A stretch of DNA of 64,000 nucleotides from NCBI GenBank assembly GCA_001606155.1, contig LODT01000034.1, forward strand, positions 535,665-599,664, written 5' to 3'. The position numbers and the translations under genes are program-made. The notes under the pieces are model-generated. The model did no database searches. It saw nothing but the letters and a program-made list of their open reading frames with translations, and was not told the DNA's origin. Within the stretch, counting starts at the first letter, position 1. Every line of letters starts with the position of its first letter. Source of the stretch: Tieghemostelium lacteum. Lineage: Eukaryota > Evosea > Eumycetozoa > Dictyosteliales > Raperosteliaceae. Below are positions 1 to 64,000 of this stretch, piece by piece.

Positions 1-423
1 TATAATATCCAAATTTTGATTGGACAAAAAGAATATTCTAACGTCGTCCTAAATCAAAGATTTAGTTTTCAAAAAAAAAAAGATTTAAAGTTTCTTAAGA
101 AATCATAGAAAAAATAAAAATACAAAAAAATATTGTAAAGTTATAAAGTGTGAATGATTACCACTCATAAACACTAAAAATAATAACCTGTTCTTTGTCA
201 TTTAAGAATTATTAAGAGAGATAACCGGTAGCACTTGTGATAATAGGTGAATCTCAGGTATTTGGGACATTTAAAAAAAAATAAAAAAAATTAAGTGATT
301 TTTTACATTTTTTTTGTTTTCCTCTTTTTTCAATACTCTTGTGGTAATATATTTCAACAACATATTAGAATTAATCATTGCCACAGTTATAAATTATAAT
401 TATAATTAGTCATCACTACAAAA
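1..423. other. Intergenic, upstream of IST1 gene
   Basis: AT-rich sequence with A and T homopolymers and no convincing open frame. It probably holds the promoter and 5' leader of the IST1 gene that starts at 424. The left neighbour lies outside the window. Confidence 0.5.
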
Positions 424-1725
424 ATGTTTTGGGAATCTTTTGAACCAAATAAATTGTAAATATAATTTTGATCAATTTATATTGTAAAATTTAAAACTTA
501 AAAGTAGTGAGGATTCTAATACAACCATCATAGAAAATTGAACTTGAAATTGGCACAGAATAGAATTCAGATACTGAAAACTAAAAAAGCTAATTTGGCA
601 AGAGACGAAAAGAAACACATTTCAGAATTACTTAGAAGTAAAAATGAAGAGTCTGCTAGAATTCGTGTAGAAACTGTAATCAGAGATGAATATCTAATAG
701 AATGTTACAATATATTACAGGTTTTATGTGAATTACTATTAAATAGAATAAATTTAATTCTAGCAACATGGTATGTGTTTTTTTGTGAGAAATTTCTTAA
801 CTTTAAAAACTTAAAAGTTATTAACTCATCATATAGTGAAATACCAATAGAATTAAAGGAATCAATATTTACAATAGTATATGCATCACAGAGAATTCAA
901 ATACCAGAGTTGGAAAATGTTAGAAATCAAATGAGATTAAAATATGGTAAAACTCTGATTGATGAAGTAAATTGTCAATGCAGTACACATGTTAATCCAA
1001 AAATTGTTTATAAATTAAGCTATCAATCACCAGAACCATTTGTCGTATTTCAATATCTTGATGACATTTCTAAAGAATATAAAGTACATTGGGAAGGTGA
1101 CCCATGCTTCCAACAGGTTCAACAGAATCAACAGCAACCACAACCATATTTACCATCCTTTTCACAACCTATTTACCCAACTTATAATAATAATAACAAT
1201 AATAACAATAACAATATGAATGGAGGTATGTATCAACCACAATTCCAACCTCAAGTACAATTCCAACCTCAAGCACCACCACCCATTCAACAACAACAGG
1301 CACAACAGAAAGTACAAATGCCTCCACCACCTTATACTCCAACACCCACAAACAATGGAATGCCATCATTCCCAGTAATTCAAGTACCACAACAGTATAA
1401 ACCAAATTTTCCTTCAACTCCAACCACTACAACTACAACTAATAGCAATAGTAATAATATATTTCCATCACCACCAACATTTAATACACAACCACAACCA
1501 CAATTCCCACAATTTCCACAATTACAAAATACATCACCAACTAATACCTCTCCACAATTTCCACAGTCTCCTCAGTTGCCATTAATCAATGAAGAGGATT
1601 TAAATACCAATTACTATAGTAACAATAATAGTAATGATTTCCCAAGTGGAAATATGACTGGTAATATGGATTTTGATGAACTAACATCAAGATTTGAGGC
1701 ACTTAAAAAACAAAATGAATATTAA
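424..1725 (+). CDS. IST1: IST1 homolog (ESCRT-III-associated regulator of Vps4)
   Basis: IST1 proteins bind ESCRT-III and recruit the Vps4 ATPase in endosomal sorting and membrane scission. The model has three exons, 424-455, 534-770 and 837-1725, giving about 385 aa. The short first exon codes MFWESFEPNKL and matches the family N-terminus (basic, amphipathic). The Ist1 helical core spans about residues 1-170 and includes ESARIRVETVIRDE. The rest is a linker rich in Pro, Gln and Asn with a poly-Asn run. The last residues, FDELTSRFEALKK, read as a MIM1 motif (Leu, Arg, Leu, Lys spacing) that would bind the Vps4 MIT domain. The 66-bp intron at 771-836 keeps the frame open if unspliced. Removing it gives an ungapped match to the family core. 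Identity is strong; the splice model is read from conservation. Confidence 0.88.
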
Positions 1726-1955
1726 CAAAATAGCAATTAACTATTATTATTATTATTAATTAATATATGTATTAAATGATCCATTCACAACAAGAACAAC
1801 ACTATTGATGTTCATTTTTTTTTTTAAATAAAGAAACTTAACTAAAACAAAGTTTAAAACAATTAATACAAGGTTATTGGTTATATATTATTAAGTTTGT
1901 GTTGGTTATCTATTAAACGATTATGCTTAACAAACCCCATATACTAAAATTATTT

Positions 1956-4900
1956 TTATGGTTTTTTATGTGCCAGGTAAAATTTTTGAATTGCTTTTGT
2001 CACAATTGGGTGATTTGGAATCAAAGTATTGGCCTCCAATAATAGACTAATTGCATAAGTTCTATCTGTCTTTTCATGTTTACTTAATTTAAACAATAAA
2101 TTAGTATACTAAAAATAAATATAAATATATTCAAACTAACACATACATTGCTTCTTCAATAAGAGCATAGAATTCATTAGCATTAGGATTTTCGTCAATT
2201 TCCATAAAATCATCCGTATTATCTAAATCCTTAACATTATCAAGCTCAGTGCCATCAATTTCTGAATCTGAAACTTGAATTTCATTTTCTTCATCAGAAG
2301 AGATAATCTCAACAACATTACTTTGTTGTGGTTGTAATCTAAGTTGTTCAATATTTTTCTTTACAGTGTCAACAATTTCACTCTTTGGTTTTGATGACAT
2401 TGAAGGTTTCTTTGGAGTGTCATCAATAATTATTGGCTCAGAATTCATGTTCTTTCTCTTTCCACCAATTCTATAACTATATTCAAAATCATTATCAGGG
2501 TATTCCTCTACATCTATCTCTTCTTCATCATCACCATATCCATCTTGTACATAGACATATGATTTTCCTCTGGTTTGTGATTTTCTTGGCTAAATAAAAT
2601 TATAATCATAGTTAATAGATCTGTTAATATTATAACCCAACAGTTAACTAAAACTTACAGTATCTTTTGTAATGATAATTGCTTTCTTTTTAATAGGTCG
2701 TTTAGAAGGTGTATTTGGATCCATTACTTGTTTTACATCTTCTTCAGTGTGATCAGTTGCAACATGATCTGAAAAAAGTAAATCATGGTCACTTACACCA
2801 AAGATCATATTAATCTTTGAAATAAATTTCAAATGGTCATTTAACTCCGGATATGTTTTTCTACTATTGGAATGTAATGATTCTAATTGAATTTGAGTGA
2901 GTGAGCTATCTGTATCACCTAATGTGAAGACATCACGAAGTTCTGTTGTTGAAAAATATCTGTGTTGACCTTGACCTTGATCAAGCATTGTTCTCATTAA
3001 AGATCCTTTAAATACTTGTTTTCTATAGATTTTCTCTTCACTGTTGAAAAGGTGTTAGTTTTAATAATATTTTGTTGATTAATAAGCAAACTTACATTGT
3101 ACCACAAGTAATTAATCTATAAACTACAACATTTCTTTTTTGACCAATTCTATAAACTCTATCTACAGCCTGGTTATCTACTGTATTCCATGATGGATCG
3201 ACTAAATTTAAGAGATAAGAAGTTAATATCTTAAGAATCCATAAAGTTGAGTTTAGTTTAGTATACATACAAATAATAACTCTATCAGCACTAGTCAAAT
3301 TTATACCTAAAGCACCAACTTGTATAGTTAAAATAAAACAAAAGTAGCTAGAATCGCTATTGTACTTGTCGATTTTCTTTTGTCTTTCTTTTGTAGATGT
3401 AATTGAACCATCAATTCTAAGAAAAGTCAATGACAAATGTTTTAAAAGATCCTGAATGGCATCTAACATTTTAACAGATTGACTGAATATTAAAACCCTA
3501 TGACCTTCTTTATGAAGGTTTGGAAGTAAGTCAGCCAGAATCTGCATTTTACCAGAATTGTTAATCAGTGATTTTATAGATTGATTTTCACCAACTTTAT
3601 CTCTGATTTTTAAAAAATTAGTATATAAAACAATAATTAATTATTAAATATTTGAATACTTACAAAACCATTTTCATATCATCGGAATTACATGATTGCA
3701 TTTCATGATGCAAAAGTAAAGGATGATCACAAATCTTTTTTAACACAGTTAGTGAAGCCAAAGGTGATTTTGTTTTGTTTAATGCATTCTTAACTTCATC
3801 AGATTGTAGAAAGGTTTCATAAAGACTAATTTGTGGTTCTGCCAATTTACTCCAAACTATAAAATCATTCTTTTGAGTTTTAATTCCCAATTCTGATGGA
3901 ATAGTTTTATCAATTGTGCTGCTAGTTGTTGTAGTGGTATTGTCAGTTGAAGGTCGTGGTTTTTTAGATGGTGAAATAACAGCCAATAACTTTTGATCTT
4001 GATTTTGATTGGCAACTTTAAAAATATCTTTTTTTTCTCTTCTGAGGAAATGTGGTGATATAATAGTTCTGAGAGACTCTGCAATTGCAGATCCTAGTTT
4101 TTTATCTTCATCTTTAGAGTCTGAAACATGAGCTTTGAATATTGGAGTTTCAAATTTCTTTGCAAAATGTCTGACTGTACCCAAAAGTGTACCATCACAA
4201 ACCCAATCAAATAAAGACCATAACTCACGAAGATTATTCTGAATTGCAGTACCAGTCATTAAAATTCTGTGATCAGATTTCAATTCTTTCATTGTCTTAT
4301 TGATTTTAGTTTTTGTCTCTTTGATTTTATGACCTTCATCCAATATTATATAATCCCATGTAAATGATTTCTTTCCATTGACTTTTAATGCCTCACAATT
4401 GGAAACAATCATACCATAAGTAGTTATACAAACACCTCCATGTTTTTTGATATAGTCCAATGCACTTTCTCTCTCTCTAACTGAACTTCCATGATAAACT
4501 TTTACTTTAAAACTTGGTTTACTTTAAATATATAAAGTGCACCCAAATACGCATTAGTAATACAAATTTATAAATCCAAACATCCTAAAATATACCTACA
4601 ATTTTTCAAATTCTTTTATCCAATGTTCAATCAAAGATACTGGCATTACAATGAGAGAATGTTGAATATGTTTAGAGGTATGCATGCCATAGAGAAATGA
4701 AATAATTTGCATTGTCTTTCCAAGACCCATATCATCACCTAAAATACCACCGGCTTTCTTACAGAATAGATTCCATAGCCAATTGACACCTTCTCTCTGA
4801 TACCAAAACAATGAATCATAGATTTTGGCTGGTAAAATAAACTCTTTACCACCATTCAATGTATTATTAACGAATATTGCTTTGTTTACATGTTTAGAGA

Positions 4901-5441
4901 ATCCATTTTTTTGATCTTCAATTATCTCTGGTACAGTTGATTTAACTAAATTCTTATTATAAGTAACTTGTTCAGTTTCAGAATCTTCATCCTCGTTTGA
5001 ATCCAATGAAAATCCATCATCTTCACTTTCATAACTAATATCATTATTATTATTATCATCTTCACTTTCTACTACTTCTTCTTCTTTCTCTTCTTCAGAT
5101 TCTGTTTCCTCATCTTCATATTCAATACCTTGCATTAATGGTATTGGTTTTCTATGTGATTGTGATATATTTTGAGAAGCTTTTTGTTGTGGTGTTTTAG
5201 GTGGTTGTGGTTTTTTAGCACTGCCAATAACCATTTTATCATCATTATCATCATTATCATCATTATCATCGTCTTCTAATACAATATTTTTTCTAAGAGT
5301 TGCTCTTTTTATATTTGGATTGGTATTTTCCTCTTCGGAACTTGAGCTATCATCACTAAATATATCTACTGCAGGAGTAAGCTTTTTCTTTGCAGATGAT
5401 TGCACATTTCTCAATCTTTGAGAGAGTGGGATTTTATTCAT
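1956..5441 (-). CDS. SNF2-family DNA translocase, ERCC6L/PICH-like
   Basis: This is an ATP-dependent DNA translocase of the ERCC6-like (PICH) group, whose animal members act on ultrafine anaphase DNA bridges. Exons read on the minus strand are 5441-4600, 4521-3664, 3602-3271, 3201-3096, 3040-2659, 2589 to about 2143, and 2108-1956, giving about 1,039 aa. The N-terminal ~190 residues are acidic and Ser-rich. The helicase core shows GDDMGLGKT (Walker A), DEGHKIK (motif II; DEGH rather than DEAH), LMTGTAIQNN, and in the second lobe QVGALGINLTSADRVI and DRVYRIGQKRNVVVYRL. The post-helicase segment HRYFSTTELRDVFTL is typical of ERCC6L. The C-terminal exon looks helical and TPR-like. The donor of the last intron is uncertain (2143 or 2137), so the extreme C-terminus is less secure. 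Confidence 0.85.
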
Positions 5442-5694
5442 TACTAATCAAAAAACTAATATAATAATAAAAATTTCAAAGATGTGAGATAAATAAAAAA
5501 ATTTTTTAAAAATTGGAGGGGAGATTTGAAAATGAGCGGCAAATTAATTATTTAGGTTTAGATTTAAATAGATTTTAAAGCCATAGATAGGCAAACTAAT
5601 AAATTCATTAATATTGATTTTTAAATCCCAGATTACAAATTGGGGAGGAAAGAGTGTGAATTTTGTAACATACTATGAATGTCTATATATCATT

Positions 5695-6336
5695 TCACAA
5701 TTGTTTATTTAAATAAATAAAATACATATTTTCTATAAGTGCTTTTGAATTGGGGAAATCAAATGGTTCCTTCTCACCAGTCTCAACATAACCAGATGCT
5801 CTGTACCATTTCAAAAGTTCATGTCTAGTTTCAATAACATGTAAATAAGAGTACTTGATTTTCCACTGACTCTTTAGATAGTTTTCAGCCAATTTTAATA
5901 GAATACCACCTATTCCCTGACTCTGAAAATGTGGATTTACACTCAACATTCCAATGACAGCATTAGTATCCACTGCAGATTCTCTATCAATCTTTACACA
6001 ACCTAAAACCTCTTTTCTAGCTGCAGCACCATCTTGTAGTGTTGAATCTGCACCAGCATTCTCCAAAACGAATATCTGTGTAACATTTTTATCAGTGCTC
6101 AATAGATTCTCTAACATTTGAGGTGTAATTCTCTTTCCTTCGACTAAACCTTTCTCAGTAGTCCATGGATTGGTACCTTCTTTACCTCTATATGCCCAAT
6201 TTACAATGTCAACCAACTGATCTATATCATCTGTTGTAGCCAGTCTACTATATAATTTTACACTCTTTGTTTTGTTATAAAAAATTGAATCTAATTCATA
6301 GATTTCACAAGTACTACTGCTACTTCCAACAGACAT
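5695..6336 (-). CDS. GNAT-family N-acetyltransferase
   Basis: Single-exon protein of 213 aa. The ATG at 6336 is chosen because the open frame upstream of it has only a GTG. The acetyl-CoA binding signature (motif A) is visible as QSQGIGGILLK after the beta-4 strand IGMLSVNP. It is followed by YSYLHVIETRHELLKWYRASGY, the usual alpha-4/motif B layout of small GNAT enzymes. The substrate cannot be inferred; family members acetylate amines, amino acids, peptides or antibiotics. No signal peptide or membrane segment is seen. It lies between the ERCC6L-like gene and csn2 on the same strand, with no evidence of shared function. Confidence 0.8.
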   Translation of the reverse strand: MSVGSSSSTCEIYELDSIFYNKTKSVKLYSRLATTDDIDQLVDIVNWAYRGKEGTNPWTTEKGLVEGKRITPQMLENLLSTDKNVTQIFVLENAGADSTLQDGAAARKEVLGCVKIDRESAVDTNAVIGMLSVNPHFQSQGIGGILLKLAENYLKSQWKIKYSYLHVIETRHELLKWYRASGYVETGEKEPFDFPNSKALIENMYFIYLNKQL

Positions 6337-6568
6337 ATCTATAATTCCAAACACACTAGTCGTTTTTAATTAAAAAAAAAAAAAAAAAAAGAAATCTTTT
6401 GGTGTGATATTTATTTCAGAATGCAACGAAGGGAAGGTGGATCTTACGGAATAAAAAAAAAAAACAGAAATGTTGATGGACAAATTCAATTGCTGATGTT
6501 TTTATTTTATAGATATATTTGAGTAACATGTGATATGGTAGCAAGAGGGTGTGTGGATATTAATATGG

Positions 6569-8231
6569 TTATACAGTTAATTTATTGGAAACTGATTGAG
6601 TAAGTGAACCAATTTGAGTTGCCCATTTGTTAATGGATCTGTATTTCCAATAGGAACTTGATTTTGCGGTATCCAACTCCAATTGTTGATTGACTTGATC
6701 AATTGAACCTCTAATCTTATTATCCAAGATGAGAGATACCAATAAAGCCTCTACCTCACTAGATGGAATATTCAATTCCTTGGAGATAAATGAAATTCTA
6801 ATCTTAGTGTATGGTCCCAACAGTTTCAAAAGTACTTGAGTACGAATATTCTTTAATAAATCTTCAATATACATTCTAATGAATGGATCATCCATAATTG
6901 TCTTTCTATTATCTTTCAAAATCTTCTCAAATGCATAGATATCATTTCTCTCATAAGCACTAACCAAATTTGTCATTGATAAAATATCTGGATCGTTCTT
7001 ATATCTAAAATATAAATTCATATTAGTATTCCATCTCTAAATAGATCCAATTTTAAATCTCAACAATATATATTATAAGTATACCTACGGTTTAGCTTCA
7101 GTAGAATCAAATGGATTAATATTTGAAAGCATGAGCATAGTGGCAAGTACAAGATATTTCAAACATTGAATTCTTCTGGGGTTACCAGCTTCATCATAGT
7201 TTTTAAAGGCTTCAAAAAAGTCAGTGTGAGCTTTTTCCCATTCTTTCTCTGCCATGTGCATTTTACCACCACATTCTCTAATGATACCCATAATACGTGG
7301 ATGTGGAATAGCACTCTTGATTTCCAAGGCTTTGTGATATAGATCCTTTAGTTTTTTGTTGTTTTTAGTGGCTGTGTACATTTGAATTTCTAAAGCATAA
7401 ATATCAACAAGTTGACTTCCTTTCTTTTGATCATCAGTACCATCTTCCAATTCACATGATTTGTGTAATTCTCTTAAGATCTAAATACATGTATTTATAA
7501 ATCCAAAAGTTATTAGATTAACTAATCTTTTCATATAATGTGATATTATAATAAATTACCTTTCCTAAACGACCATATTCTTCTTTTTCAAATAATAATT
7601 TTGCTAATTTTAAGTTAGTTCTGAACCACACTCTCTGTTTAATAGTTGTTACAATAATTAATGATTGTTTGTTAATTAGAATTTTGTCTTGAGAGCAGTA
7701 GTTAGAATTATATATATCCAAAACTTACTTCATTTTTAGCTTCTAATAAAGTTTTTAATGTAAGGTCATAGATCTTTTGAACCAAGTCCAAGTCTAGAGT
7801 TGGATTAGTTGAGACAAGATCTAAAATAGAATTAATACCTTTTTCACTGTAATTTGAAGTAACAGCTGATTTAGTGTAGGTAAGGAATTGTCTGTATCTT
7901 TCAATCATTGCTTCATATTTTTGAATTTGGAAATTTAATTTGGTGATCTTTTTCAAAGCTTTAAAACCCCTTGTATATTTATCGCTTGGTATTAGTTGAT
8001 AGTTTAGATATTGTCAGTATTTAGAATAACTTACCATTCACTTTTCTCCCCTTCCTCTAAATCAATGACTTTTTCATAACTTTTGATGGCATCTGGGATG
8101 GAATCTTCAATTAAACCTTTTGAATTATAGTATTGATTTTCAATTTCAACACCTTCCTCTTCCTCCTCATTTTGTTCATCATCATCTAAGTATTCATCAT
8201 CGTCATCATACATCATATCATCGTCTGACAT
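6569..8231 (-). CDS. csn2: COP9 signalosome complex subunit 2
   Basis: CSN2 is a PCI-domain subunit of the COP9 signalosome, which removes Nedd8 from cullins. Exons on the minus strand are 8231-8035, 7969-7729, 7634-7560, 7480-7089 and 7004-6569, giving 446 aa, close to the ~443 aa of animal CSN2. The acidic start ([18 protein letters not shown]) leads into [10 protein letters not shown], a hallmark of CSN2. Further near-identical blocks are [86 protein letters not shown] and the PCI winged helix [18 protein letters not shown]. All exon junctions restore family sequence in frame. Confidence 0.96.
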
Positions 8232-8583
8232 TTTTTTAATTTGTTTTTGTTGTTAAGGGGTTAATTAACAAAAGATGTTGTTCTTCAAAAAAGTAATTTC
8301 AAAAAATTAAAAAAAATATCATCAAAATCAAAAAAAAAAAAAAAAAAACCTCCAATTTCTTAAAATTTTCTTTAGGGCAATTAAATTTGAAATAAATATA
8401 TAAATAAATTATTAACATGTTATAATATACTTATGATATTAATAAATAACAATAATTCTTATTCAATTATGATTCTTTTTATAATTTATTTCAAATTATT
8501 TTCAAGAAATTGAAAACATTATATGAGATATTTGTTTTTTTTTTTTTTCTTGATTTTGCAAACAAATTAAACTCTTTTACGTT
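8232..8583. promoter_or_regulatory. Divergent promoter region, csn2 / oxygenase-F-box-actin gene
   Basis: The 352 bp separate two divergently transcribed genes and must hold both promoters. It contains long A and T runs and no open frame. No specific binding site is recognised. Confidence 0.4.
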
Positions 8584-11029
8584 ATGACAGATAACAATAA
8601 TAATAATAATAATAGTACCACTACTAATAATGAAGCTATTATCAATGTACCAGAGAATAGAGTTTTAACAGGTGCTGGTATGCCAACATTTGATTTCTTT
8701 TTAGAAGATGAATCAATCAAAGATGTGAATTTACTATCTAAACCATTTAGAAAAGATCTTAATTTACCTGATAGATCAAAAGGTTTTTTAATTCATAATG
8801 TACTATCTAAAAAAGAGTGTTTGTAAGTAGATAGGAGATCTATTATCTAAATATGATAGAATTCTTACATTATTCTCCATTTTAAGGTATTATATTGAAG
8901 AAAGTAATAAAAGAGGTTATAAAACCATTGAAAAAGAATTCCCACAAGAGTACAGAAATAATACTAGATTTTTTGGTAAAAGTCAACAATTATCAGAGGG
9001 TTTGTGGAAGAGAATGTTACCATTCTTCCAAAGTTCTGATTTGGAAGGTGTAAAACCATATGGTTTTGATCAGAGTGGTGTTTGGGTACCTGTTGGTCTG
9101 GATGATTGTTTTACATTTGGCCGTTACGAACCAGGTGGTAGATTTAAACCTCATTTTGATGCAACCTATGCAGAGAATCCAGATAAAAGATCCATTTACA
9201 CCATTCAAATTTATCTTAATGATGACTATGAAGGTGGTAAAACTAATTTCTATAAATTAGAGAATCCATTGGACACTGAGAAACATCAATTGGTTGAATC
9301 TGTTACACCTCGTACTGGTAGTGCTGTGATTTTTAATCATGATACTCTTCATGAAGGTGCTGAAGTAACTAATGGTGTAAAATATATCGTTCGTGTAGAC
9401 ATGATGTTTATTCGTATTGATAAAGATCAGGAACTACCTGAATCACAGAAATTGGAACTTCAAAAAGCAAGAAAACTCTTTTTTGAGGCAGATTCAGCTG
9501 AAAAGGATAAACAAGATCTTAAGATGGCCATTCAATTGTATGTTGAGGCTCAAATGTTGTTACTCAACTACAGATCTATTGAGAAGACTCCACCTCCCCC
9601 ACCAAGATCCACAGCTACCATTGGATCACTCTCTGATTTCTTGCTCTTTGAGATTCTGAAATACTCATCCATTAAAGATGTTGGTAGATTTATTTGCACT
9701 AGTAAACAATATTCACAAATCTGTAAAAAGAATCAACTGTGGAAGAAATTGTACATTAAGAACTTTTCCTATGAAGCATATCAATTGGAAGAGAAGTCAA
9801 AGACTAATACCAAACCAAGTAAGACCATAGGGGGTAAATTGAATACACCAAAGAAATCTCCAATATCCTTCAATTTGATTAAAAAGTTCATGAATCTCTC
9901 AGTTTCTAAACCAGAGTATGAAAAGAACTGGTATTTGACTTTTCAATCTGTAGAGGCATTCCTCAAGGGTCGTTACATGATGTTTGATTTTGGTACTGAA
10001 TTTGTCAAGTTTTGTGATCAACTTGGTAACTTTAGAATGATTCCACAAAGGGCATCTAAACATCAAGAATACTCTCCACATTATGTAATGTCATCTTTTG
10101 ATAGAGAGTATTGGTTAGTTGGTAACAGTGCCGGTTCAAATTACCAGGTTTGTGTTAAAAAAGGTGAGTTGAATGGTGAAAAGGGTGAGGTTTGCAATGA
10201 AATTATCAAACATGTATTCTCAAGTGAATACTCTCCAAGAAAGAAACAAAACAGTCCTGTTGTCATTGCTGTCTCTCCAAAGATGTTCGGTCAACAAGCA
10301 GCTGCCAAAAATGGTTTAGAATCAATCAGAAAATCTTTAAAAACAATTGAGTTTGTCTACTTTGCTAATAGTGGTCTATTGGCATTACAAAGTCATGGTT
10401 TGGTCAGTGGTACTGTAGTAATGATGGGTATGGGTCACACATTAATTGTACCTTTTATCAATGGTGCTCAGTTACCTCAGTACATTGAATTTGAAATCTC
10501 TGGTATGACTCTAAAAGAATATATATCTGATAAAATTACTCTATATGGCAGTGATAAACAATTGAAATCCATAATAAGGGTTGAATCTCTAACTTGGAAT
10601 AATCAATTGAGTGTATCTGATGACTACAATAAGGATCTAGGTACCCACTATGATCCAAAAGTCATTTGTCAAAAGTCACCAGAGATCTATTTCAACCCAC
10701 AAATGGTCAAAGAAAATATGAAAAAGGGTTTAGTTGAGGCAACTCATTTACTCATTGAATCCTACAGACCAAAAGTTGCCACCTCCGCCAAAGATGATGA
10801 CAGACTCAACCTAGAACAATTTGAGTTACTCCAAAATGTTGTTGTTACTGGTGGAATCTCTACAACTAAAAACCTAACTGAGAGATTCACCAGAGAATTA
10901 AAAGAATTTAATAACCTCTATACTGTTTTCCATTCAAAAGACCCAATGAATGATGTTCTCAAAGGTGCACTAGTAAATAGTACTCTTACTGAACCATATC
11001 ACGACAATTACCAAAAACAAGCAATATAA
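8584..11029 (+). CDS. Prolyl-4-hydroxylase-like 2OG oxygenase fused to F-box and actin-like domains
   Basis: Exons 8584-8822 and 8887-11029 give 793 aa. Residues ~60-260 form a 2-oxoglutarate/Fe(II) dioxygenase of the P4H type: the iron ligands are visible as FKPHFD (His169, Asp171) and NHDTLHEG (His235), with a basic 2OG anchor in KYIVR. Residues ~326-374 match an F-box (SLSDFLLFEILKY, ending NQLWKKLYIKNF). Residues ~440-790 resemble an actin fold: phosphate-1 loop FDFGTEFVKF, phosphate-2-like loop VMMGMGHTLIVPF, and adenosine motif VVVTGGISTTKNL. The phosphate-2 loop lacks the usual Asp, so ATP hydrolysis is doubtful. The second exon is one uninterrupted frame, so the three domains lie in one protein. 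In dictyostelids a P4H modifies Skp1 and F-boxes bind Skp1, so a link to SCF ubiquitin ligases is an attractive inference. Confidence 0.82.
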
Positions 11030-11133
11030 AGGGTTACCCCTCCTATTTTTAACTATTAAACTATTTTTGATCATTTTATTTACTATTAAGCATTTGATTC
11101 ATTAATGAAAATAGGAAATACATAATTGAATAG

Positions 11134-12852
11134 TTATTGGTTTATTTTTGAAGTTCTGGCAGCTCTTGGTGGAGAAGAAGCTTTCATCTTTTGAAATTCA
11201 TTATATTCAGTAATTACTACAACCTTACTGTCTTTACGCTTTTTAATAAGGTTTTTCATTGGGAAAGATCCAAGACCATTAAATGCCACATCTAAAAGAT
11301 GATCAGCATCATAAATACCATTTGGAATCTTCTTAATTAAATTATATAATGTTGTATAATCTCTACAGGTTAATAGTTTCTCTTCATTCATTTTAAAGAA
11401 TGATAGAGCAACTCTAAATAACACTTTAGAGCCTTCACTAAAAAATACATCCCAAATTCTAAATGTTGTCTATAATTTTAAAAAATGATTAATAAGTATT
11501 CACAAAACCATTTTTAGTTTGAATATACCTACTTCTGTTGGAGTTGTAGTTGCCATTATACATAAAAACCATTGAGTTATAATTAGGGGTAGTGTTAAAT
11601 TAGAAATCTGTAAATGTTGATGTAACCTAGGTAGTTTCTTTTGTAGTAGATCATCAAATACAAAACGAACATCTACAGAACTATCAATCATTGTGGTTGT
11701 GAAATATTCAGTTGGAAGTAGATCTTCAATGATAGAAACCAACATCCAATAGGCTTCATGTTCACTCATATAAATTAAAAGAAAACCAGCAATAAAGTTC
11801 ATACATTGACAATAGCCAACAGATGGGTTTCTCCAAGAATATGCTATCAATACATTAGACAGACCATCCATTTTCTCTTTAGTGTTGAGGTATTTGTGAT
11901 CTGGAAAGGTTCTTTCCACATCCATTGCAATCTGTTTAGTAGCAACAGATTCCTTATCCTTATATTTCTCCAAAATTCCATAATATTCATCAGGTGCCTC
12001 CAATAATCTGGTAAACGCACCAGAGGTTCTTAACCAAATCATTGAACGATAATCAGTTGGTATTCCACTTCTAATCAACTCCTTAAATATCTTTGGTGTT
12101 CTTTGTCTGTATATTTTAACATTATTATTCTCATTTATATAGTGATGAGTATGCTGTTGTACTTGATTATTTATAGCCATTATGGGACTACTATTAGAAC
12201 TGTTGGCTGGTTGTGGTGTTGGCATAAACAGGCTCTGAAGTGCCTGAGGGTTCTTTTCAAAAAAGTTTATCCAATTGTCTTTCTTTACCTGATCATTCTT
12301 TACAATTTTATCCTTGTATATCAAAAACAATTGAATCTGTTCTTGCTCTATTAAAAATCCATAATTATCATATATGACTAGACCTGAATGAATTTCACTA
12401 TTGATAATGACAAATTCATCTGTACCTCCTATTGTTATAGTATTATCTTTACTAATACTAGTATTACTATTACTATTCTTTATATCGCCACCACTATTAC
12501 TACTATTCAGTAATGGTGGTGTACTATTATTACTATCAATGACATTATTATTATTATTACTATTACTATTATTAGTATTACTGTTATATTCTGAGCTAAT
12601 TGAGTTCAATTGGTGTGATTCTTTTATCTTTTCCTCTATAATTTGGTCTGGACCTACTGATAAAAATGTTTTTGGTGGTAAGGGAGGTGGATTTTGTTTA
12701 TTTATAGATGATGGTGTCCATGGTAATTTTGGATTGGAATTTAATTTTGGTGTTGAATTAATAGAGTCTACACTACAATTTACAACAAATTTATATGTTG
12801 TGCCATTACTAGAACTTAAACTACTACTATTATCACTACCAATTGGGTCCAT
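11134..12852 (-). CDS. TBC-domain Rab GTPase-activating protein
   Basis: Exons 12852-11533 and 11469-11134 give 551 aa. The N-terminal ~235 residues are Ser/Asn-rich and low complexity, with a Pro-rich segment. The TBC domain follows and carries both catalytic fingers: Arg in GIPTDYRSMIW (about residue 269) and Gln in VGYCQCMN (about 345), so it should be an active GAP using the dual-finger mechanism. The splice joins TPTE to TTFRIWDVFF, the conserved 'PTE..LRIWD' block. Its layout resembles the GRTP1/TBC1D2-type single-TBC proteins. The target Rab is unknown. No membrane segment is seen. Confidence 0.9.
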
Positions 12853-13281
12853 TTCTAATTTAAATTATTGTATATATATTTATCTTTTTCTTTTTTTTTT
12901 GTTTTTTTTTGTTGTTTTATTAACTTCTTTCTATTTCGTTAATTTGATGACTATTGTAACTATTACAATGAAAAATCAATTGAAATAAATAAATCAAATA
13001 GTCTTTAATGGAGGAGTAAGTGAAAGAAGGAAAATGATAAGATTATATAGAAATAATTAACAATCTATAGGAAAAAGAAAATATACAACCAACAGCTTAT
13101 AATGAATTTGTATAGCAAAATTCAATTAAAGTGGGTGTGTGGTAATGAATAAAAATAATTATAAATAAGAAAATAGGGTGGGTGATAACACTGTACTTTT
13201 CAAACAGTAATTTTTTTAAAAATTTTTTTTTATTTTTTTATTATCTTAGGTGCCAAACCTGTTATCAGATTAGTCAATTCA
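12853..13281. other. Divergent intergenic region, TBC gene / BCL7-like gene
   Basis: About 430 bp of AT-rich sequence between divergent genes. A good splice acceptor (TTATCTTAG) at 13240-13250 sits just before an open frame that continues into the BCL7-like gene. A short untracked first exon may therefore lie here; none could be placed with confidence. Confidence 0.4.
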
Positions 13282-14231
13282 ATGAACAAAGGAAAGAGTT
13301 CATTTAAAGGACCAGTTTCAAAATGGGAAAAGAAGTGGGTTACAGTTGGACAAATGAAACTACTCAAATGGGTTCCTTGTATGTAAAGACAAAGAATCAC
13401 TAGAAACACACCACTTTTTGGATGTCATTTAGATTACAATTTTTTTTTGATTTTTTGAGATGTCTATTTTTAAATAATCAAGATTTTTAATTTACATGTG
13501 ACATCATCTTACAATGATGAGAATAGTGATATTAATAATCTCTTTTATTGTAAATAGTAAAGATTAAAAAACCAACAGGTCAATTAAAGAATAAGGATGG
13601 AATCGTTGCAAAGACTCCAAATAACGCACCTATAATGTCAAGAGCCAAGAGAGCTACTGGCACTTCAAATAAGAATGATAATGCCGAACAAATAACAGAT
13701 AACTATAATGATAATTTCTTTGCATCACTACCAAAAACTAGAAGAGCTGCTAAGAAATTTGACCATTTACAAAAGAAACAGCTTCACGAAGCTGGTTTTA
13801 TAATGAAAGAGGATGGTGAATCTGTATCGACTCCTGATGATCAAATGTCACAGAGATCTAATAAGGCACCAAAGAAACCTGCTGGTAGACCAAAATCAAC
13901 TTCAGAGATATTGAGTTCTGAAGAGAATCAATCAGATAGCAATTCAATTGGTGGTAATTCAACTATTAATACCACAATTGCTAATGCAGATCATGGTAAA
14001 GATACTCTAATGAACGATATCAACTCGAACAAACATGAAGATGATGAGGATGACAGTAAAATGGATGACTCTTCTTCTGACGAAGATGGTCAACACGCAA
14101 ACAATAATCAAACTGAAGACGATGACGACGATGATGACGATGATAGCGAGGATCAAGGTACTAATAACAATAATTCAACTACACAAAATACAGATGAAAA
14201 TACAAATGAAGAATTATTTAATTTCAAATAA
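13282..14231 (+). CDS. BCL7-like protein (SWI/SNF-associated family)
   Basis: BCL7 proteins are small accessory subunits of animal SWI/SNF (BAF) complexes. The signature SKWEKKWVTVGQMKLLKWVP is clear and corresponds to the family's conserved 'RKWEKKWVTVG...KWVPV' block. Exons 13282-13378 and 13558-14231 give about 256 aa from the ATG at 13282. The frame stays open upstream to an acceptor AG near 13250 (coding AKPVIRLVNS before the Met), so the true start may be in an earlier exon. The remainder is low complexity: basic stretches such as RAKRA, then Ser-rich sequence and a run of acidic residues near the C-terminus (about residues 200-240). Outside the signature block nothing is conserved to my eye. 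Confidence 0.8.
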
Positions 14232-14437
14232 ATACCCACACTCACACACTTTGTAAATATATATATAAAAAAAGTACTAAAATTATAATAATGGTAAAGA
14301 TTATTTGAAAACAAAAAATTGTACAAGGAAAGTAATTATATTATCTATATAATGTAACTATATATCGATAGATTTTATAATAATAGTTTTGCAGGGTTGG
14401 GGGTGTAATTATTGAATTTTGGAATATTCTTAATAAT

Positions 14438-15319
14438 TTAAAAGTATTTGATTGAAGTGGATCTATCTCTTTTTAGAATATCATGATTCGGGAAAGTTTT
14501 TATAGTTTTTAAGACTATAGGATAATCAACTACAGTCTTATAGTCTAAAGCTTTCCATAGAATATCTTTACCAGCATGGAACTGTCTTAATCTCATTCTC
14601 CACTCGAGTATCTCTTGTTTTCTCTGGTTCTTCTCCTTGTTCTTCGATGGATAACTACCAATGACATAATGTATAATAGACTCTAAACCCAATGTAGAAT
14701 CCTCTTCGGTCTCCCATGCCAAATAGAGTGAATAGAAAAATAATTCATTGGTTATGACTTGGTCAGGGAAAGCTTTCTTTAGATATATATAGGCAAGAGT
14801 AAGAATGTATTTATCGATTTCTGGTGACTTTTTAAAGAACTCTTTATGGTGGTCGAGTGATTTAATGAATTCATATATCTTTGGGTCGTGTTGCTCTTTC
14901 TTTGGAGAGATGTGGAGTATCTTTTTCAAAAGTTTTCTCAAGGAATTTGGATGCTTTGGTTGTTGTCCATTTTGAATAGCTACTTGGTTGTGTGGTGAAA
15001 ATTTGTTTTTGGAGACTTCGAGGTTCTGTCCGTAGGTTTCTGTGGCGCCGGCGTTCTGTACTTTGGAATTAAAATGTTTTTGGTGATCTTTTTGTTGTTG
15101 TTGTTGTTGTTGTTGTTGGTTGTTGAATATAAGTGTATGTGTAGTTTGTTGTCCACATTGTTGTTGGGTAATGGATGCAGTGATGACAGATGGTGTCTTG
15201 TGGTTTATACGACCTCTAACTGACATCTCGGTTTGATTTAAATATTTTTCATCCAACTTCATTTTAGTAGTCGAGCTTGTATCAATAATAACAACTGATT
15301 TCTTTTTTTGATTTAACAT
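14438..15319 (-). CDS. Speedy/RINGO-like cyclin-dependent kinase activator
   Basis: Single-exon protein of 293 aa. Residues 1-145 are low complexity with a short poly-Gln run. Residues ~150-290 match the Speedy/RINGO box: IDKYILTLAYIYLKKAF (family DKYLLAMTFVYFKRA), FFYSLYLAWETEED (FFIALYLANTVEED), ILWKALDYKTVV (LWDRIDYRAIV) and LKRDRS near the end (WQRERS). In animals these proteins bind and activate CDK1/CDK2 without being true cyclins and without T-loop phosphorylation. The helical fold is cyclin-box-like. The call rests on ordered motif matches across the whole box; a divergent cyclin is the main alternative. Start is the ATG at 15319; no upstream exon is evident. Confidence 0.7.
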   Translation of the reverse strand: MLNQKKKSVVIIDTSSTTKMKLDEKYLNQTEMSVRGRINHKTPSVITASITQQQCGQQTTHTLIFNNQQQQQQQQQKDHQKHFNSKVQNAGATETYGQNLEVSKNKFSPHNQVAIQNGQQPKHPNSLRKLLKKILHISPKKEQHDPKIYEFIKSLDHHKEFFKKSPEIDKYILTLAYIYLKKAFPDQVITNELFFYSLYLAWETEEDSTLGLESIIHYVIGSYPSKNKEKNQRKQEILEWRMRLRQFHAGKDILWKALDYKTVVDYPIVLKTIKTFPNHDILKRDRSTSIKYF

Positions 15320-17105
15320 TGGTATAAATGTTGATTTTAAAAAAGAATATAATAATAGTTGTAAATATATATTTCCTTTTTTGATTAAGTATTTCTAATC
15401 AAATAAGTGGTGATTTATCAAATTAAATATTGATTATTCTATGAAATATATATAAAAGGTAATATTTTGATACTTTAAAAAAATTTTTTTTTAAATTGAC
15501 AAATACAATAAACAAACAAAAGATAAAAAGAATAAAACTATTACTAATAAATAAAATAAATAAATAAATATAAATTGTATGAAGTACTAGTTACACAATG
15601 ACAATTAATGTTTTTGGTGAATTTTAATTTACCAAAAAACCTATAAATTTCTAATTAACAAATATAAAAATTACAATAACTATGGAAACCTAAATAAAAA
15701 TATATTAAAAAAATAATTGAATGATTAGAACTAAAAGACGACGAATATAATAGAAATAAAATAAAAAGACAATTTGGTTTTTTTTTTAAATTCAGAAAAC
15801 AGGAGTGATAGTCATTGAATACAACAACGATTGTTGCTATATTCAATTTGTTGGTTGAGCAATAATTAATAGCATGTTTTCTGTATATTTTTTCATATTT
15901 CCATCTCCTACCGCTAATAGATATTTTAAAAAATAATGTGGGGGTATTTGATGATTGTAATAAATATTTTTATAACATTTTTAAAAATTAAAAGTGGTGG
16001 GTGGTTGTACAATAGGGACATATAAAAACCCAATTAACTCATACAGTTGAGTAATCATTATAATGAACAAAAAAATGACAAAATATCAAATAACCAACCA
16101 ATAAAAATCACAAATTTAAGTACAATTAGGTAGATTATTTAATTTGAAATCATCTTAATTTTAAATTGATTATGCTCTATATATTTACCTTATGATAACT
16201 GTTTTAAATTTAATAAATATATAATTCGCATAAATAATTGTTTAAAAAATATTATTATTATAAATATTAAAAATAAACAAATAAATAATATATAAAACAA
16301 AATTTTAAAAAGTAGTATAAATTAAAACAAAAGTGAGAAAATAGGAAATTTTATAAAGATATTTTCTATTTGATTAATAATGTTTTTATATATAAAAGTT
16401 ATTTGATGATGTGGATATAATTTAAAATAGAATTATATTAAATGTAGATGTTTGTTGTTCATAACCAAAAAGGGTAAAATTTTTAAAAAATAAATGTGTG
16501 TTTAATGGGGGTTGGGTGAATATTTTATATGAGTATTGTCATATTTCTTAGTATATTTTTATCTTTTAAATGGAATAGCAGATACATAACCCATCCCTCC
16601 AAATCAATTAATTATTAAATCACCTTTTTCATTGATTAAAAGATTTAAGTATTTAATAGAATTATAAAAATTTAAATCTGTTGATTAAATCAAGAGACAC
16701 ATTACTAATTTCATTAAAAATTAAATTTATAATAGGAGTGCACCGATAAATATTTAATTTTATTTTAAATTAAATGTAGAGTGTGTTGTTCAAAACAAAC
16801 CAGAGTAGAATAATAAAACAATGAATGGATTTTATAATTGTTACTATACTTTTTTACTCTCTTTGGCAACAATCTGTGGAAAAAAGATAAGACATAAACA
16901 AATCTTACAATTTTAATAATAACAGACTGTATCATATTTTTATATCCCAAACATTTTTTTTTTATTATTTGAATTAATACAATGATAATTCTTTAAATAT
17001 TTAAAAGTCAATGAATAAATTCATTGAATCATTTAATTTTTTAATATAATAATAAATTATTATTTCTCTATTAAATAATTAATATTTTTGTGTGTAATTT
17101 TATTT
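15320..17105. other. Long AT-rich intergenic region
   Basis: About 1.8 kb of very AT-rich sequence between the RINGO-like gene and the 3' end of the 2-oxoacid dehydrogenase gene, both on the minus strand. Short open frames at 15655-15846 and 16765-16950 have no recognisable features and are judged spurious. No repeats or RNA genes were recognised. Confidence 0.5.
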
Positions 17106-19814
17106 TTAGAAATTAAAAGCATCCTTCAGTAATTGAGCAGCTTCTTTCTTGTGAGATGAGGAATAACCAGTTGCAGATGCAGCTAGAGGACCTCTACCAA
17201 TGTATTTAATTTGAGATGTCTTATCGAAAGCTTGTTTGAAACGTGGTTCTACAAAAGTCCAAGCACCAGTATTTTGTTGTTCTTCTTGAACCCATGCAAA
17301 TTTAGTGGCATTTGAATAACGTTTGAGTTCATTTGCAATCTCTTTGTATGGGAATGGAGAGAGTTCTTCAAGTCTGACAATTGCATATTTATCAACAAGT
17401 CCTAATTTAGATCTTTCCTCTTGTAAATCATAAAATACTTTACCAGAACAGAATATAACGTGACTGATAGATGAGGCATTGTTCATAGTGTCGGGATCTG
17501 GTAGAACTGGTTGGAATGAAGTTCCAGGTGCCATATCTTGTAGAGATGAGAAACAGTTTGGATGTCTTAGTAGAACTTTTGGACCAGCTACAACTAATGG
17601 TTTACGGAAGTTTCTAATCATTTGTCTACGAAGTGCGTGGAAATAATTGGCTGGTGTTGATGGATTGATAATGTAAATGTTGTGTTCTCTTTGAATTTTA
17701 TCTAGATTCTTAACATCTACACCTTCGGCATCGGAAGCCTGTAAGAAACGTTCAAGACGACAACTTGAATGTTCTGGACCTGCACCATCGTAACCATGTG
17801 GTAAGAGTATAACAATACCAGTTTGACGTAACCATTTAACTTCAGATGAAGTTATAAAGTTATCTACAATGATTTGAGCACCATTTACAAAATCACCAAA
17901 TTGAGCTTCCCAAATTGGTAAGGTCTTTGGAGACTCTATTGAGTAACCGTATTCATATCCTAAAACTGCAAATTCAGAGAGATTGCTATTGACAACCTCT
18001 AATTGACCTCCCTTGTGACTGCTGTCTTTGGTCATGTGATTCAAAGGTTGGTATACAGAATCAGAGTTTTGTTCATGTAGATTGAAATGTCTTTGAGAGA
18101 ATGTACCTCTTCCAACATCTTGACCTGAAATTCTTACATTGTAACCTTGTTTCATGAGAGATCCTACAGCCATAGATTCAGCAGTTGCCCAATCAGCTTG
18201 CTGTTGTTTCTGTACTTTATCATTTCTAGCTGTTGAGAATGAACGTAAAAGTCTGTTATGAACCTGGAATGATTCTGGAACTATAGTAGACTCAACTGAG
18301 ATCTTTTTGAGTTCCTCAACATTGTAACCAGTGTCAGGCTGTTTACTAGCAATGGTATGTGATTGTACAATACCTTTCCATTTACCCTCCAAATGGTCCA
18401 TTGGAGAGAACTTGAATGTCTCTGGAAGAGATTGTGAGAGTTGTTGTTCAAGTTTTTGTTGTTCCTCTGCGGTGAATGCTTGTAATTGTTCAGATGAGAA
18501 CAAACCTTCGTTAGCCAATTGAGATGCATATTGTTGTGGGATAGACTGTCTCTTTCTAATGTTACTGTACATAGTTGGTTGAGTGAATGATGGTTCATCA
18601 ACTTCATTATGTCCGTATTTTCTCCAACCTACCAAATCGATAACAATGTCCTTTTTGAACTTTTGACGGTACTCCACTGCAAAACGTGTGACTTTTTCAA
18701 CCATTTCTGGGTTTTGACTGTTTACTACCAATATAGGGGCACCAATAAACTTACCAATATCACCAGAATATCTAGTAGATCTTCCATTCTTTGGAATGGT
18801 AGTGAAACCTAATTGATTGTTAGCAATTAAATGCACACAACCACCAACTCCAAATCCAGTTAATTGTGAGAGTTGAAGGGTTTCAGTGACAACACCTTGA
18901 CCAGCAACAGCAGCGTCACCATGTAACATGAAGCAAAGTGCGTCTTTACCCTCATAGAACTGTTTAGCACGAACTTTACCCATAGCAACTGGGTCTGCAG
19001 CCTCGAGATGTGATGGATTGTTAATCAATGAAACATGTACGTTTCCACCTGGATATTGGAGATCTGAACTAACACCAATATGAGATGCAACATCACCAAT
19101 AGCCAATAAGTCATCAGAAAACTCTGGATTTCCTTTAATTTTCCAAAATAGGTCTTTGGCTGGATATCCACAGATTTGTACCAAAAGATTAAGTCTACCT
19201 CTATGTGGCATTCCAATGACAACATTTTCAATACCTTGATTTACAGACTCTCTAAACAAACTATTACAAGATACAATCATACTTTCGTTACCCTCCAAAC
19301 CATATCTCTTAAAAGTTGGAAATTTCTTTTGCAAAAAGTGATCAAATACCTCTGATTTAACTAAGTTTTTTGCAATTTCCAAACGTTCCTCTTTGGTAAG
19401 TTGTTGGTTTTGAATCTCTTCAAATCTGTCAAATAACCACTCTTTCTCTTCGGCAGATTCAATATGATCAAATTGTACAGAAACATCACCACAATATACC
19501 TTATCAAGATATTCACTAATCTCTTTTAGTGTTGTATTACTTGATTTTTGGTGTTTTAATAATTTTTGAATATCTTTAAATGTCTCATTTTGGTGACCAT
19601 CATTGAATCCGTAATATTCAATGGTTGTGTATTTTGATTTCACTCTTTCCATTCTACCTAATGGATCAACATTTGCATTCAAATAACCATACTTTCTATA
19701 ACCATTAACCAATTTCTCAACATTATGAATTCCAGTAATATTGGTAGTTGAATAATTTCTAATCATCAACTTACTAGAGTTGACTAGTAATGATTTCTTA
19801 ATATTAATCATCAT
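17106..19814 (-). CDS. odhA: 2-oxoacid dehydrogenase E1 component, DHTKD1 type (mitochondrial)
   Basis: ThDP-dependent E1 subunit that decarboxylates a 2-oxoacid and passes the acyl group to a lipoyl E2. It is intronless, 902 aa. The first ~22 residues (MMINIKKSLL, ending RNYST) look like a mitochondrial presequence. Landmarks are GMPHRGRLNLLVQ, NNPSHLEAADPV, the ThDP-binding HGDAAVAGQG and NNQLGFTT, KYGHNEVDEPSFTQP, LPHGYDGAGPEHSS and, near the end, WVQEEQQNTGAW. All active-site blocks appear intact. The length and absence of the long N-terminal E2-binding extension favour the DHTKD1 (2-oxoadipate dehydrogenase, lysine and tryptophan breakdown) branch over OGDH itself (about 1,000 aa). The paralogue assignment is an inference from length, and the symbol is used on recollection. 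Confidence 0.85.
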   Translation of the reverse strand: MMINIKKSLLVNSSKLMIRNYSTTNITGIHNVEKLVNGYRKYGYLNANVDPLGRMERVKSKYTTIEYYGFNDGHQNETFKDIQKLLKHQKSSNTTLKEISEYLDKVYCGDVSVQFDHIESAEEKEWLFDRFEEIQNQQLTKEERLEIAKNLVKSEVFDHFLQKKFPTFKRYGLEGNESMIVSCNSLFRESVNQGIENVVIGMPHRGRLNLLVQICGYPAKDLFWKIKGNPEFSDDLLAIGDVASHIGVSSDLQYPGGNVHVSLINNPSHLEAADPVAMGKVRAKQFYEGKDALCFMLHGDAAVAGQGVVTETLQLSQLTGFGVGGCVHLIANNQLGFTTIPKNGRSTRYSGDIGKFIGAPILVVNSQNPEMVEKVTRFAVEYRQKFKKDIVIDLVGWRKYGHNEVDEPSFTQPTMYSNIRKRQSIPQQYASQLANEGLFSSEQLQAFTAEEQQKLEQQLSQSLPETFKFSPMDHLEGKWKGIVQSHTIASKQPDTGYNVEELKKISVESTIVPESFQVHNRLLRSFSTARNDKVQKQQQADWATAESMAVGSLMKQGYNVRISGQDVGRGTFSQRHFNLHEQNSDSVYQPLNHMTKDSSHKGGQLEVVNSNLSEFAVLGYEYGYSIESPKTLPIWEAQFGDFVNGAQIIVDNFITSSEVKWLRQTGIVILLPHGYDGAGPEHSSCRLERFLQASDAEGVDVKNLDKIQREHNIYIINPSTPANYFHALRRQMIRNFRKPLVVAGPKVLLRHPNCFSSLQDMAPGTSFQPVLPDPDTMNNASSISHVIFCSGKVFYDLQEERSKLGLVDKYAIVRLEELSPFPYKEIANELKRYSNATKFAWVQEEQQNTGAWTFVEPRFKQAFDKTSQIKYIGRGPLAASATGYSSSHKKEAAQLLKDAFNF

Positions 19815-20317
19815 TATCGTTTTTGATAATTTAATATCACAAAAAAAAAAAAAAAGTAATCAAAAAAAAATTATGAAATTTCTGAAGGGAAAATAAAATG
19901 CATAAAAACAAAATAAAAAATTTAAATAAAAAAAAATCTATAGATTTAACTAATACTAATAACCTATATATATTTTATTATATATTTTATTTATTTATTA
20001 AATTCAAAAAGGACTAAACATTTTGATCTTATTTTTTTCAATAGAAAATTAGGAGAGACTTGCTTGACTTTTTTTTACCATCACAATCAACTTATATAGC
20101 ACTGATCCAACAGTATAATCATCAATTATAATTATCATTTAGAATTTATTTATATTTGACAATGGAATAGAATTTAAAATACTATTAAAAACAATAGTTT
20201 GGGTTTTGCGGTTTGTGTTGTGTTATTGAACAATTTGGTTTGATTTAGGAGAGGAGGTTTTGTTTAAAGGGAGGGGAGGTGGAGACAAAAAAAAACAAGA
20301 GCATTATTATTATTTTG

Positions 20318-20349
<32 letters not shown>

Positions 20350-20357
20350 TAGCGTTT
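19815..20357. other. Intergenic region with ATT microsatellite
   Basis: About 540 bp between two minus-strand genes, holding the promoter of the E1 gene. An (ATT)n tract occupies about 20303-20347, immediately downstream of the stop codon of the G-alpha gene. No coding signal is seen. Confidence 0.5.
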
Positions 20358-21904
20358 TTATAGAACTGAAACAATATCAGATAATAATGTATCTTGAATG
20401 GATTTAAATACGACTTCTATAGCTTGACTATCAAGAGCACAAGTGAAATGATGATAAACAAATTTAGAAGGATTCTTATTGGCAGTAATGAATTTATCCT
20501 TTATAAATGTTGAACATTCATTGTATGAGTCATTTCTACCTTGGAAATCAGTTAGATGTTGATTTAGTGGTACTTTTTTGATTTTTTCTTTGAATAAATC
20601 CACTTTATTCAGAAACAATACAAAGGCACTCTGTAAGAACCATTGACTGTTAACCATCTCTGTAAAGATTCCAAGTGAATCTGAAAATCTACTAGTTGCT
20701 CCATCTTCTTCTAAAACAGTATCATAATCATTCAATGATGTTACAAATAATACACATGTTATGTTTTGGAAACAATGAATCCATTTTCTTCTCTGATTCT
20801 TTTGTCCACCTACATCTATAATTCTATAGTAATTTCATGGGTTAAATTAGTTATAGTTCATTTTGAATCTAGATGGTTTATAACTACATACTTGAAAGGT
20901 ACTGTTTCAACTGTAAAATCAGCTTCAATGATTCCAGTTGTTTTAACTCTAACCCTTAAAAAGTCAGTTTGATTTGGTTTAAATGATGAGCTTAAAAATC
21001 TATCTATATTACTAAAAAAACTGTTTTTGTATTATAAAACTGTTTGTTAGATATTTGTTGTTGTTGTTGATTGACATGCACAATAGAGTTTAAGAACAAT
21101 AAATTTATAAGGTCATTGATATTATTTTGGTGATGAGGTATTATTTGTTTAAACTGTTATTTTAAAAACCACCCCCTATACAAAAAAATTAAAAAAAACC
21201 AATTTCGAACCTATAAAAATCTAGATTTTTAAGTCAATGAAAAAAAGTGGGAATTTTAAAAAGTTATTTTTTATCGGTTCCCAAATTACCGATTATCTAT
21301 ATGATTTCCTGGTGGATGACACAAAGGGTTTATAATAAACACACTATTGAATCAAATGGGTGGAAAAGGTTTTTGAAAAATGTTGATGATGATAGACATT
21401 TATGAGATGAGATCAATGAGGAGATTATACATACTATTCTGAAGAATCATTAATTAAATAGAGTCTTTTAGGATTATTAAATATAGATTGAATGTGTTCG
21501 TTAGCCCATAGCGCCTTGATATCTACGGCAATAGCTTGGAAGATACTTTGATTGATGTTCTCTAATTGTTCACATACTGATAATACTCTTTCTGATGCTT
21601 TCTTATCGGAATCATTAGTGAATTCCAATTGATACAATGACAGTGAATTTATCAGAGTCTGAATGGATGTGAGAATATTGGTAAAGATATTTTTAGTGAT
21701 ACTGTCTGTTGATGGGGTGTATTCCTTTTTGGTGTTTTCATCTTGGAAAGATATAATTTGTTTGAAAATGGTTGATTTACCAGATTCTCCACCTCCCAAC
21801 AACAGTAACTTCATTGTTGACAATGTTTGTGAGTCTTTTTTAATTTCATAATCAATCTTTCTGCTGATTACTGATTCTGGGGTTGTTTCTTTTCTCATGC
21901 ACAT
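20358..21904 (-). CDS. Heterotrimeric G protein alpha subunit
   Basis: Exons on the minus strand are 21904-21435, 21011-20892 and 20823-20358, giving 351 aa. GTP-binding motifs are complete: P-loop GGGESGKST (37-45), switch I RVRVKTTG (Arg178 and Thr181, the cholera-toxin-type Arg and Mg-binding Thr), switch II DVGGQKNQRRKW with the catalytic Gln, NKVD, and TCAL. The N-terminus begins MCM, so there is no Gly2 for myristoylation; Cys2 could be palmitoylated. The first intron (about 420 bp) is much longer than others in this window. The splice joins SEY to NIDRFL, slightly shorter than usual, so a tiny extra exon is possible. The C-terminal helix ends DTLLSDIVSVL, unlike common G-alpha tails, which makes receptor coupling hard to predict. 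Confidence 0.92.
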
Positions 21905-22950
21905 TTTGTTTTTTTTATAGATGATATATTATTATATAATAATTATTTGTATGTTATTGAGTGTGATTGTAGTTGAATTCAAAAAACGAAGGTAATTGAT
22001 GTTTTGAAGGATTATTGTAAATGACTTTTTAAAATAATATTAATATTTTAAAGTAAAAAATTTTAAAGATATTTTTCTATTAAGATAAAATCTGAAATAT
22101 TGTTTCATTTGAAAAAAAAAACTCATTAGTTTTCAATGGATGATTACGAATATTTGATTGGTCTTTTCACAAATCTAATTACCTTTTAAGCGATCGATGT
22201 TTTGTTTACTATTATTATAGAATTTTTAAGTATAAAAAAACAGAATAAACACAAAAAGAGAACAAATAATATTATATTTGGGGATTGTAAAACAAAATAA
22301 AAAATCTTAAAGTGGATTTTTTTTAGTTTTAAGTAAATAGGTTAATCAAATCCTTTTTTTTTTTTTATGTCAAATTAGGAGGTTAAAGACTGCAAACACA
22401 TCGGGTTTTTAAAATCTCACATGTCGTTAGTTTATCCCCTTTGAATTTAATTCTCATATCTGAAAATAAAATATCCCCACCATGGGTATAGAGGCAGGAA
22501 CATTTTTAAAATGATATTTAGTAAAAGTAGAAAAAATTATAAAATTTATGTAGATATTTTAAAATTATCTTAGTTCAAATTCCCGAATTTTAGATACTTT
22601 TTTTTAAATTCGAACAACCCACGCTTTGTTACACTTCTAATAATCTTTATTTATTATAATTAGGTACACCATTATATATTTTTTTTTTTATAATTGTTCG
22701 CATTATAACCACATTATAAAATTTCATTCTCTTTTTCCAAATACTTTTTTTTAAATGAAAAATCAGAAATCAAAAATGACGTTATTTTAAAGTAATCAAT
22801 GGGTGGTATTGGAATAAAATATCTCAAAAAATTGTTTTTGGCTGAGTTTCTGATTAATTAATCAAAATTTATCGTTTGTCATTACAACAAAGATTCTAAA
22901 ATTATCATATTTACAAAATTTATTATTGAGTATGTAAATAACCTGGGATT
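21905..22950. other. AT-rich intergenic region
   Basis: About 1 kb between the G-alpha gene start and the 3' end of the ubc7-like gene, both on the minus strand. It is mostly AT homopolymer-rich sequence. A slightly less AT-rich patch at about 22370-22500 shows no open frame or recognised RNA. Confidence 0.45.
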
Positions 22951-23529
22951 TTAATCCAATTCCAAGCTTTTTTTAACTAAATGTCGCACTTTTTCCCTAT
23001 ATCGTTTTTTATCTTCTCTCCATAGTTTCTAAAAGTTCAATGATAATGATTAGTAAAAGTGTTTATACTATTAAAACATGGGTTTTGTTTAAAATGTAGT
23101 TATTGTACATACTGCAGCTTCAATGTTAGCAGGTGAGTCTAAATTAGGTTCAGATATCATTGATAGTACAGATAGTAATATAGTTTCAACAGATTGCACA
23201 GGAGACCATCTTTCTAGTGATGATTCATAGTGATTGGGGTCTTCTCCTGGTGCATGTAATATAGATATACAAACTTCACCGTTTGGGTAAATGTTAGGAT
23301 GAAACATCTCACTTGTAAAAACCATCTTTGGTGGAGATAAAGGGTAATCTGTAGGAAATGTCAATTGCGCAATATATAATCCATGTTCGTAATCTGTTCC
23401 AACAGGTCCCATAATCACTGCCTCCCAAAGGAACAGATTATCTTCATCCAATGGACCTGCTGCTATACCCTCTGTTGGATGTAGAGTTATTTCCTTATAC
23501 TCTTGCATCAATCTTTTATAAGCAGACAT
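22951..23529 (-). CDS. ubc7: Ubiquitin-conjugating enzyme E2, Ubc7/UBE2G2 type
   Basis: Exons 23529-23113 and 23028-22951 give 164 aa, matching the ~165 aa of UBE2G2. The catalytic Cys lies in NGEVCISILHAPG (about residue 89). The 13-residue acidic loop typical of Ubc7/Cdc34-type E2s follows it (GEDPNHYESSLERWSPVQ). YPLSPPKMVFTSEMFHPNIYPNG is nearly identical to animal UBE2G2. The last exon codes KLWREDKKRYREKVRHLV and was too short to stand out as an open frame; the splice restores the family C-terminus exactly. UBE2G2 works with ER-associated E3 ligases in ERAD. Confidence 0.95.
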
Positions 23530-23808
23530 TTCATTTATTATATATAAATATTGTGAAACTTGTGAAGTGTAACACCTATTATAAAAAATAGAAAATTTTT
23601 TTTTTTTATTTTATTCAAATAATTTGGGAAAATCAGAGTTGACAGCAATATTTTAACCATGATTTAATAGAACCTTTACCTGATATATTATATAATCCAT
23701 ATTGTATTATAATTTCTATGAAATTTTGATGAAATTTAAAGAAAAAGTAATTACTTTTTTTTTTTTTTAATTGTTTTTAAATTTTTATGTGTTTGAGTTG
23801 CAAGAAAT

Positions 23809-24992
23809 ATGGATATCCAAAGAAAGAAATTAGCAGTTAGTATAATTGAGTTTATTCAAAATACACAAAAACTTTATCCAGATATTGAGGATTCAGAATC
23901 ATATGAAGTCGGTATTGATGTAATGAAGAATGTCTATGGTGTAACAGAAAGCGATTTGAAAACATTACATTGTGATACTCCTTTATTAGATATCTTTAGC
24001 AATGCCACCTCTACAACTACAACCACCACTAGCACTGAAGTTGAAATTAACACTGCTGAGATCAGACAAAGAATTACATCAGAAATCCCAGATCAATTAG
24101 TTGGTCAATTTAACGCATTTATAGATATAATTGCACAAAAAGGTGCTCTAGATGATAAATTAAGTATGTGTTGAATAATCTCAATACTTTTTTTATTTTA
24201 AAATAGCATCTTTCAAATATTAACGTGCTCACCACAAAATTATAATAATTAGCTTATGAAAAGATATTAAGAGCTTCCAAACAAAAGTTTTGTGAAAGTA
24301 AAGAAAAAGAAATCAAAACAATCGCAGAACAATTAAAAGAAGAAGGTAACAAAAAACTAACATCAAAAGATTATAATGGTGCATTAGAGAGTTACACTAA
24401 AGCCATCAAATATGATGACAGTAATGCCATCTACTATGCCAACAGATCAGCATGTTACTCCAATTTGAATAACTTTGAAAAATCTGTAGAAGATGCCAAC
24501 GAAGCAATCAAAAGAAACCCAAATTATGCTAAAGCCTATGCTAGATTGGGTTCTGCATTGTTGTCTTTGGGTAAATACAAAGAATCAGCTGAGGCCTACA
24601 AAGGTGCTATTGCATTAGAACCAAATAACGAAACTTTCAAATCATCATTGGCAAGTGCTGAAATGAAAATCTCTCAATCCAGTCCAAATTCTGCTGGTGG
24701 TGGAATGGGTGGTTTACCAGCAGGTCTTGGTGATTTAGATCTCGGTAGCATAACCAATACCATTAACTCAATGGGTGGTATGGAAGGTCTTATGCAAAAT
24801 GATATGTTTAAGAGTGTATGTTATAATATTTTAGATATCAATTTCACTTTTTGGAGACCATACTAATTAATATATTTTTTATTATAAACTTAAAAGATGT
24901 ACAACAATATAATGCAAAATCCAGATTCTTTAAATCAATTCCTAAACCCAGAGACACTTAAAAATTTATCTGGAATGTTTGCAAAGAAATAA
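23809..24992 (+). CDS. Small glutamine-rich TPR co-chaperone (SGT/SGTA type)
   Basis: Exons 23809-24163, 24253-24815 and 24897-24992 give 337 aa. The N-terminal homodimerisation domain (KLAVSIIEFIQ) is followed by a Thr-rich linker. Three TPR motifs follow from about residue 147: AEQLKEEGNKKLTSKDYNGA, NAIYYANRSACYSNLNN, YAKAYARLGSALLSLGKY, including carboxylate-clamp-type Asn and Lys positions that would bind Hsp70/Hsp90 tails. The C-terminal segment is Gly/Met-rich with NDMFKS and MQNPDSLNQFLNPETLKNL, the SGTA C-terminal block. SGT acts in quality control of tail-anchored and mislocalised membrane proteins. It is divergent to the Ubc7 gene, with 279 bp between the starts. Confidence 0.93.
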
Positions 24993-25269
24993 AAGTTTCA
25001 CATCAATGAATGATAATTTGTTTTCATTATAAATGAATAACTCTATTTTTAGTTAAACCATCTTTTTAGTTTTATTAAAAAGGGAAGGAGTCTTTCTTTG
25101 GTCAAAAAAAAAAAAGAAAAAAAGCAAAAAGGGTGGTGATGTTTGGAAAAGATGATTGGTGGTGTTGAGTTGTTGGTTTATGGTTTTTGAGGTTATAGGT
25201 GAGTTAGAGAGGATAATAAAAGTTGAGATGAGTTGAAAGTTGGAGATGGATGAGTTTTTGAAGATTTGA

Positions 25270-29242
<3,973 letters not shown>

Positions 29243-30472
29243 ATGGATAAATCACTTTTAATGTTTATTGGATCATGTTTTGTGAGTCCAATCATATTAT
29301 TTTTATATTTACCAAGTTTATCATTACAATGGATTATTCTACAAAGTTCACTATTATCATTAGGAGCAGGTATATTAACATATAAAATGATCCCAACTAT
29401 TGCTGAGATGACTGCCCAAGCAAACTTGGCTGGTATGGATCTTAACAAAAAAGGTGATGCCAAATTCCATGGAAAGAAAATGTAAGTGAAATCCAGTTAA
29501 ACAATACTTAGTTCGATATTAATGTTGATAATGTTGAATAGTCCAGAGAGCTTAGGTATTTGTACATCTGTTGTTTATTTAGTTACTGTTATTCTATTTC
29601 AACTATTTCAATGGTTTTCATTCCCAAATACAGTTTTATTAAGTGAATACAATGCAGCCTTGGCTAGTATTTGTTTTATGATTTTATTGGGTTTTGGAGA
29701 TGATGTTTTGAATCTACGTTGGAGATATAAATTAATTCTACCATTATTTGCATCATTACCATTGTTGGTTGCATATGCAGGTGGTACATCAGTAGTTGTG
29801 CCAATACCATTAAGAGATTATTTAGGTGGTGTATTTGACCTTGGAATATTCTATAGAATCTATTTGTTACTATTGGCTATATTCTGTACCAACAGTATCA
29901 ATATTCTAGCTGGTATCAATGGTTTGGAAGTTGGACAATCCGTTGTCATTGCAACTTCCATTATCATTCATAATCTCATTGAATTGACACTATTCACTCA
30001 ACAACAACCAAATTCCACAGCAACATCTCCACATTTATTCTCACTGATTCTCATGATTCCATTCCTATTTACAACCATTTCACTACTCTTCCACAATTGG
30101 TATCCATCTAGAGTATTTGTAGGTGACACCTTCACCTATTTCTCTGGAATGTGTTTTGCAGTCGTTGCCATTCTCTGTCACTTTAGTAAGACTCTTTTAC
30201 TCTTTTTCGTACCTCAGATTTTAAATTTCCTCTACAGTGTTCCACAACTTTTTGGAATCATTCCATGTCCAAGACACAGAGTCCCCAAATACAACCCAGA
30301 AACTGGTAAAATGGAAGCTATCCCATCCAACTTAACCCTACTCAACCTCTTCTTAATGATCTTTGGACCAATGACTGAAAAACAATTATGTATCTATCTT
30401 TTAATTTTCCAAGGTTTCTGTTCAGGTGTAGGTTTTGGAATTAGATACTTTGTAGCTCCATACTTTTTCTAA
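29243..30472 (+). CDS. alg7: UDP-GlcNAc:dolichyl-phosphate GlcNAc-1-phosphotransferase (ALG7/DPAGT1)
   Basis: This ER membrane enzyme starts N-glycan precursor synthesis by moving GlcNAc-1-P onto dolichyl phosphate; it is the tunicamycin target. Exons 29243-29481 and 29542-30472 give 389 aa. The ATG at 29243 is used; the frame upstream has only TTG. Family motifs are LGFGDDVLNLRWRYK (Asp pair for Mg binding), NSINILAGINGLEVGQ, HNWYPSRVFVGDTF and PCPRHRVPKYN. About ten hydrophobic segments are visible. The splice joins GKKI to PESLGICTS, the family's PEAMG-like block, in frame. Confidence 0.95.
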
Positions 30473-30572
30473 ATTTTACAACAACAACATCAACAACAAT
30501 AGTATAGAAATGTATAGATATATTTAATTCTTATATAAATACAAATATTAAATGGTTTTTTATATATAATTA

Positions 30573-31325
30573 CTAAATCTTTAATATTTTTTCGAGCATT
30601 CCAACTAGTGACCAACGTAGTAACAAATCATTATTATAAACTCTATTTTGGTTATGTTGGTGGTTTCTATTTCTTCTCTGTGGTGGTGGACTATTAGAGT
30701 TGTTTTGAGTGGAAGATGATTCTCCATTTGAACTACTAGCACTATTCGAACCACCATTAACATCCTGATGATTACTATTCTGTAAATTTAATTGATTTTG
30801 AATCTCTAATTGTTGTTGCACCCATTGAAATTCAAAGTTCTTTATACTATAAAAATCAGCTTCCCTGAAAACACCAGGAATCAAATCCTCGTCTGGTATA
30901 TCAATATATCCAGTTCTAAAAAACTCTAATATATACTAATTTCACAACATTTTGGGAAAAAATTAATATCTTTGCAAAATATCTTTTCTATTTTTTTTTT
31001 GTATAGAGGGATTTGTTCTTACATAAAATAATTTCCCGTTTCTATCAATAAATCTATATCCTTTATCGTCTTTTATAGATGGTATATTGTTATTTAAAAG
31101 AGATGTAAAAAAGTTCTCTCCTTTTGAACATAGTGTATCTCTAGTTGTCATGTATCTACAGGAAATAAAACAATTTGAGAATTAGTCGAATTTAAATTCT
31201 AAATATTGATATTCACACTAAAAACTAATTTAATTAGGTATGTACCTTTTACCTCCAACATTTAGTTTAACTATATTTTCCTCGTGAAAAATATCACTTA
31301 TAAATTCGTTTGTTTCTTTGACCAT
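30573..31325 (-). CDS. BTB/T1-domain protein, KCTD-like
   Basis: Exons 31325-31246, 31155-31023 and 30935-30573 give 191 aa. The BTB T1 (potassium-channel tetramerisation-like) domain fills residues ~17-120: VKLNVGGKRYMTTRDTLCS, then FIDRNGKLFYYILEFFRTG across the second splice, and PGVFREADFYSIKNFEF. There are no membrane segments, so it is a soluble KCTD-type protein rather than a channel. The C-terminal tail is Gln/Ser/Asn-rich and basic (QRRNRNHQHNQNR). KCTD proteins often assemble as oligomers and serve as cullin-3 adaptors; the partner here is unknown. It is convergent with alg7. Confidence 0.85.
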
Positions 31326-31748
31326 ATTTTTATTTTAAATCTATAGATAAATAAATAAATTAAATAATAATTAGTTAGTTTAAAAAATAGATTGGATCAT
31401 TGATTAAAACTAAAACACAAAAAAAAAAAATAAATGATTATATTAAAAGATTTTTTTCACACCACCCAAACAGTTGCAAAAAAAGACAATAGTGCACTGG
31501 GTGTTAGGGTTAAATTTAACAACTATCTAAAGTCAACAACATCATCATCATATTCTATTTTTGCCCTATTCTCAATTGAAAATATAATAAAACGTTAAAC
31601 TTGTATTACCTGAAATTAATTAAATTTATAAACTATAGTTTTTTAAATATGAACTACTTTTTTTTTTAGATTTTTTTTAGTCTAAGAAGAACTTTGTGAA
31701 ATTTCTTTTTTTTTTTTTATTTGATTAGTTTTGATCATATCTTTTCAA
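31326..31748. promoter_or_regulatory. Divergent promoter region, KCTD-like / aminotransferase genes
   Basis: The 423 bp lie between divergently transcribed genes and must contain both promoters. T-rich tracts flank a less AT-rich patch near 31480-31560. No specific site was recognised. Confidence 0.4.
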
Positions 31749-33212
31749 ATGTTATCAAGATTATCACTTTTGAAAAATAGTGGAAAGACACTAGGAAGAT
31801 TCTATTCTAGTAAGACTACACAACCAAATTACAATGAAATCTATCAAAAACATAAATTGATTAGTGAAAAGAAATTTGATTCTGCAGAGATTATGGCAGG
31901 AATCAGAAATAATACATTGTTCTCATGGAATCCATCCGAAGTTGCAGCCAATAAAGCATTGATAATGGAACAAGGTGATGGTGTATATTTCTATGACACC
32001 AATGGAAAGAAATATATTGATTTCAATTCACAGGCAATGTGTAGTAATCTAGGTCACACTGTACCAGAAGAGGTATTAAAAGCTGTTGATCAACAATTGA
32101 GAACTGCAGCCTATGCATACCCATGTTCAATAGTCACACCTGTAAAAGCTAAACTCTCCATGCTTTTGGCAGATCTCTTACCTGGAGATCTCAACTATTT
32201 CTACTACACTAGCGGTGGTGCTGAATCTAATGAAACTGCAATGAGAATGGCTAGACTCTTTACAGGAAGACACAAGATTTTAGCAAGATATAGATCATAT
32301 CACGGTGCAACTTTAGGTGCCATGACATTGACTGGTGATCCTAGAAGATGGAATTCCGAACCTGGTGCATCAGGTGTTGTTCATTTCATGGACCCATACC
32401 CACTAAGTTTCAAGTGGGGTGAAAATGAAGAGGAAATTACAAAAGCTTCATTACAGTATCTAAGAGAGGTGATCTCCTATGAAGGTGGTAAAAATATTGC
32501 AGCTATATTTATCGAATCAGTTACAGGTACCAATGGTATATTGAGACCTCCAAAAGGTTATTTGGAAGGCCTCAGAAAGATTTGTGATGAAAATGGAATA
32601 TTGATGGTTTGTGATGAGGTAATGAATGGATTTGGTAGAACTGGTGAGATGTTTGGGTTCCAGAATAGTGATGGTGTCATTCCAGATATTGTTACTATGG
32701 CTAAAGGTATCAATGGTGCATTCTTACCATTGGGTGCTGTAGCATGTCGTGATCACATTGCTCAACACTTTAAAAAGAATCCAATTGGCATTGGATCTAC
32801 TTATAACTCACATCCAGTTACATTGGCATCTGCCTATGCATCATTGCAATATATGCTAAAGAACAATGTTTTGGGTAATGTTAAAGCTATGGAACCAGTT
32901 CTCAAAGAGTGTTTAGCTGATTTACAAAAACGTCATCCAACAGTTAAAGGATTCAGAGCTATGGGTCTCTTTGGTACTGTAGAGTTACAAAAGAACTCTA
33001 AAGGTGACCCATTCATTCCATACAATGGTCCACCACATCCAGCCATCACTCAATTGCAAGAGGAATTTGTAAAATCTGGTATCTATACTCTCTTTAGATG
33101 GTCAAGTTTCTTTACCAATCCACCATTGATTATTAACGAAAAAGAGTTGAGAACTACCTTTGCAACTATTGATAAACTCTTATTAAACCTTGATAAACAT
33201 TTTGAAAAATAA
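31749..33212 (+). CDS. Class III PLP-dependent aminotransferase, mitochondrial
   Basis: Intronless, 487 aa from the ATG at 31749 (the frame upstream has only TTG). The N-terminus (MLSRLSLLKN, GKTLGRFYSSK) is a probable mitochondrial presequence. PLP-enzyme landmarks are YTSGGAESNETAMRMAR, YRSYHGATLGAMTLTGDPRRW, VCDEVMNGFGRTG (PLP-binding Asp) and MAKGINGAFLPLGAV with the Schiff-base Lys at about residue 319. The sequence style is closest to the taurine-pyruvate / GABA-type class III aminotransferases. The donor amino acid cannot be settled from sequence. Confidence 0.88.
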   Translation: MLSRLSLLKNSGKTLGRFYSSKTTQPNYNEIYQKHKLISEKKFDSAEIMAGIRNNTLFSWNPSEVAANKALIMEQGDGVYFYDTNGKKYIDFNSQAMCSNLGHTVPEEVLKAVDQQLRTAAYAYPCSIVTPVKAKLSMLLADLLPGDLNYFYYTSGGAESNETAMRMARLFTGRHKILARYRSYHGATLGAMTLTGDPRRWNSEPGASGVVHFMDPYPLSFKWGENEEEITKASLQYLREVISYEGGKNIAAIFIESVTGTNGILRPPKGYLEGLRKICDENGILMVCDEVMNGFGRTGEMFGFQNSDGVIPDIVTMAKGINGAFLPLGAVACRDHIAQHFKKNPIGIGSTYNSHPVTLASAYASLQYMLKNNVLGNVKAMEPVLKECLADLQKRHPTVKGFRAMGLFGTVELQKNSKGDPFIPYNGPPHPAITQLQEEFVKSGIYTLFRWSSFFTNPPLIINEKELRTTFATIDKLLLNLDKHFEK

Positions 33213-33296
33213 AATGTACAACTAATACCAGTATTTTTTTCGATTGATTTTTAATATGTACATGTCTTTATATATATATATGTATTCGCATTGCTT

Positions 33297-33674
33297 CTAT
33301 TTATTATTTATAATCTTTGATAGCTCTGGAAATTCTTTATTAAATTGATCACTTCTCTCTTTTGCTATTTTTGCTAATCTTTTTTCCTCTTTTGCTTCTT
33401 TTTCTCTTTTTTGTTGTAGGTGTTTTTCTTCAATCTAAACATATGTGTGGTGTGTTGAGGGGGTTATATATAAAAAGATAGAGATAGTCAGAGAATGTAT
33501 GTTTAAACACTTTATATAAATATTATTATTACCAACCATAGGTTTAGCAGCTAAAACTGCTAGAAATAATGGAATTGACACCAATTGAAATACTTTAAAA
33601 AATTTACCACTAAGAGTTTTGGGATTAGATTGTATACCCATAACTTCAAGTATATTTTTGAAATTAAATGACAT
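33297..33674 (-). CDS. Small 91-aa protein, possibly ATP synthase subunit e-like
   Basis: Exons 33674-33537 and 33434-33297 join in frame to give 91 aa. Exon 1 codes a short basic head and one hydrophobic segment (VFQLVSIPLFLAVLAA). Exon 2 codes a highly charged helix (KREKEAKEEKRLAKIAKE). One N-terminal membrane helix followed by a charged coiled-coil-like helix is the layout of mitochondrial F1Fo ATP synthase subunit e and similar inner-membrane proteins, but no diagnostic motif is visible. The donor used is GTTGGT; an alternative four bases on (GTAATA) would put a stop right after the junction. The gene itself is likely real; its function is a guess. Confidence 0.6.
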
Positions 33675-34181
33675 TTTGTTTAATATTGTTAATGGGGTAT
33701 GTATGTAGAGATGGTGTTACATTAATCAAAAAAATCGAGAGTCTGAATTCTTTTAATATTAAAAAAAAATTTTCAAACTTTACATACGTAATTTGTTTGA
33801 GTAACTTAAAATAACCCCCACAATAAAAATTTAAATTTAAAGATTTATTATTGGCAATGGGACTCTATGGTTTAGTTTATTAATTACAGAAATGATTAAT
33901 CCAATACCATGATATTCACGTGATATGTTAAATACCAATTTTAGCTAAAATATCTATTAAAATAAAATAAATTATTTTGATATTGGATTTAAATTTAATT
34001 GTGATATAGAGCAGGATTATTTACATTTAATTGGTTGTTTTAATATAATTTTAAAAAATGTTGTTGTTGTTGTTGTTGTTTAATTTATTTTAGATGTTTT
34101 GATATTTTCAAATAATATAATATATTTGAAAATTGTGAATTTGTAAATATATGTTATTGATATTTGTTGTTTGTTGTTTTG
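33675..34181. other. Intergenic region downstream of the PKS gene
   Basis: About 500 bp of AT-rich sequence between the small 91-aa gene and the end of the PKS gene. A (TTG)n tract lies at about 34060-34080. It probably holds the PKS 3' end and the promoter of the small gene. Nothing else was recognised. Confidence 0.5.
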
Positions 34182-37100
34182 TTAATTTAGATATTTTAGA
34201 ATAATAGTTTCAATAGAGGCACCTGGAGAGAATGCCATCATGATTCCGTGGTTGAATCCAATGGAACCTTCATCGAGTAACATGTAGTTCTTTTCAATGA
34301 TTCTTCGTAGTACATAAAAGGCAGAACATGAAACCATATTTCCATATTTTCTCATGACATCATAGGAATCTGATAGTTCTTCTGATGGTAGTTTCAAACC
34401 TTCTGCAACAGCTTCCAATATACGTCTACCACCTGGATGCACAGCCCAGAAGTCCATGTCTTTCAAAGTCAGATTGTTTCTCTTTAAGAACTCCACTGTT
34501 GCATGCATAATGTTCTCTTCAATTCCTTTACCTAGCTCAGGACGAAGATTTAAATCAATTCCATGGTTTCCAATATACATTGACAATGCATCTTCAGTTC
34601 CAGGCATAAGGTAACTATTGTCATCTACAATCTTGAATTTTCCATGAACTTGACTTTGTGTTTGAGTTGTGACCAAAGCAGCTACACAACCATCTGAGAA
34701 TATACATTGACTTACAATATCTGCACGATTGTTTAGATTAATTTTTAGATTGAGTGAACTTGCCTCTACAGCGACTACAAGAACAAAGGTTCCAGGACGT
34801 GCTTTGGCGTGTACACTAGCAGTTCTCAATGCAATAACAGCTGCACCACAACCCATGAAATTGACCATAGTACGACCACATTCAGTTGGAAGTTTAAGAT
34901 GTTTGATAAGAACGGTGTCAATTGATGGTGCAAAGATTCCAGTACTGGTAACACCTACAACATGTGAAATTAAGTTTCTATCAATACCAGCTCTTTCAAT
35001 AACCTGTTCACCAGCCTTTATGATATAAGATTGAACAAGTTCTTTGAAAATCAAGTTTTTGTCTTTGGTAGTCATGCCAGCTAATTTCTCAATAGAACCA
35101 TCAAATTCATGGAAAAAGTATCTTTCACGAATCTTGGAGTTCTTGTAGACTCTGTCCATGAAATCTTTTTCTTCAGTATGACTTTTCCAAGCTTCACCGA
35201 TATCTGTTTGATATTTATGATGTGGTGCTGCAACTGGACATATTTCATAGACAACAGTGTGTAATTCATTTGGATCTTTGTAAGGTACTTCCAAAGCTTG
35301 TGAGCTTAACAAACTATTCTTTGTACGTAATCTCAAGTGACTTGGGACGAAGCCTCTTGGTGACTCGCTTGGAGATGAATTTGGAGGTGATGTCATCATC
35401 TTGTCACTGAGGTTTGGATCTAGTAAATGCGAGCTTGATGGTGTCAAAGGTGTACCGTAGGTTGAAGTAGATGCTGGTGATGCAAATCTAGTACCGGTAG
35501 GTAATAATGCAGAACTCTTTAGTTGCAATGGAGGTGACTGTTGCATAGATTGAGATGATTGAGTGGTAACAGGAGGAGGTGTAGTAATTCTAACTGCTGG
35601 AATATCAACTGATAATTGAGGTTTAATGATTGGTACCATTTGAGATACAACTGGTTTTTGAATTGTTGGTTTCTTAATGACAGTTTTCTTGATGGTAATA
35701 GGTTCGGATGGCTCCTTGGATTGGATTTGTTGTAGAATGCTATTTACATTGGTTTTCTTATCCAATAGTGAGAATGATGAAATGTAGACTCCAAATTTCT
35801 TTTGAATTGAGTTTGCCAATTCTGAAGACAATAGAGAATCTAAACCATAGTTATACAATGCAGTGGAATTGTGAATGAGTTCAGGTTTCATTTCCAAGAT
35901 ATCAGAGATGATAGATTTAATGCTTTGTTCAACCATTTCCATATTCATGGTTTCCTTAGTGGATTGTAGTTGATTTTCAGTGACTTCAAGAGTATCAGTG
36001 ACATTAGGGATAAAAGTATCCTTTCCACGATACATTGGGAATGAATTTACATAGTTTTGATATGAAATTTCACCATAGACCATTACTTGTTGTCTATGAC
36101 TAAACAATGGTACCATACCATTAATCATAGATTGTAGACTTTCAAATGGATTGAAACCTCTAGATTTCAAAATATTAGAAATCTTAGCATTCTTTGCCAT
36201 GCCAATTTCAGGTACTGGCCCTAGATGAATACAATTTGCAGCTAGGTTTTGTTGTGATCTCATTATTGTCAATCCTTCAACAAATCTATTGGATGCACTG
36301 TAGTTTGATTGTCCTTCATTACCAAGTAATGATGTTACACTTCCAATCACTGTAAAGTAATCAAGATTCATAGTTTGTGTCAATTGGTGAAGGTTTAATG
36401 CAGAACTGCCTTTAGATTGCAATGGTACTGAGAATGATTCAACAGTATGTTTACTTAGGACATTGTCACTTAAAACACCAGCAGTATGGAAAATACCTTT
36501 GATTGTTGGTATTTGAGATTCTTTGATAGACTTGAAAAGAGTTTCAGTTGACTGATAATCAGATAAATCACATTTAAAGACATGTACAATTGTGCCATAT
36601 CTAACTAATTTATCATAAGTTTTCTTTTGTTCTGGAGTTGAGATTCCAGAACGACTTACAACAATCAAATGTTTAAGATTGAATCTCTTGCTGAATTCAA
36701 GTGCCATAGTCTGACCAAGACCACCAAAACCAGTAATCATATAACTATGTTGTTGAGATAGTTGCATTGGAAGATCTATAGTCTTAACTTGGTCAATGTT
36801 AGACCAATTGACGAGAATCTTTCCAATATGTGATCCACTGGACATGTGTCTGATTGCATGTACCATTTCTTGACATTGGAACATTGTATAAGGTAGTGGT
36901 TTAAGTGAACCAATGCAAAGAAGGTCAATAATCTCCATCATCATTTCTCTGAGATCAGATCTCTTATTCTCAGTCATTTGAGCTACATCAACTGCCAAAT
37001 AAGACAAATTATTCTTGAATGGAAGTAAACCGAGTTTAGAGTCACTGTAAATATCCTTTTTACCAATTTCAACAAATCTTCCATATCTAGCTAGACATGA

Positions 37101-40100
37101 CAAACTAGTTTCAATGTACTCTCCAGAAAGTGAGTTTAAGACTACATCAACACCTTTACCTTTAGTTACTTTCATAATGTCGCTGTGGAATTGCAATGAT
37201 CTTGAATCAAAGATGTGACTAGGGTTCAAGTTAAAGTTGTCAATTAGGTACTGTCTCTTCTCTTGGTTACCAACAGTTACATAACAGTCAGCACCAATCC
37301 ATTGAGCAATTTGAAGTGCACTTAGACCTACACCTCCAGCTGCAGAGTGAATTAGGATACGATCAATAGGCTTAAGTCTAGCTTGAACACAGATACTGTA
37401 CCAAGCAGTTAGGAATGTAATTGGAAGTGTACAACAATCTTGTAATGTAAGAATATCAGGGACTTTAAATACCAGGTCAGATTGGCATCTAACTATAGTT
37501 GAAAGGGATCTTGACATTAGAATACCAAAGACTTTGTCACCTGGTTTCAAGTCGCCACAATCTGGACCTACAGCTTGAACGACTCCAGAGAACTCGTCAC
37601 CTATTGTTGAAACTGTTGCACTGTCATAATCTCTACCTAATGATTTTAGAATATCTCTAAAGTTCAAAGAAGAGAATTCAACTCTAACTTCAATTTGTCC
37701 AGTTAAAAGAGTCTCCATTGGTGATTTAACTTCTTTAATTGTTAGATCAGAGATTAAACCTTGGTTACCTAGTTCAACTTGATATTTTCTTTCACATTTT
37801 GGTTGAGTGTAAGATACTTGTGATTGTGTATCTACAATTCCAGAGACCATTGAATATTGGTATTCTTGACCTTTTCTTAAAGCAATTTCCCATTTACCAC
37901 AGTCAAGATTAAACATCTTTTGTAGTACCTGATCAGTGGATAGTTCAGTGAAATCACTGTCAATCATGGTAGTTTCCAATTGTGGGTATTCAGTTGCAAA
38001 TGTTCTAATTTGACCCACAAGTGAGTATTGTGAGAGATTGATTTTATCATCATCAGAGATACATTGAGCGCCAGAAGTTATCAACCACATCTTACCAACA
38101 ATATCATTTGCGATAAATGATTGTACCAATTGGAAGAGTTTTTGATTGGAAACTATGAAATCATCACTATCAAAGAAACTAGGTAAGACAATCATTCTAA
38201 ATTCACTCTTCATTGGCATCTTTTCAAGAACCTTTGTTGAAGATACGATATGAATTCTATCAGAAGAATGACCACTTTCAACAGACATTCTAATGATATT
38301 TTCAATCAACTGATCTTCATTCTTTGTTGGGTTCTCAGTGAATATCAATGTAGTGTGATTGGAAGTCAATTGAATTTGTTCACATGACATGGCATCAATA
38401 CAAGTCCATTTATAGCTACTGGTTAATGAATTTGCATTCTGAGTTGTAGCACTAGATTCTCCAGAAGTAGCAGTTGGAGTAGAAATCAATTTCATTATGA
38501 TATTTGACATTTGACATTGAAGTTGATTATTATGATCGTATACCTTAAGATCAGTGATACACATTGTGGATTTATCTTGTAGTTTCAATGTTGATTTAGT
38601 GTAATACTGATTGTGAATATCAAAAGTACTACTAGTATCATTATACTTGATTTTACTGACAGATTGAGGTACCCATAATCCCTTTGGAATCTCATTGGTG
38701 GCAGATGAAAGTGCAGGTGCAAATGAAACTTGTAAACATGCATCCAATACAGATGGATGAAGTGACTTGTAATCACCAGATTGATGAATGTTCAAACATG
38801 TTGGTAACTGAATCATTGATAGCTGACAATTGTCACTTAGAACTTTACAGTTTCTTACACCTTGGAATGCATCTTTGTAAGTGTATCCAAAGGTACTTAT
38901 AGTCTGGTAGAACTCCTCAGGTTGCATTTCCTTGAGTACCGATAAATCAGTGGTATCCAATACCTGAGTACCTGTATAATCCATTGAACCAGTATGGTAA
39001 TGGATCTTACCTGAACTTATTGGAATCCATTTCTGAGTTGGTACAACTTGGTCCAATTTAGCAATAGAGAACTCGTTGAGATTCTGACTGAATGTCAATG
39101 ACAGTATAGTACCTTTAGTATCTAAAGATACACTAGAGCTAACTTGGAATTCACAAACTTCAAAGTCTCTAGAAGGTGTTTGTACCTGGTCCAAAGCAGC
39201 ATGAACAAGTTCCAAATAGAATGTAAATGGTACTATAGATTGACCTTGAATACTATGATCTTTGAGATAATTGAATCTTTTATGATCTAGACATACTTGG
39301 AATGTTGGAACTTGTGAGAATACTCTCTTATCAAGTGACATATATCTAGGTGGACATAGTCTATCCAATTGCTTTTGAGGTGACTCAATCCAGAATTTCT
39401 GACAAATCCATCTTCTAGATGGGAAATTTCTAAGAACTCTGTGAGTAGAGTTATTATACAACATCTTCCAGTTAATTCCATAACCAATAGAATAAAGATT
39501 TGCCAAAGTTTTCAAAAGTGTGTCTATAGTGGTTTGTTCCTTCTTCATTATAGGATATACAAACATTTGTTGATCTTTATCAGATACTGGATGATCTTTG
39601 ATAATTTGATTGGCAAAGAAACCAACAACAGGATGTGCACTAATCTCCAAAAGACCATCAATTTGGTCCAACTCCTTCTCAACGAGTTGGTCCATAGCAT
39701 CTTTGAAGAGCACTTCATTTCTAATGTTCTTCCACCAGTAATCTGCAGTGGACAATTCCTTTTGACATTGGTCTTCTGACATGAAGCATCCATGTGTTGT
39801 AGAATAGAATTTAATATCACCAGTTGGTCTTCTAGCTTTCATTGAATGGCTATTAAATGACTTGTAGAAATCCTCTTTAATTTGGTCCATCAAAACTGAA
39901 TGGAAACCAGCATTGATTTTTACAGTTCTTTGAGTGATTCCAGCTTGATCAAGTATCTGGATAAAGGCATTCATTGAACGATTGTCACCACTAACACCAA
40001 CCCATTTTCCGGAGTTATTTCCAGAAATTGATAATTTCTCTGAAAATTGGTGTTTTTGAATGATTTCTAACATTTCTTGTTTGGATTTCATTGCAACAAT

Positions 40101-42381
40101 CATTTTACCAGTACCAGTAGTTTGGTTTTGTAAATGACTACGGATATAGAGAATTCTGATACTGTCCTCCAATGTCAAACATCCAGAGACATAAGCAGCA
40201 CAAAGCTCACCTAAACTATGACCAATGACTACTGATGGTTCCAAATCAAGACTTTTTAATAAAGCACAGAGTGAGACTTGTATGGCAAAGATGGATGGTT
40301 GAGCTAACCAAGTATCATTGATAGTCTCACTATTTCCAGTATTTGTAAATAGTTTTTCAATGATTGACCATCCTGAAATTGCTTGGAAAAGACTGGAACA
40401 TCTCATGAACTGGTCACGGAAGATTTGAGATTGTTGGTATAGGTCATAACCCATTTTCATCCATTGTTGACCTTGACCAGAGAACAAGAAACCTAGTTTT
40501 AATTTTGATACTCTATCTTGTCTGTTTAGAATGATATCGACATGGTTGGTATCGTTTAGGAACATATCAAGTTTCTCTTTGAGATCTTCAACTGAATCAG
40601 TGACTATAGATACTCTATTGTCGAGATGATTAGTTCTGACATTACTAGTATAACACAAGTTACTAAATAGTCCATTGTTGTCAGTTGATGATTCAGTTCC
40701 AATGAAATCACGAATATCACTAATTCTCTGTTTGAGATCTTGGATATTGTCACTATTTACTGAGACATTAAATACACCACATTGTGGAACTGGAAATACT
40801 TTATCAGATAAAGTATTAGTGAATTCAGTTATTGGTGATCTAGTTCTAGGTTGATACTGTCTCATCATTGAAGGAGACAAAGAACTGATGACTATATTGG
40901 AATTGGAACCACCAACTCCAAATGAATTCACACATGCAATTCTTGCATCTTCATCAGACTCAGTCATCCATTGTTGATTCTGTCTTGGTACATGTAAATT
41001 CAATTGTTGGAATGGAATATTTTGATTTTCAGTTTCAAACATTACCTGTTTAGGTAACATTTTCTCATTGATACATATGATTGATTTCAAAAGACCACAG
41101 ACTCCAGAGGCACCTTCAAGATGTCCCATTTGACTCTTCACAGATCCAATAACCAAAGGTTGAACTCTCTTACTACCAATAGCATTACCAATGGCAGTCA
41201 ATTCATTTAGATCACCTGCTTGTGTACCAGTACCATGACATTCAAAGTATCCAATTTTATTACAATCAATTTGTGATTCTTCCATTACCTTATTAACTAA
41301 CATCTCTTGTACACTACATCTTGGTGAAGTAATACCACTTGGGGTTTTACCATTCTAAGAATTTTTTAATGAAATATTAGTAAATTTGTGTGAGGTGTGG
41401 TTTAAATGGTTTCATATACATACGGTATTATAACCAGAATTTAAAATTACAGAATAAATATTATCGTTGTCTCTTAGTGCTTGGGATAAAGGTTTGATTA
41501 TTAAAATTCCTGCACCTTCGGATCTGACATAACCATTAGCTTTTTGGTCAAAACTGTGGCATCTTGCATCGGTGTCTTTTGATAGAAGACCAGCTTTACC
41601 ATAGTCCATAGTTTGTAGTGGTGATGATATAATATTAACACCACCAACAATTGCAGAACGACTTTCACCTCTCCAAATAGAGTGACAACCTAAATGGATA
41701 GCAACAAGTGATGATGAACAAGCACTATTAATAGTCAATGATGGACCACAGATATCCAAAACATAGGAAATTCTATTCGAAAGAAATGCTGTATTTTGAC
41801 CAACTACACTGAACTGATTTACATCACTTTGGTCCATACCTCTAGTATAATCTGATGATGAAGATCCAATAAATACACCAACATTATGACCTTTAATTTG
41901 GTCCATTGAAATCTTAGCATCTTCTAAAGCTTCCATTAAAATCTAATCATATCATATATATTAATATATTTAAAAATTCAAATATCAAATTAAAATATAT
42001 ACTGACATGTAATAAAACTCTTTGTTGTGGATCCATTTGTTGAGCTTCTTTGGGTGAAATTCCAAAGAATTGGTTATCAAATAAGTCAATATCATTGAGA
42101 TAACCACCTTTTTTACTTTGGAAAGATTGATCTTTTCTGGAGAGGATGTCAGCATTCCAACGATCACTAGGAATTTCAGTTAGGCAATCGGTACCATTTT
42201 TGATAATTTCTATAAAATCTTGGTATGAATTTACAGAGCCTGGGAATCTACATCCAATACCTACAATGGCAATTGGTTCTCTTTTCATTGGAATTGTAAC
42301 AGGGGCAGTGGTGGTACTCATAGTTGAAGAAGAGGTTTCATTGGATAACATGGTTAATTCTGTTTCTGTATTACTGATCAT
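34182..42381 (-). CDS. stlB: Steely-type hybrid polyketide synthase (type I PKS fused to type III PKS)
   Basis: Exons 42381-42007, 41942-41424 and 41354-34182 give 2,688 aa. Domains in order: KS (active Cys about 200 in NSACSSSLVA; His338 in ECHGTGT; His376 in MGHLEG), AT (GHSLGE, Ser about 675), DH (HSIQGQSIVP, about 995; Asp in HPSVLDA), a KR structural half, ER (SAAGGVGLSA, about 1634), KR (Tyr in GQSNYSASN, about 1981), ACP (GLDSLLSS, about 2136), a Ser/Pro/Thr-rich linker, and a chalcone-synthase-like domain from about 2330 with Cys (FMGCGAAV), His (AVHPGGRR) and Asn (GNMVSCS). All sites look intact. No C-methyltransferase domain fits between DH and ER. In D. discoideum, Steely2 (StlB) makes the acylphloroglucinol core of DIF-1 and Steely1 makes MPBD. 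The neighbouring halogenases and methyltransferase favour StlB; the symbol is an inference from context. Confidence 0.93.
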
Positions 42382-45300
42382 TTTAGAAATAAATAATTAT
42401 TATTGTATTGAAAGGAGGTTTTTTTTTTCAAGTTTGATTGAGATGATGTTTAAATTTGCAAAATGCGTGGGGTGAATAAATGTAAAAAAGTGTATTATTG
42501 AAACTCTGTGTGGTTTATAAAATGAAATTATTAGTGTGAGTGGTTTGTTTTTTAAAAATAGAGTATTTGTATATATTTTTAAAAATAAAAGTTATAATTA
42601 GAATAACTGTGTTATTTGTGATGATATTTATTTAAAAAAATCAAATTTAAAAACACAATGAAATAATAATTTTATAGGAAGGGTTTTATAGGGGTATATA
42701 ATAGTGTTTAAACAACAAAATCAATTAATAATATATTTACAACAACAACAACTAAAGTGATTTTGAAGAATGAACTGAAAAAATTAGGATTGATTTCCCC
42801 TTTTTATACGATCAGAGGTTAATTAATTAAAAAGTTAAAAATTAAAAAAATATTAAAAAATACAATTTTGGAAAATGCAAGTAGAATTGTTTTTTAGAAT
42901 TCAAAGGATAGTTTGGTTGTTTTTTTTGTTTTTCCAATTCGGAAATAAGGCTTTTTTTAAAAAGGATTTTTAAAATTAGTTTAAATTAATAACTTGGAGG
43001 GGGTAGTTTGAAGATATGGGATTGGAAGGGTATCCACCAATAATATCTCTCTCCAAGGTAGTATAATGTGGTTGGGCAGTAGTAAACGAAAAATGTGTAG
43101 AAATAACAACAACAACAACAACAACAACAACAAAAAATTATACTTTTTCTGTGCTTATAAGATATATAATTTTCTATCAACAACGTGTAAAGGAAAATTT
43201 TAAAATTTTGGATATTTACCACCACTATTTACAGCCAAATATGTAAGTGATTTTAAAAATGTTTTTGGAAATTGTTAACAATATCACAACAATAATAATA
43301 ATGGGCAACTTTAATAAATAATTAAATATATATATTTTTTTTTTAAATTGAGTCTCTTACACTTGAATATGTATATGATAATTTAATCTTTTTAAAAGTC
43401 AGATGGTGATATTTAGATTAAAAAGATTTAATGGTGTGGTGTTGGTGAATGTATATTGAAGAGAAAAATGGTCGAAATGTAGATTGAGACAATGAAATGA
43501 TAAACCAACCAAATACTTTTAAAAATAGAAGTATTTTATAAATTTTATGAGTAGTATTTACTAAAACTAGCTATTAATATTTAAAATACAAATGTAATTG
43601 TTGAAAATGCAATTTTGAAAAAAATAATGTAAAAGATAAAGATAAAATTAAATAAATTTAAAATGTTTTTCCTCTTTCTATTTATAAAAGATGCACCAAG
43701 TTCTATCCTTCAACGATTCAAAAGATGATCTGTTATCGTTAAACCTACCACAATGTAAAATTGTACAAAGCTCTTATTAGTGTTTACAGGGTCTGTTTTT
43801 ATATAAATTTTTTGTTGAAAAGAATGTAATGAACTACAAATAAATTCTTATTCGTATGAGTTTAAATATTATTTAAAATGATAATTATAATTTAAATATT
43901 GAGAGAGAGGTTAAATTGTATATAAAGGGTACACAGCTTTTATGAAAATTGTATTTAAAAGGAAATAAAACACACATCAGCTAAACTCCCACTCCAAGGT
44001 GCTGAATTTTCATGATTCTAATTAATTTTAATCATCCTCTCTGAGTTTGTATATATCGAATGCACACTGATCATCGATGTCGTATAAAAAAAAAATGTCG
44101 AAAATATTTTAAATATTAAAATTTAGATGGGCATTTATTTTTTGAAGACCATATTGAATGCTAATTCACCACGCTACCCCACTTCACAACCAATAGGGTG
44201 TTTTATTCATTTTTGTTCTCATCATATTACCATCATCATCATGTTAGATGGGTTATTATTAGAACCGGTATTTCAATTAGAAAGTACAATTTAGGGCTAG
44301 CGTGGGGATTGCAATCAAAAGATTCATCTAATAGGCAGTATGCACATTTTAATTAAACTGATATATAAAGAATGTGTATATGTTATTCAAAAGTGGTGTG
44401 TTAATTGTTTGAATTTTATTTTCAAATAAATATTTTTACATTTTATGCACTATTTGATCATTTTATTGTTGTTGTCACTAATTATATAGACCCCTAATAT
44501 AACTACACACTAATTTCAAAAGAGGATAAATATTATAATTTTTATTTTTAACAAATTTGAGATATCATTTAAACTCCCAATAAACTTTTCAATAGGGAAA
44601 AATCTACTTTTAAAAAGACATCTTCAACTGACAGACATTGAATAGTGTAGTGTAATTCACACACAAATGAATTATGTATTATTATAACTTATCAAAAAAT
44701 TTTATTATATATTAGGTTTATAAAGTTCAAAATGATTAGTTACAATAATTATACTTTATAAAGTTTATATTTAATAAAGGCTATTCTAAAAGAATGTTTA
44801 TGTGGCATATTTAACCAAAGATATTCATTTGTCTTCATTTTTAAAAAAATGTCCTTCTTTAGAGTGTGGTAGTGTGGTAGAAGTGGGTGTTGTAAATTAT
44901 TTGAAAAATATGATGTTGTTTTGTGTAATATGTGACCTGTGAGCTCAAGTTGCCTATCAAATTAACCAAATGCAAACAGTTTCATTTCGATTCAAATAAA
45001 TGAATACCCAAAGGTATTGTTATCTAATACTGGTGTTTTACCCTCTAAAAATGTAATTACTATCAAAAATAGAGTAGTAAAAATCTTTTTCTACCCCATC
45101 TCAATTTAAGAGGTTAAGTTATAAAGGACTTATTTATCATATTTCATTGTAGAGGTTAAAAACAACACAAACCAAAACTGTTAAAAAACATTCTACTGAA
45201 AATAGATATATTTTTAAATTAAGAAAAAAAAAAAAAAAAGAACAAACTTAATTAACTTAATTTACAAATTTTACCGATTGGTATATACTGTATCTGAGGT

Positions 45301-45962
45301 TGAAATTGTTTGGTTAACTTAAAATGTAGTACTATACTATCATCCAATGAAATTGTCTATAGACAAGATTAACTGAGATAGTATTGTGATTTACCAAGAG
45401 GTATCTAAAAAAAATGGTCGATCCATTCTTCAAAATCTCCATTTTTAACTTTTTTAATTAATTTTGATTCGACCAAGCATCAATTGTTGATGGTGTGTTC
45501 AGTCGAACTTTTAAAATAAAATTAAAATTTCTTGAGTATAAAAAGAGGGGGAATTCATATTCATTTTCATTCATTACTATTACTAATACAACAACAAGAA
45601 CATTAAAAAAAAAAACAAAAAAAAAACACACTCCCACTACTTCACACCACTCACCCTTTATTCACATCATTTTACTCTTTATTTTCTATCTATCTATCAT
45701 TTTTTAAATTGTTTTATTTTAAAAGTTAATTCTTGTTGTTTACTATTTATTTTGTTGTTGTTGTTGTTATTTTAATAGATTAATCTATTAAAAAGATCAT
45801 TTCATTTAATACATTTTATTACCATTTCAACATTTTTAAATCTATCATTTTATATTAATATATTTAATTTTTTTTTATATCATATTCGATCATATTCTAT
45901 TTTTATACATATATCAAATATTTACCCAAATTATTTATTATTTATTCATTTAAATTAACAAT
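42382..45962. promoter_or_regulatory. Divergent 3.6-kb region between PKS and halogenase A
   Basis: This unusually long gap separates the divergent PKS and first halogenase genes. It holds both promoters. An (AAC)n tract lies at about 43104-43132. A patch at about 43970-44340 is less AT-rich and contains a perfect 8-bp inverted repeat (CCACGCTA at 44169-44176, TAGCGTGG at 44298-44305). The last ~480 bp before the halogenase ATG is a T-rich leader with short frames judged spurious. No gene or RNA was recognised. Confidence 0.45.
43104..43132. repeat. (AAC)n microsatellite
   Basis: Uninterrupted AAC triplets in the noncoding region upstream of the PKS gene. Confidence 0.85.
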
Positions 45963-47768
45963 ATGGATGTAATTAATGATACTATTTTTTATGATGTTGT
46001 GATTATTGGTGGTGGTATTGCAGGTTTGTCAAGCTGCAGACACCTATTATTAAATATTCCCGATTTATGTAATAAGAGAATTGCAATAATTGAACCAAGA
46101 TCTGCAGAGAGAAATAACCTGAATGAAGACTATAAAGTCGGAGAATCAACAGTAGAGGTCAGTGCAATGTTTTTCAGTAAGGAATTACAGTTGCAAGACT
46201 ACTTGATTGAAAACCATCCTCCAAAGTTCTCTTTACAATTCCATTGGCCAAAGGAAGCTGAGAAGACCGATACAATGGATGACTATTACTCTACATGGGC
46301 TGTAAAGAATCCTGATATTCAAGCATTCCAATTGAACCGTTGTAAAATGGAACGTGATCTTTTAAAGATGGTTATTGATCAAGGTGCTGTCTATTACCAT
46401 GGTCGTGTAAAGGATATTGATTTGACTAAAGGTGACAATGTAAAGACACTTTCAGTACAGATCCTATCAGACACTGAGAATTTCTATGACCAAAAGGTTA
46501 TTGATAATATACTCATTCAAACAGACTATATAGTTGATGCCTCTGGTAGAAACTTTGCAATTGGTTCGAGAACTGATAATGTATTGAAAGATCCTAAACA
46601 TCTCTTTGGTCTACAAAATGCATCGACATGGGTAAGAGTTAAAAATGTCGATAAGAAACTCTTTGATTTCAATAACCCAAATGTCACTGCATCTTGGTAT
46701 TATGCAACCAACCATTTCTTTGGACATGGATACTGGATCTGGATGATCCCCTTGGAAAGAGGTTCACACGATTTCTCCATTGGTGTCTCTTATCATCGTG
46801 ATAAAATCGATCCATCCCAACTCAACTCTTATGAAAAGTTTATGAATTTCCTAGAGAAAAATCAAAAGATTCTCTACAATCTCATTAGTAGTGGTGAACT
46901 TGTAGATTTCCATCGTTGGCCTAAACTTGCACATACAAGTAAAGTATTCTTTTCCGAAGATAATTGGGCTGTTCTAGGAGATGCCGCTGCTATATTTGAC
47001 CCATTTTACAGTACTGGTATGATTATGATTGCTTTTGAAGTTGAGTGTCTAACTGAGCTTATCAAAATGCGTCTTCAAAAGAATTGGAATTCCTATAGTC
47101 TCAAAAGAAAAACATTTGATAAACTCATTCGAGCAGTCACACAAATCAATAACCATTTAATCAAAGACCACAGTAACCATCTAGGAAACGCTTCAGTAAT
47201 GTCATGGAGAATCTACATTGAATCGAGTAACTACTTTGGTATTCTACTACCTGCTTACATTGGAAAGTACCATCTATGTCCTGAATTTTCTGAAAAGTTT
47301 TTACAAGGTCACGAGAAAAACCTTCAGGTTAGAAACGACATTCTCCGTGTCTTTGATGATATAATTGAACGTGGTTTGAATATAGGCTTTATGGATAACC
47401 ATCGTGGTGGTCAATTACTAGGTGACTGGTCTCCCACAAGTTCATGGGACTATGACAAGTGTCTTTCATTATGTAAATACGAACATAAACGACTTAACCT
47501 TCCACTGTGTCTTGCCTGGACATCATTCTATCAATCCTTGTCATTCCTAAAGATATTCATGACTGCCTACGGCTACAAATCCGTTTTAAATCCACTATTT
47601 CACTCGACTGTTAGTCACAGTCTATGGAATTTCTCAAAATTCTATATGGTCTCTTGGGTACATTGGTACAAGAATCGCTCTCGACCTGTTAACGCCTACT
47701 ATCAAGATATCAATGATAATTTTAAATCCTATAAAGCTTCTAATGCTCTTGTACCATGGAAATATTAA
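45963..47768 (+). CDS. chlA: Flavin-dependent halogenase A (ChlA-like)
   Basis: Intronless, 601 aa. It is an FADH2-dependent halogenase that would chlorinate an activated phenolic ring. The FAD Rossmann motif is DVVIIGGGIAGLSS (11-24). The likely catalytic Lys is Lys58 in DYKVGEST, the position of the hypohalous-acid Lys in the family. The halogenase signature WxWxIP is WIWMIP (258-263). The second flavin motif is GDAAAIFDPFYSTG (about 340). The C-terminal ~200 residues form the helical part. ChlA in D. discoideum dichlorinates the StlB product on the way to DIF-1. The position next to a Steely PKS and an O-methyltransferase supports the same role. A separate flavin reductase would be needed; none is in this window. 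Confidence 0.93.
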   Translation: MDVINDTIFYDVVIIGGGIAGLSSCRHLLLNIPDLCNKRIAIIEPRSAERNNLNEDYKVGESTVEVSAMFFSKELQLQDYLIENHPPKFSLQFHWPKEAEKTDTMDDYYSTWAVKNPDIQAFQLNRCKMERDLLKMVIDQGAVYYHGRVKDIDLTKGDNVKTLSVQILSDTENFYDQKVIDNILIQTDYIVDASGRNFAIGSRTDNVLKDPKHLFGLQNASTWVRVKNVDKKLFDFNNPNVTASWYYATNHFFGHGYWIWMIPLERGSHDFSIGVSYHRDKIDPSQLNSYEKFMNFLEKNQKILYNLISSGELVDFHRWPKLAHTSKVFFSEDNWAVLGDAAAIFDPFYSTGMIMIAFEVECLTELIKMRLQKNWNSYSLKRKTFDKLIRAVTQINNHLIKDHSNHLGNASVMSWRIYIESSNYFGILLPAYIGKYHLCPEFSEKFLQGHEKNLQVRNDILRVFDDIIERGLNIGFMDNHRGGQLLGDWSPTSSWDYDKCLSLCKYEHKRLNLPLCLAWTSFYQSLSFLKIFMTAYGYKSVLNPLFHSTVSHSLWNFSKFYMVSWVHWYKNRSRPVNAYYQDINDNFKSYKASNALVPWKY

Positions 47769-48482
47769 TTGTTGTTAAATCTCAAATTGAAAATAAACAC
47801 AATATGTAACACCTCCTCTGCTATACCTATAATATAAATATACACCCCACAAAATAAATTTAGTATTAGTAATAATTTTCTTTTACACTTAAATTTTTAC
47901 ATCTATCTATTAAAATTATAACCTTCTATAACAACAACCAGCGCAAAACTAAAATCAGAAGATACCAGTTTCGAAAGATAGTAGACTTAAACCTTCAGGT
48001 CATTTGTTGAAGCAATGGTTTATGTTGAAAAGTTAATACATATTATAATACTAATGTATTATTCTATAACATCAGAAGTACATCTTCATAGAACCAACCT
48101 CTTAATTAATGTGTTAATCATTTTTATAAATGTTGTGTGTATTTTAAACCCATTAAAATAAGAGTACATTTTTTATCTTTTTAAGAAATGTATGAGTCTA
48201 GTCAAACTACAATTACAATTCGGGTAGGATCTATTATGTTAATTAATCATAAGTTTTCTAGATATTGATCACATTGCGCTATGTTTATATCTGACAAAAA
48301 AATTGAAAATATCTGTACAATAAATTTGTAAAACTACTACTTCAACAAATTTATTTATAAAAATGTGCTGTGTTAAAGTTAATTTTAAATTACATAAAGG
48401 ATAATTTAAATAATAGAGACAAAGGAAAAAGTTAAATAATTATATAAAAAAAAATAAAATAATTTTAATAAGAAAGTGAACT
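47769..48482. other. Intergenic region between the two halogenases
   Basis: About 700 bp of AT-rich sequence with no open frame. It probably contains the end of the halogenase A transcript and the promoter of halogenase B. Nothing else was recognised. Confidence 0.5.
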
Positions 48483-50295
48483 ATGATTCCTTTGAATAAA
48501 AAATTTTAAATATGATATTGTTGTCATTGGTGGTGGTATTGCGGGTTTGTCATGTTGTAGACATTTGCTATTAACTATTCCAGAATTGAAAAATCAAAGA
48601 ATTGCCTTGATTGAACCTCGTACCTTGTCTAGAAATAATGTGCGTGAAGATTTCAAAGTCGGTGAAAGTACAATTGAAATTAGTGCAATGTTTCTCACTA
48701 AGGAACTACAGTTACAAGACTACATGATTGAAAATCATCCACCTAAATTTGCATTACAGTTCCATTGGCCTAAAAAAATTGAAAAGACTGAGACTATGGA
48801 TGACTATTACTCTACATGGTCAACTCAGAATCCTGATATACAGGCATTTCAAATAAACCGATCTAAACTAGAAAGGGATATGACTAAAATGGTTATTGAC
48901 CAAGGTGTTAAATACTATCATGGTCGTGTAAAAGATATTGATATCAATAGTAGTGGTGGTGCTCATAGTGTAGATATTCAAATTCTCTCTAATGAAGAGA
49001 ACTTTGAAGACCATTTTGAAATTGATAGAGTCACTATACAAGCTGAATATATAGTAGATGCCTCTGGTAGAAACTTTGCAATTGGTTCGAGAACTGATAA
49101 TTTATTGAAAGATCCTAAAGACCTTTATGGTCTACAAAATGCATCGACATGGGTAAGGGTTAAAAATGTCGATAAGAAACTATTTGATTTCAATAACCCA
49201 AATGTCACTGCATCATGGTATTATGCAACCAACCATTTCTTTGGACCTGGGTATTGGATCTGGATGATACCCTTGGAAAGAGGGTCACATGACTTCTCCA
49301 TTGGTATCTCTTATCATCGTGATAAAATTGAATGTAACCAATTGAACACCCAAGAGAAATTTATGAAATTTTTAGAGAAAAACCAAAAACTAGTCTACAA
49401 TCTCATTAGTAGTGGTGAGATTGTAGATTTCCATCGTTGGCCTAAAATTGCACATACAAGTCGAGTATTCTACTCACATGATAACTGGGCAGTCATTGGA
49501 GATGCCGCTGCTATATTTGACCCATTTTACAGTACTGGGATTAGTATGATGGCAATAGAAATTGAGTGTCTAACTGAACTTTTGAAATATAAACTAAACA
49601 AGGATACCAATGGCTATAATCTTCGTTTGAAATTATTCAATGGACTGATTACATCTCTAACCAAGATATTTTGTCATCTCATTAAAAAACATAGTGATCA
49701 TTTGGGTAATGCTTCGGTGATGTCTTGGAGAATATACATTGAATCTAGTAGCTACTTTGGAATTGATATTCCATCTTATATTGGAAAATACCACCTATGT
49801 CCTGATTTTATTAAAATATTTCTGGATGCACATCCCTCTATACTAGCAGTTCGAGATACGATGTTAGAGACACTTGATGATATCAATAACCGTGGTTTGA
49901 ATATTGGGTTTATGGATAATCATCGAGGTGGTCAATTAAAGATTGTTAATTGGTCACCAATAACCAGTTGGGATTCTGATGAATGTCTGGCTCTTTGTAA
50001 ATATGATAGACAGAGGCTTAATCTTCCTTACTGTCTACAAAGAATTACAACTTATCAGTTGATTGCATACACTATGCTTTACATTAAAGCATATGGATGG
50101 AGAGCTATGTTCAATAATAACTACCTTTTCATTGCCAGAAATCTTCTATCACAAATACCAAAATACTACATAGGCTCTTGGATTCACTATTTTAAGAATT
50201 TCTCAAAACCTAATAACGACTACTTTGAAAGCGTTAAGAATGAATTTGAACAACAATACAGTTATTCAGTTAAGAATCAACATGTACCATTTTAA
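48483..50295 (+). CDS. Flavin-dependent halogenase B, tandem paralogue with apparent N-terminal frameshift
   Basis: It is closely related to halogenase A along its length and keeps the catalytic Lys (DFKVGEST), WIWMIP and GDAAAIFDPFYSTG. From the FAD motif (YDIVVIGGGIAG) to the stop at 50295 the frame is open. However, no in-frame ATG precedes the FAD motif; a TGA lies at 48493-48495. The only suitable ATG (48483) reads MIPLNKKF and then a stop, one base out of frame with the rest; the shift falls in the A/T run at about 48498-48510. No AG acceptor exists between the TGA and the FAD motif, so an intron does not explain it. Either this is a homopolymer sequence error, or a very recent inactivating change. 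The intact, conserved remainder favours a gene that is or was recently functional. Confidence 0.85.
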
Positions 50296-50978
50296 TATCC
50301 ACATTTTTTAAATTTTTGCTCTCATCATCACTACCACATTTCAACTGAAAATGAAAAATTAAAAATAACAAAGAACTTATCATTTTTAAAATAACTTGTT
50401 TTTGATTTTTTTAAATTTTTTGTTTAATTATTCAATCTCCCATCCAGATGATCAAGCTGTAAAAATCTCTTAGAGGGGGGGTATGAATATCGGGTGCTGA
50501 TGTTGACCCACTTACAAATAAAAATTAAACAAGAAAAAAAAAAAAAAAAAAACAACAACACTTGTGTACATGTCAGAATTTATTTATATATGATAAAAAA
50601 CAAATACATATACTAAAGTGTGTTTGTGTTGTTGTTTTTTTTTTTTATTAAAAAATTTGATGATTATTATATCAATTTTTAAAACATCAACATTAAGAAG
50701 AGCAACCAATACATTATCAAAAAGCAAAAATAGATTTGTAAATCTAAAAACATATGTTTCAACATTTTTAAAAATAGAATCATATAATTTTTTTTTATAT
50801 AAATAGAATATTAAAGAAATTTAATTTCTTCATCAACATAAAAACAGTAGAATAGTTCACTCTAAAAAAAGAAAAAAGCTAAAAAAAAACACTCTAAAAA
50901 AAGTGAAAACAAAGTTAGTTTTTATAATATTTTAGCTTTAAAACTATTTATTCAAAATACAGTCCCACTGATCAAAGA
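50296..50978. other. Intergenic region upstream of the O-methyltransferase
   Basis: About 680 bp with long A and T runs. A short frame at 50618-50806 begins in a T-rich tract and is judged spurious. The region presumably carries the methyltransferase promoter. Confidence 0.5.
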
Positions 50979-52658
50979 ATGGAATCCATATTTTCATCAC
51001 TATTGGCATCGTCATTGTTGGTTGGACTTCCAAGTGTAATCTTTGTATTTGTAATTGTTTATATATCATTTGGAATGTTCAAAAAGAAATTTTCACACAA
51101 GGAATCATTTCCACCAATTGTGGGGATATATATAACCAAATGTCTATATTCCATTACATACTATTGGGAAAAAATAGTACCTCAACTGAAGTTTCTCAGA
51201 GTGACACATGACTTTATAGTATTTCAATGTTTATCAGTGGTTTTTACTTTAAAAATTATTGATCATCTCAATGATGGTCCAAAGAATGTCAATGAATTGG
51301 CAAAGTTGACAAACAGTTCAGAAAAGAATTTGTTTCGTGTCATGAGAGCTTTGACACACGAAGGTTTCTTTTACTATAATGAAGAAACTAATAAGTTTGC
51401 CAATAATAATGTTTCAAAACTACTTGATAGCACTCCAATGCAGAGACTATCAGATCAAGATAATAACAGTAGCCGGAGTGGTAGTAACTGTAGTAGTCGT
51501 TCCTCATCACCAATTTCATTAAATAGTGGCTATAATAAGAATTTAAAATTTAAAAATAATTATAATATAAATAGTGGTAATGGTGTTACTAATAGTGGTA
51601 GTTGTGGTGTGGGTGCTAATAATGTGAATAATGTTGGAAGTGGTGGTAGTGTGAGTTTTGTCTCATCAGTTGCATCTGCAAATTCTAATATAAACACATT
51701 TAGTACAAAGAAAATGTCACCAATATCCTCATTGAATAACAGGAGTAATTTAACAACATTTATGGAAAGTAAAGATTCATTCTATTTGGATGGTTTCAAT
51801 GGTGATTTTCATGACGACGATGATTTTGATGATGTCAGAGAAGAGAATATAAGCTGTCTACTTTCGATGTTACAGTACCCAGCATTTATAGAATCATGGC
51901 AAAAACTAAGAGAATGCGTTCAATCTAGTGTACCAGGTTTCCAGATTAAACATGGTGCCTCATTTTTTCAATATATAGACGAAAAGGACAGTTATCTAAA
52001 GAAGATTTTTGACTGTTCAATGAAACAAAAGAACCAATTACTAAAAACCAATCAACAGATATCCACACTCTTCAATTTCAATGACTATCCAGTTATTTGT
52101 GATATTGGTGGAGGTGTTGGATTTTTAGGTTTTGAAATTCTAAAAAAACACCCCAAATGTTCTGTCATTGTTTTAGAGTTGGATGAAACTGTAAAGAATG
52201 GTGTGGAATTGTCAAATTTTGACAAAACAAAAAGACATTTTATCGAATCTGAACGTATACAGTTTAAACCTGGTGATATGTTTCAACCAAGTTCTATTCC
52301 ACGTGCTAATCTCTATGTACTTATGCAAGTTGTACACGATTGGAATAATTCAGATGCCATTAGAATACTCTCAAGTATCAGTTGTGTTATGAGAAAACAA
52401 GCTCAATTCTCAGGCCAAAATGAACAGAAACCCAGATTAATCATCATTGATGCCATTGTTGATGAACAAGTTGGAAATACTGATTTTTCAAGTAAATCAG
52501 TTTTAATCTCTGATATCATTATGATGGCAATCGTAGGTGGCGAAGAACGTTCAAAAAAACAATGGGATTTTCTATTTCAAGAGTCAAATTTAATTCTTTT
52601 AAACACATTTAAATTTAGTTATCCCCCCTTTTTATCAATAATGGAGTTGTCAATTTAA
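50979..52658 (+). CDS. dmtA: SAM-dependent O-methyltransferase (DmtA-like), membrane-anchored
   Basis: Intronless, 559 aa. It has the plant-type caffeate O-methyltransferase fold: an N-terminal dimerisation/winged-helix part (VNELAKLTNSSEKNLFRVMRAL) and a SAM-binding domain with motif I VICDIGGGVGFLG (about 370) and the catalytic His in MQVVHDWNN (about 450). RSKKQWDFLFQES matches the family C-terminal block. Two additions stand out. Residues ~10-33 form a hydrophobic anchor (LVGLPSVIFVFVIVYISF). About 130 Ser/Asn/Gly-rich residues (roughly 155-285) plus an acidic patch interrupt the protein between its two domains. DmtA catalyses the last step of DIF-1 synthesis, methylating desmethyl-DIF-1; cluster context supports this role but the substrate is inferred. 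Confidence 0.85.
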   Translation: MESIFSSLLASSLLVGLPSVIFVFVIVYISFGMFKKKFSHKESFPPIVGIYITKCLYSITYYWEKIVPQLKFLRVTHDFIVFQCLSVVFTLKIIDHLNDGPKNVNELAKLTNSSEKNLFRVMRALTHEGFFYYNEETNKFANNNVSKLLDSTPMQRLSDQDNNSSRSGSNCSSRSSSPISLNSGYNKNLKFKNNYNINSGNGVTNSGSCGVGANNVNNVGSGGSVSFVSSVASANSNINTFSTKKMSPISSLNNRSNLTTFMESKDSFYLDGFNGDFHDDDDFDDVREENISCLLSMLQYPAFIESWQKLRECVQSSVPGFQIKHGASFFQYIDEKDSYLKKIFDCSMKQKNQLLKTNQQISTLFNFNDYPVICDIGGGVGFLGFEILKKHPKCSVIVLELDETVKNGVELSNFDKTKRHFIESERIQFKPGDMFQPSSIPRANLYVLMQVVHDWNNSDAIRILSSISCVMRKQAQFSGQNEQKPRLIIIDAIVDEQVGNTDFSSKSVLISDIIMMAIVGGEERSKKQWDFLFQESNLILLNTFKFSYPPFLSIMELSI

Positions 52659-53296
52659 TAATCAATTTATATATTCAACAACCTATAGGTACATTTCACT
52701 CGTATAATTTTAATTATACATTATATATAAACCATATAATAATAATAACACATATATAGTAACCAATATCTAAACAAATTTAAAAAAAAAAATATAATCC
52801 AACCAAAATCCAAATTTGTAAATATATATATAAATCATTAAAACAACACAAACAATTTCCTAATAAAGTTATTTGAGTAATAAAATAATGATATTTATTT
52901 TATTATTGTGATGATGATGTTGATGATGTGATGATAATCTGTTTAGTTGTTTGCTGTTCTGTTGATGGTGAATTTTTTAATCTTTTGTTATATTGATACA
53001 ATAAAGGATAATTGAAATACCCCTATCTAATAGAGATAAAGATTTAAATGTATTGCTGATTTGTGGGAGTGGGAGGGTGTTGTTGTGACTGAGTTATATA
53101 AATCTATATTTTTTTAATTGATGATCATATATGTTGTGATATACCTGTATTTTTTAAATGGTAAATTGTTGTTATTTACATTTTAATTATTGTGACATTG
53201 TTTACTGAATTTACTGTGAATTTTCAAATCAATTGTTATCGAGTTTGCTTTGTTGTTTTCTAAATTCATTATTATTGTTGTTTTTTTTGTTTTGAA
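52659..53296. other. Convergent intergenic region
   Basis: About 640 bp between the 3' ends of the methyltransferase and the LRR gene. It is AT-rich with no open frame or recognised element. Confidence 0.5.
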
Positions 53297-55393
53297 TTAT
53301 ATAACTATACGACAAATGGTATTATTACTTCTAGTAACATATAAACATGATACTGTAGTTGTGGAATTTGGAGGATGAAAATATGAATCAGAATTTACTA
53401 AATGTGATTGTTGTAATACCTCTTTCATATATTGTACACCTGATGGATTAATGTTATTGTGGGTCAATTGAATGCTAGTTAGACTGTGATTAAACCATAA
53501 GGCCTCCATTAATTGTCTTGCACCCTCATTTCCAATTCCATTACCAGACAAATTAATCTCAGTTACTGATGTATTCTGTTTCAAACCATCCGATATTGCT
53601 TTACAACCCTCATCAGAAATCTCATTGCCACGCAACTGTAAATCGGTGAGAGTATTATTGAAACGAAGTGCATCACCCAGATATCTTCCACCTTGAGGAC
53701 CAAACCCAGTTGTGCAAAAATTGACAGTGTGTATCTTTTTGTTAAAACACAGTCCCTCACTGATACTATATGCACCGTTAGGTCCAATCTCAGCATTAAT
53801 GGAAAGATTGAGGTTCTGAAGTGATGTATTCACACTTATAGCTCTTCCAATAGCATGAGCACCTGGATAACCAATACTATTGAATGCCAATGAGAGATTA
53901 GTTATAGTGTTATTTGTTTGGATGGCTTCTGCTAACATTAGAGCGCCTTTATCACCTATTATATCACCACACAGATCCAAGTAGGTTATAGAATGACTCT
54001 GTGCCAGTGCAGATGCAATGGGTTTTAAACCCTTATATCCAAATTCATTTCTAGACAAGTCCAGATAGGATACAGTCTGTGAGCCTTGAATACCCTCTGC
54101 AATATATTTTACACCTTCAGCTGACAATTTGGTATCACAAAAGTTGAGAGTCTGCAAAAATGGGTGTTTACGAATGGCCTCACCAATAATCTTTGCAGAT
54201 TTTTCACATAGGTCGTTTTTTGAAAAGTCTACAGAATGTAGACTTTGATTCTTTCCAATGGCTTCTGAAATTGAATCTATACCCTTGGTACCAAATCTGT
54301 TTTTGCTGAGGTTGATCGTTTGCAAAACAATAGTGGATTGCAGGGCGGTTCCTAGTGCTTTAGAACCTTTTAGACCTATACAATTTTGACTGAGATCCAA
54401 AGAGATTAAAGTCTTATTGACTTGAAGTGCTTTGGAGATTTCCTCAGCACCTTCATTACCAATGGAATTGAAGCTAAGGTTGAGTGATGTGATGGTTTGG
54501 TTCTCCAATAAACATGCACCTATACAATGAGCTGCTTTATTACCTATACCGTTTTGTGACAGTTCTAGGTTTACAATGATCTTATTGTTCGACATTAATA
54601 ATTTTACAAAATTCGAAACATCAAAAGTTGATGAGGTTGGTGTTGTGACTTTAAATTGGAGGTTCGTTAGCTTGGGATAGAGGTTATGTGATATATTGTG
54701 GAAAAAATTGGTAATCTGTTTGTCTGCTGGTAGGTGATATATATAACTTTGAATTCTTTCAACACTGACTTGTCTCCAAAGTTTACAAACACTCGATATG
54801 TTTGTAAATATTATACTTGTTGGTTCATCTCTGTGTGTTTTTCCTAGTATAATTGATATAATTTGATTTGACAATGATTGTATATAAGGTGATCTAGTTC
54901 CTGGTGTTAATAATATATCTGGTATTTCAAATATACTATTATTATTATTTGTTGTACTTGTTGTTGTTGTAGTTGTTGTTGTAGTTGTTGTTGTGGTGGT
55001 TGTTGGATTACTATTATTGTTATTATTATTATTATTATTAGTATTAGTAGTATTATTATTACTACTATTACTATTTATTATAGGTGATGATGAAGAAGAT
55101 TTTACTGTTGGATTTGTTGGTTGTGGTGGATTTTCATTTTTTAAATTTTCTGTTTGTTTTTTGTTATCTAATTCTGGTGATTTATGTTGTGGTTGTTGCT
55201 GCGGATTATCTACAATATTCTGCAAAATTGCCTGTGGTTTTAAAATTATTGGAGGGTAACTGGCACCAACTGAATCAATTTCTTTTTTTATATCATCTTC
55301 TTGCTGATGTTGTTGTTGCTGTTGTTGCTGTTGCTGTTGCTGTTGCTGTTGTTGTAAATAATAATATTGTTGATTTTCATGAACATTATTCAT
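53297..55393 (-). CDS. Leucine-rich repeat protein (ribonuclease-inhibitor type) with F-box-like segment
   Basis: Single exon, 698 aa. The N-terminal ~150 residues are low complexity (poly-Gln, then Ser, Asn and Thr runs). Residues ~170-230 look like a divergent F-box (LSNQIISIILGK ... ISSVCKLWRQVSVERI). From about residue 260 to 670 there are about fourteen 28-residue repeats of the RNase-inhibitor/NLRC3 class, for example TSLNLSFNSIGNEGAEEISK and TEINLSGNGIGNEGARQLME. These would form a curved protein-binding solenoid. No nucleotide-binding or membrane domain is present. F-box plus LRR suggests a substrate adaptor of an SCF ubiquitin ligase, but the F-box match is weak. Confidence 0.83.
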   Translation of the reverse strand: MNNVHENQQYYYLQQQQQQQQQQQQQQQHQQEDDIKKEIDSVGASYPPIILKPQAILQNIVDNPQQQPQHKSPELDNKKQTENLKNENPPQPTNPTVKSSSSSPIINSNSSNNNTTNTNNNNNNNNNSNPTTTTTTTTTTTTTTTSTTNNNNSIFEIPDILLTPGTRSPYIQSLSNQIISIILGKTHRDEPTSIIFTNISSVCKLWRQVSVERIQSYIYHLPADKQITNFFHNISHNLYPKLTNLQFKVTTPTSSTFDVSNFVKLLMSNNKIIVNLELSQNGIGNKAAHCIGACLLENQTITSLNLSFNSIGNEGAEEISKALQVNKTLISLDLSQNCIGLKGSKALGTALQSTIVLQTINLSKNRFGTKGIDSISEAIGKNQSLHSVDFSKNDLCEKSAKIIGEAIRKHPFLQTLNFCDTKLSAEGVKYIAEGIQGSQTVSYLDLSRNEFGYKGLKPIASALAQSHSITYLDLCGDIIGDKGALMLAEAIQTNNTITNLSLAFNSIGYPGAHAIGRAISVNTSLQNLNLSINAEIGPNGAYSISEGLCFNKKIHTVNFCTTGFGPQGGRYLGDALRFNNTLTDLQLRGNEISDEGCKAISDGLKQNTSVTEINLSGNGIGNEGARQLMEALWFNHSLTSIQLTHNNINPSGVQYMKEVLQQSHLVNSDSYFHPPNSTTTVSCLYVTRSNNTICRIVI

Positions 55394-56565
55394 TTGATTC
55401 TAAGAATTAATTTAAAATAATTTTTAGATATTATTATATATTAATATAAGTGTATAAATATTAGATGTGAAGGTGACAATGTTGGAAATAAATGGGAGAT
55501 AAATATTTAAATATTGGGGGAGTCAAAAGGAGATATTGTAGTTTATAAAACAGGAAAAAAAAATATTAAATGATTTAAATTTAGAAATAATGGTTGAACC
55601 TTTTTACAAATAAAACCAACTAATTTTCATTAGAAAAAAAAAAGTATACTATAGGAGGTTGAACAATTTAATTTAGTTGGTCAATAAAATTAAAAAATAA
55701 AAAAAACTTTTTTGTAAACAGTAGATCTGCTTGCCACTTTACAATGAAAAAAAAGAATCTATAAACTCATCCCCTATATATCTATCTATCACATATAAAG
55801 AGTACCTACATGATAATTTTGCATGTGATCTTGATTATCAAGAGTGCTCTCAACACCCTTAAAATCTTTTATAAAATTATGTTCAAACTTGACCTAAATA
55901 GTTTTGTAGAGTGTAAATGGTGATGTACCAAAACAATCACGGTTTTTTCTGTTAATGATCGGATTAAAATTTAAATGAAAGAGAATAAAATATACAATTG
56001 TTTCGATTAGGATGGAGCTAACTCCTCCTAAATCTATATATATATACAATGGTGAACTTTGAAAAAAAAAATTGTAAAAAAAATAAAAAAAAACTTTTGA
56101 TCAAGTAACAAAAAAAAAATTAATTTAGTTCTAAATTAATTAATTATAAATGTATTAATTAATTAAATGTTTTATACTTTACGAGTAGAGATATTTTTTT
56201 TTTTTGATTTATCTGATTAATACACAATCAGACGACTTGTTAGATTATTTGATAATTTCTTTAAAAATAAATAAATAAAATGAATAAATATGGTAAACAA
56301 TTTAAAATATAAGAAAATATAAAAAGGTGGAGAAACAATTAGTTGAAAACTAAAAACAGAGCACAATTAAAATGTTTTTTTTTTTTGAATAGATGGAGTA
56401 ATTTAAAATAATTATAATTATAATAAAAATTATTTTTAGCAAAGTTGACCAATATTATTATTTTATTGGTAAGTATAACAGATTGGGTTTGGGATAGTAG
56501 TACTATTTAAAAACATATATGAAATATAAATATAAATGATCAGATTTAGAAGTCTGTAAATTTAA

Positions 56566-56591
56566 AAAATAAATAAATAAATAAATAAATA
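56566..56591. repeat. (AAAT)n microsatellite
   Basis: About six uninterrupted copies of the tetranucleotide in noncoding sequence. Confidence 0.8.
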
Positions 56592-57218
56592 GATATGAAA
56601 ATATATGGGAGTGAAGGAACTAGTACTAGTTATTTTTAGTTTTCAATAATAATATGGATGAATGAGTATTCTTCTTGTTGTTGTTGTTATGTTATTGTTA
56701 AAAAGGTGTTTATGATTATGTCACAAACAAAAAATACTAATTTGTTTCTCTCCACTTCTATTCCTTTTTATATTTAGTCATACAAATATTTAAATTTATT
56801 ATTCCTTTACAATAATTGAAACCCAGCACACAAACACACACAACTACTCTGGTTTACTTGTATATAAAGTAAATTGTGATTAAAATTAAAAAAAAGATAG
56901 AAGGAAAAAATACTAGTATAGATTCACTACTTAATATGGAAAATATAAATAAAGAAATCAACAACAAGTGTTAATCAAAGGGTTGGGGTAGTGATGAAAG
57001 TTTAAATTAACAATGTGAATCTAGTCAATGATTTCTGTTGTATTATTTTAAGGTGATTATTACAATAAATTTAACATTGAGTGGAGCTTAAAGGAAAATC
57101 CATAATGATAAAATACATATAAAGTTGTGTGGGGGTGGGTAGAGTGGCACTTGTTAAGTTATATATTTTAATCTATGAATTTAATGTGTTTAAATAAATA
57201 AATGAATATATAAATGAA

Positions 57219-57243
57219 TGTGTGTGAGTGTGTGAGTGTGTGT
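57219..57243. repeat. TGTGTGAG short tandem repeat
   Basis: About three head-to-tail copies of an 8-bp T/G-rich unit in noncoding sequence. Confidence 0.75.
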
Positions 57244-58137
57244 AATTAAATGAATGTGTGCTAATATAAAGTGGTGATTGTGGTTGTGTTGTTTTAGATT
57301 TTTTTTAGTGATGGATGTGTGAGTGGGTCAAATTTAACACACCAACCACCATAAAAACCATTTAAAAACACATTTAAATAGTGCTGCTAAATCTATGTTT
57401 AGTTGCCACCATATTTCTTTATGTGAATGGATTTTTTGATTTCATTCTACATCTCTTCTATATGGAGTAGATCAAAATGTTTTTGTAAATAATGTTTACT
57501 ATAAATATGATTGTGTTTTAAAATGACAATAAAATTTTAATTCCAATTGGAATATAATTTATAAATTTACAGATATCTTTACTTGCTATTATTGAAAAAT
57601 TAATTTTTGATTCAACGCTTAATCAAATTGACCAATTTGGGTAATATTATTTATATTAATATTTCAACTTTTACAATACCCCTCGTGCTGGAGTGCAAAC
57701 AATCTCCAAATTCACCAACGACTAACAATACTAAAAGAAGTTTACACGCCAAACTAGGTTAGCCAATGTGGATATTTTGAGATTTACCCTTTCTTTTTAT
57801 GCGTTCTATATTTTTTTTTTTAGATTTTTCTTTAAAACCAAATTTTGGTGGATAATTGTTATTAAATATAAATGAATTTTAAAATGCCCAAATTAAGAAT
57901 TAATTTTAAATATAGAGATGAGAGGCAAACTTTAATAATAATTTTTAGATAAATGAAAAAAAATATTTTTGATTTTTGAAAAGAAAAAAAATTTTTTTGG
58001 AAGCTTTGTGATCAACAAGTTACCAAAAAATCAAGCAAACAAAATGTCATTGCAATTGATTGATTCCAATGAAGTTATGACATGGGTTTTAACTCCATGA
58101 ATTTGATTCCTTACCTGTTGAAAATGTATCCAAAAGA

Positions 58138-58580
58138 TTAAAATGCAACTTCACATAAACTATATTTAGTAGTTTGTGATTGATTGCAATGATAAAGTTC
58201 ACTGTTGATGAATCTGATATCTGATGGTCCTGTTTGCTGTATATCTCCAATTAAATTTACAAAGTTAGTTTCAGTGTAGAACTTTTTGATCCAATACAAT
58301 GTCAACTGGATTATAAATAAATGTGTGTGTTTATAGGATGAGGCAGTTGGATAATTATCTAGTAATATTTAGATAAATTAAATAATTCTTTTCAATTATG
58401 ATGATTTGAGTTGATTGAAATTAAATTCACAAAAATTGTGATTATTTATGAAATTACCTATAGATGAAATAAAATCTCCCCCTTTTTTATAAAATAAATA
58501 GATGAAAAGACACCACTTACTTTCAGATGAAAATATTTTAATATGTACCTCTGGCTTACTATTGTGTTTATACGTGAGTA
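58138..58580 (-). CDS. Possible exons of an unrecognised gene
   Basis: Two stretches on the minus strand read like coding sequence. The first, about 58575-58535, codes LRHLLTYKHNSKPEVHIKIF and follows a good acceptor (ATTTATAG) and precedes a GTAAGT donor. The second, 58305-58138, follows the acceptor AATCCAG and codes 55 residues including LTLYWIKKFYTETNFVNLIG and GPSDIRFINSELYH, then a stop. The phases of the first donor and the second acceptor do not match directly, so a middle exon or another donor (near 58455) would be required. No upstream start exon was found. The product is not recognised. This may be a small gene, a gene relic or chance. Confidence 0.3.
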
Positions 58581-59645
58581 AATGTCTCAACACTATAAAT
58601 GATTTTGTAGATATAAATTAATTCACTTTTGTTAGATCTTCTTAATTGAAAGATAATTATGATGTTGCTGCTGTTGTTGTTTTAACTACTGTTGCTTATC
58701 GAAAAGATGTGTCCATGCAGTGGTTCTCTATTTCTACTTAAATTAAAAGAATCACACAAATAGAATAACACACACTCTCTCTACTTCTACTACAATATCG
58801 ATAGTATCAAAAAGTGATTTGAATAAAAAAAAACTCTTTAGCTTACTAACAATATTATGACCCTTAAAGATAGGTCCTTAAAAAAAATAATTACAAAAGG
58901 AGGGGGTATTAAAGTTACTCGATAAGTTTCCTTCAGTTGACTGATACTACTTCCAAAGTATACAATAATCCCAAAAAAAAAATCAAGTCAAAAATGTCAC
59001 ATTTATTAATCAAATTATTTGTTTGACCTTTTCTCATATCCAATAGATAAATATATACATGAATAGTGCAAAAGGGTATTAGAATTATGAACTAGTTAAA
59101 AAATTATATTTTTTTATAGGCCCATAACTGCTACTTTATAGGTGGGTTAAAATTCGATATATATATTGTCACGCTCTCATTAAACAGATATTTTGGTTTG
59201 AGGACTTCCAATTCAGCTGAGGCAGCATCTTTAATTAATTAAAAAAATTTGCGTGGTCCTATTTTGAAATTTTGAAAAAAATATCGGGGAGGGCTAACAG
59301 CATTGGGGTACCTTTTGCAAGAATATAAAAAATATTTCATAATGTTGATTGCGTATTTTAGGAACTAGTTGATATCAACAAAAAATCATCAAGTACTTAA
59401 TTAATTTGTGTATCTATCATTTTTCAGTGAATCTATTTGATTTCAAAGGCCACATGTAACTCATGTCTCTAGATTTTCGAAAATAGTTATTTATAACTTT
59501 TTTTCCCATCCAATGACATATCAATTCTAAAAATAATCTAATATTTTCATTTTCTTATAATATCTCAAATGTATTTTTTTTTTTTTAGTTATGACATTTT
59601 TGATGTGTATTTGTTTGTACAATAAAATAGAGGGAAATGGAATAA
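58581..59645. other. Intergenic region
   Basis: About 1 kb of AT-rich sequence, with short CT-rich and CTG-containing patches near 58660-58800. No gene was recognised. It contains the region downstream of the Nudix gene. Confidence 0.45.
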
Positions 59646-60233
59646 TTAGTTGTTTGTTACATTTAGGTCAATAAGAAAATGTGAAATTATGGGTTGAGAC
59701 TCTAGGAATAAGTTACGATACATTTCAATTTTAAAACCAACCATCATATGAGGTTGGTCAATGTAGGTTTGAAATGGTATCCATTGAAATTGGTCAAATT
59801 CAGGTGGATCTTCAACATTTAAATTGATGAGATTTGACATTGATTTTGGAAGATGGAATAGATACCAATGTATTAATTGACCATGATGGTGTCTTCCCTC
59901 TGGATCTGGAAACATGTAGGATAGAGGTTGTTCTATCCTACTGACATATCTCAATGACTCCAATGAAACATCTAATCCAATCTCTTCTTTAATCTCTCTA
60001 ATCACTGCATTATAGTTATCCTCTCCTGGATTTACTCCACCTTGTGGAAACTGCCATTTACCTACTTCAATTTTCTATAAATTCACACATGTTTATAAGT
60101 TTTCACGAAATCAAAGTATACATCTCCCCCACTATATAGTTACTTTGTTTGATGATCTTCTACATAATAAAACCTCATTATCCTGATTAAAAACCAAAGC
60201 TCCTACACACAATCTTAAAGTTGGTGAGTTCAT
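59646..60233 (-). CDS. Nudix hydrolase, RppH / dinucleoside polyphosphate hydrolase-like
   Basis: Exons 60233-60144 and 60074-59646 give 172 aa. The start MNSPTLRLCVGALVFNQ and CRRSSNK lead, across the splice, into KIEVGKWQFPQGGVNPGE. The Nudix box is complete: GGVNPGEDNYNAVIREIKEE (G-x5-E-x7-REUxEExGU), with the metal-binding glutamates present. The W-Q-F-P-Q-G-G sequence before the box and GQLIHWYLFHLP after it are characteristic of the RppH/Ap4A-hydrolase branch, which removes pyrophosphate from RNA 5' ends or cleaves diadenosine polyphosphates. Which of these is the substrate cannot be told. It is divergent from the eIF2B-gamma gene, with 148 bp between the start codons. Confidence 0.9.
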
Positions 60234-60381
60234 TCTAAAAAAATTAACAATAAACAATAAATTACCAAAATAAAAGAAAAATACCAAAAATTACATTTTT
60301 TTTAATTTTTTTTTTTATTTTCATCACACTTATTTCTCGAAATTTGACTTCAGTGTTTTCATTGAAGTATTGATTATACAG

Positions 60382-61891
60382 ATGTCAGTTTACGCATCAG
60401 AGTTTCAAGTAGTAATCGTTGCTACAGATAGAGGCACGGGTATTCACAGACTATCACCAATAGATGAAAAACTACCACATTCATTACTACCTGTTGCCAA
60501 CAGACCTTTGATTTCCTATCAATTAGAGTTATTAGAAAAAGTTGGATTCAAAACAAACAAATCACCAGTTATAGCTATTGTCAGTGAGAACTCACATGCC
60601 AAAATCAGACAATATGTCAGTGAAATTTATAAAGATAAGATTGAAGTTGATTTTGTAGTCATCAAAGAGAATATCAGTACATGTGAAATGTTATTTAAAA
60701 TCAAAGATAAGATTAAAGTATGTTCTATGAACATTATTAGATGGTATTAAAGTAACATTAGTACTAATTTTCCATCAATAACATTCCAGTCCAATTACTT
60801 TATATTTATGAACAATAACTTAATTGTTGATGATTCATTCCTCACACAAATGACAGATTTACACAGAATTAATGATTCATCATTGACAGTTTTATTGAGA
60901 CCTAAAGATCCAAAAGTTAAAAGTACCGAAAATCTATTTACAGATTACATTGCACTTGATGAATCCAAACAAAGAATTATAATGATGGAATCTGCAACTG
61001 AATTAGAAGATGATGTTATAGTCACAAAAACTCTTTTAAAAAAGTATGTATTGTAGTCACACATATTACACCTCAAATCTTTCCTAAATACTCATTTTAA
61101 AACCTACATTGAACAGTTTCCCAAATTTAACCATTTATAATAATTTACAAGACACACAATTTTATATCTTTTCCAGATGGGTTTTAGATTTGATTTCTGA
61201 AGATCAAAAGAATAAATATCCACAATTTTTTGATGTAAAGAAACAATTGATACCCTATTTACTGAAATGTCAGATTCCAGGGGCTGTCAAAACACCTTTA
61301 CCTGAAAGTGCTATAAATAACACACAAGAACTAGCAAAATCAATTTCTAGTACAGCTTCACCATTCAACTCAAAAAATATTCTAGATATAAGTGGTAAAA
61401 AGGCAGCAACTGTTAAATGCTTTGCCTACATGTTCAATTCAGAGAAAGGATATTGCATGAATGTCAATACCATTGCATCCTATCAACAAGTAAACAGAGA
61501 CATAACTCGTGGTGAAACAATGTTCCAACCATACGAGGACAAGGATCCTATAAAGAATAACTATATTGATCCAACTGCAAAGGTTACACCAACTGCAGTA
61601 GGTCCTGAATGTATTATTGGTGAGAGTACAACATTTGGAGATAGATGTTCAATTAAGGTATCTGTCATTGGTAAACATTGTAAAATTGGTCCCAATGTTA
61701 GAATTGAAAACTCCATTATTATGGATCACGTAACTATAGATGAACAATGTAAAATCTCATCATCCATCATTGGTAATGATGTTGACATTAAAAAAGGTTG
61801 TGAAATTAAAGAATCAAAAATTGCAAGTGGTACCACTGTATCCGATAAACAAACATTCAAGAAATCAATAGGTGCCAATGTTGCAAATTAA
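60382..61891 (+). CDS. eif2b3: Translation initiation factor eIF2B subunit gamma
   Basis: Exons 60382-60717, 60790-61043 and 61117-61891 give 454 aa, close to the ~452 aa of animal eIF2B-gamma. The ATG at 60382 is chosen; the frame upstream has only TTG. The N-terminal nucleotidyltransferase-like domain shows FQVVIVATDRGTG, KLPHSLLPVANRPLISYQLELLEKVGF and, after the first splice, FIFMNNNLIVDD. The C-terminal part has hexapeptide repeats forming a left-handed beta-helix (CIIGESTTFGDRCSIKVSVIG, HCKIGPNVRIENSIIM). eIF2B is the guanine-nucleotide exchange factor for eIF2; gamma belongs to its catalytic arm with epsilon. Confidence 0.93.
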
Positions 61892-62066
61892 TCAACTAAC
61901 CATGAAAAAAAATATTTTAAAAACCAAAGTAAACCCATTTTGGATTATTTCTAAAAAGAGTAATTATTTTATTTTTTGGTTTTTGATTTGTTTTTTTATT
62001 TTTTTTTTTTGTGTTGGAGTATCATTGATTGTTGTTATTGTTGTTGTTGTTATTAGTTGGATTATC

Positions 62067-64000
62067 TTAATTTAAATTTGTCCATGACCAAACTTTAAGA
62101 TTGCTTGCCAGTGAACCAGTAAACAATTGATTTTGTCTTCTCCACAAACATAGAATGGAGGATTTAGTATTGATAGTTGCAAGATTTTCGTAATTTTCGG
62201 TATTGAATATCTGTAAAAAGTCACCAGAACCAGCAAATATACCCTGATTGGTAACATGTAAGGCTTCTACTCTATCTTTACATTTGATGGTATTTATACA
62301 TTTGGTAGTCTTAAGATCCCAAACACGAATAGTCTCATCGTGTGAACCTGAATACAAGTAGTTATTGTGAGAATACAATGTCTTTACCCAACCCTCATGA
62401 CCTTGGAAATTAGTGAGAATTTTGCCAGTTTGCAAATTCCAAACATAGATTTGTTGATCGTTTGAACCTGAAAAAATAAGGTTACCAGTGGAACATACCG
62501 ATTTGATGGCTCTACTGTGGCCATTCAGTGTCTTTACACATTCATAGGATCTCATATCCCATACTTTAACAGTTTTATCATTGCAACCAGTATATAGTAG
62601 ATTATCTTGGATAAAGATGGTATTGACATCAGATGCCTCTTTAATCTCTTTGACAACTTGTTGAGTATTCAAATCCCACTCTTTTACAAAGCAATCAGCA
62701 CCTGCTGTCATTAACAAGTTCTCACTCTTTTTGGAGATGGAACGTATAGTTTTAATATGTGCACGAATATTGGAAATGTGCTTCAGTTCTTTGGCGTCCC
62801 AAATACCAATTTGACCATCATTTGAACCAGTGTATAATCTCAAGTCATCACCAGTTATACATTCTGATTGTAGACCTCTGAGAGTATCTACATTGGTAGT
62901 ATTCTTCAAATCCCATTTCTCCAAACTGGATCTGTCAGGTAGTTCTTGTTGTTCTGGTTGTACTGCTTGTGGTTGTTGTGGAGGTGGTGAAGTTCTAACT
63001 TGTATGGAAATTGGTTGTTGTTGGACTGGTTGTTGAACAGGTTGTGGTTGAGTTGTAACAGGTGTCTCCTTTGGTTTTTCTTGTTGAACTGCCTGTTGGA
63101 CAGGTTGAGCTTGTGTTGGTTGTGCTTGTTGTGGAGTTTCAACTTTAACAGGTACCTGTTGTTGTGGTTGTTGTGGTGTAGGTTGTGGTTTAGCAATTGG
63201 TTGTGTTACATTATTGGCAGTTGGCTGTTGATTTGCCTGTGGTTTTGGCGCATTTTTCATTGAATTTAAGTTGGAATTGGATGGTTGTTTTTGCATTGGT
63301 TGTTGGGGTGGTTGAGATTTGAGTTTTTGTTGAGCTCTGATTCTCTCAAGTTGTTCTTGAAGAAGTTTTTCTTCGTCATCCAAAGAGATTGGTTGTTGAG
63401 CTCCTTGTCCATTTCTAAAGTAGTTCATATCGTATTGTTTATTTGGCCCACCTGCTTGTTGAGGGTTGCTTCCGATTCCAATAGCATCGTGGAATTCCAT
63501 CAATTGAACTACTGGTAATGTACCTCTTAACAGTGCTTTCTTTGAGACACCAATGGGTTTCAATTTCAAAAAGTCACAAACTGGATTACATTTGTGAGTT
63601 TGTAAAAACTTGTGAAAACCAGTTTCACCAAGATTACCCTCACCAAAACCCTGTGCATTCTTGGTGTGAATCTGTGGATCAGTATAGAAATCATTTACAC
63701 CTTGAATATCAACAATCAACAATTCATGATTTGAATGCTCATAACTGAAATGACTGAATGCCTGTGGTGTATTTCTTGCATCTGAACTTACATAACCACT
63801 ATTATTGTTATGTTTTCTAATATTTAAACAAAATAATTATTAATATCTCCCTATTCAACGATATCATGCATTGTTTTTTTACATACTTGTAATCACCTTC
63901 AATAAATGGTTCACCACCACATACTGGGTATGGGGGTGGATGATCAATCAATTCATAAACATAGGAAGGTAAGAAAGTAATTGGTTTTGGTGGTTTGGCT
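62067..64000 (-). CDS. Alpha-kinase with WD40 repeats (myosin heavy chain kinase family), 5' end outside the window
   Basis: Visible exons are 64000-63887 (partial) and 63816-62067, coding about 620 residues. The alpha-kinase domain is represented by its C-terminal half: NTPQAFSHFSYEHSNHE, LLIVDIQGVNDFYTDPQIHT, the Gly-rich GFGEGNLGETG, and the structural Cys pair in HKCNPVC. A linker of about 200 residues rich in Gln, Pro and Thr follows. The C-terminal ~300 residues form about seven WD40 repeats (for example VKVWDMRSYECVKTLNGH, IYVWNLQTGKILTNFQGH). This is the layout of Dictyostelium MHCK B/C/D, in which the WD propeller targets the kinase to myosin II filaments. The exact paralogue cannot be chosen. 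The start codon and kinase N-lobe lie to the right of the window. Confidence 0.92.

What the first reader, a model, noticed from the sequence alone, without database searches (positions are those of the whole stretch)
34182..52658. Clustered DIF-like pathway: Steely PKS, two halogenases and an O-methyltransferase
Seen: four adjacent genes encode a type I/type III hybrid PKS, two flavin-dependent halogenases and a caffeate-type O-methyltransferase, with no unrelated gene between them. Known: StlB, ChlA and DmtA carry out the assembly, chlorination and methylation steps of DIF-1 synthesis in D. discoideum. Inference: this species makes a chlorinated alkylphenone from a physical gene cluster. My recollection is that the D. 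discoideum genes are not all linked; if so, linkage here would show cluster formation or retention of an ancestral cluster. Two halogenases suggest different chlorination patterns or more than one product.
Basis: partly seen in the sequence, partly recalled or inferred. Interest (0 to 1): 0.85.

Follow-up and report, generated by a model that had tools for sequence, protein, structure and literature searches.

The report
Clustered DIF pathway genes, social amoeba
In one social amoeba, genes resembling those that make a known chlorinated developmental signal and antibacterial compounds sit side by side in the genome, together with an extra chlorinating-enzyme copy whose reading frame is broken in this assembly.

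Summary
The window lies in the Tieghemostelium lacteum genome (species inferred). It carries a Steely PKS (42381-34182, minus strand, three exons, 2688 aa), two ChlA-type halogenases and a DmtA-type O-methyltransferase, with no other credible gene seen between them. PKS and halogenase 1 are StlB and ChlA orthologues by tree and by published D. discoideum primers; the DmtA name rests on orthology alone. PMC9489281 already reports that D. discoideum stlB and chlA are adjacent and share a promoter; only dmtA is elsewhere. Locus tags suggest the same adjacency in P. violaceum and two EukProt species, one with a dmtA-like gene beside them, so an ancestral, eroding cluster is the better reading. Not found in print: dmtA linked in T. 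lacteum and at least four halogenases there, which form one clade. Halogenase 2 is a recent copy (95% nucleotide identity) of an intact gene on another contig; its FAD-motif frame has no in-frame ATG, a true break or an error of this 454-sequenced genome. "Two halogenases, two products" is thus unsupported for the window pair. Expression and products were not testable.

The parts
42007..42381 (-). stlB orthologue, exon 1 (start codon, KS beginning)
   Evidence: GT..AG splice sites and similarity by eye to P0122
41424..41942 (-). stlB orthologue, exon 2 (KS, active Cys in ACSSS)
34182..41354 (-). stlB orthologue, exon 3 (rest of KS, AT, DH, ER, KR, ACP, C-terminal type III PKS with Cys-His-Asn motifs)
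   Evidence: Pfam; motifs; tree
42382..45962 (.). 3.58-kb divergent intergenic region between stlB and chlA; its position matches the shared promoter region reported in D. discoideum
   Evidence: PMC9489281 passages
45963..47768 (+). halogenase 1, ChlA orthologue (601 aa; GGGIAGL, YKVGES, WIWMIP)
48496..50295 (+). halogenase 2, open frame stop to stop (599 codons); no ATG in this frame before 48688, the ATG at 48483 is in another frame
48287..50421 (+). block shared at 91.6% with G000:C26:270062-272190 (recent single-gene duplication)
   Evidence: blastn
50979..52658 (+). DmtA-type O-methyltransferase (559 aa; hydrophobic N-terminal stretch, Dimerisation and Methyltransf_2 domains, catalytic-type His in HDW, a long Ser/Asn-rich insertion)

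Best explanation
This is the T. lacteum DIF/chlorinated-polyketide locus: a retained ancestral dictyostelid cluster stlB-chlA-dmtA with an extra halogenase copy. Expected steps, by orthology: the type I half of the PKS builds a short acyl chain on its ACP; the fused type III domain extends and cyclises it to an acylphloroglucinol (THPH in D. discoideum); halogenase 1, working with reduced flavin, chlorinates the ring; the OMT methylates a ring hydroxyl. stlB and chlA are read divergently from one intergenic region, so they can be switched together. Halogenase 2 arose within the T. lacteum lineage's halogenase expansion and is either newly broken or mis-sequenced; its intact near-twin lies on contig C26. 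Shown here: gene content, orthology, linkage, motifs, copy number. Inferred: enzyme activities, product, co-regulation, ancestral linkage.
For: Domain architecture complete, with the active-site motifs searched for found in the spliced model. PKS tree: window PKS sister to P. violaceum + group 4 StlB, 98/99. P0124, used as D. discoideum StlB, begins MNNKSVNDL against MNNNKSINDL from the published StlB primer, and P0004 (D. firmibasis) closely matches the published ChlA start and matches the AGLSATR primer. With the same 389-residue type III query, Steely1 (StlA, PDB 2h84) scores 116.6 bits and P0124 423 bits. From the node of the four T. lacteum halogenases, halogenase 1 has the shortest path (0.14; halogenase 2 about 0.54, C30 about 0.66) and it keeps the place beside stlB. 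Linkage elsewhere from the hit tables: P. violaceum CYY_002059/CYY_002060 on one 72.8-kb contig; EukProt gene1479/gene1480 with OMT gene1477; EukProt gene6790/gene6791; H. album PPL_00287 and its PKS on one 1,995,969-bp contig; A. subglobosum StlB copy _107370 and OMT _107490 on one 482,440-bp contig. The OMT keeps the His that aligns with HDW of MmcR and CalO6.
Against: C. fasciculata has chlA and its PKS on different contigs; the best OMTs of P. violaceum and H. album lie on other contigs, and gene9754, if from the gene6790 species, is far off in number, so dmtA linkage could be secondary. A. subglobosum ChlA came with no contig, so its place is unknown. The DmtA name was not tied to a published sequence (searches gave none). 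The group 3 species D. vinaceo-fuscum is reported not to make DIF-1 although it makes chlorinated compounds (PMC7259674, PMC5113120). No expression or chemistry data for these genes were seen. EukProt gene numbers are assumed, not shown, to follow genome order.
Confidence: 0.75

Rival explanations
1. The locus mainly serves late antibacterial chlorinated compounds (dibenzofuran CDF type) rather than DIF-1; the OMT makes methoxy variants.
For: In D. discoideum StlB and ChlA also make CDF-1 in stalk cells (PMC9489281 passages). Related compounds Pf1 and Pf2 of P. filamentosum differ by chain length and a methoxy substitution, and late chlorinated compounds are reported across dictyostelids (PMC12767764 passages). 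A group 3 species is reported not to make DIF-1.
Against: In D. discoideum dmtA is not essential for the late compounds and is expressed in a different region of the fruiting body. No T. lacteum chemistry was seen.
Confidence: 0.4
2. The dmtA linkage is secondary: the ancestor had only stlB-chlA and dmtA moved in independently in T. lacteum and in the gene1477-1480 species.
For: D. discoideum has dmtA away from the pair; the best P. violaceum and H. album OMTs lie on other contigs than their chlA and PKS.
Against: Two separate arrivals next to the same pair, plus a same-contig link in A. subglobosum, cost more steps than one ancestral cluster with losses. The PKS tree puts the window on one side and gene1480 and A. 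subglobosum on the other (unrooted).
Confidence: 0.25
3. Halogenase 2 is a functional second enzyme and its broken start is only a sequencing error.
For: The genome was sequenced with 454 at 29-fold (PMC4931340 passages), a method prone to homopolymer miscounts (recalled), and the frame change sits in an A/T run. 599 codons without a stop; dN/dS to the C26 twin about 0.36.
Against: As assembled, no ATG is in frame before the FAD motif, and the database protein P0010 starts at 48688. The open frame is weak evidence: of neutral simulations with 28, 43 and 86 changes, 29%, 15% and 3% showed no stop. Of the 47 protein differences between the twins, 21 fall on halogenase 2, 14 on C26 and 12 are undecided; halogenase 2 departs from 32 and C26 from 28 of 286 near-invariant columns.
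Confidence: 0.5
4. Halogenase 2 is a young pseudogene or a truncated, inactive protein.
For: Assembly as it stands: no in-frame ATG before the FAD and catalytic-Lys motifs. An intact twin exists on C26.
Against: Single lesion, no internal stops, and no gaps after the start in the protein alignment to the twin.
Confidence: 0.45

Closest known systems
DIF-1 pathway of D. discoideum (StlB, ChlA, DmtA)
   Same: Orthologous PKS and halogenase 1, likely orthologous OMT; stlB and chlA adjacent with a shared promoter region (passages, for D. discoideum)
   Different: In D. [quoted passage not shown] T. lacteum has a dmtA-like gene in the block and at least four ChlA-type genes
P. violaceum stlB-chlA pair (CYY_002060, CYY_002059)
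   Same: Consecutive locus tags on one contig
   Different: Best OMT orthologue CYY_005045 on another contig
EukProt species with gene1477, gene1479, gene1480
   Same: OMT, ChlA and StlB orthologues with nearly consecutive gene numbers
   Different: One gene number (1478) unaccounted for; species not named by the tool; order inferred from numbering only
Cyanobacterial flavin halogenases
   Same: Among the listed non-dictyostelid hits those with a named organism are cyanobacterial; listed identities 40-46% (120 of 3243 hits listed); chlA already judged a lateral transfer from prokaryotes (PMC4931340 passages)
   Different: Dictyostelid sequences form one clade apart from the six used as outgroup

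Membership tests
StlB (Steely2) | Type I PKS fused to a C-terminal type III PKS | tested here: met
   Pfam domains in order; spliced model
StlB (Steely2) | Orthology to D. discoideum StlB rather than StlA | tested here: met
   Tree; primer match of P0124; PDB Steely1 more distant
StlB (Steely2) | Makes THPH | not testable with these tools
   Needs enzyme assay
ChlA, halogenase 1 | Flavin halogenase motifs GxGxxG, KVGES Lys, WxWxIP (roles recalled) | tested here: met
ChlA, halogenase 1 | Orthology and position beside stlB | tested here: met
ChlA, halogenase 2 | Start codon in frame with the FAD motif | tested here: not met
   so it is filed as a ChlA-derived copy, not as a working ChlA
DmtA | Orthology to the D. 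discoideum protein named DmtA | tested here: inconclusive
   One D. discoideum protein group returned at 53% (P0135, candidates capped); its identity with the published dmtA was not tied to a sequence
DmtA | O-methyltransferase domains with catalytic-type His | tested here: met
Biosynthetic gene cluster | Co-located pathway genes | tested here: met
Biosynthetic gene cluster | Co-expression | not testable with these tools
   T. lacteum RNA-seq counts are said to be in Supplementary Data 6 of PMC4931340; supplements could not be opened here

The most novel reading that the evidence does not exclude
The last common ancestor of dictyostelids carried a three-gene stlB-chlA-dmtA cluster. It has been dismantled gene by gene: dmtA left first, and in A. 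subglobosum, H. album and the gene9754 species its enzyme also lost the catalytic-type His, which would explain why A. subglobosum DmtA does not work in D. discoideum. T. lacteum kept the cluster and multiplied the halogenase into four genes, so that it makes chlorinated polyketides beyond DIF-1.
Probability: 0.35. Interest if true: 0.65.

Novelty: new variant of a known kind. Interest (0 to 1): 0.5.

Why it matters
The DIF pathway is a model morphogen pathway whose enzymes are conserved across dictyostelids while its product apparently is not. A locus in which all three steps are linked gives a natural test of whether they were once co-regulated, and the halogenase expansion points to untested chlorinated products in group 3. 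The missing His in three OMT orthologues makes a concrete prediction about which species can do the last step.

Tried and rejected
Rejected: 'the PKS is StlA'. 'Halogenase 2 starts at 48688' as a working enzyme: the FAD motif would be missing. 'Halogenase 2 is a simple recent tandem copy of halogenase 1': it is 66.7% identical to halogenase 1 but 92.2% to the C26 gene. An intron at the start of halogenase 2 was considered by eye only and is not excluded. A structure prediction to compare halogenase pockets was not run, because from the tool's description no coordinates would have come back for mapping.

Literature: 9 of 10 searches used. No title, abstract start or passage that I saw in them reports dmtA linkage or more than one T. 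lacteum halogenase; most listed papers I saw only as listings, and subscription papers and supplements were not searchable. PMC7259674 was read in parts 1 to 4 of 5; PMC3188802, PMC5113120, PMC4058090, PMC9489281, PMC2726288, PMC12767764, PMC4931340, PMC5386361 and PMC4334915 as passages. PMC7259674 speaks of a 'single chlorinating enzyme ChlA' conserved as orthologues; one search finds four ChlA-type genes in this genome. How that paper chose the T. lacteum orthologue was not visible.

The halogenase tree used 13 dictyostelid rows and 6 of the 108 listed non-dictyostelid hits; P0010 was replaced by the longer open frame and P0009 by the same gene read from C30. The PKS tree used a rough join of exon pieces made before the splice sites were fixed; a few residues at the joints differ. 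It is rooted at the midpoint, for drawing only. The OMT tree used 11 dictyostelid-type and 5 other rows and has 4 open forks among 13 inner branches. Sorting the EukProt numbers into two species rests on the ratio of the two numbers in each name (about 1.25-1.26 for gene822, 1477, 1479, 1480; about 1.16-1.17 for gene6790, 6791, 9754), worked out by hand, my inference.

Full report
What is there. The window belongs to a genome of 23,333,832 bases in 43 contigs. Its contig (884,058 bp) and another (1,536,112 bp) match the contig lengths listed for the window's own halogenase and for the T. lacteum protein DLAC_08131, so I take it to be Tieghemostelium (Dictyostelium) lacteum, the group 3 dictyostelid published at 23.4 Mb in 54 gap-free contigs, assembled with fosmid maps (PMC4931340 passages). 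That makes the linkage itself trustworthy.

The four genes. The PKS runs from 42381 to 34182 on the minus strand in three exons, 2688 aa, with KS, AT, DH, ER, KR, ACP and a C-terminal type III PKS, and the active-site motifs I searched for in the spliced model were found. Halogenase 1 (45963-47768) and halogenase 2 follow on the plus strand, then an O-methyltransferase (50979-52658). No other credible gene was seen between them: no ORF of 150 aa or more in the gaps, small ORFs listed only for the largest gap, no tRNA and no Rfam match.

Orthology. In an 11-sequence tree the PKS is sister to P. violaceum plus group 4 sequences with 98/99 support. The D. discoideum sequence in that tree is StlB and not StlA: its first residues closely match the StlB primer printed in PMC9489281. 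Halogenase 1 is 71% identical to the D. purpureum and 68% to the P. violaceum orthologue. The OMT finds one orthologue group in group 4, 49-54% identical over about half of the query. I call it DmtA-type; the name was not tied to a published dmtA sequence.

Linkage in other species. PMC9489281 states that in D. [quoted passage not shown] The hit tables add P. violaceum (consecutive tags), two EukProt species (gene1479/1480 and gene6790/6791), H. album (same contig) and, for the OMT, gene1477 in the first EukProt species and a same-contig link in A. subglobosum, whose ChlA came with no contig. Against: C. fasciculata has the pair on different contigs, and the best OMTs of P. violaceum and H. 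album are on other contigs. D. purpureum contigs are too short to tell. D. firmibasis has chlA and the OMT on one 4.94-Mb contig, 56 tags apart. One ancestral cluster with losses explains this best, but gene order was read from tags and contig lengths, not from DNA.

Halogenases. The genome holds at least four ChlA-type genes: two here, one on C26 and one on C30. They form one clade with 100/99 support, so they multiplied in the T. lacteum lineage after its split from the other sampled species. From their common node halogenase 1 has the shortest path; the others are three to five times longer. Halogenase 2 and the C26 gene are recent twins: 92.2% protein and 95.2% nucleotide identity, dS 0.10, dN 0.037, within a shared block of about 2.1 kb. 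The C26 gene is intact. In halogenase 2 the frame that encodes the FAD motif has no in-frame ATG, and the upstream ATG is in another frame. The genome was read by 454, so an error is possible. The absence of stops is weak evidence of use: 15% of neutral simulations with 43 changes, half of the 86 differences, also show none.

The methyltransferase. The window OMT, both P. violaceum copies, gene1477 and the three group 4 sequences in the alignment keep the His that aligns with the HDW motif of solved O-methyltransferases. Gene9754, A. subglobosum and H. album have Asn, Gly and Ser there. PMC4058090 found A. subglobosum dmtA unable to rescue D. discoideum, yet says the three catalytic residues are conserved (passages). 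Either P0140 is not their gene or the residues were assigned otherwise; I could not tell.

How it likely works. By orthology the PKS makes an acylphloroglucinol, halogenase 1 chlorinates it and the OMT methylates it, with stlB and chlA driven from one divergent region. All of this is inference from D. discoideum; the group 3 species D. vinaceo-fuscum is reported not to make DIF-1, so the product may differ.

Verdict. Real and correctly spotted, but the pair stlB-chlA is known to be linked. New here, as far as nine literature searches of an open-licence library show, are the linked dmtA-type gene and the halogenase family of at least four.

Noticed in passing
L012-L018, L037 (G000 contigs C23, C2, C33, C34, C9): Seven single-frame type III PKS-like genes in open frames of 372-392 aa, plus a partial eighth hit on C9. 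Only the window StlB is seen fused in one frame; a fusion across introns is not excluded. One on C23 is closest to the Steely1 (StlA) type III domain in the PDB; no type I PKS was recognised by eye in the 40 kb read around it, while a KS-like ORF lies beside the C2 pair (L017). T. lacteum may lack a fused StlA.
   Followed up: partly
alignment A1, P0139, P0140, P0141: DmtA-type orthologues of gene9754, A. subglobosum and H. album lack the catalytic-type His kept in the window OMT and in group 4.
   Followed up: partly
G000:C26:272193-272912 and G000:C30:890081-890830: Both dispersed halogenases have an ORF beside them that looks by eye like a HAD-type hydrolase; not scanned against Pfam, may be chance.
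   Followed up: no
G000:C30:887946-889298: ORF near the C30 halogenase that looks by eye like a piggyBac-type transposase.
   Followed up: no
P0012 (EukProt gene822): A second, long-branched halogenase perhaps from the same species as gene1479 (sister in the tree at 80/75), hinting at an independent halogenase duplication.
   Followed up: partly
P0125, P0126: Two A. subglobosum Steely PKSs found with the StlB query are each other's closest relatives in an 11-row tree without StlA, although PMC4334915 (passages) speaks of stlB and stlA homologues there.
   Followed up: no
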